Assembly: GCF_047495875.1 (NCBI RefSeq)
Contig: NC_092465.1
Location: 9,783,160-9,847,159, forward strand
Direction: 5' to 3'
Source of the DNA: Pithys albifrons albifrons
Lineage: Eukaryota > Chordata > Aves > Passeriformes > Thamnophilidae
DNA length: 64,000 bases
Part shown: positions 1-64,000 of the stretch, in pieces
Position numbering within the stretch: the stretch's first letter is position 1
How the letters are laid out: each line of letters opens with the position of its first letter
Position numbers and translations under genes: made by a program
The notes under the pieces: generated by a model
Databases searched by the model: none
What the model was told of the DNA's origin: nothing
The model's input: the letters and a program-made list of their open reading frames with translations, nothing else

Positions 1-278
1 GGCTTATCTAAGATTCAGATCTCTTACCTATTGTCAGTGACACCTGCACAGAATATTGATATAGAGGTTGTTTGATCTCACCCCTCCCATCCCAACAGTA
101 AACTAGTCACTGAATTGTTAACAGTACAACATTTATAAATGATTGGGGAAGTTGTTTGCAAGGACTTATTTTTACATTAGTCTTTATCTTCTTTAAATCT
201 TCTGCTGCTTCAAGTGAATATGATTTGAATTTGCTACTATTTTACTGAAACTGATGTAATTTTGAAACTGTCTTCCAG
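1..278 (+). other. LMLN: LMLN intron (5' part outside window)
   Basis: Non-coding, AT-rich sequence that ends in a pyrimidine-rich tract and a CAG acceptor (tcttccag, ending 278) directly before the first visible LMLN exon. The preceding exons, which encode the signal peptide and N-terminal part of the protein, lie left of the window. I see no other gene or repeat here. Confidence 0.85.
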
Positions 279-384
279 GCCAATAGCAGGATATGCCAAC
301 TTGTGTCCAAATATGATTTCAACTCAAGCTCAGGAATTTGTTGGCATGTTGTCTACAGTGAAACATGAGATCATCCATGCACTG
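279..384 (+). CDS. LMLN: LMLN exon with the HEXXH zinc-binding motif
   Basis: The exon encodes [13 protein letters not shown]...[18 protein letters not shown]. It contains the two zinc-ligand histidines and the catalytic glutamate (HEIIH) of M8 peptidases. The acceptor is CAG at 276-278 and the donor gtgagg at 385. The first base completes an Arg codon from the upstream exon. The extended motif continues with GFSAG in the next exon (636-730), so an intron of only 251 bp separates the two parts of the active-site helix region. Confidence 0.95.
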
Positions 385-3300
385 GTGAGGGTTGATGTAG
401 TAAAATGTGTTTCCCTGAAATTGGTGCCTACTTCCTTATATCCCTCCAGCTTGTAAGAGAAGGATGTTTGGTGGAGGAAAGCTCTTGCTTTGCCTCCTTC
501 AATTTATGTGTCAATTGCCTTGGAGTGCAGCATTCCAGTGTATCTGAGGCAGTGGTGGGAACTCTTTCATGCTGTTTGACTTTGGGTGTGAATGTCTTAC
601 CAAGGGTTTTCTTGTGCTTGTTTTTTAACTTGAAGGGTTTCTCTGCTGGACTGTTTGCCTTTTATCGTGATGATGATGGAAAACCTTTGACACCAAGATA
701 TGCAGATGGACTCCCTCCTTTTAATGAAAGGTATTACATGTTTTTTGAACACCCTGGTGCTCACATTGAAGGATGTTTTTCCCTTGTCTCTTTACGATGT
801 ATTCTTGCCTGTTGAAAATCTGAGCTTCATTCCATTATTAGAACACCTTGCCTTTACTGTGTTCAGACATTGGTGTGTGGTGGTTTTTTAGTATTTGTTT
901 ACATTGCCATTAAGCACTCGTATTATCCACATGTGTTATGAATTAGTGCAGGATTTCAGTTATCAGGAGGCTTGAAGTTTAGCATTACAATTAACTGTGC
1001 CTAAATTTTGATGCTGCTGAACACCTCACTAACTGAGGATTGTATTTTCTGTAGGCTGCCTAATGCCAGTGCAGTTTGTTTTTAAGATATATATCATTCA
1101 GTGATTTAGTTATGCAGAACTGCCACTGTGTGTAGCATGCTGCGTGAGTTTTCTGACTTGTTATAGAATGAGCAGTTCACTTTTTTTCCCTTCATTTAGT
1201 TGATGTGGTAGAGATGTTCTTCTCGGGGTTTTCTGGAGGTGGAAGGGTAGAGAGCTTTGTCTTTGTTCATTTTCTTATGATAGCAACTGTGAGGATTTTT
1301 ATTTCATTTCTTACCCTTTGGTAACAGAAAGTATGTCTTGAGTTTGAAGACATATTTTTAATAATCTTGCTTTGCCTTGTTAAATCAGAATTGTGTGTAT
1401 AATGAATACATACATGAAAAAGGAGAAATGTTGCATAATAGAATTTTAAATTTAGAAAGCATGAGGGAGTGTAGAGAATATCCGTGATTCCATTTCTTAT
1501 GGAGAAAAATCTTTTCACAGTAACATGTCTTTGTGGGAAAGATTTGTGACCGAAACATTCTCCTTGCAGCCTGGGTTTGTATCAGTGGAGCAATAAAGTC
1601 GTTCATAGAGCAGTGAGGTTATGGGATGTCCGTGGTGGCAAAATGCTGCGCCATCCTGTCCATCTGCTGGTGACGCCTCGTGTAGTCGTAAGTGTGGATT
1701 AACTTTTCAACTTTGTGTGCCAAGGTCACCACCATGTTCTCTAGTCACAAATATTTCTCAATATTTCTACTTAAGAAGTAATAATCTAACATTGAATTAC
1801 CCTTTCCCTGAAAGTGTGGCCCAAAGCCTACCCCTTTAAGACTTGTAATTAGTTGAGAGGGTGTATCCAAAGTAAAGTGAAAATTGATTGACAGACAGCA
1901 TAAAGTTAATAAATTGACTTAATAAGAGACAATGAAGGCACTGGAAAGTAAATTATGAAAGTTTTAGCAGAACTGATGTTGGAGAGATTCCTTAATCCTA
2001 CTCTTTACATGTTTTCCCGCAGACATAGACACCTAGGATTCCTGTTCCTTTAACGTTTTCACTGCTTTTCTCATTTATAAGATAATTCTATTTTCTCGTT
2101 TTCTCTTTAAAACCATTGTTGTAATATTTTCTCAAATTTATTGATTACAAAATAATACAGTTCACATTTTGTCATGTCTGAAAAGAAATTCCTCAAGTTT
2201 TCTTGGAAATCTTTCTTGCTTCCCACAACTCTGACTCTCCTTCCATGCCCCCAAAAGAACATATGTAAATAAGTATTGGAAATAAGTTGTAATGTTCGTC
2301 ATATTTGGCCACAGATAATATTTTTTGTTTGTTTTAAATCTAGCAGAGTATATAGAGCAAACTTGGATTAATTAGCCATGGTTTGGCGTGTTTATTCTCA
2401 GGAAATGAGTAGACAGTGTTAGGTTTTCTGTTTGTGTGTTTGCTGGCTTAGTCAGCCTCTGAGTAGAAGAAACATTGAGAAGAAAATAAAACGGTAGAAA
2501 AAGAAATGCTGAAATACTTCTAAAAGATAATTATAGAGCAGTAGGAGTGTATGTGGGTATCCATCTCAATATCCTGAGAATTGTAAACATTTTCTTTCTA
2601 GGAAGAAGCTCGAAAACATTTTAACTGTCCAATTCTGGAGGGAATGGAGCTTGAAAATCAAGGTGGCATGGGTACTGAGCTCAATCACTGGGAGAAGAGG
2701 TTGTTGGAGGTTAGTTCTGACAGTAGGAATGAAAGGGGATGTGGGAATGTCTCCTCCCTCCACCTTGATTTTTAGGTTTATTGTGGTACCTACTGGAGCC
2801 TTGAAAATGTATGGGTATGAAACCTCACTGAAATACATCACAAACAGTACTATTTCTGGATAAATCTATCTTTCAACCTTTATGCAAAGTCTCAGAGTAG
2901 AAATTTGAGATGATTACTGAAAAACTAAGTGTCTCTTACTTCTGTCTACCATTTACCCTTTTGAGAAGGTTTGCTCCTTCTTTAGGGCTAGGGGAGGTAT
3001 TGCTTTGAATCAGTTCAGCTTCGTTGCCCTCTACGTCATGTATCAAATATGTGATCATTCTTCATTACCTTGACTTCATCTTTATTCATGTGCCCTGGCT
3101 TTGGCTTTTGCCATCTGTCTTCCAAAACCTTGTCTGATCAAGGAAACACTTATTTCCCTCCTGACATTTAAGCTAAATTTTACTTATAACTTTGTGCTGT
3201 GTTAAGTTTTTGGCAGAGGTACACTTTGTAGTCAGTGTTCTATGCAGTGAGGTAGACAAGAAGGGAAATGCTTCAGGACAGACCTTTTGTGAAGGAGGAT

Positions 3301-6300
3301 GGAAATTGATTGTCAGTAGTAAAAAGAGACTGGAAATAAAATGGTTTTATATAGGAAGCGTTTTCTTATAATAATGATTTTCAGTGGCTTACTAATAGTA
3401 ACTGTAACTTTCAGAATGAGGCGATGACTGGATCCCATACTCAGAATCGAGTCTTTTCCAGGATCACCCTGGCATTAATGGAAGACACAGGGTGAGAATT
3501 AAGAATGAGGGTTGGGTTTTGGTTCATTTTTGTTTTCATTGTACTTGATTTTATTTGGAATTGATACACTTGTTCTTATCCATCTGCAACACAGTAGATA
3601 AGCATCATAATCATCATTGCACTAAACAAGGAATCTGTATGTAGTTTTTTTCTTCATGTATTTCAAAATCCATTCTTAATTTAGCCTTAGAAATACAGGC
3701 ATTTAATGCATAGTACTGTTGGTAAAGTCTGTTTAGTTTTATTCTTAATGTAAGTCTTCTCTCAGTTGCATGCAGTACATGTTGATTATTTTTTCAGGTC
3801 CTGTTGCATATAGAAAGCAGAAATTGCTAAAATTTCATCTTTCTATATCCATTGTTCCTTTGCAGATCACAAAATTTTCTTCTGGTTCACTGTGACTTGA
3901 AAAATAGTGAAATTATAATACATTTTGTTACAGGCAGGAAGGGGTGTAGTTTCCCTTTTTCTTCATTTGAAGACCTTAAGACATAGTATAAAGTTCTTTG
4001 AACTGCTATTTTACTAAGCAGAACACTAATTTTTGAAGTAACTATATTCTCATTTCAAAATACCTTTACAGGTGGTATAAAGCAAATTACAGCATGGCAG
4101 AAAAATTAGACTGGGGACGCAATAAAGGATGTGACTTTGTAATGAAGAGCTGCAAGTTCTGGATTGACCAGAAGAGACAAAAGTAAGAATCCAGTCTTTT
4201 GGAAAAAAAGAGAGAGAGAGGAAACCCTGATGCTTGTTTATATTTGACCTTAAATGTAACTCAGTGAAAAGGAGTAGGGGTAGGCACAGATGAACAAGGA
4301 GTGCTGCCCTGCATCCCCCCTCCAGTGCAATAAATACAGAGCCAAACATCTTGGGATGTAAAATGCATTTACACTGAGAAGGCTGTGCTTCAGAGAGAAT
4401 GGGTAGGACTTAATCTAAAAGTGTTTGCCTTCTCATTTTGTCCCTTTTGGTTGGAAGTGCAACCTGTGCAATTTTGCATTACTGGACTGTACTTGAAGGA
4501 ACAGAGGGACAGAGGGAGATGATAGGCATCTTCCAAACAAAGCCTGCCTTGTTTGTTCCTTACAATGCTCATACATTTCTAGGGCACAGCTGCACAGTGG
4601 GCCTGTTATGCTTGTGTATCTTTTTTCTTCAATGTTTACAAAGCAGTGTCATTAAATAGGTGAGTGCATTGTAACTTTGATCACTGGCTTGATAATCTGA
4701 AAGGTCATAACCGGACAAATAACAGTAATTAGTCCCAGAGAAGATGCTGGTGCTCCATTGTCTGATTGAATGAGTGTAGGGGAGAACAGGAACAAAGAGT
4801 CTTGACAGACTGTTTATGTAAAATAGTTAAAGTGATCTAATGTGATTTTTATTCTTTTTTTTCTTTATTTTTTGAGGAGGCAATTAATTAGTCCCTACTG
4901 TGACACTTTGAGGAGTAATCCTTTGCAGTTAACCTGCAGACAGGACCAAAGAGCAGTAGCAGTGTGCAACTTGCAGAAATTTCCAAAGCAGTTACCTCAG
5001 GAATATCAGGTATAATGGATCTTACTTTAACAAATAACAAGTGTTTTCATTGTTGAGCTTTGCAGCCAGATGATTGTATTTTTGGGATTTTTTTCTTCTG
5101 AACTAGTAGACATGGGTAGATACTGTGAAGAATGTCTGCCTAGTTTATTACAAGGAGTCTGAAAAAAACCCTTTGTGATATTAATAAAAGAAAAAGTTAT
5201 TGTGAAAAAGAAATCCCTCAGAATGTTGTGTTTGGGGTATTTTCTTCCACCAGTCTGCTGCCTTTTGTCACTGCACTATAAGAAATATATTCTGTTTACA
5301 TCCCAAAGAGTGCAGTGATTACAAAGAGGGGAGGTAGGGTCAGGAGTGGAGAGTGATACATACAAATGTTAAGCATTATTTACATATTCTTAAATACTTC
5401 TGGTTTGTCTGATTCTTGGGTATTGTAAGTTGCTGTTAACAGCATTTCTGAGTGGGAATAGCTGATGTTCTTACAGCTGTAGTGATTGGGTCTACTTAAA
5501 AAACAGTTGTACATTCGTCTTTGCACAAACTGCTTCACAGCTGTATTTTGTTTTGCAGTACTTTGACAATCTTAATGGAATACCAGCAGCAGAATTGCCT
5601 TATTATGGTGGCTCAGTAGAAATTGCTGACTATTGTCCCTTTAGTCAGGAATTCAGCTGGCATTTGAGTGGTGAATTTCAACGCAGTTCAGACTGTAGAA
5701 TAATTGAAAACCAACCAGGTCAGTATTCAGGTCTTCAGTGTGACCTTGCAGAGACTGCATTTCTTAGTTTGGAATGGACTTGCTGTATATTTAAACTAAT
5801 GGGATATGAATTTTTTCACTAGTCAAGTTTTACCCTGCCAGCTGTATAAGCACAGTGCTGGGGTGAGAAACAACTACCTTGTACACCTAGGAGACAAACT
5901 CTCATATCTAATGCAAGAATTGCATAAGAGCAGAACAGGTATTAACCCCAAATGATCCAAATACAAGATAAAGGATGGGGGTGGGTAGATTGGTTTATTT
6001 TTGAGCCTCTGAAATGTGATTCCACTTCCCACCTGTGTGGGGTTTTTGTTCAAAGCAAGGAGCTTTGCAAGTTACCAGAACATGGGCAGTGCATGAGCTC
6101 CACAATGCTGTAGGATATTATCTGTCTGTGCAGTTGTCTCAAAAACAAACAAACAAACACCCTCTGCCTTAAAGCCAGCCATTTCAGCTGGCACTCCCTG
6201 GGGTGAACATAACCACACAGTTCTGATGGAAAGTGCTTGCTGGTTGAGGTTTTTTTGCGGTTAGTTTATAGGTTTGTTTGGTTTTTAAATCATGTATTTC

Positions 6301-8208
6301 TTTCTGCTTTATTTTCAAGATGATATAATTCCCAAATTGATAATGATTAAGAGTCTGAAATATTTCAAAAGTAAACCTTGAATAGCATGTGGAGACATTG
6401 ACTATTTATAGCCTTTTAAGTTGATAGGGACTTTCTGTTCCTCTCCTAAGCTGCAATTCATTATATTCCTTCTACCTTAGATCCTACCAAAAACTATGGT
6501 GCAGAGAAATATGGACCACACTCTGTATGTCTTATTCAGAAATCTGCTTTTGTTATGGAACAGTGCAGGAGGAAACTCAGTTATCCTGACTGGGGTAGTG
6601 GATGTTATCAAGTAAGTATGTGTTGGGGTTTTATATGTATTTTTTTTAATAGCACTAAAAGGAATAGTCAGGCATAAAATGTAGGCTGTGCCTTAGAACT
6701 TTGTACCTGCACAGTTGATGTGATCTTCTCTGCCTTAAATCTATAGAACATGTGACATGTTTTGAAAACAATTATTGTCCAAACATAAGTCTGTAATTTA
6801 GACAAGTGTGTGACCTCTGGGATGACTTGTGTGTTACTTCCAGTCTTGCTAGGGCCATCATGTGTCTTATCCCTATGACACTTTCTCCTTGGCTAAGAAG
6901 GAATAATTATATGAAATGTTCTGTTGTTGAAGCTTAGTGTTAATTAGTCACTCTGATTTTTCAGAGTGGGAAGCACTGTGCACATATCACTTATTATTCA
7001 TTATCCTCATTCTCTTCAGGACTGTCTAAGTAAAGGTGTCACATTCAACAACACAGCTTTTTAAAAGTAGTCATGAGCAGAAGCCAAGTTTTACTTGTTC
7101 TCAGTTAGTGATCCGTATAATTGCACAAAAGGAGTACAGTCAGTGCTTTAAAGCATTCCTGAACCAAATACTTGGCTCTGAGTGCATTAAAATGCTTGCA
7201 GCTCATCTGTGCTCTAATGCCAGGTGTTTGATGTATGTCCTATTTACTTATTGAATGAGCCTCCAAATCCCCTTTACAATAAATCATAATACAGACTTGA
7301 CTCTTTTATTTTAAGGTATCTTGTTCTGCACAAGGGCTGCATGTTTGGGTCAAGGACACTTCATACTTGTGCAGCCGCTCAGGTCAGGTGTTAACTGTGA
7401 GCATCCAGATGAATGGCTGGATCCATGTTGGGAACCTGATTTGCCCAGCCTGTTCAGACTTCTGTGACTCCTGTCCTCCAGAACGGGATCCTCCGGCCTC
7501 TAACCTAACAAGAGCTGCACCCATTGGTAGGTTGCATTATTTGCTGAAGGGAAACTTGAATATTAAACCTTTGAGATTTTAGATATTTGTGTCTGCTCTG
7601 AGCATTGGGAACAGGAAAGGAAAGCCATGGCTATTTGAAGTTCCCAGGTGTAGGAGGCAAAGGAAGATAGCAAAGGTACCCTGATTTTTGCTGCACAGTT
7701 GTGCAGAATAGTGGCTAACACAGGAGAAATGTCTGAAATGTAACTCCTTCATGTCATGTCTCCTTCTGTTAATCAGCCCAGAAATTTAGCTTTAGCCTGG
7801 GAATTTACCAGGAAATCCAGCCTGTGTTTTGAAGGCCATATCGTTATTATAATTTTAAAATTATCACCTCATAGTAAATGAGTTCTCACTTGTATAACTT
7901 ACCATTGACAATATTAGTGTTGTAATCCAGAACACGAAAGATGGGAGTCAGTTTTGATTGAGTGAGGTAAAAAGCTTAATTCACTAAATACCAGTTAATG
8001 TTTTGTCAAGGACCTTAACTCTCTGGTGTTTTTTAGTGTTCTCTTTGTTATTTTATCTTCTCTTTAGATGTAAAATTTGTAAGCTTTGTGGTTTTTTGTT
8101 TTTTTCATTTTAGACTTATGCTCCTGCTCATCTAGCCTGGTTGTAACCCTTTGGCTACTGATTGCCAACGTAATTCCGCTGCTGACAGGATTGTTTCTCT
8201 GTGCGTAG
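279..8208 (+). CDS. LMLN: Leishmanolysin-like zinc metallopeptidase, 3' eleven coding exons (5' partial)
   Basis: LMLN is the animal homologue of leishmanolysin/invadolysin (peptidase family M8), a zinc endopeptidase linked to cell division, migration and lipid droplets. The exons, all with GT-AG borders and matching phases, are 279-384, 636-730, 1570-1687, 2602-2709, 3415-3491, 4072-4182, 4877-5009, 5559-5718, 6481-6611, 7316-7526 and 8114-8208. Joined they give one codon completed at the edge plus 447 residues and TAG, with no internal stop. Seen in order: the zinc motif HEIIH followed by ALGFSAG; a later NHWE histidine, the expected third zinc ligand; a Met in EAMTGSH, the probable Met-turn; then a Cys-rich C-terminal region ([24 protein letters not shown]); and a hydrophobic last ~25 residues suited to a membrane or GPI anchor. 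Residue identity to the human protein, as I remember it, is very high throughout. Exons upstream of 279 are outside the window. The gene looks intact and is convergent with the GPD1-family gene. Confidence 0.96.
385..8113 (+). other. LMLN: LMLN introns
   Basis: Introns longer than 300 bp are 731-1569, 1688-2601, 2710-3414, 3492-4071, 4183-4876, 5010-5558, 5719-6480, 6612-7315 and 7527-8113. I see no further exons on either strand, no RNA genes and no clear interspersed repeat in them. There is one short (AAAC)n run near 6141-6159. Confidence 0.7.
2602..2709 (+). CDS. LMLN: LMLN exon with the probable third zinc ligand
   Basis: Thirty-six in-phase codons reading [20 protein letters not shown] and on to [10 protein letters not shown]. 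The His of NHWE lies at the position where leishmanolysin-family enzymes carry the third zinc-ligand histidine, well downstream of HEXXH. The acceptor is tttctttctag and the donor gttagt at 2710. The following exon (3415-3491) starts NEAMTGSH, with the Met-turn candidate. Confidence 0.93.
7316..8208 (+). CDS. LMLN: LMLN last two coding exons (Cys-rich end and hydrophobic tail)
   Basis: Exon 7316-7526 encodes [19 protein letters not shown] and a [14 protein letters not shown] cysteine cluster. Exon 8114-8208 encodes [20 protein letters not shown] and a further hydrophobic stretch ending LFLCA, then TAG (8206-8208). The final exon is essentially one membrane-length hydrophobic segment with no basic cytoplasmic tail, which fits GPI-anchor processing or a tail-end membrane helix. 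The 587-bp intron between them (7527-8113) holds nothing else recognisable. Confidence 0.93.
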
Positions 8209-11200
8209 AGTTAAGCTTGGGGCAAGAAGGTGTTCTGAGATGATACATCTGTCATGTTGCACTCCTTACTGCGGAGCACAGAGCTCTTTGTCTCTGCAGG
8301 CAGCTGTCTTCTGCTGAACCTCACCTCTCCTGGCAAGTATCAGTGCAGACCGTAGTCAGGGAGGTGCTGACAAAAGCAGTCAGAGTTTTGAGAAGAGGAA
8401 AATTTACCTTGTCATCTCAATAAGTGCCAGTATTTTCCTGAATTTCAACCTCTGGGTTTTTTTTGACTCAGTAACAAGATCCACTATGCCAACTGTGTTA
8501 GACTTCCTGGCAACTCAGTTAAGATTTGAAACGAGAGCTCTTCTCTAACAGAACTGAGGGTTGGATTTTTTGTAATGTCTGTTGTGTGACTAGTAGAAAA
8601 GCATCCTCAAACTGGAAATATACCTCAGTGGTTAAGTCGAAAGCCATGTAAAAATCAGTTGTCATTATTGCTAACAACCCAGGCCTAAATAGGTCTGGAA
8701 CTTGTTTGTTTGTTCTGTCAATTCTTACAGGTTAGGAGGGAAAGAATAGTTTAATGGCGTAGACCAATGGTTGGCAGTTGTCTCCACAACTGGATTTTGC
8801 AGCTTTGAGGCTTCTCAGAATTCTTACAGCTGATTCTTGGGGTTCACTTAAATTTTCCTACATGCACAAAATGGCATTTCAGACTGGTAACCACGACAAC
8901 TGTCTAGAAATCCCATTCTCATTTAGCGTGTGCTAGTTCTACTGTGAAATTAACACATCAAATGTTTGAATATTCTCAGAGTAATTTGCTGGGCAAATGC
9001 ATTTCAGTACTGATACCCAGACTGTAAAATGGGGACAGGATTTATGATTATTTTTTTATTTTGTTGGTTTGTTTCTTAAATAATGAATAATGGCATTATT
9101 GTTTCTTAATTGGTATGAACATAACTGCAGGTGTTCTCATTTTTTGTTGAAGGGCAAACCAGTAGCAATGGCAGCTATAATCTTACAGGACCATGCTGAT
9201 GTCTCTAGACCAAAAACTATATTGAATGTGTAAGGAAAATCTAATCTGTTTTCCTTTTTTTTCCTCCATTTTTTCTTGCACATGTAAATATTATGAATTA
9301 TTTGAGTATTTGCAGTAAGTTGAAAATCAGACGTTTTGAAACACTGGAGAGTACACCTTGCTACATAATTAATCACTTGATGACAAAATACAGAAGGAAA
9401 CAAGTATATCTGTCAAGCTGAGGACAGCTGCTCCATAGGACCCTTGTAAGGATGGTTTTATTCATTTCTGACTAATGTGTAACAAATAATCCCATTCAGA
9501 GTAGAAGAAAATCTTACATGGTTCAATCCACTGTCTGTCCTTTTAGGGTAGTTTGCACTCTTGGAATAGTGTTAAACTTGAGGGAGCAGACATGTCCAGT
9601 GCACTAAAAAAATGCAAATATAACGAGAAGATGATGTTACTCTGCTTCTTAAATGTGTCGTGATACTGGAATTGTCAGTGACTGCTCTAAAATGGAAGGT
9701 AGGGAGACAGAGTCAAGTTTATTTAGCTACAATTAAACTTTAATAATAAGACTTCCATCATGATTGTAAGAAATTCTTTGTGCCTGCCGGAGTTGTTTGT
9801 TGCTTTTTGCTTAAAGGAACTCTTACGACACTGCTGAGGCAAGAAAGGTGCAACCTAAAACTATCGGAAGCATCGCAGTTGAGAGGACTTTGCACTGGGC
9901 CAGTTCCCCTTCTTAACTGCAGGCTAAGTTTGCTTTGCATTATACAAGGCCTAGGCTAGACTTAAACCAGTGTTTCAGAGAAGCAGTACAAGTCAGGACT
10001 CAAATGTTCTAAAATTGTACAAATTCAAATTATGAGACACTGACCATGTTAATATATCCACAAAATAGCTGGTGTAAATTGAGTCCTTGAAAACATAAGG
10101 TTTAAGAGGTTCCAGAGGTTGATATTGTATTTTTTGTCTGTTGTGCAATAGTACAGTTGAAATGGTATCACTCAACAACAATGCTTTTGATACTTGAAAA
10201 GAAATTACTGGTTATTTTTTCCTTACTGTGGAATATTTGCACTGTCTGAACTTTCTGGTTAACTTTATACCTGTTAAACTTTTTAACTGGTGTTAATTTA
10301 TTGTGCTCAGTATTATATATGCTGGTATCCTGTCTAAGTGTGAGATTTGTTATATTTAATTGAATATTTTTATCTTCTACACAGTTGTTTATCCTGAGGG
10401 CTTTTCTTCTTTTAATATCTCTTCCTGAGAATTAACTGAAAGATGGCTTAGAAAGTCGATGCTTACCTACTTCTGAATTATATGCATTAATTAAAGGAAG
10501 GAGCTGTAGTGCTTTGTACTGACAGGGAAAAATCTGTGGGCCTGTTGGAGCTCTTGTGGTCAGGTTCACCAATACCTGCTGAGTAGCTGCATCAGTGAAT
10601 CAGTCCAGTGAAGTAAAATTCCTACTGCCTTATTCTGAGATATCAGTTGTAATTTCTTTGGCATGCAGCCCTTCAGCTGACTGGGAACTGCAGAACTGGA
10701 TGTGATTGTGCGGGGTTCGGTGGGGAAAGTACTCCGGGCAGAAAAATACAACATATCATATCCCATCAGTGGGTTAGCAGCTCTTAGCAGTTGTGGGAAC
10801 TGCCAAGGAACGTGTCAAGTTGAATTTAAAGTGACAGTGAACTGGTAATTGTCATAAAGAATATTTGAGTAAAGCTGACTACCTCAGTTGTGTTTGTCTT
10901 TGTGTTCAGCTTCTAGCCTGCTGTGAGCTTCCAAATCTTAAGATAATGAATTAAGTAAAAACATGTCTCAGGTTTCTAAGAATAAAATAAATACAGTAGG
11001 AAGCATAAGCCAGTTTTGAGTGTAGAACACAGCTAAAAATGTAGCTTAAACCTGTTATGTAGCCTTAAGTGTAGTTTCTGCTGTAAAAGCCAGAATTGCT
11101 TTTAAATAAATACAAAGTTTGCAGGCAGCTATGTTAGATGTCCTGACTGCAGATGGCCAGTCCCCATCCTATTGCATCTCTTCTGCCTGAAAACTTTGAA

Positions 11201-12275
11201 ATGTAGCCCAGCTCAACCTTTGTGTTTTCACCAGCGTAAACAGGTCAGCAGGAGCCCTGCAAGTTGTGCTAAGAGATACATGAGTTAGCTCGTCTGTAGC
11301 AGAAACGTTTCCAGTAGATAGTGTCCACAGTTTTAATTTTTAAAAAACATTCCATGGTTGCTTAGGGAAATAAATTAGTCTTGTGGACTTTTCTGACCCC
11401 AGTAGTTCAAAGAATTTCAATTAGAAGTCAAAGGCAAGTCATACTTTAGGAACACGATTTTCTAGTGTTTCAATTACAAGGAGTAAGGATAGCTTTGGGC
11501 TGGAGAATGCAGCAAGTAAAACCACACTGAAAAGCAGCAATTCATTCCTTCTGAAATGAGTTGAGGTCTTGGGAGACTGTCACGGCCTTTGATGTGGGTT
11601 AATTACTGAAAACGAATCATATCCTCCATTAATTGACTGTCAGTCCAAAGCAGCTCCTTCTTTCTGCTGAGAACTGAGTAAATTGGGAAGACTGATGTTG
11701 TTTAAGAGCAGCCATATCCACAATTCCTTATGAGGGCCAGTTGTTTTTAAATCTTCCTGTCCTGCAAATCTTTCTGCTTGGTTATATTCCAGTGGAGAGG
11801 GAGTCACATCCTTTCTTCCCTGCTTTTCCAAGGAGTGACTCAGCCAGCTGAGCAGCTCGAGGTCTTTCTCCTGCAGGACCAAAGCCCTGGTTTCTGTGTA
11901 TCTGGATATGTGGGTGCTGCTCACTTTTGTGTGTTGCTCTTCAGGATTTCGGGCTATTTGTACACTGAATAATGTGATCTTACACTACCAGACTTTTGAA
12001 GTGCAAATGTTGCCTTTTTAATGTGAAGCTTACCTTGGAGATAAAACAACTGTTTTGAGAGAACTGGCTGACCTTGAACGTTTCCTATTTTGGTACAGAA
12101 TGTAAATATAGAACAAACTATTTTACACAGATTTTGGCTGGATTGAGATATAAGGGCTAATTTGTGTTATTTATGGAGTAAAAAATTTACTTATTTTACT
12201 GTTTAAAAAAGGTATGTCATACAAAAGAAGAAAAAACTGTTAATCAATAAAATGTCTGTAGCAAATTGATCCTTC
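8209..12275 (+). other. LMLN: Probable LMLN 3' UTR
   Basis: About 4 kb of AT-rich sequence without conserved coding potential follows the LMLN stop. Canonical AATAAA hexamers on the plus strand occur around 10981-10991, 11104, 11369 and 12246. The last is followed by a T/GT-rich stretch (cttgtccttttctttg), which makes it the best candidate for the main distal cleavage site. The extent is inferred, since no transcript data are available. Confidence 0.5.
12246..12251 (+). terminator. LMLN: Candidate LMLN polyadenylation signal
   Basis: A canonical AATAAA hexamer with a U/GU-rich downstream element about 20-40 bases later. It is the last plus-strand signal before the sequence that carries a minus-strand AATAAA (12407-12412) for the opposing gene. 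Confidence 0.45.
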
Positions 12276-12406
12276 TTGTCCTTTTCTTTGAGAGCTAATG
12301 ATGATTAACTGCAAGAGTAAGCGCAGTAAAGGACCACTATTACAGCAGTCATTTTTTTTGTAAGAATGTTGAAAAATGAAATACATCAAGTCTGCATATT
12401 GATCAC

Positions 12407-12412
12407 TTTATT
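12407..12412 (-). terminator. Candidate polyadenylation signal of the GPD1-family gene
   Basis: TTTATT on the plus strand reads AATAAA on the minus strand, 1.95 kb downstream of the GPD1-family stop codon. A weaker ATTAAA (plus-strand TTTAAT at 13673-13678) would give a UTR of only about 0.7 kb. Both are plausible; neither is proven. Confidence 0.4.
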
Positions 12413-14363
12413 AAACTGTTATTTGATACACTTTGAATGTAAAATGTTCAATATTATTAGCTCATATATGACGTATCAGAAATTCAACCTGACAGTGAAA
12501 TAAGGAGTTCCTGAATTCTCTATCCCATCCTCATGTATTTGATACTTTAAAATTGTGCAATATATAAATACTGTTCCACTTGAAATTGAAGATCATAAAT
12601 TCCCTGCTTTGTGTAAAGGATTTGGCCACATGATTCCCATTTCAGTGGAAGGAATGTTGGTGTTGCCCTGTGAGCTCCGAACCATTGGCTGTGACTGGAG
12701 TTTGAGCAGGAGAAGCTGAGCTACCTTTGCTGCTGTCCAGCGATGCTGCAGCCACTGTTTGGTACCTGAACTACCTTTGCCAGCTGTGAGACAGATTTTT
12801 ACAATATATTCGTAATTACAATACATTCATATATGTATATATTACTCTGGTAATATTCCTCTATAATGAGTTGAAATTATTTCATAATCTCTTTTTTCCT
12901 TCCTCTAAGCAATATGTCAGCGAATACGTAGCTTAATAAAACCCCACTTGCCCTCCTCTCAGCTATTTTGAAAAATCAGATAAAGCTCAGCAAAAGTAGG
13001 TTACTCTTCCTTATTGTTCGCCTTCTCTCAAAATTGGAGTCTTTCAAAAGGGTATTAAAGCTTATAAAATGTGCCACTGTTCATTTTGTAGATGGTTTTA
13101 ACTCTGAAAAACATCAGGTATGTAAAGCTACCTAAGTACAACTCTAAGGTTTAAAAACTTTTACGTTTCTAAAATTTATGCCATTGGTAGCACGGTACAA
13201 AAACGCCCTTGTATATGACCCAGACTGTGTTTAAAATTCAGATGCAGATGGAGATCCCTCTTGTGGAGTGCAAGGTGTGCTGCTTAAGCAGGATCAGGAC
13301 ATTACTCTGCAGTCTGGAAAGGCGTGGGGAGCTGCACCGGTGTCAGACCAGTGAAGCTTCCCAGTGGAATCAAAATGCAGCCCAGCTTTAAATGCCATTT
13401 ACAGGATTTCTGTGCGTCTATAGCGGTCGTTTTCATAGATGTATAAAAAGTCAAGTGTCACAGAGGGTTTTTCACTGTTACTTGTTACGCCCTCAAAATA
13501 ACAGCAGTGCACAAGCTGCAAGCTGAGCTGTGCATCCACCTCCCTGCCAACCTCCCCTTCTCCCCTCTCAGCTGGGAGCAATTCCTGATGAGGACTTGCT
13601 GAGAAAATCTGATGTGAACAGAAATGTGTTTGGTTATTCCAATTTTTTCTATATCTTAAAGGAATGCATAAGTTTAATGAAGGTCAGACTACTACTGATG
13701 ATTCCTAGGGTCTCAAATTTTAAACACCCCTATCCAAACACCCTTCTTTTTCATTCCTCCCCCACTTTAAACTGTTTTATCTACACATCTGCTGAACACT
13801 CGTGTGTCTGAGCACAGTAACAATACCAATTTTTCCAAAGAGGGGAATGAAATCAAGCAAGGTCTAAATGTCACAAAATACAAAATGTTACTTGTGTTCG
13901 AGGGGAATTATGGAGAGCCAACATTTGCCCATGTGCTTGTCTTATTGCTGTTGGACCTGTTTTTTACTATAATTTGTTTGAATGAGTTCTTCAATTTTTC
14001 TGCATTTTGTGCTGTTCTGTAAGTAACATTAGTAGGCAAAATGTTGGGGGGTCATGTGAGCTATATTGAGTTCTTGTTACAGAAATTAGAAGGGGAACTG
14101 TTTTCAGTCAACAAAGTAATTCCAGAGAAATGCCCATGTTACTAATGCCAGTCAAATACTGTTAAATTTTACATTCGTCTCCTATTCCTTGGGTATAATG
14201 TTGAAATTAAAGGCAGGTTTTTTTACCCCCAGAACAAGGATAATGAAATACATTCTTTGCTGCTTTACAGCGAGTGTTGTCACACAACCTGTTCCCTAAT
14301 TGCCGTGGAGTGGACAGAAGTCCTGGGAAGGCGAGAATGCAGCCAGGTGAGGAGAGGGGATCT
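12413..14363 (-). other. Probable 3' UTR of the GPD1-family gene
   Basis: Non-coding sequence between the GPD1-family stop codon and the first canonical minus-strand AATAAA. The short reading frames here (for example around 13530-14022) have no similarity I recognise. The boundary is inferred from the polyadenylation hexamer only. Confidence 0.4.
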
Positions 14364-17300
14364 CTACATGTGCTCTGGGTGGTTCTGCAGGCACATGATG
14401 AAATCCTGGATCGATCGACCCTCATAGCAGATCTTGTAGACAGTTGTAAATAATGGAAACCTAAAAGAAACATGTAGCAATGAAAATAATTATTAAAGTT
14501 CATATATGTATTTTCATGCCATTTAAAAGGAAAAAAATTGTTACATGGAAAGTGGAAACATTTTATCTCTAGTTGCAATATAATTTTAACTTGGAATTGC
14601 CTTTACTGGAAGACTACATAGGACAATGACGAGGAGCTAGGAGGAAATCTTGGGAGCCATAGCAGAGAAAAGCTGTCTTGGAGACAAAATTCCTATCTAG
14701 TATTTCTTATTTAAAAACAATCTTGAATTGCATATCCTCTTTTTCCTGCTGTGTGCAAAATGGATATATTATTTGCAATCATTACCAGTATCTAAAGGAC
14801 TAAAAAGAATGAAAATATGTTAATGATTTTTTTGCCTGGCTTAGAAGATTCTTTTCCTTTTAAAAGATGTCTTGGTCATTATGTGGTAAAAAGTGAGTCC
14901 ACTGAATGACTTGGAGCTGATCATGTAACTAAGTGCAATTATAGGATAATTATGGGATCAAGTTGAGATTTAAAGTTCACATTCTGTTAAAATGAGCTTC
15001 CCTTTTCTCTCTCATTTTTGAAAGATAAAACTACTTGAATGTTCTGTGTCTGTTACTATTGTAATAGGTTGGGGTTTTTTTAAGTATTCATTTAGCTGTG
15101 TTTGACCCCTCAGGACTGCTAATGCATGGGAGGGAATACGATGGAGAGAAGTTTAGCTTTTCTGTTGTGTAAGCTGAGACAAAGGTTTCAAGTTACAAAT
15201 AATATTACATCATCCCAAACAATTAGAGCACTTTTTGTCTCAGCAATATTTGTGGTACTAAAGCACTGCAGACATATTACCTTTTAAGGCATGTAAAAAA
15301 ATCTGATTAGGAGTATGCTCCCAAATTTTGTACTGAGATAATCAAGGTTTGCACTGAGAGCAGGACTGCTGCAAGCTGCAGTGGTGACACTGAGAACAAG
15401 AAACCCTTTGATCATAGATGGAACCCACAGATCATATCTGCAGGCTGACTGTGTATGGCTTTCAGTCTTGCTTAGGGGGTGAGGATGTCTGGGAGGATCC
15501 TCTGCATTATTATTTCTTTTGTTTCCTATGTTCACTTAAGAGATGGACTCGATGATCCTTGTAGGTCCCTTCCAACTTGGAATATTCTGTGATTGTTTTC
15601 CCTGCCATTCTAGTTTATGATCTCACATTTCTCTTGTCTTCTGTTACACACTACAATATCCCCTGAACCCACTCTATGTCTGTGACTTGTTTCTTCTAAT
15701 GCTGCTCATTCTTCATCCTATTCAACCGACCATGGCAATGAGTTGGCCAAGGCTCTAATGGTGGCCCAAGATGCAGAAGTAGCTGTTGCAGAAATGAACA
15801 AGATAGGTAAACACAAGTATTTCTAAGAAGGCCACAAATCACTTGTAATTTGCTGTTGATTCAGTTGTTTTTTTAAATCAAAGCACTTACTTATCAAGCA
15901 TATTTTTCTGTTTCAGAATCTTGTAGACTTCAGCTGAGGTCTGAGGACCTTGCAGCTTTTGTCCATTCAGCATCTCATTTTCCAGTTCCTCAATGGACTA
16001 GAAGAGAGAAGACTGATTACTTGGATCAGAGGGGATACTGCTGTGATACCAGCAGCTATCAAGAAAGTAAACAGCTAATGATGCCTTTGTAAAATACAGA
16101 AGGATTTCTTCATGTGTTAGTGTAAAATATTTCAAAATCTTCCTTACTTTGCCTGTGCGAGCAAAAGCTTCTGCTACTTTTCTGTTGCGTCCCCCATAGC
16201 AGGTAGTGATCAGATCAGCGACCCCACAGCTTTCCAAAAAAGTGGCTATTGACACTGGTCCCTTGCAGAACATCTTGGCAAAGGCCACCATTTCCATAAG
16301 GCCCAAGCGTATAACTGCTGCCTTGGTATTATCGCCGAAGCTCAGTCCATCGCAGAATCCAGCTCCCACTGCCACAATATTCTACAAAAATAAGAAGGAA
16401 GGAAAGAGGCAAGGTTTGCACTAAGCTCTAAGAAAACCCCACAACTGTCTTCATCAGAACAAGGTTCAATTGTAAGAGGTCACGAGTGTATCTTATGAAG
16501 AAAGGAGTCAGATAGCATTCAACCAAAGTCACTGGACTTCCAAAAGATTTTAATAAAGTATCTGCTGTTATTCCCATGGGCAAAAATGAAAGCACCTTGT
16601 TTTATACACTGATATTGCAATCACATAGCAGTATGCAAGTAATGTTTTGGTTTTCTGCTAGTTCCAAGTTAGGACTCACTGACCTTTCTATTTAACTATT
16701 TAAAATATCTCACACAGAGTCGTGCCTTTCTAGATTTTCTCTGTTCATCTCTGATTTGAGCAGGCATGAGTTCAATGTAGATGCTACAGTAGATCAAATT
16801 TTGGGCTTGCCTACAAAAATCATCAGTAGAATTGCCCTTTTCTACAGCTCTTAATGTATTTTTCAGGATCCTAAACACTTTTACAACCCCTCTCTATTGT
16901 TCTGCACCTCTCCCTTCCCACCTTCCAATTCCAAGTTCCTAAATAAGTCTCTAAATAAGTGTACTTCAAGGACCAATTATTTCCTGAGCCATAATCCCCA
17001 CTCCTCCATGGAAGGGTGAATTATTGAAGTACAAATGATTGAATGTATAAAAAAGTAGAAAGGATCACAGTTTGAAGTCCCTGTCAGCACATGCAGAAGC
17101 AAACTCCAAGTCTCACTGAACTGCCCCCTCATCGGAAACTTTGTGATTTTGGTATCATTTCTGATCTGATCTAACCTGGGATTTTGATGGGCATTGCTGA
17201 GTGCCCCAGAGATGTGCTGCCAAGACGGAGCCTTGCTTCTGATGCAAATTTTCTAGCAGGTTAGTATTTGAACCATGGAAACGAGTATTAGTGGTGCTGC

Positions 17301-20300
17301 CATATTGAGTCTTTGTTCCACGTGCTCACAACATGCAGACAAGAAAACACAATGGACTAAATTCTGCCCTCAGAAGCAGAGGTGTCTCTGGTAAAATAAA
17401 GATAAAAATGCAACTATTTTTAAATGCTTTGCCAGCAGTTATATTTTCAAGTAAATTTTCCCTGTTTTACAGGTTGAAAAACTGGCATGTGAACTGTGCA
17501 TCTTGTCTGCACTCAATCACATGGTGAGAGGACTCAAATTGGACCACATGGCTTACAGAAGACTCAGGTGAGACTAGAACATTCTGAATTGAAATCACTC
17601 ACTTTTAAGGCTCCACAAAGCTCCACGGTATCGGAGTCAGGCACCACGGTAATCCTGAAATTGGGGGTCTGCATTAGTTCTTTAAAGATTTCCCCTTGTG
17701 TTTCGTTTTTGCACCCTGTGTGGAGGAAGGATGAAAGAGCATTTTTGCAATGTTTCAGAGTGTACACAATCTTAACCTGAAATAATGTTCCAGGGACCAC
17801 TTCAGGTTTTGTGATCCCAGTTTAACTGGGTGTTGCTAAAGCAGAGGTTTGTATGACAGCAGTTCCTGCTGCTGGAAGCCAGTGTTAAATGTAGGCAAGC
17901 CCCAGAGCACTGACCAACATCCCTTAATAAGAGTTTAAAGAGCTTAAAAGTAGATGGTCCCTAATGGAGCATTCTGCCTGAGAAAGCTTATATAACCACA
18001 GACCTTGCAAAAGATACTATTTACAAACTGCTTTCTGTGCTTTCTGGTATAATTTCTGCACTGAAAATGTAAACTTGTGTCACTGTTAAGTACTATTATG
18101 GGGCACAAATGATTAATGCCCAATTAATTTCCAATTACAGGAGCATTCACAGATAATGAAGTTGAACGTGTGCACTACTGGAAGCTTTTTCCTACCAGTT
18201 CCACAGAGGTCATGTATCATGTCATTACAGTGCTCTCCCGAGCATTTAGTGGTAGAGGGGCTGAGGTTTGCCTTGATCCAGAGAGCCCATGGCCAGCTTG
18301 GCAAAGACCCTTGAATGGAGTTTCACTTAAGTTTTATCCAAGGTAGCTTGGTTTTCTTCAGGGACAGCTCAGCAATGGGGTACCACACTTAAGTAGCTGG
18401 GGAGTTTCTTCCCCATCTCATGAGAAACTTTAGGTTTGCTTCTTGTTCTTCACAACACCATTTCTCTTTGTGGTGGCTGTTTCTGGGCAGCGTGGCTTTC
18501 CACGAGGACAAAAGCAAGGGGCAAAGCTCTTTGCACAGTGATCATCACAACATGGCTTCAAAAAAGGCCAGCAGAAGTTAAATTCTCCCAGGAACATTAA
18601 TATAGCTCAGCTCTCCTAATCCTGTTTAGTCCTATTTGGGCCTAGTTGCTCTGCCAGTAACAAATACCCAGCTTGTACAGTTTTCACTGTTATTTTAACA
18701 CTTGCAAGGAACACTATTGCAACCCAATTTATTTTTCTTTTGCCTCCCTAGCTATGGAAGGATGTAACTTTAATTTTGAATGACTTTAAAAATCAATGGA
18801 TTTTAAAAACTAGTGGATGAACTTTCCAAATCAGGTCAGACCCAGTTCTGGGAGGATCTGAGACTGTGTCTTGGCAAGCAGTCTGAATGGGAGGAAGGAA
18901 CAGAATGTTACTGGGATTCTTTTCCAAACAAAGAAATTTGAAGATGGAGACATGCACCTCTGGGAGTGTGAGCACATAGGAGCTTCTGATTACACTTCCC
19001 TATCTAGACTGTATAGTGTATCAGCAGCCCAGGGACTCCACGTTGAGCTTTACAGACACAAAAGGTGCCTCTTGCCAACTCCTACAGAAACAGGATTAAG
19101 CTGCGTTTTTTTTAATGGATTAACTTAGCTCTCAGCACTGAAAAACCCAATGTCAGTTTGAATCTGATCCTTTCAGCCCCAAACTCTCTTGAAATAATCC
19201 TGCCTTCAGGAGGCACTGCTCCACTTGGGTACCACCTAGGACCTGTTTCCACCAGAGGTTATCCTGTTGCCCAGCCACAAGTGACATTAAACCCCAGCTA
19301 ACAGCTCTGATTGACTCTTTGCAATAGTTACCAATGGTGGTTTCACAGAACTTCTCATCAGCCACTTCTTTGGCTATGTTGGCCCCCATAAGCACACTGA
19401 TTTCTATTTTCAGGTGCTCTCGAATGAGGTCAGAGATGAGCTTCAGGCCATCAGGACCCTCATCGATTCCCTAAATAAAAGACAATAGTCAAAGTCTAGG
19501 TATTAGAATATGAAAATGACAGCAGCAGAGCACTGGTAAAGTAAGAGGTGTTCTATTGCCTGCAGCTCTCTGGTTTTAAGTGGAAAAAATGGAGTCTTGT
19601 ATTCATTAGTGTTAGCCATGAATACAAATGCTCTGGGTTTGTACTTTCATAACTGCAAAATCAAGGCAAGTTCAGGGAGGAGTGACAGTCTGGGTAACCC
19701 TGAAAGAGACCTCACATCCAGTACTGCCATCCCAAGGCTTGCTTCCTTTGATTTCTGTACTTTTCCTTTCTGTTTAATTCCTGTAGTACAGAACCAGATC
19801 TTTAAATAAGCCCCTATAAGCAGTGGCTTTTTAAGTGTTAATCTGATTGTTTCTTTGGTGTTAAGGAGTATACTGAACTTTTTTTTTTTTACTGAACTGG
19901 GGTTTTTTTAAGCTAAAGAAAGTAGTACATTTGCAGGAGTTTCCTTCCTCTCCCATCTTCCTCTCCTCTTCTTACTGCTGCTTGTAATACAATTTCTATA
20001 GGGGGAAATATCAAAGGGCTGGTGTTGCAGTCTACAAACTTGAATTAACATTTCTTTCATTACAACTTTAAGTGGGTTATTTCCTGTAATGCAGTCAAAA
20101 GAAGAAGTACTAAGACTATATTCCTGTGCTGTGCTTCTCATTTTTTGTTTGATGTTCTCTTTAAAATATCAGTTCCTTTTTAAGGTTACAATAATTTGAT
20201 ACCTCTCACCTTAAAAAGAGATTCCTTAGTTCATGCCAGACTGAAATTGCTCCAGTTTTGCAAAATCATTAGTGGGCTGTTTAAGGGCTCCTAAGACCAG

Positions 20301-23300
20301 CTTTACCATGTACTTGAAAGAGGCCCTTCAACTCAGCACTCTCAGTTAAGAGTTAATTGAGGCTGTAGTTGGATGGGCATTTTTTCTGGCAGCAGCACCA
20401 ACTTTATGTAGCCCTCCCTCTGCCCCTTTTTACCTCCTTGCTGGTTCAAGTGGAAACTGATCTAGGCCAAAGATGACTGGCAAAGACAGACACTCTTAGC
20501 CAGGATGGGTTGCCCCATCCTTCTGTCTCCACAGCCACAAGAGCGACAGAAGGGCTGTCACACCAAGATAACTTTTAACTCTTGCAGAAAGAAATGGTTC
20601 TGTTTATTCAAAGGATGCAGTTGTAGGGTGGAGCTCCTACCCTTAAGCTGAAGCTGTTTATTTACTCTGTACAGATTGGGTATTGTGGAGATGACAACTT
20701 ACCTTGATCAGGGAAATCCCAAATGTCCCGGGTTTTAACTTTCCTGCAATCTGGTCGCAGATTCGCCCAATAAATTGATGTGGCAGAACAAACACTAAAA
20801 TATCTGCCCCATTTGCTGCTTCAGCCACATCTGGTACAGCCACCTGGGACAAGAGTGACAACCAAAATGAGCCTCAGGTAGGAATCCTCAGTCTTTGCAA
20901 GATACCAACATGCCAAAGCCCTGGCAGATGAAGTGCAAATGTCCTTAATTTTAACCACATGGCCCCGTGGCATAGCTGCCAGCATTCCATGTGAGCAGCT
21001 ACAGATCTCTTCTGAAATACCCAAAGCAGACAAACAATCTTAGATTTGTATTTTTTATAATTTTTAAAAATAATTTATCCCAGCTCTGTGTGAATAATCT
21101 GGGGAAGATGATATATTTTCTAAACTTGCAGTGTCCTGGGAAGCCTCTTTGCTAGTTCAGCTCCTTGAGGTGGTTCCTGAAGATGCTGAACAACCCCATG
21201 TGGTTCTTCTGGAACGAGTGGTAGCACAGGGGAGCACCAGAGCAAACCATGGTGGTAAGACAGAGCCTCTTCTCACAGTCTTTAGTTTCCATACATCAAC
21301 AGCTATTCAAGAACAGCTATATAATAATAATATAATCATTTATACTATTAAAACTAATATAAATAATAAACTATATCTAATAAACTAAAATGCAGAGATT
21401 ATCATCTTTGGAGGGTTATGTGACTTTTAAAAAATATATATAGTAATTTTACCAATAGTTATAAAAAACCCCTATACAGTGGGCTTAGTGATTTGTTAGC
21501 TTTATGTTCCTCCAAATACTGGTGTTACTCCCATCAATTCAAGTCAGGCTACAGAGGCAACAGCAAGTGAACTTGAGCCTGCCAGAACAAGCAGTTGGAG
21601 AAAACATCATTCCTGGATGCAGCCTTGGAGCACACAGCCTTAAGCAAGTGGGATTCCCAGCAGGAGAATCGTAAGTGCTGCCAGCCATGCTGCTTCTCTG
21701 GGAACACAGCAGAGCGGGAACGGGGCAGAGGCTGGCAGGGTTGTATAGGCAGGGCTCCTGTCTCTCCAAAATGCTCCAAAGCAATGCAAGGAAAAAGTGA
21801 GCTTTTTGGTTTGGGTTATTTTTTTTCTCAGTCAGAGATGGTGTGAGACTCCCTCCAGGATCTACTGCAACCAGCTAATTTCTGCCTCAGACTTTGCTCT
21901 AAGCAGGGTGAGGCTGACCTCAGTTGATGACAAGCCTGTTGATCTGCTAGAGGGTTGTAAAAACAACAGTGACAAGTCAGTTGTAACCCAAGAGAACTGT
22001 GAGCCAAGTTCAAACACCAGAAGTGCAAATATGCAATCGCAGCACTAAATGGAGGACTAAATATAACCACTCCCGAGCAAGGAGACCCACCATGTGCAGT
22101 ATCTTAACTTCCCTTTACAACTGCAACTGTTCCAAAAACCCGGCACTACTTTCTTTAACTCACAAAACAGTTTGTTGTTCAAGATTTTGGAAGATGCCAA
22201 AACCCTCACTTTGCTTGCTTCAATAGCAGTAAATTATCTAAGCTGATTAATTTAAGTAGAGGTGCATAACTTGGTATATTAAATGTCCATGAAAATTAAA
22301 TACCTTCTATTTTGTTGGAATTTAGAGCATTATTAATTATAGGTATCTTAAAATCACTCATGAGCCCATAGCTCATTACTGACCTCCTTGTAAGCCACAG
22401 CCATAAGCTGTGCTGTTGATTTCCTTTTTGTAAGAAAGGAGAGCAGCAGCTTTCCCTTTTTTTCCAGATGATGCTGTGGTTGTGAAGTATTTCAGCTCTG
22501 TGTAGACAGATCTCTGCCTGCCATTTCTAGAGTTGTGCTGATGTCTGCCAGAGTGGTGCGTCACCACACAGACACAGTTGGGTGTTTGAAGTTGTGTGTG
22601 ACACACAAGACAAGCAGAAACCACAGAAAATAATTATATTCCAGGGAGTTATATTGGAATGAGTTAGGTGACAAACCAGAATGAAGCAGTGAAATGGTTC
22701 CTACCTTTAATTTTTTCAGATGATGCCTCCCTTATTACAAAAAAAGTAAAATCAATTGATTTTTCTTTTTTTTTTTTCCAACTTACCACATTGTGGGGTA
22801 TCTTGTATCCAGGCAGATATTTAACATTTTCATGTTCCTGGTTGATTATTTCTGTGAGTTTTCTTCCATTGACGATCTCTTCAAACACCCACATCTTGAC
22901 AGTAGGATCAAATCTGTTGGACTTCTGGACATTTTTGCCAATGATTCTTGCTATGGCTGATCCCCTTTAAAAAGAAAAAAAATTAACTAAAAGACAGAAA
23001 GTAGTTTTATTGTGAATTTGAAACACAAAGTCCTTTAAACATCATAGCCCATAAAAAGCCTATGCTATAAAGCTGTTCAGATGCTTGCAACATTTTCCAG
23101 AAAGCTTTATCTACTACTCTCCATCAAAAGCCTCTCACATTTAAAAACACAGAAAGCAGAACCAGGGAAAATGTAACTGTAATAAGGGATTTGAAGTCAT
23201 ATCAAACATTATAGAGCAGGGGTGTGATGTACCATCAACAGTACTAAAAACACAGTGTCTGGGATTAAAATGTCTCCTTCTCCTCGTTCTTTTTTTCCTG

Positions 23301-24171
23301 AAGACCAACAAATGTAAAATAGTCCAGGTGGTAAAGCAGTGCTGAGTGATCTTGCTGTGGTCTGTGCATTTCATCTAAAACAGATGCATCCCACTTTCCT
23401 ATCCATAACCAAGCAGTTGCCATAAGGATTTTACGTAAGCACTAAATCCTCAGAAAAAACACAAACAACCTTTCAACCTGATGGTTTCTCTTTATTTATT
23501 GTTCTAATTATCACTGTAACAGGATCTGTAATACTTGCAGCCTGAGGATATTTCAGCCATCCTGTTTACTCTTCTTGAGTCATGCTGAGCATTTTTTAAT
23601 CTCAGGTCAGACAATAATTTATTTCCCCATCACCCCTGCAGCCTTGCAAACACTCATTTTCTTGGCAAGAGAGAATTAAAGACCCTGCAAAAAATATTGC
23701 AACTATTGCTTAATGCTTTTTAAATTATATGTGGAAGAGGGGTGATTATTTTTACTCCTCTATTCTTTCTCTATTTTAAAGGTACTTTAATATTTCAAGT
23801 TTTGGTCATTTTACTAACACAACTGAAAGAGAAGCTCCAGTTTGCAACACTCTTGTCCTCTAACCCACTTGTAACACACGCGGGAGGAGAAACATGAACA
23901 GGATTTAGCTGTGCTATATTTTCTGGAACTTATAAAAGTTCCTACGAATATCCAAGATGAAGTCCAGGTAAGTCTGTGCTGTCAGTGATTCCAGGGGAAA
24001 CCCCATTGTAACTGGCTCTCCTTGGCTTACCCATATTTTTGATAGAACAGGTTTACACAATGTTGAATTTCTCAATAAGTAGTAAAAAAATAAAGGATTA
24101 ATCTTTAATGATCAAGAAATCTCACTGAGATCAATGTTGACTATATGGTATATCCTGAGCTATGGTAATAC

Positions 24172-24229
<58 letters not shown>

Positions 24230-27200
24230 GTTGGGTTTTCTCATTGTTTTGGGGTTTGGTTTTGTAAGGGATGATTTGGTTTCATTCTTTACAATATTTG
24301 GGGAAATGTTTTAGCAGCGAAACTTTACTGCAAGAGTTCTGCTGTTTTGAAAGAAAGGGATGGAGTTTTATCATACATTCATATCATTTATACACATACA
24401 GTCTTTTTTTATATAAAATTACTTTTATTCTGGTTCTCTTGCCCTGCTATCAACAGAGCACAATCAAAGCTTGAGTTGAGGATGAATTGTGGCTCTGTAC
24501 AAGAAATGTGTATTAATAGGAAAAAGGTTTGGTTTTTTATAAACTTAAGATCTAAACTCATAGTCCAGGTTGTCCAGAACAACCTGAATGATGAACTTAG
24601 ACCTCAACATAGCCATAAAAGTAACTTGCCTAGCTTTGTACCAAGAACATATGATTTTTCTGTTTAAAGATGCAGACTCCAGCTCTCTGAAATCCTGAAT
24701 GGAAATCACAACTCTTAGTAGATAAATCTGATCTTCTAGCACAGCTGCCATTACCACTGTACTTGGATGTTGCCACCCCACTATTTACCTATTGATGAGC
24801 AATCAGTGAAAGTATCTTTGGCATAAAAGTAGCTCCATACATGACAGTTATTTTCCTTTGGTTTCTCTTTAGATGAATGAAGATTTTGGGGGAAGAAAGG
24901 TTTTAATGTTTAAAAGGCATTGAGTCATCATCAGGGAAAATACCTCACCTCCAAACTATCAAACATTTCAAAACCTGATGCTCTCTTTTACTGAGTCCAT
25001 TTAGAATTCAGTCACCACTGATCAGCCTTGGGAAGAAGAATTGCTTTGTCTGTGAAGGTTGTGTTCTGTACAACTACACAGGCCTGACAAAAGAGGGCTG
25101 CTTCTGCAAACAAAACCAGGGACACTCACGTATAAGAGACTGCCATGGCTGGCTTTATTTTCTCCAAAACTCAATTCAATGACGATTAATAGAAGGCAGA
25201 AAATTCCACTTAGGTAATTTGAAAAAGTGAAAACTGCCAATCAGATCCGCCCCCCCCCCAGTTATGTTAATTCATATTGGAAGTGATTTACATTTTGCTA
25301 AGAAAAAGAAAAGCTTTTATCTGGAGATTTCCTATCAGTATAATGAGAAAGCTTTGATATAGAAAAACTCAAGTAAGACCTATTATTTAAGTCTATTGTT
25401 TATGTCTGTGAATATGGAGGTTTTTGTACCATGTATCGGATCTGGTAAAAAATAGGGCTTAACAGAGGCCTGGGAGCAGCTGGTCCCTTCTCTCTGCACA
25501 GGGCTGGCAAATAGACTTAAGCCATTCCTAGTAGTTTTTCCAAGGAGGTTTTAAAGTTCTCAGTGGATGCAGGTCTCTTCCCCAACTAGCCTATCCCAGG
25601 ACTTTGCTATCCTTAACAATAGAAAGATCTTCCTCACGTTTAGCCTAAGTCTTTCTTACTGCAATTTAAGCCCATATCTGTTTTAGAAGGGTGCAGTGTT
25701 GTTGTTTTCCTTCAGGTGCTTGAAGATGTCTTCTTCCAGTCTCTTCCTTAGCCAATCACATGAAATTTCTTAAGTTATAATATTGCTCAGATTTGAAGGT
25801 ACTATGAGAGGTGTCCAGCATGGGAACATCGCTGAGTTCAGATGGATTGCTCAGGGCTTTGTTCAGTCATTTTGGTAACTCTTCAAGGACCACCTCCTCT
25901 CTGGGCAACTTGCCCCAATGCATTATTGTTTTCATGGTGTTTTGGGTTTTTTTCTCTTTAGATATTGAGTCAGAACCTCTTCTGGTTCAATTTATGAGCA
26001 CTGGCTCTTGTTTTACTTCTTTGAACCCCTATAAAAAGCCCTGCTATCTGCCTTTGTTGAAGACAAGCACCCAGTTCAAGCTGGATCTTTGCTGAAGACT
26101 CTGCAGTCCAAATGAATCTAATCCTGGGAAAGCTTTTGGATTCTGAAGGGCCAGACAGTGAATTAAACCTCTGTTTTTAAAAGCAGATAACTGAACCATG
26201 ATCAATGTAACCACAACCCCCCTGCACCTGACTGGCAACTGCAAATGCAGAGCAGCATTTGCTTCACTCAACCGTATCACTCATGAGCCTCCTGGCAGTG
26301 TTGACTTAGCAAGTCCCCGTGACCTGCTGAACTTCTGCAGCTGACATGAGCTTTTGCAACATGCTGGGTCACGTGTCAACAATGATTATGAGCTGCAGGA
26401 AAGCCTCAAGAGCACAGATCTGAACTGCTACCCAAATATTCAGGAGGGACATGAGAAAAAAAATGTTTGCCAAAGGTAAACATTATATTTCTATGTCGTG
26501 CTAAAATAACCTGTTCTGCCACCGAAGCTATGAATACATGAGACTCAGAGCACATTGCTTATCTCCTCCCCGAGGATTTAACAGTCTATGTACATGGCAG
26601 GAAGCAAGAGATGGGCCCAGGCAGACATGAAGTATGAGTAAGTTGTTAGTACTGAATGAGCTGGGGTCTCCGTGTCTCTGTGGCATAGCTCTTTCCAAGG
26701 TTGTAGGTATATGTCGAAAACCAGAACTTTCTCAAGTACAGATCTGAACACAATTAAGTCACTTTAAAGAATGCCTTATGGGAAGGGAACAGCCAGGGAA
26801 AGGCAGAAGGTCCCTGTTTGTGGGTGCAGCAAAAGAATTATGAAAGTTGTGATTGTGGGCTGACCAAATGTTAAAACTGGCTCCCAAACATACAGTCATT
26901 GCTTTTGAAGGGCTTGGATGGGACAAGGAGCTGCCTGCACAGGCAGGTGAGGGAAAAAAAGGCGGTAGGGAGAGGAATGCCTCTCCTGAAATGATGTGGA
27001 AACAAAGGACAGGGGTAGAGAAAGCCAGATGTGTGACGATAGGTTTCAGAAGAAGACTTAGCTGTACAGTTCTGTATGAAAGGCTGTGTCTGAGATGCCA
27101 TGGCCAAAGAGCCTGTGATCCAGAAAAAGCATGCACTGGGGGCTCAGAAAGCAGTGGATTGCTTTTGCAAGGCAGGAAGGCAAAGAGCTGTGGTTTAACT

Positions 27201-28166
27201 CTACTGTGTTCTGAGCGGCTCACAAGCAACCATTCCCTCTCCTATTGATTTTTTGGCATTTGCTTCCACTTAGCTGTGAGATACTTCAAAAATCTTAAGG
27301 AGCTTGCTCTCCTTGTTCAAAAACAACCTCCAGAACTACCTGGAGGCTGGGTTCACTAATCTCAAATGCATGCACATACATGTTGGTGTGTTTGCTCTGC
27401 TTACAGAAAACATAAGAAAAGTAAGATATAAAGTCCTGTGAGATGGGTTTACTGACTTCAGCAGGGTCTTTCAGACTCAAGGAACCCTGGAAAGCTGTGC
27501 TTTTGTCCAGGCTAGAAAGGACTGAGCAGTAGTAAACATATTGATAAGAACACGGATGAGGATAAATGGGACACCTGAACACAAGGCTGTGTCTGGACCA
27601 AGATGCAAAAGGACATGCTGAGTAGGATGGCAGTGAAAGGTGCCCATACATCGTGCCTTTAAATTAATCCTGTGCCCCGGTTCCTGTGCATCGCTGCTCT
27701 CCTCACTGCCGAATGCTACAACCTGAGCTGCCTGGGCCCTGCCGCAGGCATACACAGCGACAGAGCTGCAGCTCCGGGCCTCTCTGGTGTCTGTCGCCGG
27801 GCTTTGAGCGGCTCACACACCTGGGTGATGCAGGCGCATCAGTCTCGCCAGTTCTCACGGGCTGGTGCATCTCGGGGGATGACGGACCCTGCGCCAGGAG
27901 CCCACAAGCCGCGGCAGGACGGGGCCGGGGTCGCGGTTTCAGGACCACGGAGAGGCTCCTCCGGCCCCGCAGCTCCCCGCACCACACCTGTTGCGAAGCC
28001 CCCGGCCGCGGCGGGGGGAGGAGAAAAGGAGGAAGGAACGGGGGAAAGAGGAGAAAAAAGAAAAGAAATGGGGAAGAAAAGGGAGGAGGGTAAAGGGAGA
28101 GGCCCCCCCGCGCTGCGGCACTCACCAGTTCCCCGAGCCGACGATGCAGATACGGAGCGGCGACAT
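14364..28166 (-). CDS. GPD1L2: Glycerol-3-phosphate dehydrogenase (NAD+), cytosolic GPD1 family, third-paralogue type, complete
   Basis: The enzyme interconverts dihydroxyacetone phosphate and sn-glycerol-3-phosphate with NAD(H) in the cytosol, linking glycolysis to glycerolipid synthesis and the glycerophosphate shuttle. Exons (minus strand, 5' to 3'): 28166-28126, 22964-22787, 20843-20703, 19470-19332, 17715-17603, 16381-16148, 15997-15891 and 14460-14364. Total is 1050 nt, or 349 residues plus TAG, the same length as human GPD1. All junctions are GT-AG and in phase. Seen: the Rossmann motif GSGNWG at 10-15, Lys120 (end of SLIK), Lys204-Asn205 (CGALK/N), Asp260, Thr264, Arg269-Asn270 and Gln298, all in register with the known GPD1 active site. 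The protein ends CLQNHPEHM. Some segments look GPD1-like ([19 protein letters not shown]) and others GPD1L-like (GPQTSAEVY). The symbol is my recollection of the chicken paralogue name (gpd1c in fish); family and activity are certain, exact orthology is not. Confidence 0.93.
15538..15600 (+). repeat. CR1 LINE 3' end fragment
   Basis: The core ggactcgatgatccttg, then ggtcccttccaac, then atattctgtgatt is the hallmark 3' terminus of avian CR1 retrotransposons, including one ATTCTGTG octamer. Only about 60 bp survive. It lies in the last intron of the GPD1-family gene, antisense to it. Confidence 0.85.
16148..16381 (-). CDS. GPD1L2: GPD1-family exon 6, substrate-binding core
   Basis: Seventy-eight codons, residues 205-282, beginning [20 protein letters not shown] and ending [10 protein letters not shown]. 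It carries Asn205, Asp260, Thr264 and the Arg269-Asn270 pair that binds cofactor and phosphate. This is the most conserved part of the family. The acceptor is tttttgtag and the donor gtaagg. The long reading frame across it runs on into intron 6 and past the acceptor, so its ends are not the exon ends. Confidence 0.95.
24173..24228 (+). repeat. (TTAG)14 microsatellite
   Basis: Fourteen perfect tandem TTAG units with no interruption, inside intron 1 of the GPD1-family gene. The perfection suggests the locus is young or unstable in length. Confidence 0.98.
25480..25760 (-). repeat. Old CR1 fragment, antisense
   Basis: The text reads like the reverse complement of a CR1 3' region: ccaaggaggttttaaagttc, later gatcttcctcacgtttagcc, then ctgcaatttaagcccat. 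These are the conserved blocks of antisense CR1 copies but are strongly diverged. Boundaries are approximate. A second antisense CR1-like piece follows at about 25850. Confidence 0.6.
25850..26050 (-). repeat. Second old CR1-like fragment, antisense
   Basis: Contains caaggaccacctcctctctg followed by a ggcaacttgccccaatg block and a degenerate copy of the segment that normally precedes the CR1 3' end. It is similar in order to the element just upstream, so two independent insertions or a duplication are both possible. Boundaries are approximate. Confidence 0.45.
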
Positions 28167-28480
28167 GGTGCAGGCTGCGTCCCGCGCGGCGGGGCTCGGC
28201 TCGGCTCGGCTCGGCGAGGCTCCGTCCGTCCCGCCCGCCAGCACCGCCCTCCGCCCGGCCCGGCCCCCGGCGATGCGGGAGGGACGGGCGAGAGTGGCGG
28301 CGGCCTCGGGGGCAGCTCCAGGTCCTCCCCCGCTCCGCCCGTGGATGCTCTGCCGGCGCCGGTCCCTACGCCGAGGGGCTGCCGTGCGAGCGGCGCCTGG
28401 AAGCGGGGGGATTCGGTGGCCTGGAAGGGGGAACGGGGGAAACGGTGCCTTCTGCGAAATCTACGGAGATGAGCACCTGC
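27870..28480. promoter_or_regulatory. GPD1L2: CpG island promoter of the GPD1-family gene
   Basis: A sharply GC- and CpG-rich block surrounds the first coding exon and its presumed transcription start on the minus strand. It includes a short (CTCGG)n run at about 28195-28216 in the 5' UTR. No TATA box is evident, which fits a broad CpG-type promoter. Long reading frames on both strands here are composition artefacts. Confidence 0.75.
28126..28166 (-). CDS. GPD1L2: GPD1-family exon 1 with start codon
   Basis: On the minus strand this reads [13 protein letters not shown] plus TG of Trp14, then donor gtgagt. The ATG follows cacc, with A at -3, a good initiation context. The start matches the position of human GPD1 Met1 relative to the GSGNWG dinucleotide-binding loop, and the joined protein then has the family's usual length. 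It sits inside a CpG island. Confidence 0.92.
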
Positions 28481-30383
28481 GTGGGGAAGGCAGGCAGGCA
28501 CCTCTCGTGGGGTGTGACCTTCCCACCCACCGGCAGCCGCGAAGCTTTCGGCAGGATGGGTCATGTGGCAGAGTCTGGGAGGGACCCGAGCTGGGCGCCT
28601 TCGGGGCAGTGAGAGACATGGCAAGATCCCACCTGTCCTGCCCCACAGACATGTAAGGAGCACATGAGGAGCACACCAGGGAGGGGCTGAGTGCATTCGC
28701 AGAGCCAGATTCAGCTGATAAATAATCAACTATATCACATTTCTTAATATGGGACCTCATATATAAGTGATCTGCAAAAAAGGACAAAATGGAATGTTAT
28801 CCATTTCCCCTACATAGTTTAATCATGCATAACACCCTATAGATGACTACATTTTACCTCTCTGCCCTCTAGTACACCCTGTCTGCTCTTCAAAGTGTCC
28901 TTTTCTCTCATTTCGAGACGAAGAGCTGCATTTGCCACCTTCCCTGCTCTTGCACTCCTGCTTCCCCTCATCCTGCTGGGCCCAGGCTCCCTTTCCCACT
29001 GTGGGGCTGTAGGCTCAGCAGTGATCACATCTCCTGCCCTCGAGCTTGGCTCAGTGGGCTTCTGGCTCTGTGGGACATGGATGCCTGACTCTGTGATTCA
29101 GAGGGAGGCTGGCTGCCAGTGTTGGAGGAGCCTGTGGGCGTTTCTGGAGGTACACATATGTTTATCTCGCCTGCTGTCCGCTTCGTTGGCTCAGCTATTT
29201 GGTGCATCCTGATGGTGATGAGTGTTTGAAGACTTAAAACTAGGGCAAAATCCTGAAAAACAGTATTTTGAGAAAATGACCAGCACAGGTTGCTGAAAAG
29301 GAAGGTGTACCTGGGACCTTGGGCACTTGTGAAACCTAATAGGGACTGCAAGAAGAGTCATGTGTTCAGTGGCCTCTGGACTGATGGATTTATGTGATCT
29401 CCACATTCCAGTTGCACTGACCATTTGGTGAGTGCACAGAAGCTGGCAGGGGTGAGCATGGCAGGGGACAAGCAGGCAGATGGATATGGCAGCACTTGTG
29501 AAGAGCAGAGGGGACAGCCTGGGACTGTGAGTGCAAGCATTAGCTTATCCATCTGTGACACTAATTGTCTGTGGAAGTAGTTAACTTGTGCTGCTGCTGA
29601 ACTCTCCTCTGGATTTGTGCAGTCATTGCTCCATGGAGATGGATAGAGAAGCTTTAACTCACAAAGGACTGTTTCAGGTGGTCTGCAGGCAATTTTATTT
29701 GTCAGGTTTGGATGTCAAAGCTGTCTCTGTGGCAGTGTTGTGTGGGGACACAGAGTGGCCCCAAGAAATGGGTCCTTTGTCAGATTCCAGAGCCCCAGAG
29801 CCATGTAGCACACAATGGTGGATGCTGACAACAGCTATTTTACCAGGCAATGAGGAGAATCTGCTCTCTCCCATGAAGTCTCCATGTTTGTTTTTCACAT
29901 AAGCCCAGGAAGCTATCTCTGAAGTGTGAGTCATTGGTACATAACAGACATAAAATCTCAGTCTGAATAACAGGGAACCTAAAGACAAGTCTCTCAAGGC
30001 CACCCCCACCCAAGCTCACCTGATCTTCTGCACTTAATGGGTCATGCACGCACAGCAGCCAGAGATTACACAGCTGAACAGCTTTCCTCTGCAAACAAAA
30101 AACCTCACTGTCAGTGCAGCAAATCCAGAGCAGCCAACAGGAGTTTTTTCTAAGCTAGGTGTAGATCTTTCTCTGGTAAGCAATGCAGTCTCTGAACACG
30201 CTGAAAAACATGACTGAGAAATGCCAAACTCAGTATCAATCTTAAAACTGGTTAGGTTTCTTGCCCCATCTTCTCCTACTGAGAAGCTGTTTGAGACCAT
30301 TACTCCCCTCACAGTGAGAGCTCTTCTCCCTGCTTCACATCCAACTTATGCCCATCTGCTCTAGCACAAGCACTGTCTATAAA
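28481..30383. other. Intergenic sequence, nothing recognised
   Basis: Unique-looking sequence upstream of the GPD1-family gene. Several short reading frames occur on both strands, none with recognisable similarity or splice structure. Confidence 0.6.
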
Positions 30384-31480
30384 TGTGAGTGATTCTTCTC
30401 CCCTGGTGCTTATTCTCACTCTCTGCCTGCTTAAACCCCCAAATGTACTTACAGAGAGGAATCAGATCCCATTTCACCACTCATTTTGCCAAGCTCAGCA
30501 AGACATGCTCTCTATGTATTCCTCTGATTATCTGCATGTCACTTCTCTGTACCTGTTCCAGGATGAATTCAAGCTTACTGAACACTGATAACCTGAATGA
30601 TGACTGAAATTTTTAGCTGAATTGTAGCCTGTATTTTTTATTTATTTACTTACTGTTCCTGAATATACATGCTTGCTACATGTAAGACTGCATTTATCTG
30701 TTTAGTAGCTGCATCCCGCACATGCTCTTCCTCTTTTGTTGTTCATAGTGGATAAATTCTAATTTTCACCAGACATGTTATCAATCTCTCAGTACATGTC
30801 TCTGCACTGTATGCAGTTACTTTTCATCCCATGTCTGTTATTAGAGCATAACAATCATATAATTTGTCCTGTAGGATTTTCTTTCTATTGAAATTGTCTC
30901 CCAACTTTGCCATTAGCAAATTTTGTTACCTGACTTGTCATTTTTTGCATCAAGCCAACTAATGAAATTACTAAGACTGATTACTCCAGTCCTATAATTT
31001 TGCTCTCAGCCCCTCAGCAGTTTTCACTCCCAGTTCTGTTCCTTTGTCACTTTACAGTGTGCATGTTAATCCTCATCTTCTTGAGTTTAACTAATAATTA
31101 TCTAGGTAATACCAAATCAAATGTTTTACCAAAGTCCACGTTGATAAGATTTATTATTTTTCCTTTGTTCACGTATTCCATTTTCTTATCAAAGAAAGAT
31201 ACTGGGCTGGTCTATACATAATGTGCCTACCCTACACTTTAACCCATTTCCTGCTTCCATTCAGCTCTTTCGTTACTTATGGCTAACATTTCCTCTAAAA
31301 AAAGTTTAAAGATTTCACTGATAGAGATTATTCAGTCTTCAGAAGTGAAACGTAAATAGCCCTCAAGTTTTGTGGCTGTGTTTCACAGTAATTTCCATAT
31401 CCATGCCCTTTAGCCCATTTAGTGCACTGCCTCTGCTCTCTGGGGTTAGATACATTTTTTTCCTTATGGAGTCTGAAGCA
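30384..31480 (-). repeat. Ancient CR1/L3-type LINE fragment, antisense (probable)
   Basis: The stretch around 31105-31250 (ttaccaaagtccacgttgat, then cttatcaaagaaagatactg, then the tgggctggtctatacata block) matches the order of conserved text in antisense CR1 reverse-transcriptase regions. Similar degenerate CR1-like text extends leftward. It is heavily decayed, with many stops in all frames. Ends are uncertain. Confidence 0.5.
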
Positions 31481-34400
31481 GTATATTCCGTTAGCTTTTA
31501 GGCAGCAGCCCTGCTGTTGTTGTGGGCAATACTTTCCTTTGTTTCCTTTGCAATCATGCAGATAAACCCCTTATGTTCTTGTTTTCCTTCCCTGTGCAGG
31601 TCTGGTTTGTTTTGATTTTGAGCTGTACCTTTAAAATTTGGATGTTCAAAGGACAGTTTTCTCTGCATATCACTTCCTTCTCCTTTTCACTAGACTTTCT
31701 GCATATTCCTGAGATGTCCTGCACTGTCTACACAACAGTTCACATCCTGTGAAGTAAGATTCAAGAAGCCTCTTCTGTCTTGTGACAAGTTGAAGGCAAA
31801 GCAGAACAGGAATTTTGCACTCCCTGGGGTGATGCCCAGACTGCATCACTCCTCAGCATCTTAAGGAACACAGGCTTCAGACTTTAGGGAAAGAGGAGAT
31901 GAAAATTGAGGTGTTTTTTTTTTCTTTTCCTGAACCTTGTGGACTGATGTCAGCAGGACTGAAATATTTAGTTTTCTCACCTTTGAAGCTATAGATTGAG
32001 TTAAGGTTGGGGTAGGTTCAGAATAAGGGTTCCAAATTTCAGCCCAGGTATATGAGAGGAGGCACCCTGAGAAGGGTGTCCACAGAAATCTTTCCCTGCT
32101 CTAGGCCTGCAGACTATTAAAAATCTACCACTTCAGCTCTACCCAAACAGCAAGCACCACCTGACCCTCATCTTACACTAGACAGCCTGACAGATTGCAT
32201 TGGCATCAAAATTACTTGGATATCACAGGCCCCTTCATTTTCCACTGGAAAATCTTTGCACATATGCTTTCCCTGAATTATATTCTAAATGGAAGATTTG
32301 CGTGGTTTTAAATGTGATTTGTATGCTTAATTACTTTTAATTATTGATAGGAAATAGTATCCATTTATACTGAGGTCGTATGTAATAAATCAAAAAAGCT
32401 CTTCCAGGATGTTAGGTACACGCAAATAATGTTGGTTTGTATCCCTAAGAGCTGACAGCCCAAATTACTTACAGCTTTGCAGCTTCCACATGGACTTCTT
32501 GCAGTTTGCTTTTACTGAATCATGAGATCTGGAAAACAAATCAGCTGTGAAGTTTTTACTCCACTTGTTTAATTTAGTTGAATTTTCTGCTTCAGGTTCT
32601 GATCAGATCATATTGGAAGAACTTTTTTTAATCACACTTAAATTAATTCCCCAACAAGGTACTTAGCTGAAAATGAGACTGGATTTTAGCCCTATAGAAA
32701 TCTACATAATTCCAAGAAATTTAAGGAATTCAAGCAGACTGAGAGGCCAATTCTAAACCATCTGTACTCTTTAGGGCTTTCTGTAATGCAACAGAGAGAT
32801 TTTTCAGCAGAAGCAACCAGACTATAGCAGAACTAAAAAATGCATTTGCCAGAAGAAAAGCAGTACTGGTAACTTAGAGTTAATTTTCTATAAAATCGAT
32901 ATCAAACCACGGCAACTGACATACAGAGGCTTTCCAGAATCCAAATATACCCATTCTGTAGGTAGCACAGGTTGCAATGAGAAAGAAGAATATTATTTGG
33001 AAATTAGGAAGCTAATCCAGAATTGGTTAGAATGTGCAGGTACAAGTAGATCTGGTAATGAGAACAGTGTGGTATCAGTATCCCCAAAGCAGAGCTTATG
33101 TGGAAACACAGCAGTCAAATTATGGGCTAGGTAGGTTTGTCCACAGAAATTAACAAGTGCTTTGGCTTGGTTTCAAGACTGAACTTGTTAACATGATACA
33201 CCTGGAAATGGCATTTGTGACTTAGATAACAAGGATCTAAACATGATAATGGAGATTTACAGCAGATGGAGAGATACTCATGTTGCCATAGAAACAATGC
33301 AGGAAAAGTGTGTAGGAGTAAAGTATGGCACAGAAAAGCATCTGGGAGAAAGGGCTGGTGACTGAAGAACTGAACTCACTCAGCAGCTCTTAAGGTTAGA
33401 TGACACATTAATAAGAACACATCAGTCTTTCAGGATATCGAGAATCATGGAGGAAAGGAGTCCTAATTGTAAGTTGCAGAACTTCTGAAGGCAGCAACAC
33501 CACGTTGTGCCATAGTATAGGTCAGAAAAAGTCTCTAGAGAAAAGCTGGAGATGGCCATGATATGGATGAAAAAGCTGAGAAACCCCTCAAACAATCACA
33601 GCATATGACCCCTTGTTCCTGCTGAGCACACCTGGGACCCAGGTGGTGGTAAGGGATTGTTCTTTCCTTGGACTCCTGTCCCAGCAGCAAGTCCATACGT
33701 GCTCAGGAAGTGACCCAGCCAAGCTCATTTGGTGCCTGCTCACTTTCCCCCATGCAGAAAACCTGTTGGGTGGTCACACAGTCCTGCAGGGCTGACTCCT
33801 CTGCAATGGACTCACATGTGGCTACATTTACTGAACAAGTCAGGCCCTAGGCATCCAAATGTGTATTTTTAAATTCCAGAATTTTCCCCATGAAGGACTT
33901 GGGGTAGGGGGTGACTATCGAGAGGAAGTTCCTGTTTCACCCTCTGTTGGAGTGAAAAACGTGGTGTAAAGGATCCCTTTGAGCTCAGGGCTAGGAGTCA
34001 CTCAGGAGTTTTTGAAGCAAGGCAGAAGGAAAGCCCTCCCATGGTGCAAAAGGACCAGACAGAGGAGATGGGCTCCAGCCATCGCCCTTTGTGCTAGAAC
34101 AGCCTGCACTGGACTATAGTGGGTGGTGAGGAAATAACCCAAGCTCTGCTTGCTCATAAGTTGGAGAGAAAAGGGCAGGGAGGTATCCCCGTGGGACTTG
34201 AGCAAGCAGAGAATAGGCACTTGGGAAAGACCCAGGATACATACCCAGCTGTCAGCAGCAGCTCGAGCACACTGTCAGATTAAAGCCATGCATACTGGGA
34301 AGTAATGCAGGACAGGAAAATAGGTTGAAACATAGAGGTCATCCATGGTATGGCTGCAGAAATATCTTGAACTCTGGTCGTAACAGAGTTATTTCCTGCT

Positions 34401-36152
34401 CGTGCTGGTGAGCTGCCTCTCTAGGACAAGCTTTAGTCGGTGTGGGGAGCTGGAAGTCTCTCCAAGACAGTGTAAGTGCTCTGAAGGTTCCAGGTGGTGG
34501 GTCTGTGGTGTGGGCAGAACCTTAGCCTGTCGAGATCTAGGAGATAAAAGGTGTGCTGACTGTAGTTTGCAAGTGTTGAGAGGGACGGGGTGCTGTGGTC
34601 CTCACTCTCAAGCAGAGTAGTGTCACTTCTGATACTTTTGCAGCTCCATGACTGCGTAATGAAGATGACAGCTCCAGGATGTGCCAAGCTGCTCTCCACA
34701 CAAAAGCATTAAAGAAAAATTACACAGGCAGCAACTCCAAAGAAGCCTCTCTAGAGGTAAAGTCCTTCAGTCCTGTTCTTCACGGAGTTCCCAGGGCACA
34801 GTCCTTTCCTCAGAGGGTGTCTCACAGCAGGGAAACTACTGGGATTACACTCCCAGCTTCCAGCCAGGCTGAGCCCTTGCTGCTGCCCCAGTTTACATTT
34901 CCACATCTGGATTGTGTAGGGTTGATATAATGCTGGACCCTGGAGTATGACTCAGTGCAAAGTCATACTGAGTGCAGCTCAGAATGATGCCAAATAGGAG
35001 CGTGAAGGATGTGAATGGGTCATGGATAGGGAGGGAAACTTTGTAGGCAACATGGGCTGCTGTCATGTGTGACTCTGGTGCTTTCAGCTGGGCCTGCATT
35101 ACAGCAGAATATTATGCATAGGGATTGATAGAAAAGAACAAGGAAATTAGGAGATGACAGTGGTTGAAAAGTCCAAATGTAAAAGGGGATTGAATCATTA
35201 AAGCTACAGAAGGATTCATTAAAACCATTAAAAGCAAGCACCAGAAATACAGTGTTTCATATGCACATCAAATTACAGCAAAGCCACAGACTCAGGGACT
35301 CAGTGATATCTGTAAAGCTCCAAAATCAAGAAAGTCACAATGTAAAATACTCTGGTGGATGAAATAGTTTGTGTTACATTTACCTGATCTTACTGCCAAT
35401 TTACACCTACAGTCAGGAGAATACAGCTATGTGCTCAGTGTGTTGAAGGAGAAAGGCTGTTTATTTTAACCAAATTTCCTTTTTTGTTTCTATGTCATGG
35501 CATCTGCAGTTTCAGTCAGCAGGTATCTTTTATTCTTAGCAAGCATAGGAAGTTGTTTCATGGTCATCATCCAGAAGAAACCAGAAAACATTGTTTCCCA
35601 CACTATTAGCCAACTCAAGTATCAGTTGCCTTGAGAAAGAATCTAGCCCCAATAACAATTGTACAGTTAAAAAATGCAGATGTCAGCAACGTTACTTTTG
35701 TGCCATTTTCTCATTGCCCAGCAGCTCCCCCAGTTCAGCAATGATTATGAGAAGTCGCACTTCTCACGCAGGCAACACTTCCTGCGGTCCTTTCCCAGGC
35801 TTATGCCATTCCTGCGCACGCCAGTAGAGGATGCAGCTCCCTTAGCAGACAGGAGCAGTAATAGTTGTCTCTTCGGTGGCCCAGCTACCAGAGGGGAACA
35901 GACTGAAAACTCTTAAACGTGGTCTCATCCAAAGATACTTACTCGGCCAGTTAAAAAATCTGCCACAAGAGAGTGATAGAAAACTTGTATAATTATTTTA
36001 ATTTTTTTAAAAAAATGTCTTTTTTTTTAAGCACACAAATAATTAAAAATACACTGAAATTAGAGCTTTTATGCTTTGAACATGGATAGATCTTGCTGCT
36101 CTGGAGAAATGCTACTGATCTGAAGAAATGCTGAGCATGTTAATTGGCTTTA
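31481..36152. other. Intergenic sequence, nothing recognised
   Basis: No conserved exon, RNA gene or clear repeat was identified on either strand. Short reading frames (for example 33613-33850, 34402-34930 and 35591-35916) lack similarity or codon-level signs of selection that I can see. Confidence 0.55.
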
Positions 36153-36397
36153 AACTGAAAGACAGTGGATTTAGATATTAGAAAGAAATTCTTTACTGTG
36201 AGGGGGGTAAGCCACTGGAACATGTTGTTCAAGGAAGTTATGGATGCCTCATCCCTGAAAGTGTTCAAGGCCAGGCTGGATAGAGCTTTGAGCAACTTGG
36301 TCTCGTGGAAAGCATCACTGCCCGTGGCAGGGGTTAGAGCGAGTTGATCTTTAAGGTCCTTTCCAACCCAAGTCATTCTATTATTCTATAATTCTAC
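36153..36397 (+). repeat. CR1 LINE 3' fragment
   Basis: Runs from a block related to the CR1 ggatattaggaaaaatttctt segment through the ctggaacatg, gaagttatggatgcctcatc and gtgttcaaggccaggctgga blocks to cctttccaaccc and ends with attctattattctataattc, the degenerate CR1 octamer tail. Sense orientation on the plus strand. About 245 bp, 5'-truncated as is usual for CR1. Confidence 0.9.
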
Positions 36398-38829
36398 GTA
36401 TAGCCAGAGAATAAACTCTGAAAGAAATTAACAAGAGTTGCTTTGGTATTGATCAGATCCTGGTCAGTTTCCTCACATTAACAGAATGATTAATTGTGGA
36501 AAATTTGGCAAATTTGCTTTAACCTGGGTTACAATAAAATACAATCCACTTCAGCTTATAGCCAGAATCAGGCTTACAAAGATTTTACTTGACAAATGTT
36601 GGCAAATGTATGTTATCCTATTCACATTTCTCCTCCAGATTTGCAGCTCTTTCTCATGTCTTCCTCCAGACCAGGAATTCCCAGCCAGTGGCAAGTCTTG
36701 GACAGGCTGCAGGCTGGGCACAGCTGTGGGACCCCAGTGCTTACTCTCTGCAATGAGTGAGGGCCAGGGTGGGATTTGGATCATTTTGAACCACTAAATT
36801 ATAACTCAGGAAGGAGACTGAGAGCAGTGAATGAACACAAGCTGTAATTAGTACCACCCATAAACCCAAGAGAACAGGCAGCTTGAAGTGTGTAAGCCTT
36901 TAGCAAACATGGTTGAGCTGTCAGCCTTTCTGTGCTATTCAGCATTTTGTCAATGCCATCTTACGAGAGCCTCTGGTATTGCACATGCAGCGTCTTTTAA
37001 AAAAAAGAGAAAAAATTAAATGCATGGGGGAAGCAAATGTGAGCTCACCACCCAGCCCTCAGGGACCAGGTGCTGAGGGGCTGCAGAAACATTGGCCTGT
37101 CTGGGGTGCTGGAGATGTTCTGGGTGGAAGAATATCCTACTGACCACCTGCAATGGTTACGAAGGTCTAGCATGGGTGAATCTATGTCTCTGCTGGGACT
37201 GGTTGTCCTCAGGCAGTGGGGAAATAAAACACACAAGTGGAATTCTTGCCTGAGTTGCTTTTGCCTCAAACTTTCCTAGGTAAATTTCAGTGAAAAATTT
37301 TAGGGGTATTGGCATGCATTACGATACCATGTAATTATATTGTATTTTCAACTGAAATGTGTTAGTTAGCAGGAACTAACATGTTTGGAGGGGAAGAAGA
37401 GTGCAGTTCTGATCCAGATTTCTTTTGATGGACAACGTTACTCTGCAGATCTGTTCACCGGTAGGTCCACAGGAGAAAAATGCAGCTGAAAAAGCCTTTT
37501 TTTTTTTTTTTCCTGCAATGACAAGCATGCCTCCAAAAAGGAAGAACTGGTGGATTTTATGTCTGTGCAGTGGTAATATTGTATGCCCCTGTAAGAGAGA
37601 TTCTAGGTGTGGGTACCACAGGCACCTGCAGTCTGTTGGCGGAGACTGTGTGTGCGTTTGGCAGGGAGGGATGGGTATGTGCTAATTGAGAGCCAGATTA
37701 AAGCTTGCAAATATATTTTAAAGGTGTGATGGTCATATGGTGCTGTCACCATTTGCTGGCCAAAGGCAAAGATGTTTTGAATGTCACTGGGAAAGGGGAA
37801 ACCTGCTGTTACGAGATGGGAAGTCCAGGGCAGCTTTCACGGGGTGAAGAGATGCTGCCAGGGAGATGCTGCAGGTAAATAAACTGTATGAAATATGCTC
37901 TCCTTTACATTTTTGCTTCTATGTATGATTCTCACAAAGAGAATTTTTAGCATCTTTTGCATTATGGTTGTTTACAGTGTTATAGATGTATAATAAGAGC
38001 TGAAGAGTGGAGGAGTTTGGATGAAACGTGGAACAAAACCACAACCTTGCTAACCACAGCCGTGTCGGATTTTGCCTTCCTCTTCTTCCTGTGCAGATTG
38101 ATTAAAGCCAGAATGAGGATCCTCTGCTCCTGATTTAAAGAAATAATGCAGCAGCCATCAGGGAGGTTCGGGTTTGGCCTGGCCTGTAAGATTACACACA
38201 GCCAGAACAATCTCACGCAGTTAACTCTGCCATCGTTCCAAGAAAGAAAAATGCAGTGATTGCAAAATTGAAAAATAGAAGGAAAAAATGTATTTCCTCT
38301 CGAGCCCATGCTGTGGGAATACATGGTGCATGACGTGCTGTTTTGACCCTGCTCTATGGGTCTCTCTGGGTCTCAGCAAGATCCCAGCTGGCACATCCCT
38401 GCTATGACACAGCTCAGATCCCTCACTCCTCTTGCTCTGCTGTCATTCTGGGGGGAGAATTCCCACAGCCCTGATGTGGGAAAATGACTGCAGGTAAAAT
38501 ATAACATTACAGAAATTATGGGGGAAAATACAGTTGCTACTCTCTGGATAGAATGTGGTCAGCATATCTGTCCACCGACACTACAATCTAAGGGGGACTA
38601 AACTGAGGGTGGGGAAGAGGGGAGACACCTCAGCCAGGATCTGTCAAAACCCTTGCAGAGAAGCAACCTGGTGGTACTTTCTAGCTGATGAGCCACACAG
38701 CAGCTGAGAACCACAGGAGATGAGGGAAGATGTCCTGCTGTTGAATTAGGAAATGTGGTGAAATGACTCTCCTTGGACCCACATCCCAAGGTTATCTCAG
38801 GTACCAGCCCAAGGCATCTCCTCCAGGGT
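36398..38829. other. Intergenic sequence, nothing recognised
   Basis: No exon or clear repeat recognised apart from a short T-run at about 37498-37511. Confidence 0.5.
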
Positions 38830-39250
38830 GGGACCGCCCCTCACTAAGATGTTTGGCTAAAGTCACTCAAGAAATAGTGTAAAAGTTATGTAAGTTAAGA
38901 ATATAGGAATATGAAAGTATGTAAGTTAAGAATGGGGAGAATCACAAAATAGAATATGTCAAGCTGGAAGTCAGGGAAGACTCCATCGTAACTTCTGGGA
39001 TCAGTGGATGGACTGAGTCCGTGTTCTTGCCATAGGGACACCTACTGGATAAGAATCGTACTCTGTGTGCACTGAATGATTATCTAGAGATAACTTTTGT
39101 TAGGGATTAGAATTTGTCAGAATGTTCCTTTGAGTTACCGCACTGCTCTGACTACGGTTCTGCGGTCAGACACTACCACCGGTAATCCTTGAACCTTAAT
39201 CTGTCACAACGCTGTTAGTAAAGGCTGTCATTCCGTCACCTGTTAATGCG
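38830..39250. mobile_element. Possible solo-LTR or LTR-like remnant next to the OSBPL11 CpG island
   Basis: The composition differs from both flanks: a U3-like AT-rich part containing a 31-bp-period duplication of atgtaagttaagaat (copies starting about 38888 and 38919), then a segment ending agtaaaggctgtcattccg that resembles an R/U5 region with an AGTAAA signal. No matching second LTR, internal region or certain target duplication was found, so ends and orientation are unresolved. Confidence 0.3.
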
Positions 39251-39349
39251 AGTCGCCCCGGGGCGCAGACAGCCCCCACAAACACTCAGAGCGTCCGGGA
39301 ATGTCCCTTTCCAAGCGCTCCCGAAGGTTTGGGACCGCTGCCCGCACTA

Positions 39350-39360
39350 AAGATGGCGGC
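39350..39360 (+). promoter_or_regulatory. YY1 motif
   Basis: aagatggcggc matches the AANATGGCGGC YY1 consensus in the orientation and setting typical of CpG-island promoters, about 250 bp upstream of the OSBPL11 start codon. Confidence 0.7.
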
Positions 39361-39369
39361 GCGGCTGAC

Positions 39370-39376
39370 CCGGAAG
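39370..39376 (+). promoter_or_regulatory. ETS/GABPA motif
   Basis: ccggaag is a perfect ETS-family core nine bases after the YY1 motif. The pairing is common at housekeeping promoters. Confidence 0.6.
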
Positions 39377-39454
39377 GGGCGGTGGGTCCGGGCGGGTGAA
39401 GGAGCGGGAGGGCGGGATCGCCCATCGCGGTGCGGCCGTGCGGGAGCCGGGGCG

Positions 39455-39497
39455 GCCCAGCCCAGCCCAGCCTAGCCCAGCCCAGCCCGGCCCAGCG
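39455..39497 (+). repeat. OSBPL11: (CCCAG)n pentanucleotide repeat in OSBPL11 5' UTR
   Basis: About eight CCCAG-like units, with one CCTAG and one CCCGG variant, lie between the promoter motifs and the start codon. The run is probably transcribed as part of the 5' UTR. Confidence 0.85.
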
Positions 39498-39599
39498 GGG
39501 CGCGGAGGTGCCGGCGGCGCCGCCATCGCAGCCCGAATGGGGCGGGCTGGCTCGGCGCGCCGGGGCCGGGGGCTCCGCTGAGGGGCGGCAGGCGCGGCC

Positions 39600-39730
39600 A
39601 TGCAGGGCGCGGACCCCGCGGCCGCCATGAGGGGGCCGGAGGGCGAGGGCAGGACGGAGCCGCCGCCACCGGCGGGGCAGAGCGGCGGCAGGAGCGGCGG
39701 CGGCCGCGGCAACAAGGGCTGGCAGTACAG
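39600..39730 (+). CDS. OSBPL11: OSBPL11 exon 1 with start codon
   Basis: Encodes [10 protein letters not shown] and a Gly/Arg/Pro-rich leader ending NKGWQY plus AG of Ser44; donor gtgggc. MQG at the start and the KGWQYS end match the human protein. A second in-frame ATG at 39627 (Met10) sits in a better context (gccgccATG) than Met1 (gcggccATGc). Met1 is preferred because the human protein also starts MQG, but initiation at Met10 cannot be excluded. Confidence 0.9.
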
Positions 39731-42700
39731 GTGGGCGTGAGGCGTGGGGAGGGCGGCGGGGCCGGGAGCTGCCCCGGGAGGGGTGGGCGGCCCCGGGAGC
39801 TGCCCCGGGAGCTGCCCCGGGCAGGGTGGGCGGCCCCGGCCCCGGCCCCGCAGCCCCGGGCAGGGACTCTCGGCCCCGCGTCCCTCTGTTCGCCCCGAGG
39901 TGCTGCCCGTGGGCGGCTCCCCTCGCCCGAACCAGCACAAAGCTTCATGGGGATGATGTGCCTTCACTCCCGCCTTTCAGATCCTCCTTCCCCCTCCGTT
40001 TAAAGTTGGTGGGGGCGCGTCGTGGCTTTCCACCCTGTCCAGGAAAGCCAAACTTTGTGCCGAGTTTTAGCTCGGTGTGCCTTCTTAAAGAACTTAATGG
40101 CAGTCTTTTTATTTTTTTGTTGGTGCTTTGTGTGCGTTGCTGATAGCAAAACTGAGTGTGTACGGAGTTTGTGTGTTATCTGGCTTGTTTGAAGAACGGC
40201 TGAGCTGAGCATAAATGGGGTGATTACTGAGACAGCAAGGACAGCAGGGAAAGCCGGAGGAGCTGAGCACGCAGCGTTAGTTTGAATTATTTACCTGTGT
40301 ATTCGAGAGATTTGGAGGGTTCCATGTAATTTTTCCTGGTGTGCTTTGTGTTTGAACAAATTCCCACTCACACGCTGGCTCTCCAAGGCATCGCTGTCCG
40401 AATGCCCGCTCCCTGGTCTCTCATCCCTGTCTGGAGTTCTGCCATGTTGCTGCTGGAAATGCTGCTGTTGACGTGAAGTTTACACACTTCTCCTTCCAGC
40501 GGAGACTCTCCAAAGCCGTCTCTGCCAGCCCAGATGGACTCGCTTGCTGTTCCCTGCGTGTGGAGACAGCAGAGCCGGAGCGAGGAGCATCTGCCTGCGC
40601 CGTGCGGGACGGAGGGACAGGGCTCGGAGAAAGGAGCACCCAGGCTGTGCAGGAACCAAGTGCCTGGTGCTTTTAATAGGGAGTGAACAGCTCGGGCATC
40701 ACTGAGAATCTGGGTCACAAGTAATTTACTTTTCTGGTGACTAAGTGCTGGAAAGAGAAGTGATTTCAGGGTGAATATTTCAGGCTGTTAAACAGGGAAG
40801 GCTCATTGTCAGATTTAGTTGTTGGCTGCCTTATCAGCTATTTCCAGTGGCTTTTAAACTTTTTTTTAACCTCTGGATTCAAGTAGAACTGAATTTTCTA
40901 ATGAAAATTGCTATTACTGTGACCAAGCACACACTTAACTGTTCGTGTGTTTCACATGTGAAGCACAGCAGTTAGTTTAGGCAATCGAAATGGAAGTATT
41001 TTATATTTTTATGTGGAATTGGAGGCATTGGAAGGGGTGAGATACCTCATTTGCCTGGGTGCCTTTTTGCTGTAGTATATTTGAGACAGTGGTCACAGGT
41101 CAGTGCTGTGCAGTGAAATTCCTCTTTTTAAAATCACCCATCCAAGTCTTTTTTTTAATTCTTTCAGTGCTGTGGCTTGTAGGATGAAAGTTGAACTGAG
41201 TGTTGGCCAGTTTGGTGGCTTGACAGCTCTAAGTGGGAACTGTCCATGTTTTTCCTTGTAGCTATCAATGTCTCATTTGAGTTGCTCTAATAATCTAGTG
41301 CAAATTAGTTTTCTTTCTTTTCTTTCTAGAATATTGTGACAAATTTAATGTACTAATTGTATTATTGTGGACACTTGAGATACCTCACTGTTAATCTCTG
41401 CTCTCTTGGGAATCAATTATTTATTCCTAAATTTGTCTCTATATCTAATTACCAACAAAATATCACCTTTCCCCCCTAGGCTCCCTAGGAAGCTCTCCTG
41501 GATGAGGTGCTGTAGCTTAGTTTTCTCTTTGTGGGTTACTTCTATACTAAAATGTGTTTGAAAAGAGAGAGACCCTTCCCTAGTGACAAATCAGTGTCTG
41601 AAATACAGGTTTTAGAAATAGATTTTCTGAGAACTTCTGGTGGAAGTTTGATCTTCAGCTTTTCTAGCAGAGAGTGTGAACAATGTCTGGTCACACAGCT
41701 TGGTAGAAGTGGGTCCTGAAGTCCTTGCTTTGCATAGCCTGGGCCTGGCCCAGCAGTTTCTCTCTCTACTCAGTGAAGCATCTTGTCAAACAGCTGTGGC
41801 ATAGTTGTCAGACAAATGGGACAACATGTACTTGATACTTTAATGCTCCAAATGACGAATCGAGACTATGGAGAAAAAATAAACCTACAGCAGTGCTGGA
41901 ACCTGAAATAGTGGAAACTGAGTGTCTCAGAGGTGGCAAGTCTCACATCCTGAGCATAGAGTGAATGTCTAGGAAATAAGAAAGTAACAGAAAGTCTAAC
42001 TTTGTTTTTTTAGGAAGATTTTTAAATAGCTCTGATAGAATCAGATCAAATATCACAGTGGAGAAGAGACAGGAAGAGACTGCCAGACACTTGGGGTGAT
42101 GTGGAGATAGAGCTGAATCTCCCATGAGACTTCTGTTTGCAGCCTGGGCACTGGTGAGTTCAGGCAGTCAGTACAGCAGTGCCTCTAATGAAAGGTGTAA
42201 GGGCTTGGTTTCTTTAGAGGACAGGAAGATACTTTTTTTTTGACTTAGCAGAAGTTGAGTTCTTGAGAAACTGCTCCTTTAGCCATCTCACAGGAAATGA
42301 TCTTGTTCTCTTGAGAATATATGATGAGGATGAGAGTGTGTCTGAAAACAACTAACCCTCGGCTGCATTTTCCTCAGTGGGGTCAGGAGCAGCCTGAATG
42401 TTAACTTGCATTTGGGTAGATAAAGGGAGCCTGAGAGGCTGCACTTCTAAACTGTTTAACCCTGTTTTCATTTAGAGAAACAGTTACCAGGAGGTGAGAC
42501 TTCTGAATAATTTCAAATTATTAAAAGATAACTTGATAAAGTAATTTAAGATTATAATATTTTCTTTATTTTCAGTAGTAACCAAGCTGGGAAGTAAATA
42601 TAGTCTTACCCATAAAAATAATGATTTGCATTCAGCAGGTCTGCCTTAAGTCTTGACCATCTTCATTTGGTTTTTGCCTTGCTGTAGGTTAAATGAACAA

Positions 42701-45700
42701 GAGTAGTTTCAAAACAGTGAGAGAAAGGTGACAGGTTTGACAGGTATGTCTACACTAAGTGATTTATAGTCATTCAAATAACATAAAAAATTTCTCAAAC
42801 AGAAAGCAGAATCTCTGTCTATGAGCTGAATGGAGAGCTGATCAGAACATGTGCCAGCGAAGTGTAACAAGTCCTGTCAGCCTGGCTCAAGGGGCTTTGA
42901 GATAATTTTGAGGGAATTGACTTGCAATTACTGGTTCTCATTTATCTACAAAATGAGAAGTTCAAAGTGCTGTGGTTGACTAGAGAAACAAGATTGTCTT
43001 TCCCAGTTGGAGACATGTTAATGTGCTGTCCTCTTAGGTTTTTCTTAGCAGTTCTGCTTTCAGATACATAAATCAATTCAGCTGCTGTTAAAAGGATTCC
43101 CAGCATTTTTTCTCTTGCTGGTAGAAATACATGTAAGATGTTCATGGATTTCCCAAATGATTGCTGTTTTTGAAGCTTACAAGTTATATTTCAAAACCTA
43201 TTTGCTTTTCTGTTCTGTGTGTGTTTTTGTAGATAGCTGCCTTTGTTCCTTATTTCAGAAGTGGTTTTAGCATCTGCTGACTATGGATTTAGCCACATAT
43301 AGGTATAAAATGCCACAGGTGTGTCTTGCTATTTTTTAAAGAAAGGAAGTTAACTTCAGTTGGCTGTTCCTGAATGTCACTTAAGTGCTGCACCAGGGTT
43401 ATTTACAGCTGTCAGTGTAGAAAGCCATTTGGATGAAAGCAGCTTCAAGGACTAAACTTCCTAGACTGACAGTACTTTTTATTAGTTGGTGGGGTTTTTT
43501 TGTTTGGGTTTTTTTCTTGCCGGGGGTGAAAATGGTCAGTAAGAGGATTCCTCATGCTGGGTGGTTTCTGCTTGTCCTTAATTGGGTTATCAAGTTAAGG
43601 CAGAATTCTCTTGTAAAATTACTCCATTGGGCTTTGTGCTGCAGTAAGAGACAGTAAGAGCAGAGAAAGAGTATTGACAAAAGAGTGAGACTAATTTGTT
43701 TTGCAATGAATGCAAATGGATGACATTAAACTAGTGAAATGGTCTCCAGTCTTCTTTTAAGGGCTTTGTTTTGCAGTTGATACTATGAAAGCAGTATTCA
43801 TAAATTCTAAAAAAAGGGAGTAAACAATTACTGACCTTAATTCAATCTTCTCTGTTTGAGCAGGTCAGCATGTGATGGTGTAACAGAACTGGTAATTGGA
43901 ACACCTGAATATATTTTAATTCTGCATTTTGAGATGATCATGGACACTTCTGCATAAAGTGAAATATGAACTATGAAATAAATATGAAATGTGTTTTAAG
44001 GGCAATGCTTTTTTCTGAGCTTGATCCCACTGACCTTCAAGGATGACTGACAATACTTTGCACTTGAACACATACAAGCAAAGTGTGTGAAACTGAGCTA
44101 GACTGTGGAAGTGTTTGATTTTTATTCAAGTTATCTTGCCAAAATGATCTAATTAGTAGTAATAAAGGGTAGTGTCTTGAAACTGATACAGGCTTGAGTG
44201 GATGTTGATAAGGATCCTTTGTATGCGGGGGTGTCACTGATGTCTGTTGCAAGAAGAGGTGTTGAGTGTTCCTAATTTCTGTGTGTTCTTGGTGACTTCC
44301 ACGACTGTTTGATCTTGGGAGGGCAAACTTCACCTGTTTGGCCCTTAAAGCCGAAACCAGATGGTTAGAAATAGATACAAGAGGTAATGGCAGCACAGCT
44401 GCAACACACTGTTGCAAACCTCTCCCTTGCTGGTCCTCTGCTCTTGTCCGGGCATCAAATTCTTGCTTAGGCTGCAGCAGAGTGTGTGAACTGACTTAAT
44501 TAACTCTCTCCTGAGAGCAGGCCAGAATTTAAGTTAAAGTCTGTATCACTTGATAAGTAGATGAAAAGTGAAACCTTCCAAACCTCCATGTAAATGTTAG
44601 TGTCATACTGGGACAGTTCTCTCTATGCTGGTTCTCCTAGTCCTTCCTTTTTATTACCCTTGTTCTGTGTTTTCTTTTGCACTGCTTGAAACAAAATTCT
44701 TTGGGATCCTACATGGAATTTGTGTATATTTGCTGTAATCAGTAACTGTAAACCCCCTCCTTGTGGTGCACAGCTGCAGAGAGAGACTGTGATTTTGTGG
44801 TGTCATCTCCCAGGTGGGAGGTCTGGCAAGGGCTGCTCCTGTTTTGTTGACTTTCCCCTGCCTTTGCAGCCCACCCCACTTCCTCAGTGTCCTGCTGTCC
44901 TAAGAACCTGTTGGTGTGGTCACATTGAGGTGCAGTTGCCAAGGGAGGTGGCATTTGTGCTGGCATCTTTTTTGGATTGGCTGGTAGCTCTGATGTCAAG
45001 CCTGTGACAAAGTGAGCCCTGATCTTCCTTGCTTCTGTTTCTGATGGTCTGTGGAGATGTCTCAGTACTGCTTTCAGAAAGCCCAGTCTGCTCACACTGA
45101 CTTGTTGCTGGCCTTTTGCAATGTGGTTCTGACTGCTGAAAAGATTTTCTCAAGTGGTTGCTGTGAATTTCAGAATTTCTTTCTGCAATTTTATGTGTTC
45201 CTTTTTATTACTAAAAATTAGATTATGACTGCTCTCACACTTGTTTGGTATGCTGAAGGGAACTGGCTGAAAAACCTGGTGCTTGAATATCTTTATCCTC
45301 ATTTGACTCTTTGCTTAAAGAGTAAACCATACTTACAACACCAATTTAGAAATGCTGCACTTTGAATAATTTGCTCATTAGAATAGGCAAGAAGCTGATA
45401 TTTAAGATGATCACCAGATCTCAGGATCCATTCTGTATTATTGAAATGTTCAGGTCATCTTTTATCAAGCTGATTTTATAGTTGCTGAAGCCGCAGGCAC
45501 TTCTCAAAAGACAAGGGAGCCATTCATGTTCACACGTGTATTTAAAATTGGAACAATGGGGTGGGAGTGGATAGAAGCTCACATTTGTTATAAATTAAGA
45601 GAAGGAAATCTTGGTGAGAGAGGTGGTAAGTGGATGGAGTTGAGGAAGCAGGTTTGGGTGATTAAACAGGAGCTTCATGTTGATTGATGAACCTGAGCCC

Positions 45701-48700
45701 AGTTCCTGAACCAGGTGACAAAGTGGGTTTCCTTCTCTGGCCCTGTGGCTCCTCAGTGAGCAACTCCCAAGAGGAGTGTCCCTCTCCTGCTTCTGAGAGT
45801 GTTCCTCTGTTGGATGGGCAGGGGTGTCATATGGGAGAGCTGGTTCTGGCATCACAGCGTGCTTGTGTTCATGCTGGGAGTTCATTTAGAGTTCAAATTA
45901 AGCTAAACTGAAGATTTTGGAGCTAAACTGAGGTGCTGGAGTGGGTCCAGAGAAGAGCAACAAGGCTGGTGAAGGAAGTGGAGCACAGGTCCTATGGGGA
46001 GAGGCTGAGGGAGCTGGGGTTGTTTAGCGTGGAGAAGAGGAGGCTCAGAGGTGACCTCATCACTGTCTAGAACTCCCTGAAGGGAAGTTCTGGCCAGGTT
46101 GGGGCTGGTCTCTTCTCCCAGGCACTCAGCAATAGGACAAGGGGGCACGGGCTCAAGCTCTGCCAGGGGAAATTTAAGTTGGATATCAGGAAAAAAATTC
46201 TTTCCAGAGAGAGTAATCAGACATTGGAATGGGCTGCCCAGAGAGGTGGTGGATTCACCATCCCTGGAGGTTTTTAAACTGAGATGGGACGTGGCACTGA
46301 GTGCCATGATCTGGTAAAGGAACTGGAGTTGGACCAAGGGTTGGACTTGATGATCTCGGAGGTCTTTTCTAACCCAATCAATTCTTTGTTTCTATGTTTC
46401 TGTGCCCAAACTTTTGAGTGGCTTCTAAATGTCAAATAATTTGTGCTTTCCATGGAATAGATTTCTTCAGGAGTAATGCCTGTTACAAATATTAATCCTT
46501 CACTAAGTGCAAGAGTATTTTTCAAATTCACCTTTTCTATAATTATGTACCAGAGACTTAATTAAAAGTGTCTACAACGTTAACATCCTACTTTGCCACA
46601 CACATTCTCTCCCCAGAGAGAAGATGAAAAACAAACTGCATGTGCCTGATCTAATCACATTGCTTAATGTAGGAGCAGAAAGCACCAGCTGCTGCTGTTG
46701 GGTTATCCTGGGGTGGTTTGTATGCTGTACTCATTGGACTGTGAAAATTAAGGCACAAGTGCAATGACTCCTGTTTACTTAATTTTGCCTTGACATGTCC
46801 TCTGATGAGTTCTCATAGGGAATTGCTGCCTGCTGGCAATGCTGCCAGACAACTTTCTTTTCAGGGTGCTTGCAAAGCTTGTATGATTTCAAATGTTCTG
46901 CTCAAGATCTGCTGGGCAGAACTGTAGGGTGCTGTGTTAGGGAACTGGTCTCTGACCCTGGCTCTGACTTTCTCTGTGGTGTTAATCATGCATTATGAAA
47001 ACTGCTTTTCGCCTGTGATCACTATCTGTGTCCTCTTTTTCCCGGATGCCTAGTTTGGAACAGTTGGCTCTGATTTTGGAAAACTTTGAAAGGGTCGTGG
47101 CTGCAGCTGAAACCAGCAAAAGCCGTAATTTGAATGTATGAATAAAACAAAAATTGGGCTGCAACTGTCTCAAAGTTAGGCTGAAAATTCACTGTCCCTC
47201 AGTTCTCTGTATGCAAAATGGGATGGTAATGTTTTCATCCTTTTATTGTTCAGGATATGACTCCTTTGATGGCAAGCACAGCAGAAGAAAACCACAAGAA
47301 AACTCTGTAGTGCATGACAAATGAATAATACCTGATACTCATTGCCTGATGAAAAGGGGCACTTTGGAATAACCCTTTGTCTGAGAATCACTGTCCACTT
47401 AAAGCACTGTACAAAGAAGTAGTCCTGCTGTATTTATGTATTGCCATAATCATAGATGATTAACACATGTTTTCTTAATTAGTCTTTAAACTTTTGTAGT
47501 ATCTTATGCCTCAATTTAAATGTAGGAGTATCTTTGTTTAAATTCTCTGTGTCCAAGAATTACAGCATAATTTGAGTTGAGAGGGGCCTCTCAGAAATCT
47601 CTAATCCAGCCTCCTACTCAAAGCTGGCCTGGCTTCAAAGTTAGAAGGTGTCATTCAGGCCTGCCCTTTGAGTTTTAACCATCTCCAAGGATGGAGATGT
47701 CACAACCTTTCTGGGCTCCTGGGCCAGGGCTTACTCCTCCTCACTGTGAAGAATTTTTCCTTGTGTCAAACATGGCAATTTTTTTGCTGCAGGTTGAGGT
47801 CACTTGCCCTTCTGCTGTGCATCTCTGAAAAGAGTCTGTCTCAGTCTTCTCCATGTGTAGGGGAGACAAAGATGAGATTCCCCCTCAGGCTTCCCTGCTT
47901 CTGAGGAGGCTTAGCACACCCAGGTGCCTCAGCCCTCTTGTCTGGTGTGGCATCCTCTGCTTGCACTGACCCACAGGTTGGTCTGCCCCAGGCACAAGGC
48001 TTTGCATTGTTTCCCTCAGAGCTCAGGTGGTCTTGTTCAGCCTCTTCCTCTGGACAACTGGGGTCCTCTGGAAAAGCAGCCCAACCCTACTGCACCCTGA
48101 CTGCTGCCCTAGGCTGAACAGGGCACACATGGTCCATTGGACAACTAGGAGGGATATAGTTGTGCTGGCCCCTGAAATGCACCACTTGTAACTGTTTGCC
48201 AGCTGGACTTCACAGTATTGGTATTTCTTCTTGTGTCTTGTGCTTCACATACATTTTTGCCTGTATTTTTGGATATTTAGATAACATTAATTGACAGCAG
48301 TCAAGTAAGTGCACAATTGTGTGCCTGAAAGGTGGTAATAGATTGTTATCCTCAGTGTTTAGTCTGAAATGTCTCAAAAATCTGAGGTAGCTGATCAGTG
48401 TAGTAACTTCCATTTCAATGTTATTGCTGCAGAGTCCATGATGGCCGTGTGTACTTGTTAACATAATCTTTTCAAAGTCATAATCACAAACACATCTCAA
48501 ACCTGCAAAGGCATACTTGTGTATTTCTGATAGGATAAGAGCTACTAGACTGGAAGCGGAGCAAAATACCGTGGCATGGAATGTGTACTAAGCTGAACCA
48601 TGTTGGACTGTGCCTAAGAGTAACTAAGCAATGCAGAGGTTTCCTCCACCAGTTTCTGTGGATGGTGCTTACCAGGATCCAGTGCTTTCTGAGGTGTCAT

Positions 48701-51700
48701 AGGTAGCAGATTGCCCAAAACTGCCAAGATGTTCGTCCATCAGTTTTTGCCTTGTCTCTGTTATGTCAGTGCTGTTCAATGGGCAGAGCAGCTTTGAGCT
48801 CACTGCTTGAGCTTTCTGAAACCAGACTTAAGGTGAAAGTTTTGAGTCTTGTAACAATAATATGTGAAACTGTGCCTTACGTTGTGCTGATGTAAACTGG
48901 TCATGTAAATGGTAGCAAAGGTTCAGGCAAGAATCGTTTGCCAGAGGTATTAACTGGGTAGTTCAGACCTTTTGAGTTGCCTGTTTTTTGTATGCTCCAG
49001 TTCTAAAATGTTGGCTAAAACTGTAGTTATTTTTTCCAGTGATATCATTGCAGAAAAATCTGCAGGGTTGGCTACTGGCTCTTGGGTCCACCTTCAGTTC
49101 TGTTCTGCTGACGCAAATCCACAAATAAATTGTATGTGAGTGGAGTTCTTGCTGACTTGAGGAGTTCATCTATGTGTGAGACAAATTGCTTAGCTGAATC
49201 TTGCTGCAATTTTTTCCAGGCAGCTGTATTGTGAGAGCTAAAGAGCTCTGTAAATTATGAAGTAGTTAAATAATGAGTTTTACAGTTGTCCAGTGAGACA
49301 GTGTTTAACTACTTATTATTTAAATATTATCTGTTTTCTTTTTTCCCCTTGCTATCCTGTAAAAGCATTACATTTGTATATAATTGACCATTAATGCACA
49401 AAAGAGGAGAGTCAAATGCAAGTTTAGTTAAGATCATTAAAAAAAACCAAAAACCCTGTAAGTTTCATTTAACATTCCCTTTGAGATGGGTATTGGTAGA
49501 ACTTGAGGTGCAAACACAACTGCTGTGTTAATAGCAGGGGTTGGGGAGTCTGGGTCATGGGAGAGCCCCTTTATCCTTTGGTAGGAAGCCTGGGCTGTGC
49601 CATGCTGGGCTCGTGGACAGCTGATGGCTCTGCTGCATTCTGTCTTCCTGACAAGCCTGCAGTGCCCTTCATTGCGTTTCTGTTCTCCCAGGGATTTACA
49701 GGAGTTTGTGTTAAGATCAGTTTTTATATCTAACGAGGATGTGTTTGTTGCTGGCACATTTGCAGCCAAGCGGTGCTCTGAAGCATCCCCAGGGTCTAGT
49801 GTTGATGTTCTTGTGATAGTGTTGGACCTCTTTTCCTTGCACTTGTTCTTGGTTTCTAAATTTATAATTGAATAGTCAAACACATGAGCTGAAGAGCAGG
49901 AGCTTTGCTGCCACTTAACGGTTCACTGTAGGGCACTGCTGACGAGTTGCACAGCAAGGGTAGTTTTCTTTCTTCCAAAAGCTGTTTGGAAAAGCAGAGG
50001 TAATTTATTGATGTAGGTACTCTGTAAGGAACTGATGCTTCTGCCTTACCTCGTTGGGTGTGGTGGGGAACCTGCTCTTGCACCATCGAGCTGTGGGTCT
50101 GCAGTGTGCTTAACTTAGTAGTGGTTTCTTGGGAGCAAGTGATCTTTGCAGTTGCAGAAGTATGCCCAAAGTGTCTATTGCTGACATAGTTGTTTGGGGT
50201 TTTTTTCTCCTTTTTATTCTCCCCTACACTTCCCTTCTGTGTAGGGAAAAGGAGAATCAGTGCATTGTAGACAGCACTTTGCAGTGCTCAGTGAGGAAGA
50301 AGTAAAGCTGTTGCCAAAAATGGGCCTGTGTGGACATGGGGATGAACAAGTTCAGTGAAATAGGTTACTGCTTTTTCCAAAATGTAGGGTCAGAATTACT
50401 CACTGGTTTGCACTCTTACAATCCCAATTTCTTTCTTTTCTTTTCTTTGTGCTTTGCTAGCTTTTAAGTTGAAGGTGGTGCCTTTCACCAGGGTTTTACA
50501 TTTTGCTGTGAGCTCCGTAGAAAGGAGCATCTTCCCTCAGCCAGGGTCCGAAGGCATTGTGATAACAGTGATGGCGGCAGCTCTGGAGGCTGGATCCCCC
50601 TTCAAGAGCCCTCCCTGACATCTGCGTGTGCTCCAGACTCCTGGCCATCCTTCATGCTGGAAGCAAATCCACAGATACTCAACTGCCACTTGAACTCAGG
50701 CCTTATGCAAGTCTGTGGGGAAGCCTTTGGCTGCTGCCTTTGCTCTTCAGGCAGCTGTTGGCTCTTCAGGGACTTGGCTGCTCAAAGTATCCCACGTGGT
50801 GGTGTCTTGTTCCCAGCAAAATTAAGATCATCTGAAGGGTAGTCTTGGAACTATAATCACTTTCCAGATGGGTGTAATTTTGTGCCACTGCTTGCAGTGG
50901 TTTGTTTGTGTGGGGCTTTCAGGGAGACCTACATATGAGGGGGGGCGGTCCCATGATGTAAAGGAGAGCACTCTGGACTCTGAATCCCAAGGACCTTAGT
51001 TTGAGTCTCAGTGGGACCGTCCCCTGGCAGTAAATGCCTCCTTGCCATCCCATCCCGTCAGATCTCGGATGCTCAGCAGGGCCAGCCCCGATCAGTACCG
51101 GGTGCTGTGACAGTCCCGAGGACTTCACTGTCACTGTCCAAGCTCACTCGGCTGTGGCAGATGGACCTTAGGACTGAAACGGTGGGGTCAGTTCTGTGCA
51201 TGCTGTGCCTCACCTAACACATCCACTGTGCAAGCTGGAAGGGCACGTGGGGAGAGCCCTTCCCAAACCTGTGTTCGTGAAGCCTGGCCATACATACACA
51301 TATGAGGGGTATGAAAAAAGTGTGGAGTATCCTTCTGCATTACTGTTTCTTCTCAGAGAAAATGTTGGCCCAGCACGTGTCAGGTGTGGGCCTGAGTGTC
51401 TTGGCAGAAGCTTCTGAAAGACGTCATTGTGGGAGTTCTGTTCCTCAGTATCTGTTCAAGGCTTGGGTGCTGCTCGTAAACAGGATACAGGGGAATTGGG
51501 CCTGTCACTATCTTGTTTCTCCCCCAGGACAAGAGACCACCCTGCAAGGCACTGACAGCTGCTACAACATAAGAGTCATGCTAGAAAAGGACAAATAAAA
51601 CTGGAAAAGGATAGATAAGCTAACAATGATCCTTTGTGAATCTTTTATTCCTGTTGTATTTACTAAACGTGCAGATATGTAGAAATCTGGCTTGTGGCAA

Positions 51701-54700
51701 ACATCTTTGGCTTAGGGTAGTTTCCTGTAAAGACTATGAACTGCTGTGTAATTGTTCGTAGGCTTCCATCATTTGCTTACATGGACAGTTTCAGTCCATC
51801 TCACTATATTTATAAACTAAACAAGTGTGATAAATGGGAAGTCAAGTTCAGTGGTGTTCAGCCTTTTGGAAAAAATCCAGATTTTGGAAGGTGATGGATG
51901 TACTGGGCCAGAGTGCAGATGTACCACAAGTTTCTGCATAATTTTTTCCTAGGTTGTGATTTGTATAATATCCTCACTTAAAGTACTCCCAGCAAAAGTC
52001 AAAATCAGTTTTATTTTTTTTTTACATGTCTATTGCAACATTTCCTTTCTTTGACAGGACATGTGAATTTCGACAGAAATAGGGCCTTTAGAAGTTGTTG
52101 ACTCCTTGTGGAGTGGTTGCTTTTCATAATCTGAGAGTGTGGTGAGCATTTTGAATAGCAACAACAGCAAGTGGGCTATGGAAGGATAAATGTACCCATG
52201 GGTGTATGTACATGCATGTACCAGCAGCAGATGAATGCAAAGGTCTTGTTAACCCCGGTGTAGCCAGGCTTCACTGTCAGTGTTGAGACAAGTTGCTCAG
52301 TGTTTTGTGTCAAGTTCACTTCCAAAATCTGTTCCCTAGAAGTCACAAACCCCACCGTGGGGACTTGTGGAGGTTTCTAAAGTACATGGGTGACTTTGAA
52401 ACAGGTTTTACCACCACTGTTTCTAATGAAACAACAGTAAAGGCTTTAAGGAAAACCTTACTCATATTTTACGAAATATATTTGGTTATCTGTGAGCAGA
52501 GACAGAGTCTGAACCTCAATCTCTTGTTGCCAAAGTCTACCATGTTAAAAGCCTTCTGTAGTGGGTCTAGTCAAAGTGAAAATCCAAGTGAAGAGGAACA
52601 TGCGGATGAAGGCAGAACGTGGTCAAGTGGTCATTCAGTGTGGAAGTCTATCACCAGGAGAGCTGCACTCCCCGCTAAAGTGGATTTTTCCTTTTTCTAA
52701 AGTCTGACAAAATCAGGTATCTCATATGTCACTCAAAAAAAAAAAGAAAAAAGGTCTACTAATTATAATCAAAGCCTGTTTAAGTTTCCCTTGTCAGATG
52801 AGTAGACTTCCATAGGCCATGCACACAGTCCTGCTGTATTCATTGCCTTCTGAAGTTACTTTTCTAACTTTTCCTGCATTCTGGTAAAGGTTTCTGTGTT
52901 ACCTTCAGTTCCTGGGAGCGTGCAGTGGCTCCAGCCTGAATGTTGTGTATGATGTCTCATTGAAAAGCAGGGGTGAAGCTTGCACTCACTAAAGCTGAAA
53001 AACAATTAGCTGTGACTAGGGACAATTTTCAGATGATTAAAGCCCAAGCTCATACATTTTTATGACTATGCAATCTCATAATTTTCAGCTAAATTAAGAC
53101 AGCAAGCAAGTCTAAACTGTACTTCCCATGTATGCCAATAATAACAAATGAGAGGCGTCTGCAGAGGATGAGTTTGATTATGTCTCCTTTAGCTTTTTTG
53201 TGCATTTAAAATACACGATAGCCTGAACACCCTCTGCTCTCCTTGGGTTTATTTTTATCTGTAGTACCACTTAATGAGCTGTTAGAAATTAAATTCCTAG
53301 ATAGTCCTGCTGGCTGCTCTCCACTGCAGGATATTACTGCAATACTGATTGCTGCAGTAGTAGCTGGAACATATATTTTCGCTTTTAAATGTAACATTAG
53401 AAAACAACTTGTTTTTTCTTCAAAAATATACATTCTTGCCTCCCTTGTTTGAGTAGTATTAGTGAATGGGAGTGATTTGCTCTGTAGCTGTTTTCTTCAA
53501 TGTAATCTTTAATGGCTTCCGTTAGAATGAAACAGTGTGACATTACATTTATCAAATTGTCTGGTTATCTAATTAACCTGGTGATACTGGTGCTGTCCAT
53601 AAAGGAGATGTATAAGGCAGCCTGGGCTGTTATTTGAAACTTACCCCCATACTTAGTCCAGCTATGTTTGCAACCAAAACCCACTGATGCAGGTGATCCT
53701 TTGGCTCTAGTAATCCTGTTTTTTGCCAACTTTCCCCTTTCATTGATACGGGGCTACTTTGACCTTTTAATGACCAAGACAGGCTGCTGCTCCAATGTAC
53801 TCTGAATAATTTCATTTAATCTTCAACATACTCTGAGCTACAGAAATTTTAACTTAAAATCTAAAAGAGATTAGTTAAATACAATTGTTTTTAAAAACGC
53901 AAATAATATATTTGGGTCATTGGTCAACTCTTCATTGGCATTATAGGAACTCCTCATGCTGGAGACCTTAATTGTCTCTCAGGAGCGTGTTCTTCACTGT
54001 GGTGGAATTTCTAGAATTATGGGAAGGTACAGCATAAAATAAGTCTTTAAACTGTGATCTTAAAGTGAGTAATTTGTAGCTATAGCACTTGTAAACCTTA
54101 TTTAGGGCAACTGATTTTCAGAAGCAGCAGTGTAGTTTGCCTGTAATGGTATTAAAACCTCCAAGCCCAATTCAATGGGTTCTCATTTTTTGTGGAGGTT
54201 GCAAGTTCAGTCTCTGAAAAAGAAACTACCTGATTTTCCTGTCAGGCCAGAGGAGGAGATGTTTTGGCTCCTGCTTTAGATTTCAGAATGTGTTGATGTG
54301 ACCTGCACCTGCGTGTTGTGTTCTGTAGAACGTGTGTTGAGGAGTGTGACTGTTTGTGTCGGGGGAAGGGTGCGGGGCATTAAGGATTAATAACACTAGA
54401 TTGGTATAGGAGTACCTAGGAACTGTTTTGGTTGGTGACCATGACCAAGGTTCTGTTAATAAGCTGGTGAAAGTTAATTTTGTCCAGGAGCCCAGAAATA
54501 CAAAGCTTGCTTAAAAGAGGAGCAGGAACCAGAAGCAGCTTAGATACAAGTGGTTAATTACCTGAAACTTGTAAAAATGTGTTCAGAAATGCCTCTTGAA
54601 TAAAACAAGTATTAGTGGAGCTGATTATGATGTGAAATTACTTGAAATTCAGGTAGTCTGGTTAAAATGTCTTAAATTATTTTAGGACTGAAGCTGAAAA

Positions 54701-57700
54701 AAATCTGTGATGTGTCGCTGTATTAAAATGATAGTACAATTCTGAAAATGAAGGTGAAAATTCATTTTCTGAGAATACATAATGGTGATCAGAAGCTTGG
54801 AAGATCTGAAATATGTTCAGTGTTGGCTGATTGCTTTTCTCTCTTTTGATAGCGATCACATGGAAAATATTTATGGCTACTTGATGAAATACACCAATCT
54901 CGTCACTGGTTGGCAATATCGGTAAGCCTTTTATGGTGCTTTTCAGTAGTGTTGGTCTTTGCAGCATCTAAATGAACAGGTTTCAGATTTTTTTGAATAG
55001 TACTTGGATTTCCTTATTTCTATTAGGCAAACTTTATGCAAGAGTGTTATGCTTTTATCTATAGATTAAGCTAAAGTGTACATAAATAGTATTGGAAGTA
55101 GGAAGCAGTTAACTCATTTGATGACTGCAGCTAAAGCTTTTATGTATGAAAAGCAAGTACAGCATTAACTTTTTTTTTCTCCTTTTCCATTAAAAAATAC
55201 TGTCTTTGTGTTTTCTGCTGAGTCTTCAGCTCTATGCCAAATTGCACCATCATTAAAAAAATAAAATTAAAGACCTCTTTACTGTAAATTCAAACTCAAG
55301 CAAGCTTTTCCCTTTAGTTCCCCAGGATGTCTGTCTCTCCTGCAATGACTTGATTATTCATGTTGGGTGAAATTCTCTGGTCAGGCTTCCTGTTTGATGC
55401 AACCAAACTAATATTGGAGAGATGTGTTCTTAGCACACCACACTGGCCAATTGCCTGACTCAAGTCATTAATCCCAATGCCATCTGTGCCAGCTTGTAAT
55501 GAAGTATTGACTTCTCCCAGTACCACCACCCCCATGTTAAAGGAGAAGGAGCAGGTTTTATTTAGTGTATTTGCTTTGTTACCAATGCAGGTTTTTTGTG
55601 TTAAACAACGATGCTGGCCTGCTGGAGTACTTTGTGAATGAGCAGTCAAGACATCTGAAGCCCAGGGGTACCCTGCAGCTGGCTGGGGCTGTCATTTCCC
55701 CCAGTGATGAGGACTCTCACACCTTCACAGTCAATGCTGCCAGTGGGGAGCAGTATAAACTCAGAGGTAGGACGTGTGTTCTTGAGCAGGGGATTCTTCC
55801 ACTAGAGGACAGTCCTGGCTCTCACCTGTGGCTGCTTGGCTGCCTGGCCCAGGGAACAGAACTTGTTTGGCAGACTCTGCTGCAATGGGAATTATGTGCA
55901 AAGCTTTCATCCTGCTCTTCTGTTAGAAATGATCTGTCTTTATGGGAAGTTCTGTAATGTCTGCACTTCATGACCTTCAGAAGACCACAAACTTCCTATG
56001 TAGAATGGAGTTTAATTTCCATATATAGTGTCCTTCAACTGTACTGATTCAAAGTTATCTAAAGCACTGTAGGTAACAGCACTGTGTGGATGCTTGCAGA
56101 GATCTGCATTATTCCTAATGCTCAGTTTGTTAACCAGCTTGTGGTGGTTATAAAAGCCCATTTTTGATTTTGTAGGCTGCAGAAATCTGGGCTAATAACT
56201 TGTAGCATTTGTTTACTGTAATTTTTAATTCTTTGCTGTAATTTTCTAATTCAGCGTACCCTACTCTCATTTCAGGAAAATGTTTCATGTTGTTGGATTA
56301 CAGCATATGTGAGGGGAGTTAGTTTGTTGATTTTTTTGAAATTAATTCTGTAACAAATGACAAGAAAGAAACAGTATATATTATTGATACTGAACTTGTT
56401 TTAATATTATGACATGTGGGAAGGTTTTAGATTAAAAAAAATTACTTTGCACTGTTAAAATCGAGTGTTTCAAAGAATTTTTAAAGTCTTTTTTGCCCCT
56501 ACTTTGAAATGTCTTCATTAACATAATCCTTTTTGTTTGCTTTTATCAGCTACTGATGCTAAAGAACGGCAGCACTGGGTTAGCAGGCTGCAGATCTGCA
56601 CACAACATCACACTGAAGCCATTGGAAAGGTATGACTGATGTTTTCATATGCAAAAGTAATTTAGGCTGGTAGAAGTAGTTGCAAATACAACTGTCCTGT
56701 TGTCTAAGACAAATACCACAGAAGGGCGTTTGGTTGGGCTTGAAATTTATATCAAAGAGAATTTTTCTAGTAATAGATGACTTGTAGTAGAATTATGCTT
56801 TAGGAATGAAACAGTGAAATCCATTGGCCTCTGAAGAGCTGAGTGGTCCTCTCTGAGCTGGTGTTTGAACAGGGGGTGGAGATGAAAGATGAAGGTATTA
56901 GCCCAGTATTTTTCCAGTGGTTTTGCATTTTTTTAATGGAGGAGGAAACAGGACTTCATATTGTTAAAGCCTTTCCATTTTGGGACCTTTACTTTTTTTT
57001 TTTAACCTTTACTTTTCTTGTATAAACCACTTGACAGCCCACAACTAAATTTAGGATGAATTCTTGTGTTTGAGAAGCAAGTCCTCAATTCTATACCTGA
57101 GTACTGTTGCTAACCAACACTGTGATGGTTGCAAACATAACTGTACTTTATAGAGCCTCCTGATTGCCATAACACCCGTTCTGATACCTGAAAAAAAGCT
57201 TTTTTTTAAGTTACAGCCAACATCTTGTAGCTGGCTTTGTTGTGACAGATAAGTTCAATTATTAGTTCTAAACAAAATTCCATTCTCTTAAATGTCAGCT
57301 CTACCCTTGCAGGATCTGTTAGGAGTCAATTTCTGGTACTGTTGCAGATCAAGGACTAATTTTCAAGTCAGAGAAGTGATACTTATTGATCAATTTCATT
57401 TCACAGATTGTTCATAATTAGATTATAAAACAGGGCAACTGGCTGCAGACACTACTAAACATTTAGCAGTTGCTACTAATACGTTATTAGGGCTTTGTCA
57501 TCTGTCCTTGCTCTTTAAAAAATTAGGAATTAAACTGTTCTGCTGTATCTTTCACATTAGAGTATTTGTTGATTATTAGGATTAATTGTAAATGTTTCTC
57601 AATATGCTTATTTATTCACTAGAACAACCCTCCTCTGAAATCTCGCAGCTTCTCTCTTGCATCCCAAGGAAGCACCAACTCTCCTGGTGTGCAAAGAAGA

Positions 57701-60700
57701 CCCAGTCAAAATGCAGTTTCCTTCTTCAATGTTGGACATCACAGATTGCCCAGTGGAAAAAGAGTTCCCATTATGCAGCCAGATCACCTTGTAGATGTTA
57801 GAGAGGTTTGTATGCTTTAAATTATCTGATAATTTTTTTGAGAGCGCTGTTGTGTTATTTGTAGGATTGTGGAGAAACCTGCTCTTCTTGGTTGGATGTG
57901 TTGTCAGTGGTGTGTCCTAAGCTATTACTGCACAGCTGTGTCAGGATAAGGAGCTGCCTTGGTGAATTGTAGAAGTATGTGGTGTATATCCTGTGATTTG
58001 TGTGCTTTGCAGTAGTGTCCTGGTGCTGAAGGTAGAACTATGTGTGTTCTCTTTCTTGCAAGTCCTAGCACTACAAGTGATAAGGGAATATCCTTAAGGA
58101 AGTAGAACATCATATACTATGAGACTGTTACACACTTTTCTTCCCATGTCAAGGTATGGAAGAACTGACTAAGCTGTGCTTGTATCTCCTATGACTAAGG
58201 AGAAGTTGGTCATGATTGATGTTTAAGAATACTAATACCACGTTCTGGTATGCTTATTAATGGTCTAGGGAAGGATGCGACTGAAAAGGGAGCTATTCAG
58301 AAGCCTGCCATTTTTTCACTACACATTTACACGTTCAGGTCTGTTGTATTTTGGAGAAAAAACAGAAATAATTACCTTTCCATCTTAACTGATAGAACAG
58401 ACAGACTACTGGTTGATTTGAGTATTTGCAGGGTAGAGATCAGACTTCAGAACCTGTGAATCTCTCTGTCCACAGCAGACTGTTCTTGCAGATGTCTTGC
58501 AGAAGGGGAACTGCTGCCATCCTGTTTTATAGCAGTAAAATCTCCTATAGTACTAATGTAGAGATGTGAAGTCCTGACAGGTGCTCAGGAAAACTTCTGG
58601 CATTCCTGTGACTTCTGTGTTTTACAAGCTGGTTCTTCTGCTTTATCTTGTGAATGAGAAGTTTGCCTTCAAAATCCATTTTATAACTGAAGCCTTAAGG
58701 TAGTTGCTTTTCAGTTTGATTCATTAAGTTGCCTCTTACTTGGGGTAAACTTCTTAGTAGTGTGGTGAACACTTACAGCATCTGGTGAACTGAAATAGTA
58801 CTTCCACTTTCTTATCTCTTGCATGAAAACAGTGACAGTACAGAATATGACATTAATATTTATAGAATTCATGCCAATAGCTCTCTTAGCAGTGTTTCTT
58901 TTCTCGTTGGATTTTGATGTTTGAGAAGTTGCCTTTAAGTGAGGTGGTGTTTCAGAATTGGCTTTTTTACTTTTTGACTTTTCAAATGGCAATATGGCAT
59001 TCAAAATTTCAGGGAGGAAAGCAAAGTGTGTGTGAGCTGGAGCACTGAGGCACTCACTGGTCTGCATCCTCTGAGATTCTTACTGGGCGGGAAGTAATGT
59101 GGAATGGTGTTTCTTGGCATTGCAGTGAGCACAGGAAACTATTTATGCTCTCTTTTGATTGCTACTGAGTTTGGTGGCACAGCATGATTATTTATAAACT
59201 TAAAAAGTTTTGACCTGTACAGGGGAAGAATCCTCACTTGTAGCAGCTTTTCTGAATCTTAAACTTTGTTTGCCTTTCTTTTAAGCTGAAATGCTTGCTA
59301 GATACAATGACTACTTTTTTTTAAGATATAGTTGAAGTACTTCAAGGGCACATACATGCCTGTTACACTGAGCATGATACAGCTTCAATACTTACAAATT
59401 CTGTTTGAGAAGCTGCGGGAAGTGCAACTTCTCTTTCAAGGGGTCTGCTGCATGGTGACCTTTTTTTGATTTTCCTGTGAGTTGCACTGTAGCTGGGTTT
59501 TCTGTCAGTCTCTTTCCCATCAACTTCCACTTGTTCCTGGCTGAGTCTGTCACACTGCTGGCTTGGATACCTTGCAAAGCAGGAGATTTAAGAGGATCTT
59601 TATGCCGACTTGCACTGAATGAAGGTGTGTGTGTTTGCAAAAGGAGAACCATTGCCTGTACACTTCTTGTAGATAGTGAATTTTTCGTCACAGTGCTTTT
59701 CTTTTTCTAGCACTCTTATAGTTTGTTTTTCCAAATCTGAGTGTATAAATAAGAAAAAGCTTAGGACTGGTCAAAGTGTATTCTTTGAAAGGGAAGATAT
59801 TCCTATTTGAACTTCAGTGCTCAGCATAGCGTGGCTTGTCCTGTTGTCTGACCTGACCCTGGAATGAAGTGCTTGGGTCCTACCATACAATAAATTATTA
59901 ACAGTGAAGGTCACCAGAAGGGTTGTTATGGTTTATCAACAGATTATCTGTGGATTTTGGATTTTTTAATCCAACATACTTCTTAAAAGCATTGGAAGAA
60001 AACTACAGACAAAGACTTATCCTGCTCATGACTGGAGGAAAAGGAGACACATGTTATGATAGCAGTGATGTGTTTGCATAGGCAGGGCTGTATGGAATTG
60101 TTCTATGGGCTTTCTGCCCTAGTGCTCCTGGGGCGTGCTAAGGCTGACTCAGCACAGTTAAACCATTTCCAAAGGGCCAATGCTCTATCAGTTCACTCCT
60201 TCACATGCTATGTAGCCAAGCCCTTAAATGTTCCAAATACCACATACTGTGTATTTGGATGAATGCATGTTCCTTAAGTATTGCATAAAATTGTGAAATA
60301 ATTTCTGGAAGTGATTGCAGGCAGAAGTGTTGAAAAAAAACATCAGTAAGATACTGCTAGGATTGGTGAATTAAAAAGCTATGTATTAAATGCTTTAATG
60401 TATCAAAGGTTCTTTAAAGAAATTCTGCTGCTGCTCTGCTAAATTAATCTGTCTTAACAGTTCACTGCCAGAACATGTAGTGATTACAGAGTGGGGCCCT
60501 CCAGTTACATCGATACTTGTTGTTCCTCCCCCAAAAGGGGACTAGCATGTGTAGGAGTTTATTTTCATCCCTGTGATTCAAAATCAGGTAATATTTTGTT
60601 CTGTGAGTATAAAGAGGAAAGTGCTGCTTGATGGCTGGTGTGCTTTGCCCCTATACCTCATGTGGGCAAATGTGGTGTTGCAGGTTCTGTGGTTTAGGGA

Positions 60701-61506
60701 TATGGAGCTGTGTGAGGGTGGAAAGGAGCTTGAGAGGGAGAGCGAGGTGGATAACAACAACAGGACAGCTGCACTTTGAACACATAATGAAGGTTAAAAC
60801 CCTACTGGCTTTTCTTCCCCCTCTGCAGACTACATGGGGAGATGGTGATCCTGACTGTGGTGTCAGTGCAAGCTCTGGACAGGCTGAAAAGATCTTGATA
60901 ACCGCAGATGTCAGATCCTTCTCCAGCCTGTGAGCTTGATTACTCCTCCTGTAGAGTGCATGTGGGGTTCCCCCCACACCCCCATCCCTATCAACTAGGC
61001 ATGAAAGGGTTTGGTATTTATTGCAGAAAGTATCATGTCCAAATTCCTCTGCTTTTTTTGAGTCACTCTGATTATTCTTTTGCTTGTTAATAAGATGCCA
61101 TGTATCGCCATGGGCATTTCATTGTGCATTTAATGACTCTGTAGTACCTGCATCGAGAAAACAAAGTACAGTTACCTTGCCAAACATCCGTTACCTTGTA
61201 GTTTTATTATTACCATGAAATCATTTGGGATTCTCTGTGTGCACAACTGAACACGTTTCACACAGCACTTCCAACCCCTGACAAGTGCCTGTTTTGTTTG
61301 GCAGATGATGTCTCAGGCTGAGGGCCAGCAGAGAGACTTGATCAGGAGCATAGAATGCCTGCCTGTCTCCGGTCACCTTACATCCTTGGATCAAGACCTA
61401 TTAATGCTCAAAGCAACTTCCATGGCAACCATGAACTGCTTAAATGACTGTTTCCATATTCTCCAGTTACAACATGCTTCTCAACAAAAGGGATCCTTAC
61501 CAGCAG
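39600..61506 (+). CDS. OSBPL11: Oxysterol-binding protein-related protein 11 (ORP11), first six coding exons (3' partial)
   Basis: ORP11 pairs with ORP9 at Golgi/late-endosome and ER-Golgi contacts and takes part in phosphatidylserine/PI4P exchange. Exons are 39600-39730, 54853-54921, 55591-55766, 56550-56629, 57623-57805 and 61305-61506, all GT-AG and in phase, giving 280 codons plus one base. Residues 1-44 are a Gly/Pro-rich low-complexity leader ending KGWQYS. Residues ~46-150 are a PH domain ([23 protein letters not shown], ending [10 protein letters not shown] with the conserved Trp of the last helix). Residues 153-213 are a Ser-rich linker ([18 protein letters not shown]). Residues 214-280 are a helical, probably coiled-coil segment ([19 protein letters not shown]). 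The sterol/lipid-binding domain with EQVSHHPP is right of the window. ORP11 rather than ORP10 is supported by near-identity to human ORP11 through the PH domain, as I remember it. Intron 1 is 15.1 kb. Confidence 0.97.
39762..39838 (+). repeat. GC-rich minisatellite at start of OSBPL11 intron 1
   Basis: Two to three copies of a unit containing ccgggagctgccccggg, with gggtgggcggcc after the first and third, begin about 30 bp downstream of the exon 1 donor, followed by a ggcccc run. The G-rich strand could fold into quadruplexes (inference). Confidence 0.75.
45929..46404 (+). repeat. CR1 LINE 3' fragment, sense
   Basis: The blocks gaggtgctggagtgggtcca, gagaagaggaggctcag, ggacaagggggcacgggctc, agttggatatcagg, ggaatgggctgcccag and ttggacttgatgatctcgg occur in the exact order of a CR1 3' region and end in a degenerate octamer tail (tttctatgtttctgtg). 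About 475 bp, 5'-truncated, moderately diverged. Confidence 0.93.
47546..48130 (-). repeat. CR1 LINE fragment, antisense
   Basis: Reads as the reverse complement of CR1: gagaggggcctctcagaaat, ctctaatccagcctcctact, gatggagatgtcacaacctt, cactgtgaagaatttttcc, ctgaaaagagtctgtctcag, then ccaggcacaaggctttgcat and gaaaagcagcccaaccctac. It reaches further into the element than the sense copy 1.1 kb upstream. Confidence 0.85.
50931..50942 (+). repeat. Left 12-bp target-site duplication of the composite retroposon
   Basis: acatatgagggg, identical to 51298-51309. The two copies bracket the tRNA-headed insertion. Confidence 0.8.
50947..51019 (+). pseudogene. tRNA-Gln(CTG)-derived sequence
   Basis: The acceptor stem is perfect (ggtccca with tgggacc), followed by a D-arm (atgt...gcac), an anticodon arm with loop ctctgaa (anticodon CTG, Gln) and a T-arm with loop tttgagt. 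It differs from vertebrate tRNA-Gln in the D-arm, has two unpaired positions in the anticodon stem (ctgga against tccca), one in the T stem, and an altered TTC of box B. The damage and position inside a duplicated target site argue for a retroposon head rather than a working tRNA gene. Confidence 0.8.
51054..51108 (+). repeat. 5S rRNA-derived segment
   Basis: The stretch cccgtcagatctcgg, then atgctcagcagggcc, then cgatcagtaccgggtgctgt follows vertebrate 5S rRNA from the middle to near its 3' end, with a gap of about 26 nt between the TAC of GTTAGTAC and the TAC before CGGGTGCTGT. The gap removes the internal box C promoter element. Confidence 0.75.
51298..51309 (+). repeat. Right 12-bp target-site duplication
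   Basis: acatatgagggg, a perfect copy of 50931-50942, immediately after the catacatac tail of the retroposon. Confidence 0.8.
54853..56629 (+). CDS. OSBPL11: OSBPL11 exons 2-4, PH domain
   Basis: Exons 54853-54921, 55591-55766 and 56550-56629 together encode residues 44-152. They include the phosphoinositide-binding beta1-beta2 region ([20 protein letters not shown]) and the closing helix with Trp ([11 protein letters not shown]). Splice phases agree at every junction. Reading frames that run through the donor sites at 55767 and 57806 are intron read-through. Confidence 0.96.
54922..61304 (+). other. OSBPL11: OSBPL11 introns 2-5
   Basis: Introns 54922-55590, 55767-56549, 56630-57622 and 57806-61304. 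No nested gene, RNA gene or clear transposable element recognised. Confidence 0.65.
61305..61506 (+). CDS. OSBPL11: OSBPL11 exon 6 (last in window)
   Basis: Sixty-seven codons plus one base, from [20 protein letters not shown] to [18 protein letters not shown]. The acceptor is tttggcag and the donor gtgggt at 61507. The exon is predicted to be largely helical and is nearly identical to the human protein. The next exon lies beyond 64000. Confidence 0.95.
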
Positions 61507-64000
61507 GTGGGTATAGGTGCTCACAGAGAGATTAACAAAGGCAAATCCTTCCCTTCTTGCAAAAACGTTTCTTCCACTAAGTCCAGTTTCACATGGGGAA
61601 AGAAAACTGGTCTCATGTGCATTTTTCCGGAGCCTGACGTGGTTGCACTGGGTAGAACTCCATGCATATTATGTTTTTTTTGTATATAATTCATTCTTTT
61701 AAGAAATCTGTGGCAGCAGCTGCATAAATGTAACATTGAATTGCTGTACAGCATCTTGAAACAGAACAAAATTACAAAAGGCACCACAACATGAGGGCTG
61801 CCTTTGGGATGTAACAGACTGCTCAAAAAGATTGCAGAAACCAGGGTATATAATGTCCAATACAGCTCTGTCAAATGTCATACTTTTGGCATGCTGAATA
61901 CCTACTATAAGCATTTACATGTGTGTAGTTTCCATCTCTAGGTAAACATTAAAACAGCTCTGCATTTGCACAGGTTATTATTAATGTTGTTAATATATCA
62001 GTATTCTTGTTTTGAGTTACTATCCTAGTCTAAACCATGGTGTCAGATGAGTCTTATATTCCATTCTGAGGCCAGAACAGACTTGTAAGCCAATGCAAGT
62101 TGCCTAAGGGTTAAGAAAAAAAAAAGAAAATCTCTCAATAAACAACTGACCACCCCAACAAACAAACCCCAAACCCATGAATGAAGCTCATGAACGTGGA
62201 ATAAGTGCATTCACAGACAGCAGACAAATATGTTGCCCTGTCTGCACATTTGATTACTTCTATGCAAGTAGGAGATTTGCAGAATTGTTCTGCCTAATTC
62301 ATGTGCAGTGTATGGAACTGAATGTGCTCATTGTTTGTAAATTCTGCATCTTATTGTGCCTTTTTTTTGTGTGTTTACTTCGTGGCTTTTTGTGAGCAAA
62401 AAGCTTTTGAAGATTTTCAAATGTTTGTCTTGCACAACAGATCTGTGGATGTGGTAAGTATGTAACAAAGTACACTCATAAGTTGTCTCTTGCCTTATCT
62501 TTCCCTTATTCCTGTCATATTCGTGGTGCCTGCTTTCCCAGGGCATATGATTTCAGAATTGTAATTAATTTCACTTCTAAGATGAAAAAATAAGTTGGAT
62601 AAAGGTATTAAAACTATATACAAAGAGTTTGTGATTCTGAAATCATCACAGGCATTAAAATAGAATATGTGAATAGAATGAATTTTTTTGCTGTATTTCT
62701 GTTCAAAATTTCATTTTAAAGATAAAAAATTGGATGGCACCTCTCCATATCTTTGTCTGAATTCTGAAGTTACTCACACTGAAAGAACTCTTCCTATTTC
62801 CTGTGAATTTTTTTGCCTATTGATGCATAACTGTGAGAGGTGCACATCAGAACTATTTTTGTTTTGGCATTTTCATGTGTGCACTGCTAAGAGGGGTTTT
62901 TGACTTTTATCTGGGGACATAAGTAGGGTCCAGTGAGCACCACTTAAGAACTTAAAAAGACAGTTTTGTTATGGTTTGGGGTAAAGTATTGTAGGTTTAT
63001 AATTTTTCAAACTGTGCAGGGAGAAGCTTAGGTCACTGACTGCTGCTCAGTTGGTTTCCACCTGTTCATGGCAAAATCTAAAAAAAAATGCTTGAAGATG
63101 TCCAAATCTTGAGGATTTCTGGTGGTATCCTAGGGAAGTGGATGGAGAGGGAAGGATCAGCAGATTGGATGATGCATTACTGGGGCCAGAGTTAAAAACA
63201 GACCACTAAAAGAATGCATGTGCCTTTCTGCAGCCTTCTACTCTCCCCCCTGCTATGGCCTTTCTAGAGACACTATAATAATCTTGTTCCTTTCAAGGAC
63301 TGCAAAGAACTTTATTACTATTATTTTTTTAATCCATTTATCTTTGATTTCTCCTCTTGACTAAGGAGGGATATTTCTGATTCAACTGGCAGAGCCTTTT
63401 TGGAGGGTTCAGAAATTAATATAGAAATAAAAAAGGATTGTGGCTTAATTCAAATGCTGCAGGAGGCTTTTCTATGTTTAAATGTAGGAAAACATAACAT
63501 ACAGGAAAGGTTTTGAATACAAACTATTCTATCTAAAAAAATGTATACAAACACTATATGATCTTAGTAGGATCAGAAAAGCAGGCCGTGATGCTTCACC
63601 TGATATGACTGAGGTGCAGGAGGAAGTGATGGAGACTTGTCATAATATCAGTTTCAACATAAAGTGGAAAGAAGTGGTTTTGAGTCTGTTAAAATGGTAC
63701 TTGACTGTGAAGAATGTCTTGAACAAGTGCTTGTTAGGCTTAAAAAATAAGGATTAGAAATTATGTCAGAGTGCCAGTTTGCTATGAATGGTTAGATGAC
63801 AAAAATCACTAAAAAACAAGCAGAAGAGCAAAAATAATGCCCCAACACATTAAGGTGTATCATGAATCACAAACTTGAAGGTGGACAAGAAAGTTGCACT
63901 ATTAACTTTTTCTAAATTCAAGTAAAAATGGTGAAATGTACTGGATTTAAAAAAAAAGGTACTTTGTTATCATAAAGATAAATTGCAAAAACACTTTGCA
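61507..64000 (+). other. OSBPL11: OSBPL11 intron 6 (continues past the window)
   Basis: AT-rich intronic sequence with short A- and T-runs. No conserved exon on either strand up to the end of the window. Confidence 0.75.

Follow-up and report, generated by a model that had tools for sequence, protein, structure and literature searches.

Does an element in which a tRNA-like sequence stands ahead of a 5S rRNA-like one belong to a SINE family, and if so, where did its head and tail come from? The element lies in a 64-kb window of the Pithys albifrons albifrons genome, the window being the whole stretch of 64,000 nucleotides that was analysed. The initial annotation had described a block with a tRNA-Gln-like head, a 5S-like segment, a body and an ATAC tail, bordered by perfect 12-bp duplications, and its coordinates proved to be exact (Table 1). 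The duplication ACATATGAGGGG was the sole direct-repeat family of at least 12 nt reported within 50,800–51,450, and no second copy of the element, called the composite below, was found in the 64-kb window. The 5S-like segment starts at 51,026, earlier than the strict 5S match, and this start matches the 5′ end of a sister 5S-headed SINE (5S-SINE). The break of a deletion in the 5S segment falls inside a TAC, at about 51,096–51,098.

Table 1. Parts of the composite SINE copy, in positions of the window
Feature	Position	Strand	Basis
Target-site duplication, 5′ copy, ACATATGAGGGG	50931..50942	+	Direct-repeat search
GGGC leader	50943..50946	+	Family consensus, single-sequence fold
tRNA-Gln(CTG)-derived head	50947..51019	+	Rfam tRNA model, local alignment, box check
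TCCCCT linker joining tRNA part to 5S part	51020..51025	+	Alignment
5S rRNA-derived segment without 26 nt covering box C	51026..51108	+	Alignments, comparison with sister 5S-SINE
131-nt piece of RTE LINE 5′ UTR	51113..51243	+	Family consensus against 4/4 LINE copies, 85–89%
RTE LINE 3′ end, last ORF codons and stop through end of 3′ UTR	51246..51289	+	Consensus against 6/6 LINE copies, 78–85%
ATACATAC tail; (ATAC)n in composite family	51290..51297	+	Family alignment
Target-site duplication, 3′ copy, ACATATGAGGGG	51298..51309	+	Direct-repeat search

Copies, age and insertion of the composite family

Positions 50,943–51,297 were used as query against the P. albifrons albifrons genome (1.14 Gb, 53 contigs). 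Of 5,395 first-look candidates, 40 were scored and gave 41 matches; 40 of these were near full length with 90–100% identity, the window copy among them, and the 41st was an inverted 46-nt piece. A 31-nt pattern across the 5S-deletion junction matched 2,132 times genome-wide (1,069 + 1,063, at most two mismatches), against no match for its reversed control. Copy numbers in this study are such first-look candidates or pattern counts, and the junction count takes in 5′-truncated copies because the pattern stops short of the tRNA part. The composite is a SINE family of many dispersed copies with common ends, as the initial annotation had proposed. It had offered a one-off template-switching chimera as the alternative. 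Such chimeras are generally known from LINE activity, but with the same structure read in 40 copies and 2,132 junction matches against none, this explanation has practically no chance of being right. Separate viral-contig and genome-contig collections contained no match to the deleted-5S pattern.

The window copy and its 39 best relatives were aligned, a sample selected for its likeness to the window copy and not at random. In these 40 composites the non-CpG K2P distance from the consensus averaged 3.4%, and that of the window copy was 5.5%; with polymorphic diagnostic positions excluded, the values were 1.6% and 3.7%. The bird substitution rate is about 2 × 10−9 per site and year, from which ages of roughly 8 My for the family average and 18 My for the window copy might be estimated. 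Clean subfamilies based on diagnostic letters were rejected, the letters being mosaic among the composites. The number of LINE-like letters showed no link with copy age (Spearman −0.02).

Abutting flank duplications of 7–13 nt were found in 31 of the 40 composites, window copy included, and the other nine had no clear abutting duplication. In two loci (L015 and L045) the duplication matches the tail itself, so 29 duplications are independent of the tail. Flank matches of at least 10 nt in any placement occurred in 22/40 copies, versus 4/400 mismatched flank pairs. The start of the duplication fits the (ATAC)n tail for at least 3 nt in 15/31 copies (13/29 when L015 and L045 are left aside), compared with 5.8% of random flank positions, as would follow from annealing of the target to the tail. 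Target-site duplications, by which a SINE is recognised, are thus present at individual copies. At another locus (L028) the first 46 nt are inverted upstream, within the duplication, which is a sign of twin priming.

tRNA-derived and 5S-derived parts of the head

The head matched the Rfam tRNA model with 33.2 bits (gathering score 29), and ARAGORN called no tRNA gene there. Local alignments were made to reference sequences of tRNA-Gln, tRNA-Glu and 5S. The tRNA-Gln(CTG) alignment scored 62.5 versus a maximum of 28 in 1,000 dinucleotide shuffles; tRNA-Glu scored 13, at noise level (shuffle mean 15.7). The tRNA model match and the alignment bear out the order described at first, with the tRNA part ahead of the 5S part. 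The 5S part of the window scored 46.5 (shuffle maximum 30) and the family consensus 61.5 under slightly different gap costs; a higher score in the consensus is expected under real 5S ancestry. The Rfam 5S model made no call on the window segment, even at E ≤ 1, probably because 26 internal nucleotides are absent.

The pol III boxes were sought as sequence patterns. Strict A box TGGTGTAAAGG and B box GTTCGAGTC are intact in the consensus, and each was found in 32/40 copies; the window copy has a strict match to neither. In a single-sequence fold, GGGGC of the consensus pairs with GTCCCC located 3′ of the tRNA part, giving a longer acceptor stem.

The 26 nt of the box C region are missing in all 40 composite copies, between two TAC repeats. 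The 5S segment was considered as the working promoter of the composite and rejected for this reason. By aligned length, a further 6 nt are absent in 21 of the 40, present in 17 and intermediate in two; by exact letters, 18 copies are without them, 13 with them and nine have neither form. The shortened 5S arm folds into a hairpin in the composite consensus (single-sequence fold). By inspection, substitutions in this arm strengthen the hairpin.

Partner LINE and bipartite tail

The initial annotation had regarded the body as unique. It is instead LINE-derived, the 131-nt 5′ UTR piece of an RTE LINE being followed by about 45 nt from its 3′ end. A BovB-type RT query yielded 5,348 first-look candidates, of which 130 were scored with 234 matches; the best 26 had 32–35% identity over about 300 aa. 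At least eight listed loci had open frames of at least 1,089 aa, with the matched stretch stop-free.

Six 3′ ends of this LINE were fetched and are 94–97% identical among themselves. All six match the 3′ end of the SINE over 45–51 nt (78–85%, E 5e-6 to 7e-10), and the match starts at the last ORF codons and stop. Likewise, four of four LINE 5′ ends match the SINE body over 130–131 nt (85–89%, E 1e-37 to 7e-46), and the rest of the fetched LINE stretches gave no convincing SINE match. The comparison of the last ~60 bp with LINE 3′ ends of the genome, suggested at the outset, pointed to an RTE-clade LINE in 6/6 copies, and the expectation that the tail is not of CR1 type was right, an RTE-derived end with (ATAC)n being found instead. 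The early guess at a possibly RTE-like partner is likewise supported. These matches support an RTE-clade LINE of the same genome as the partner of the composite. The common 3′ end of SINE and LINE, and the bipartite tail joined from RTE 5′ UTR and 3′ UTR, are the features by which a SINE in general and an AviRTE-mobilised SINE in particular are recognised.

CR1 was examined as another partner. An RVT_1 search (11,650 candidates, 150 scored) returned retroviral pol together with a LINE whose open frame spans 957 aa and which by its motifs we take to be CR1. Nine of these RT loci match the SINE no better than E 4.9, and CR1 was rejected. A CR1-like repeat that flanks several of the SINE copies has ATTCTATG at its end.

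One open frame of the RTE LINE, 1,102 aa as it stands, contains endonuclease and RT domains. Its protein had 1,141 hits; among the 120 listed, the named relatives belong to what we take to be aquatic animals, namely amphioxus (up to 73%), sea urchin (70%), carp (69%), and shrimps and another crustacean (62–65%). The best identity among these 120 was 76%, to an unnamed row, and most other rows were also unnamed. In a viral-contig collection, ten stretches were matched as RTE relatives and none was confirmed.

The LINE has an open frame of 3.3 kb, a 3′ UTR of about 35 nt and about 790 nt upstream of the first in-frame ATG, a leader length obtained by arithmetic to an ATG that may not be the true start codon. 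This fits the anatomy of AviRTE (ORF ~3.2 kb, 3′ UTR ~40 bp, 5′ UTR ~800 bp) as far as given in the accessible text of Suh 2016 (PMC4844689), the likeness being one of dimensions. The tails differ, with (ATG)n in the LINE, (CA)n in the 5S-SINE and (ATAC)n in the composite. By inspection, the LINE 3′ UTR can form a hairpin CTTCG-TTCG-CGAAG, which is weaker in the composite consensus.

No ribozyme or other known RNA was matched by Rfam at E ≤ 1 in the LINE 5′ UTR (L084–L087), and none of 41 pairs in the 131-nt piece had double changes in five sequences that would lend covariation support to a structure. The piece recurs in independent families according to the descriptions accessible in Suh 2016 (PMC4844689), a recurrence that suggests a role in recognition or in stability.

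A sister SINE with a full 5S head

An Rfam search of five loci revealed a 63-bit 5S match adjoining one composite copy (L024). It belongs to a second SINE, the 5S-SINE, with a full 5S head, the same RTE body and no joined tRNA; two more copies flank L019 and L044. With the 5S-SINE as query there were 4,570 first-look candidates, overlapping with those of the composite, and 40 were scored. The 39 other matches showed 89–92% identity and, given their matched lengths, cannot carry the 26-nt deletion.

Eighteen 5S-SINE copies (16 fetched ones, L024 and L019) were examined. Box C is retained in all 18, and to none of them is a tRNA part in the same orientation attached; their tRNA scores were 13–17, as compared with 12–17 for four random flanks and 158 for a composite copy. 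A duplication of at least 9 nt near the start was read by eye, without shuffle control, in 11/18 copies. Also in 11/18, the 5S-SINE starts with GCAGTT[AC]AA, exactly where the tRNA part ends in the composite. The non-CpG divergence from the own consensus was 4.8%, versus 3.4% in the composite sample, with samples and distance measures that differ.

To compare the bodies, we used nine informative columns, those in the 5′ UTR piece at which the composite differs from all four LINE copies. The 5S-SINE at L024 is nearest to the composite and has its letter at 8/9 columns, that at L044 at 5/9, and that at L019 at 2/9, with the LINE letter at 5/9. The L019 pattern could mean that 5S-SINE and composite were independently derived from the same LINE, and SINE heads did arise in parallel on AviRTE tails according to the text at hand of Suh 2016 (PMC4844689). 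However, both SINEs have in common the 5S part with its joint and the LINE junction, and the composite letters in L024 and L044 also argue against it, making an independent derivation very improbable. The letters of L019, L044 and L024 look like a graded series in one family.

Loci with tRNA and full 5S

A query joining the tRNA part to a full 5S (40 scored of 4,575 candidates) had four contiguous matches of 223–229 bp with 87–93% identity. All four loci (L105–L108) read as tRNA, 5S with box C region and RTE body. A fifth tRNA-5S head was found at L092, where the fetched stretch ends before box C. In all five the tRNA is joined to the 5S at the same GGCAGTT. Four structural states therefore exist: the LINE, the 5S-SINE, the tRNA with full 5S, and the composite. 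Another SINE stands head-to-head with three of the five tRNA-5S sequences.

One site in the 5S part was followed as a marker. It is C in all 34 readable composites (40 tried, six unreadable) and in 5/5 tRNA-5S sequences (the four loci and partial L092), and it is A in 15 of 16 readable 5S-SINEs (18 tried, two unreadable) and in the aligned 5S rRNA. The C in all readable tRNA-bearing sequences and the A in nearly all 5S-SINEs point to one capture event. They also speak against the reverse order, in which tRNA + 5S came first and the 5S-SINE arose by tRNA loss, for example from transcripts initiated at the 5S promoter: the 5S-SINE has the letter of 5S rRNA and the tRNA-bearing copies the derived one, and the 5S-SINE is the more diverged by the differing samples and measures given above. 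That 11/18 5S-SINEs start exactly at the end of the tRNA part, where a 5S promoter would initiate, fits the reverse order, but we regard it as improbable.

Other markers are less regular. The 5S/body joint GTGACAGTC is present in 38/40 composites, 6/18 5S-SINEs and 1/4 tRNA + full-5S loci; GGATTAG, with an extra A, is present in 3/4 tRNA + full-5S loci, 11/18 5S-SINEs and 0/40 composites. At this site 32 composites have GGTTAG and eight have neither form. L105 and L106 are without the 6 nt whose presence varies among the composites, and L107 and L108 have them. By its tRNA variant (CCCAAGGACC) and its mid-5S letters, L108 comes closest to the composite. With the markers mosaic, none of the loci qualifies by itself as a clean ancestor, and the route between the SINE kinds is not a simple line. 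The mosaic was likely caused by gene conversion or by recombination in which the template was switched between SINE RNAs.

The tRNA + full-5S loci might then have arisen by recombination of composite and 5S-SINE RNAs, or form a side branch, instead of being ancestors; for this reason the order in which the tRNA was gained first and box C lost later is not established. The mosaic markers, the 5S-SINE placed head-to-head in three of five tRNA-5S sequences, and the finding of only four such loci among the scored candidates favour this explanation. On the other hand, L108 combines the tRNA variant of the composite with full 5S and an ATAC tail and has no second SINE in its stretch, and loss of box C ahead of the tRNA gain would presumably have left a 5S-SINE promoterless. 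We consider it unlikely, though less so than the reverse order, that these loci are recombinants or a side branch.

Proposed origin of the composite

The preferred reading is that a 5S-SINE captured a tRNA-Gln at its 5′ end, lost box C and switched its pol III promoter type, becoming an RTE-mobilised SINE of several thousand copies; we hold this to be probable. In a first step, an interior deletion in an RTE LINE would have produced the bipartite tail. This tail then would have carried a 5S rRNA head, giving the 5S-SINE with a type 1 promoter. A tRNA-Gln would next have been attached precisely at the 5′ end of the 5S-SINE, probably through template switching onto tRNA-Gln RNA as cDNA synthesis ended. 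Finally, a 26-nt deletion between the two TAC repeats would have taken out box C of the 5S, which may have been dispensable once the tRNA promoter was present, and the tRNA promoter would have been left in charge. Recombination among the SINE kinds probably contributed. Several observations weigh against this reading: the mosaic markers, the head-to-head neighbours of three tRNA-5S sequences, the different tails of LINE, 5S-SINE and composite, a likeness of no more than 78–85% over 45–51 nt between LINE and SINE 3′ parts, the selection of composites by their resemblance to the window copy, and the nine copies with no clear duplication.

Judging from the sequence, the tRNA-Gln head would drive pol III transcription of the composite through its type 2 boxes, A and B. 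The duplications and tail suggest that new copies are made by the reverse transcriptase of the RTE-clade LINE in target-primed reverse transcription. We infer from sequence comparison the order of the states, the template switch, which promoters are used and what the 5′ UTR piece does. Whether this one vertebrate genome records a SINE passing its transcription from a 5S promoter (type 1) to a tRNA promoter (type 2), with the tRNA added ahead of an intact 5S head, box C lost afterwards and an expansion to thousands of copies following, beside an RTE partner of long open frames, we judge about evenly balanced.

How a SINE came to change its promoter has usually to be guessed from the final products. 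In this genome the 5S-headed sister, the tRNA + full-5S loci and the product lacking box C coexist, so the order of events and the effects of each step are testable.

Comparison with known SINEs

Five bird SINEs or potential SINEs with tails joining pieces of the AviRTE 5′ and 3′ UTR, namely ManaSINE1, GymnSINE, BuceSINE, ManaSINE2 and MeloSINE, are named in the accessible text of Suh 2016 (PMC4844689). There the heads are RNA-derived in three of the five and GC-rich of unknown origin in two. The bipartite RTE tail is common to these SINEs and the composite, so the tail architecture is of a known kind. The head, composed of tRNA-Gln and 5S without box C, is absent from the descriptions seen in that paper (PMC4844689), in which the heads are single. 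More generally, a study of hagfish SINEs (PMC7245038) describes, in the part at hand, bipartite non-autonomous RTEs that gain RNA heads, mostly tRNA and some 5S.

It is somewhat doubtful, though the strongest of the alternatives, that the family is already described as GymnSINE, ManaSINE1 or another deposited bird repeat, with the window coming from that lineage. The same tail design occurs with a 5S head in antbirds and with a tRNA head in manakins and flycatchers, as the accessible descriptions of Suh 2016 (PMC4844689) have it. However, the published heads are single ones (tRNA-Glu, 5S, GC-rich, 28S), compared here by description (PMC4844689), and the head found here is Gln, with tRNA-Glu at noise. 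ManaSINE1 has a tRNA-Glu head, a feature absent from the composite (score 13, against 62.5 for tRNA-Gln(CTG)). GymnSINE uses its 5S head as promoter, whereas the composite has a tRNA head and is without box C in 40/40 copies. The sister 5S-SINE fits GymnSINE by kind when set beside the description available. The literature searched, mostly outside subscription papers, Repbase and the Suh supplements, yielded no bird SINE with tRNA-Gln + 5S.

Heads that combine both RNAs are known from other SINEs. AmnSINE1 has 5S and tRNA in one head, with the 5S first, and a Deu core; MEG-TR of fruit bats is a mammalian hybrid tRNA/5S SINE, probably mobilised by L1. With its tRNA first, the composite has the order opposite to that of AmnSINE1. 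Such a head of reversed order, and an abundant phylogenetic marker, are what the family offers.

Changes of head have been described for other SINEs. In PittSINE and TguSINE1 the tRNA head of a bird SINE changed, explained by template switching in the consulted part of Suh 2017 (PMC5729268); there the new head replaced the old one, whereas in the composite it was apparently added before the 5S head. The tail of TguSINE1/PittSINE is CR1 with the octamer ATTCTRTG, and that of the composite is RTE-derived with (ATAC)n. HaSE1 and HaSE3 of Helicoverpa, as given in the text at hand (PMC3272025), are tRNA- and 5S-headed SINEs with a common body and tail and an RTE partner, but their heads are swapped and not stacked, and the 5S boxes A, IE and C are kept.

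The partner also differs in state. No intact AviRTE copies were present in the assemblies studied by Suh 2016, as stated in the accessible text (PMC4844689), whereas long open frames (at least eight listed loci, each at least 1,089 aa) are found for the RTE LINE here.

Coding capacity and 3' tails

The RTE LINE retains open frames of 1089-1140 aa, free of stops over the matched stretch, at no fewer than eight loci among the matches listed in the species' own genome (G000), and the locus from which the candidate partner stretch L088 was taken is one example. Its 3' ends are 94-97% identical to one another (n=6). Suh 2016 (PMC4844689) reports finding no intact copies of AviRTE, the RTE LINE of that study, in the assemblies studied there. 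The LINE and the two SINEs end in microsatellites that differ between the families.

Tail microsatellites of the three families
Family	Tail	Loci
RTE LINE	(ATG)n	L078-L083
5S-SINE	(CA)n, in consensus	L089-L104
Composite SINE	(ATAC)n	L009-L047

5' structures and SINE pairs

At the composite copy L028, the first 46 nt of the SINE are found inverted (L028:1001-1046), 5' of the full copy and within the target duplication; by its arrangement, this piece is a putative product of twin priming. In a single-sequence fold of composite consensus 1-84, GGGGC 5' and GTCCCC 3' of the tRNA part lengthen the acceptor stem, which might, as an idea only, hinder tRNA-processing enzymes from excising the tRNA part.

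At three loci (L105 and L106, with tRNA and full 5S, and L092, with a partial tRNA-5S head), a 5S-SINE and a tRNA/5S SINE are arranged 5' end to 5' end, separated by about 5-40 bp of differing spacer. Such pairs may have arisen through a preference for certain targets, as palindromic dimers or by segmental copying.

Other retroelements and open frames

Among the 150 scored RT matches in G000 are dozens from a CR1-like LINE with an open frame of 957 aa; many of these have identical scores, which suggests a very recent burst. Retroviral-type pol with long open frames also gave many matches in this search, a good share of them on contig C40. Elsewhere in the window, open frames 15998-16381 (-) and 55541-55957 (+) matched the NAD glycerol-3-phosphate dehydrogenase C-terminal domain and, weakly and below the Pfam cut-off, a PH domain.
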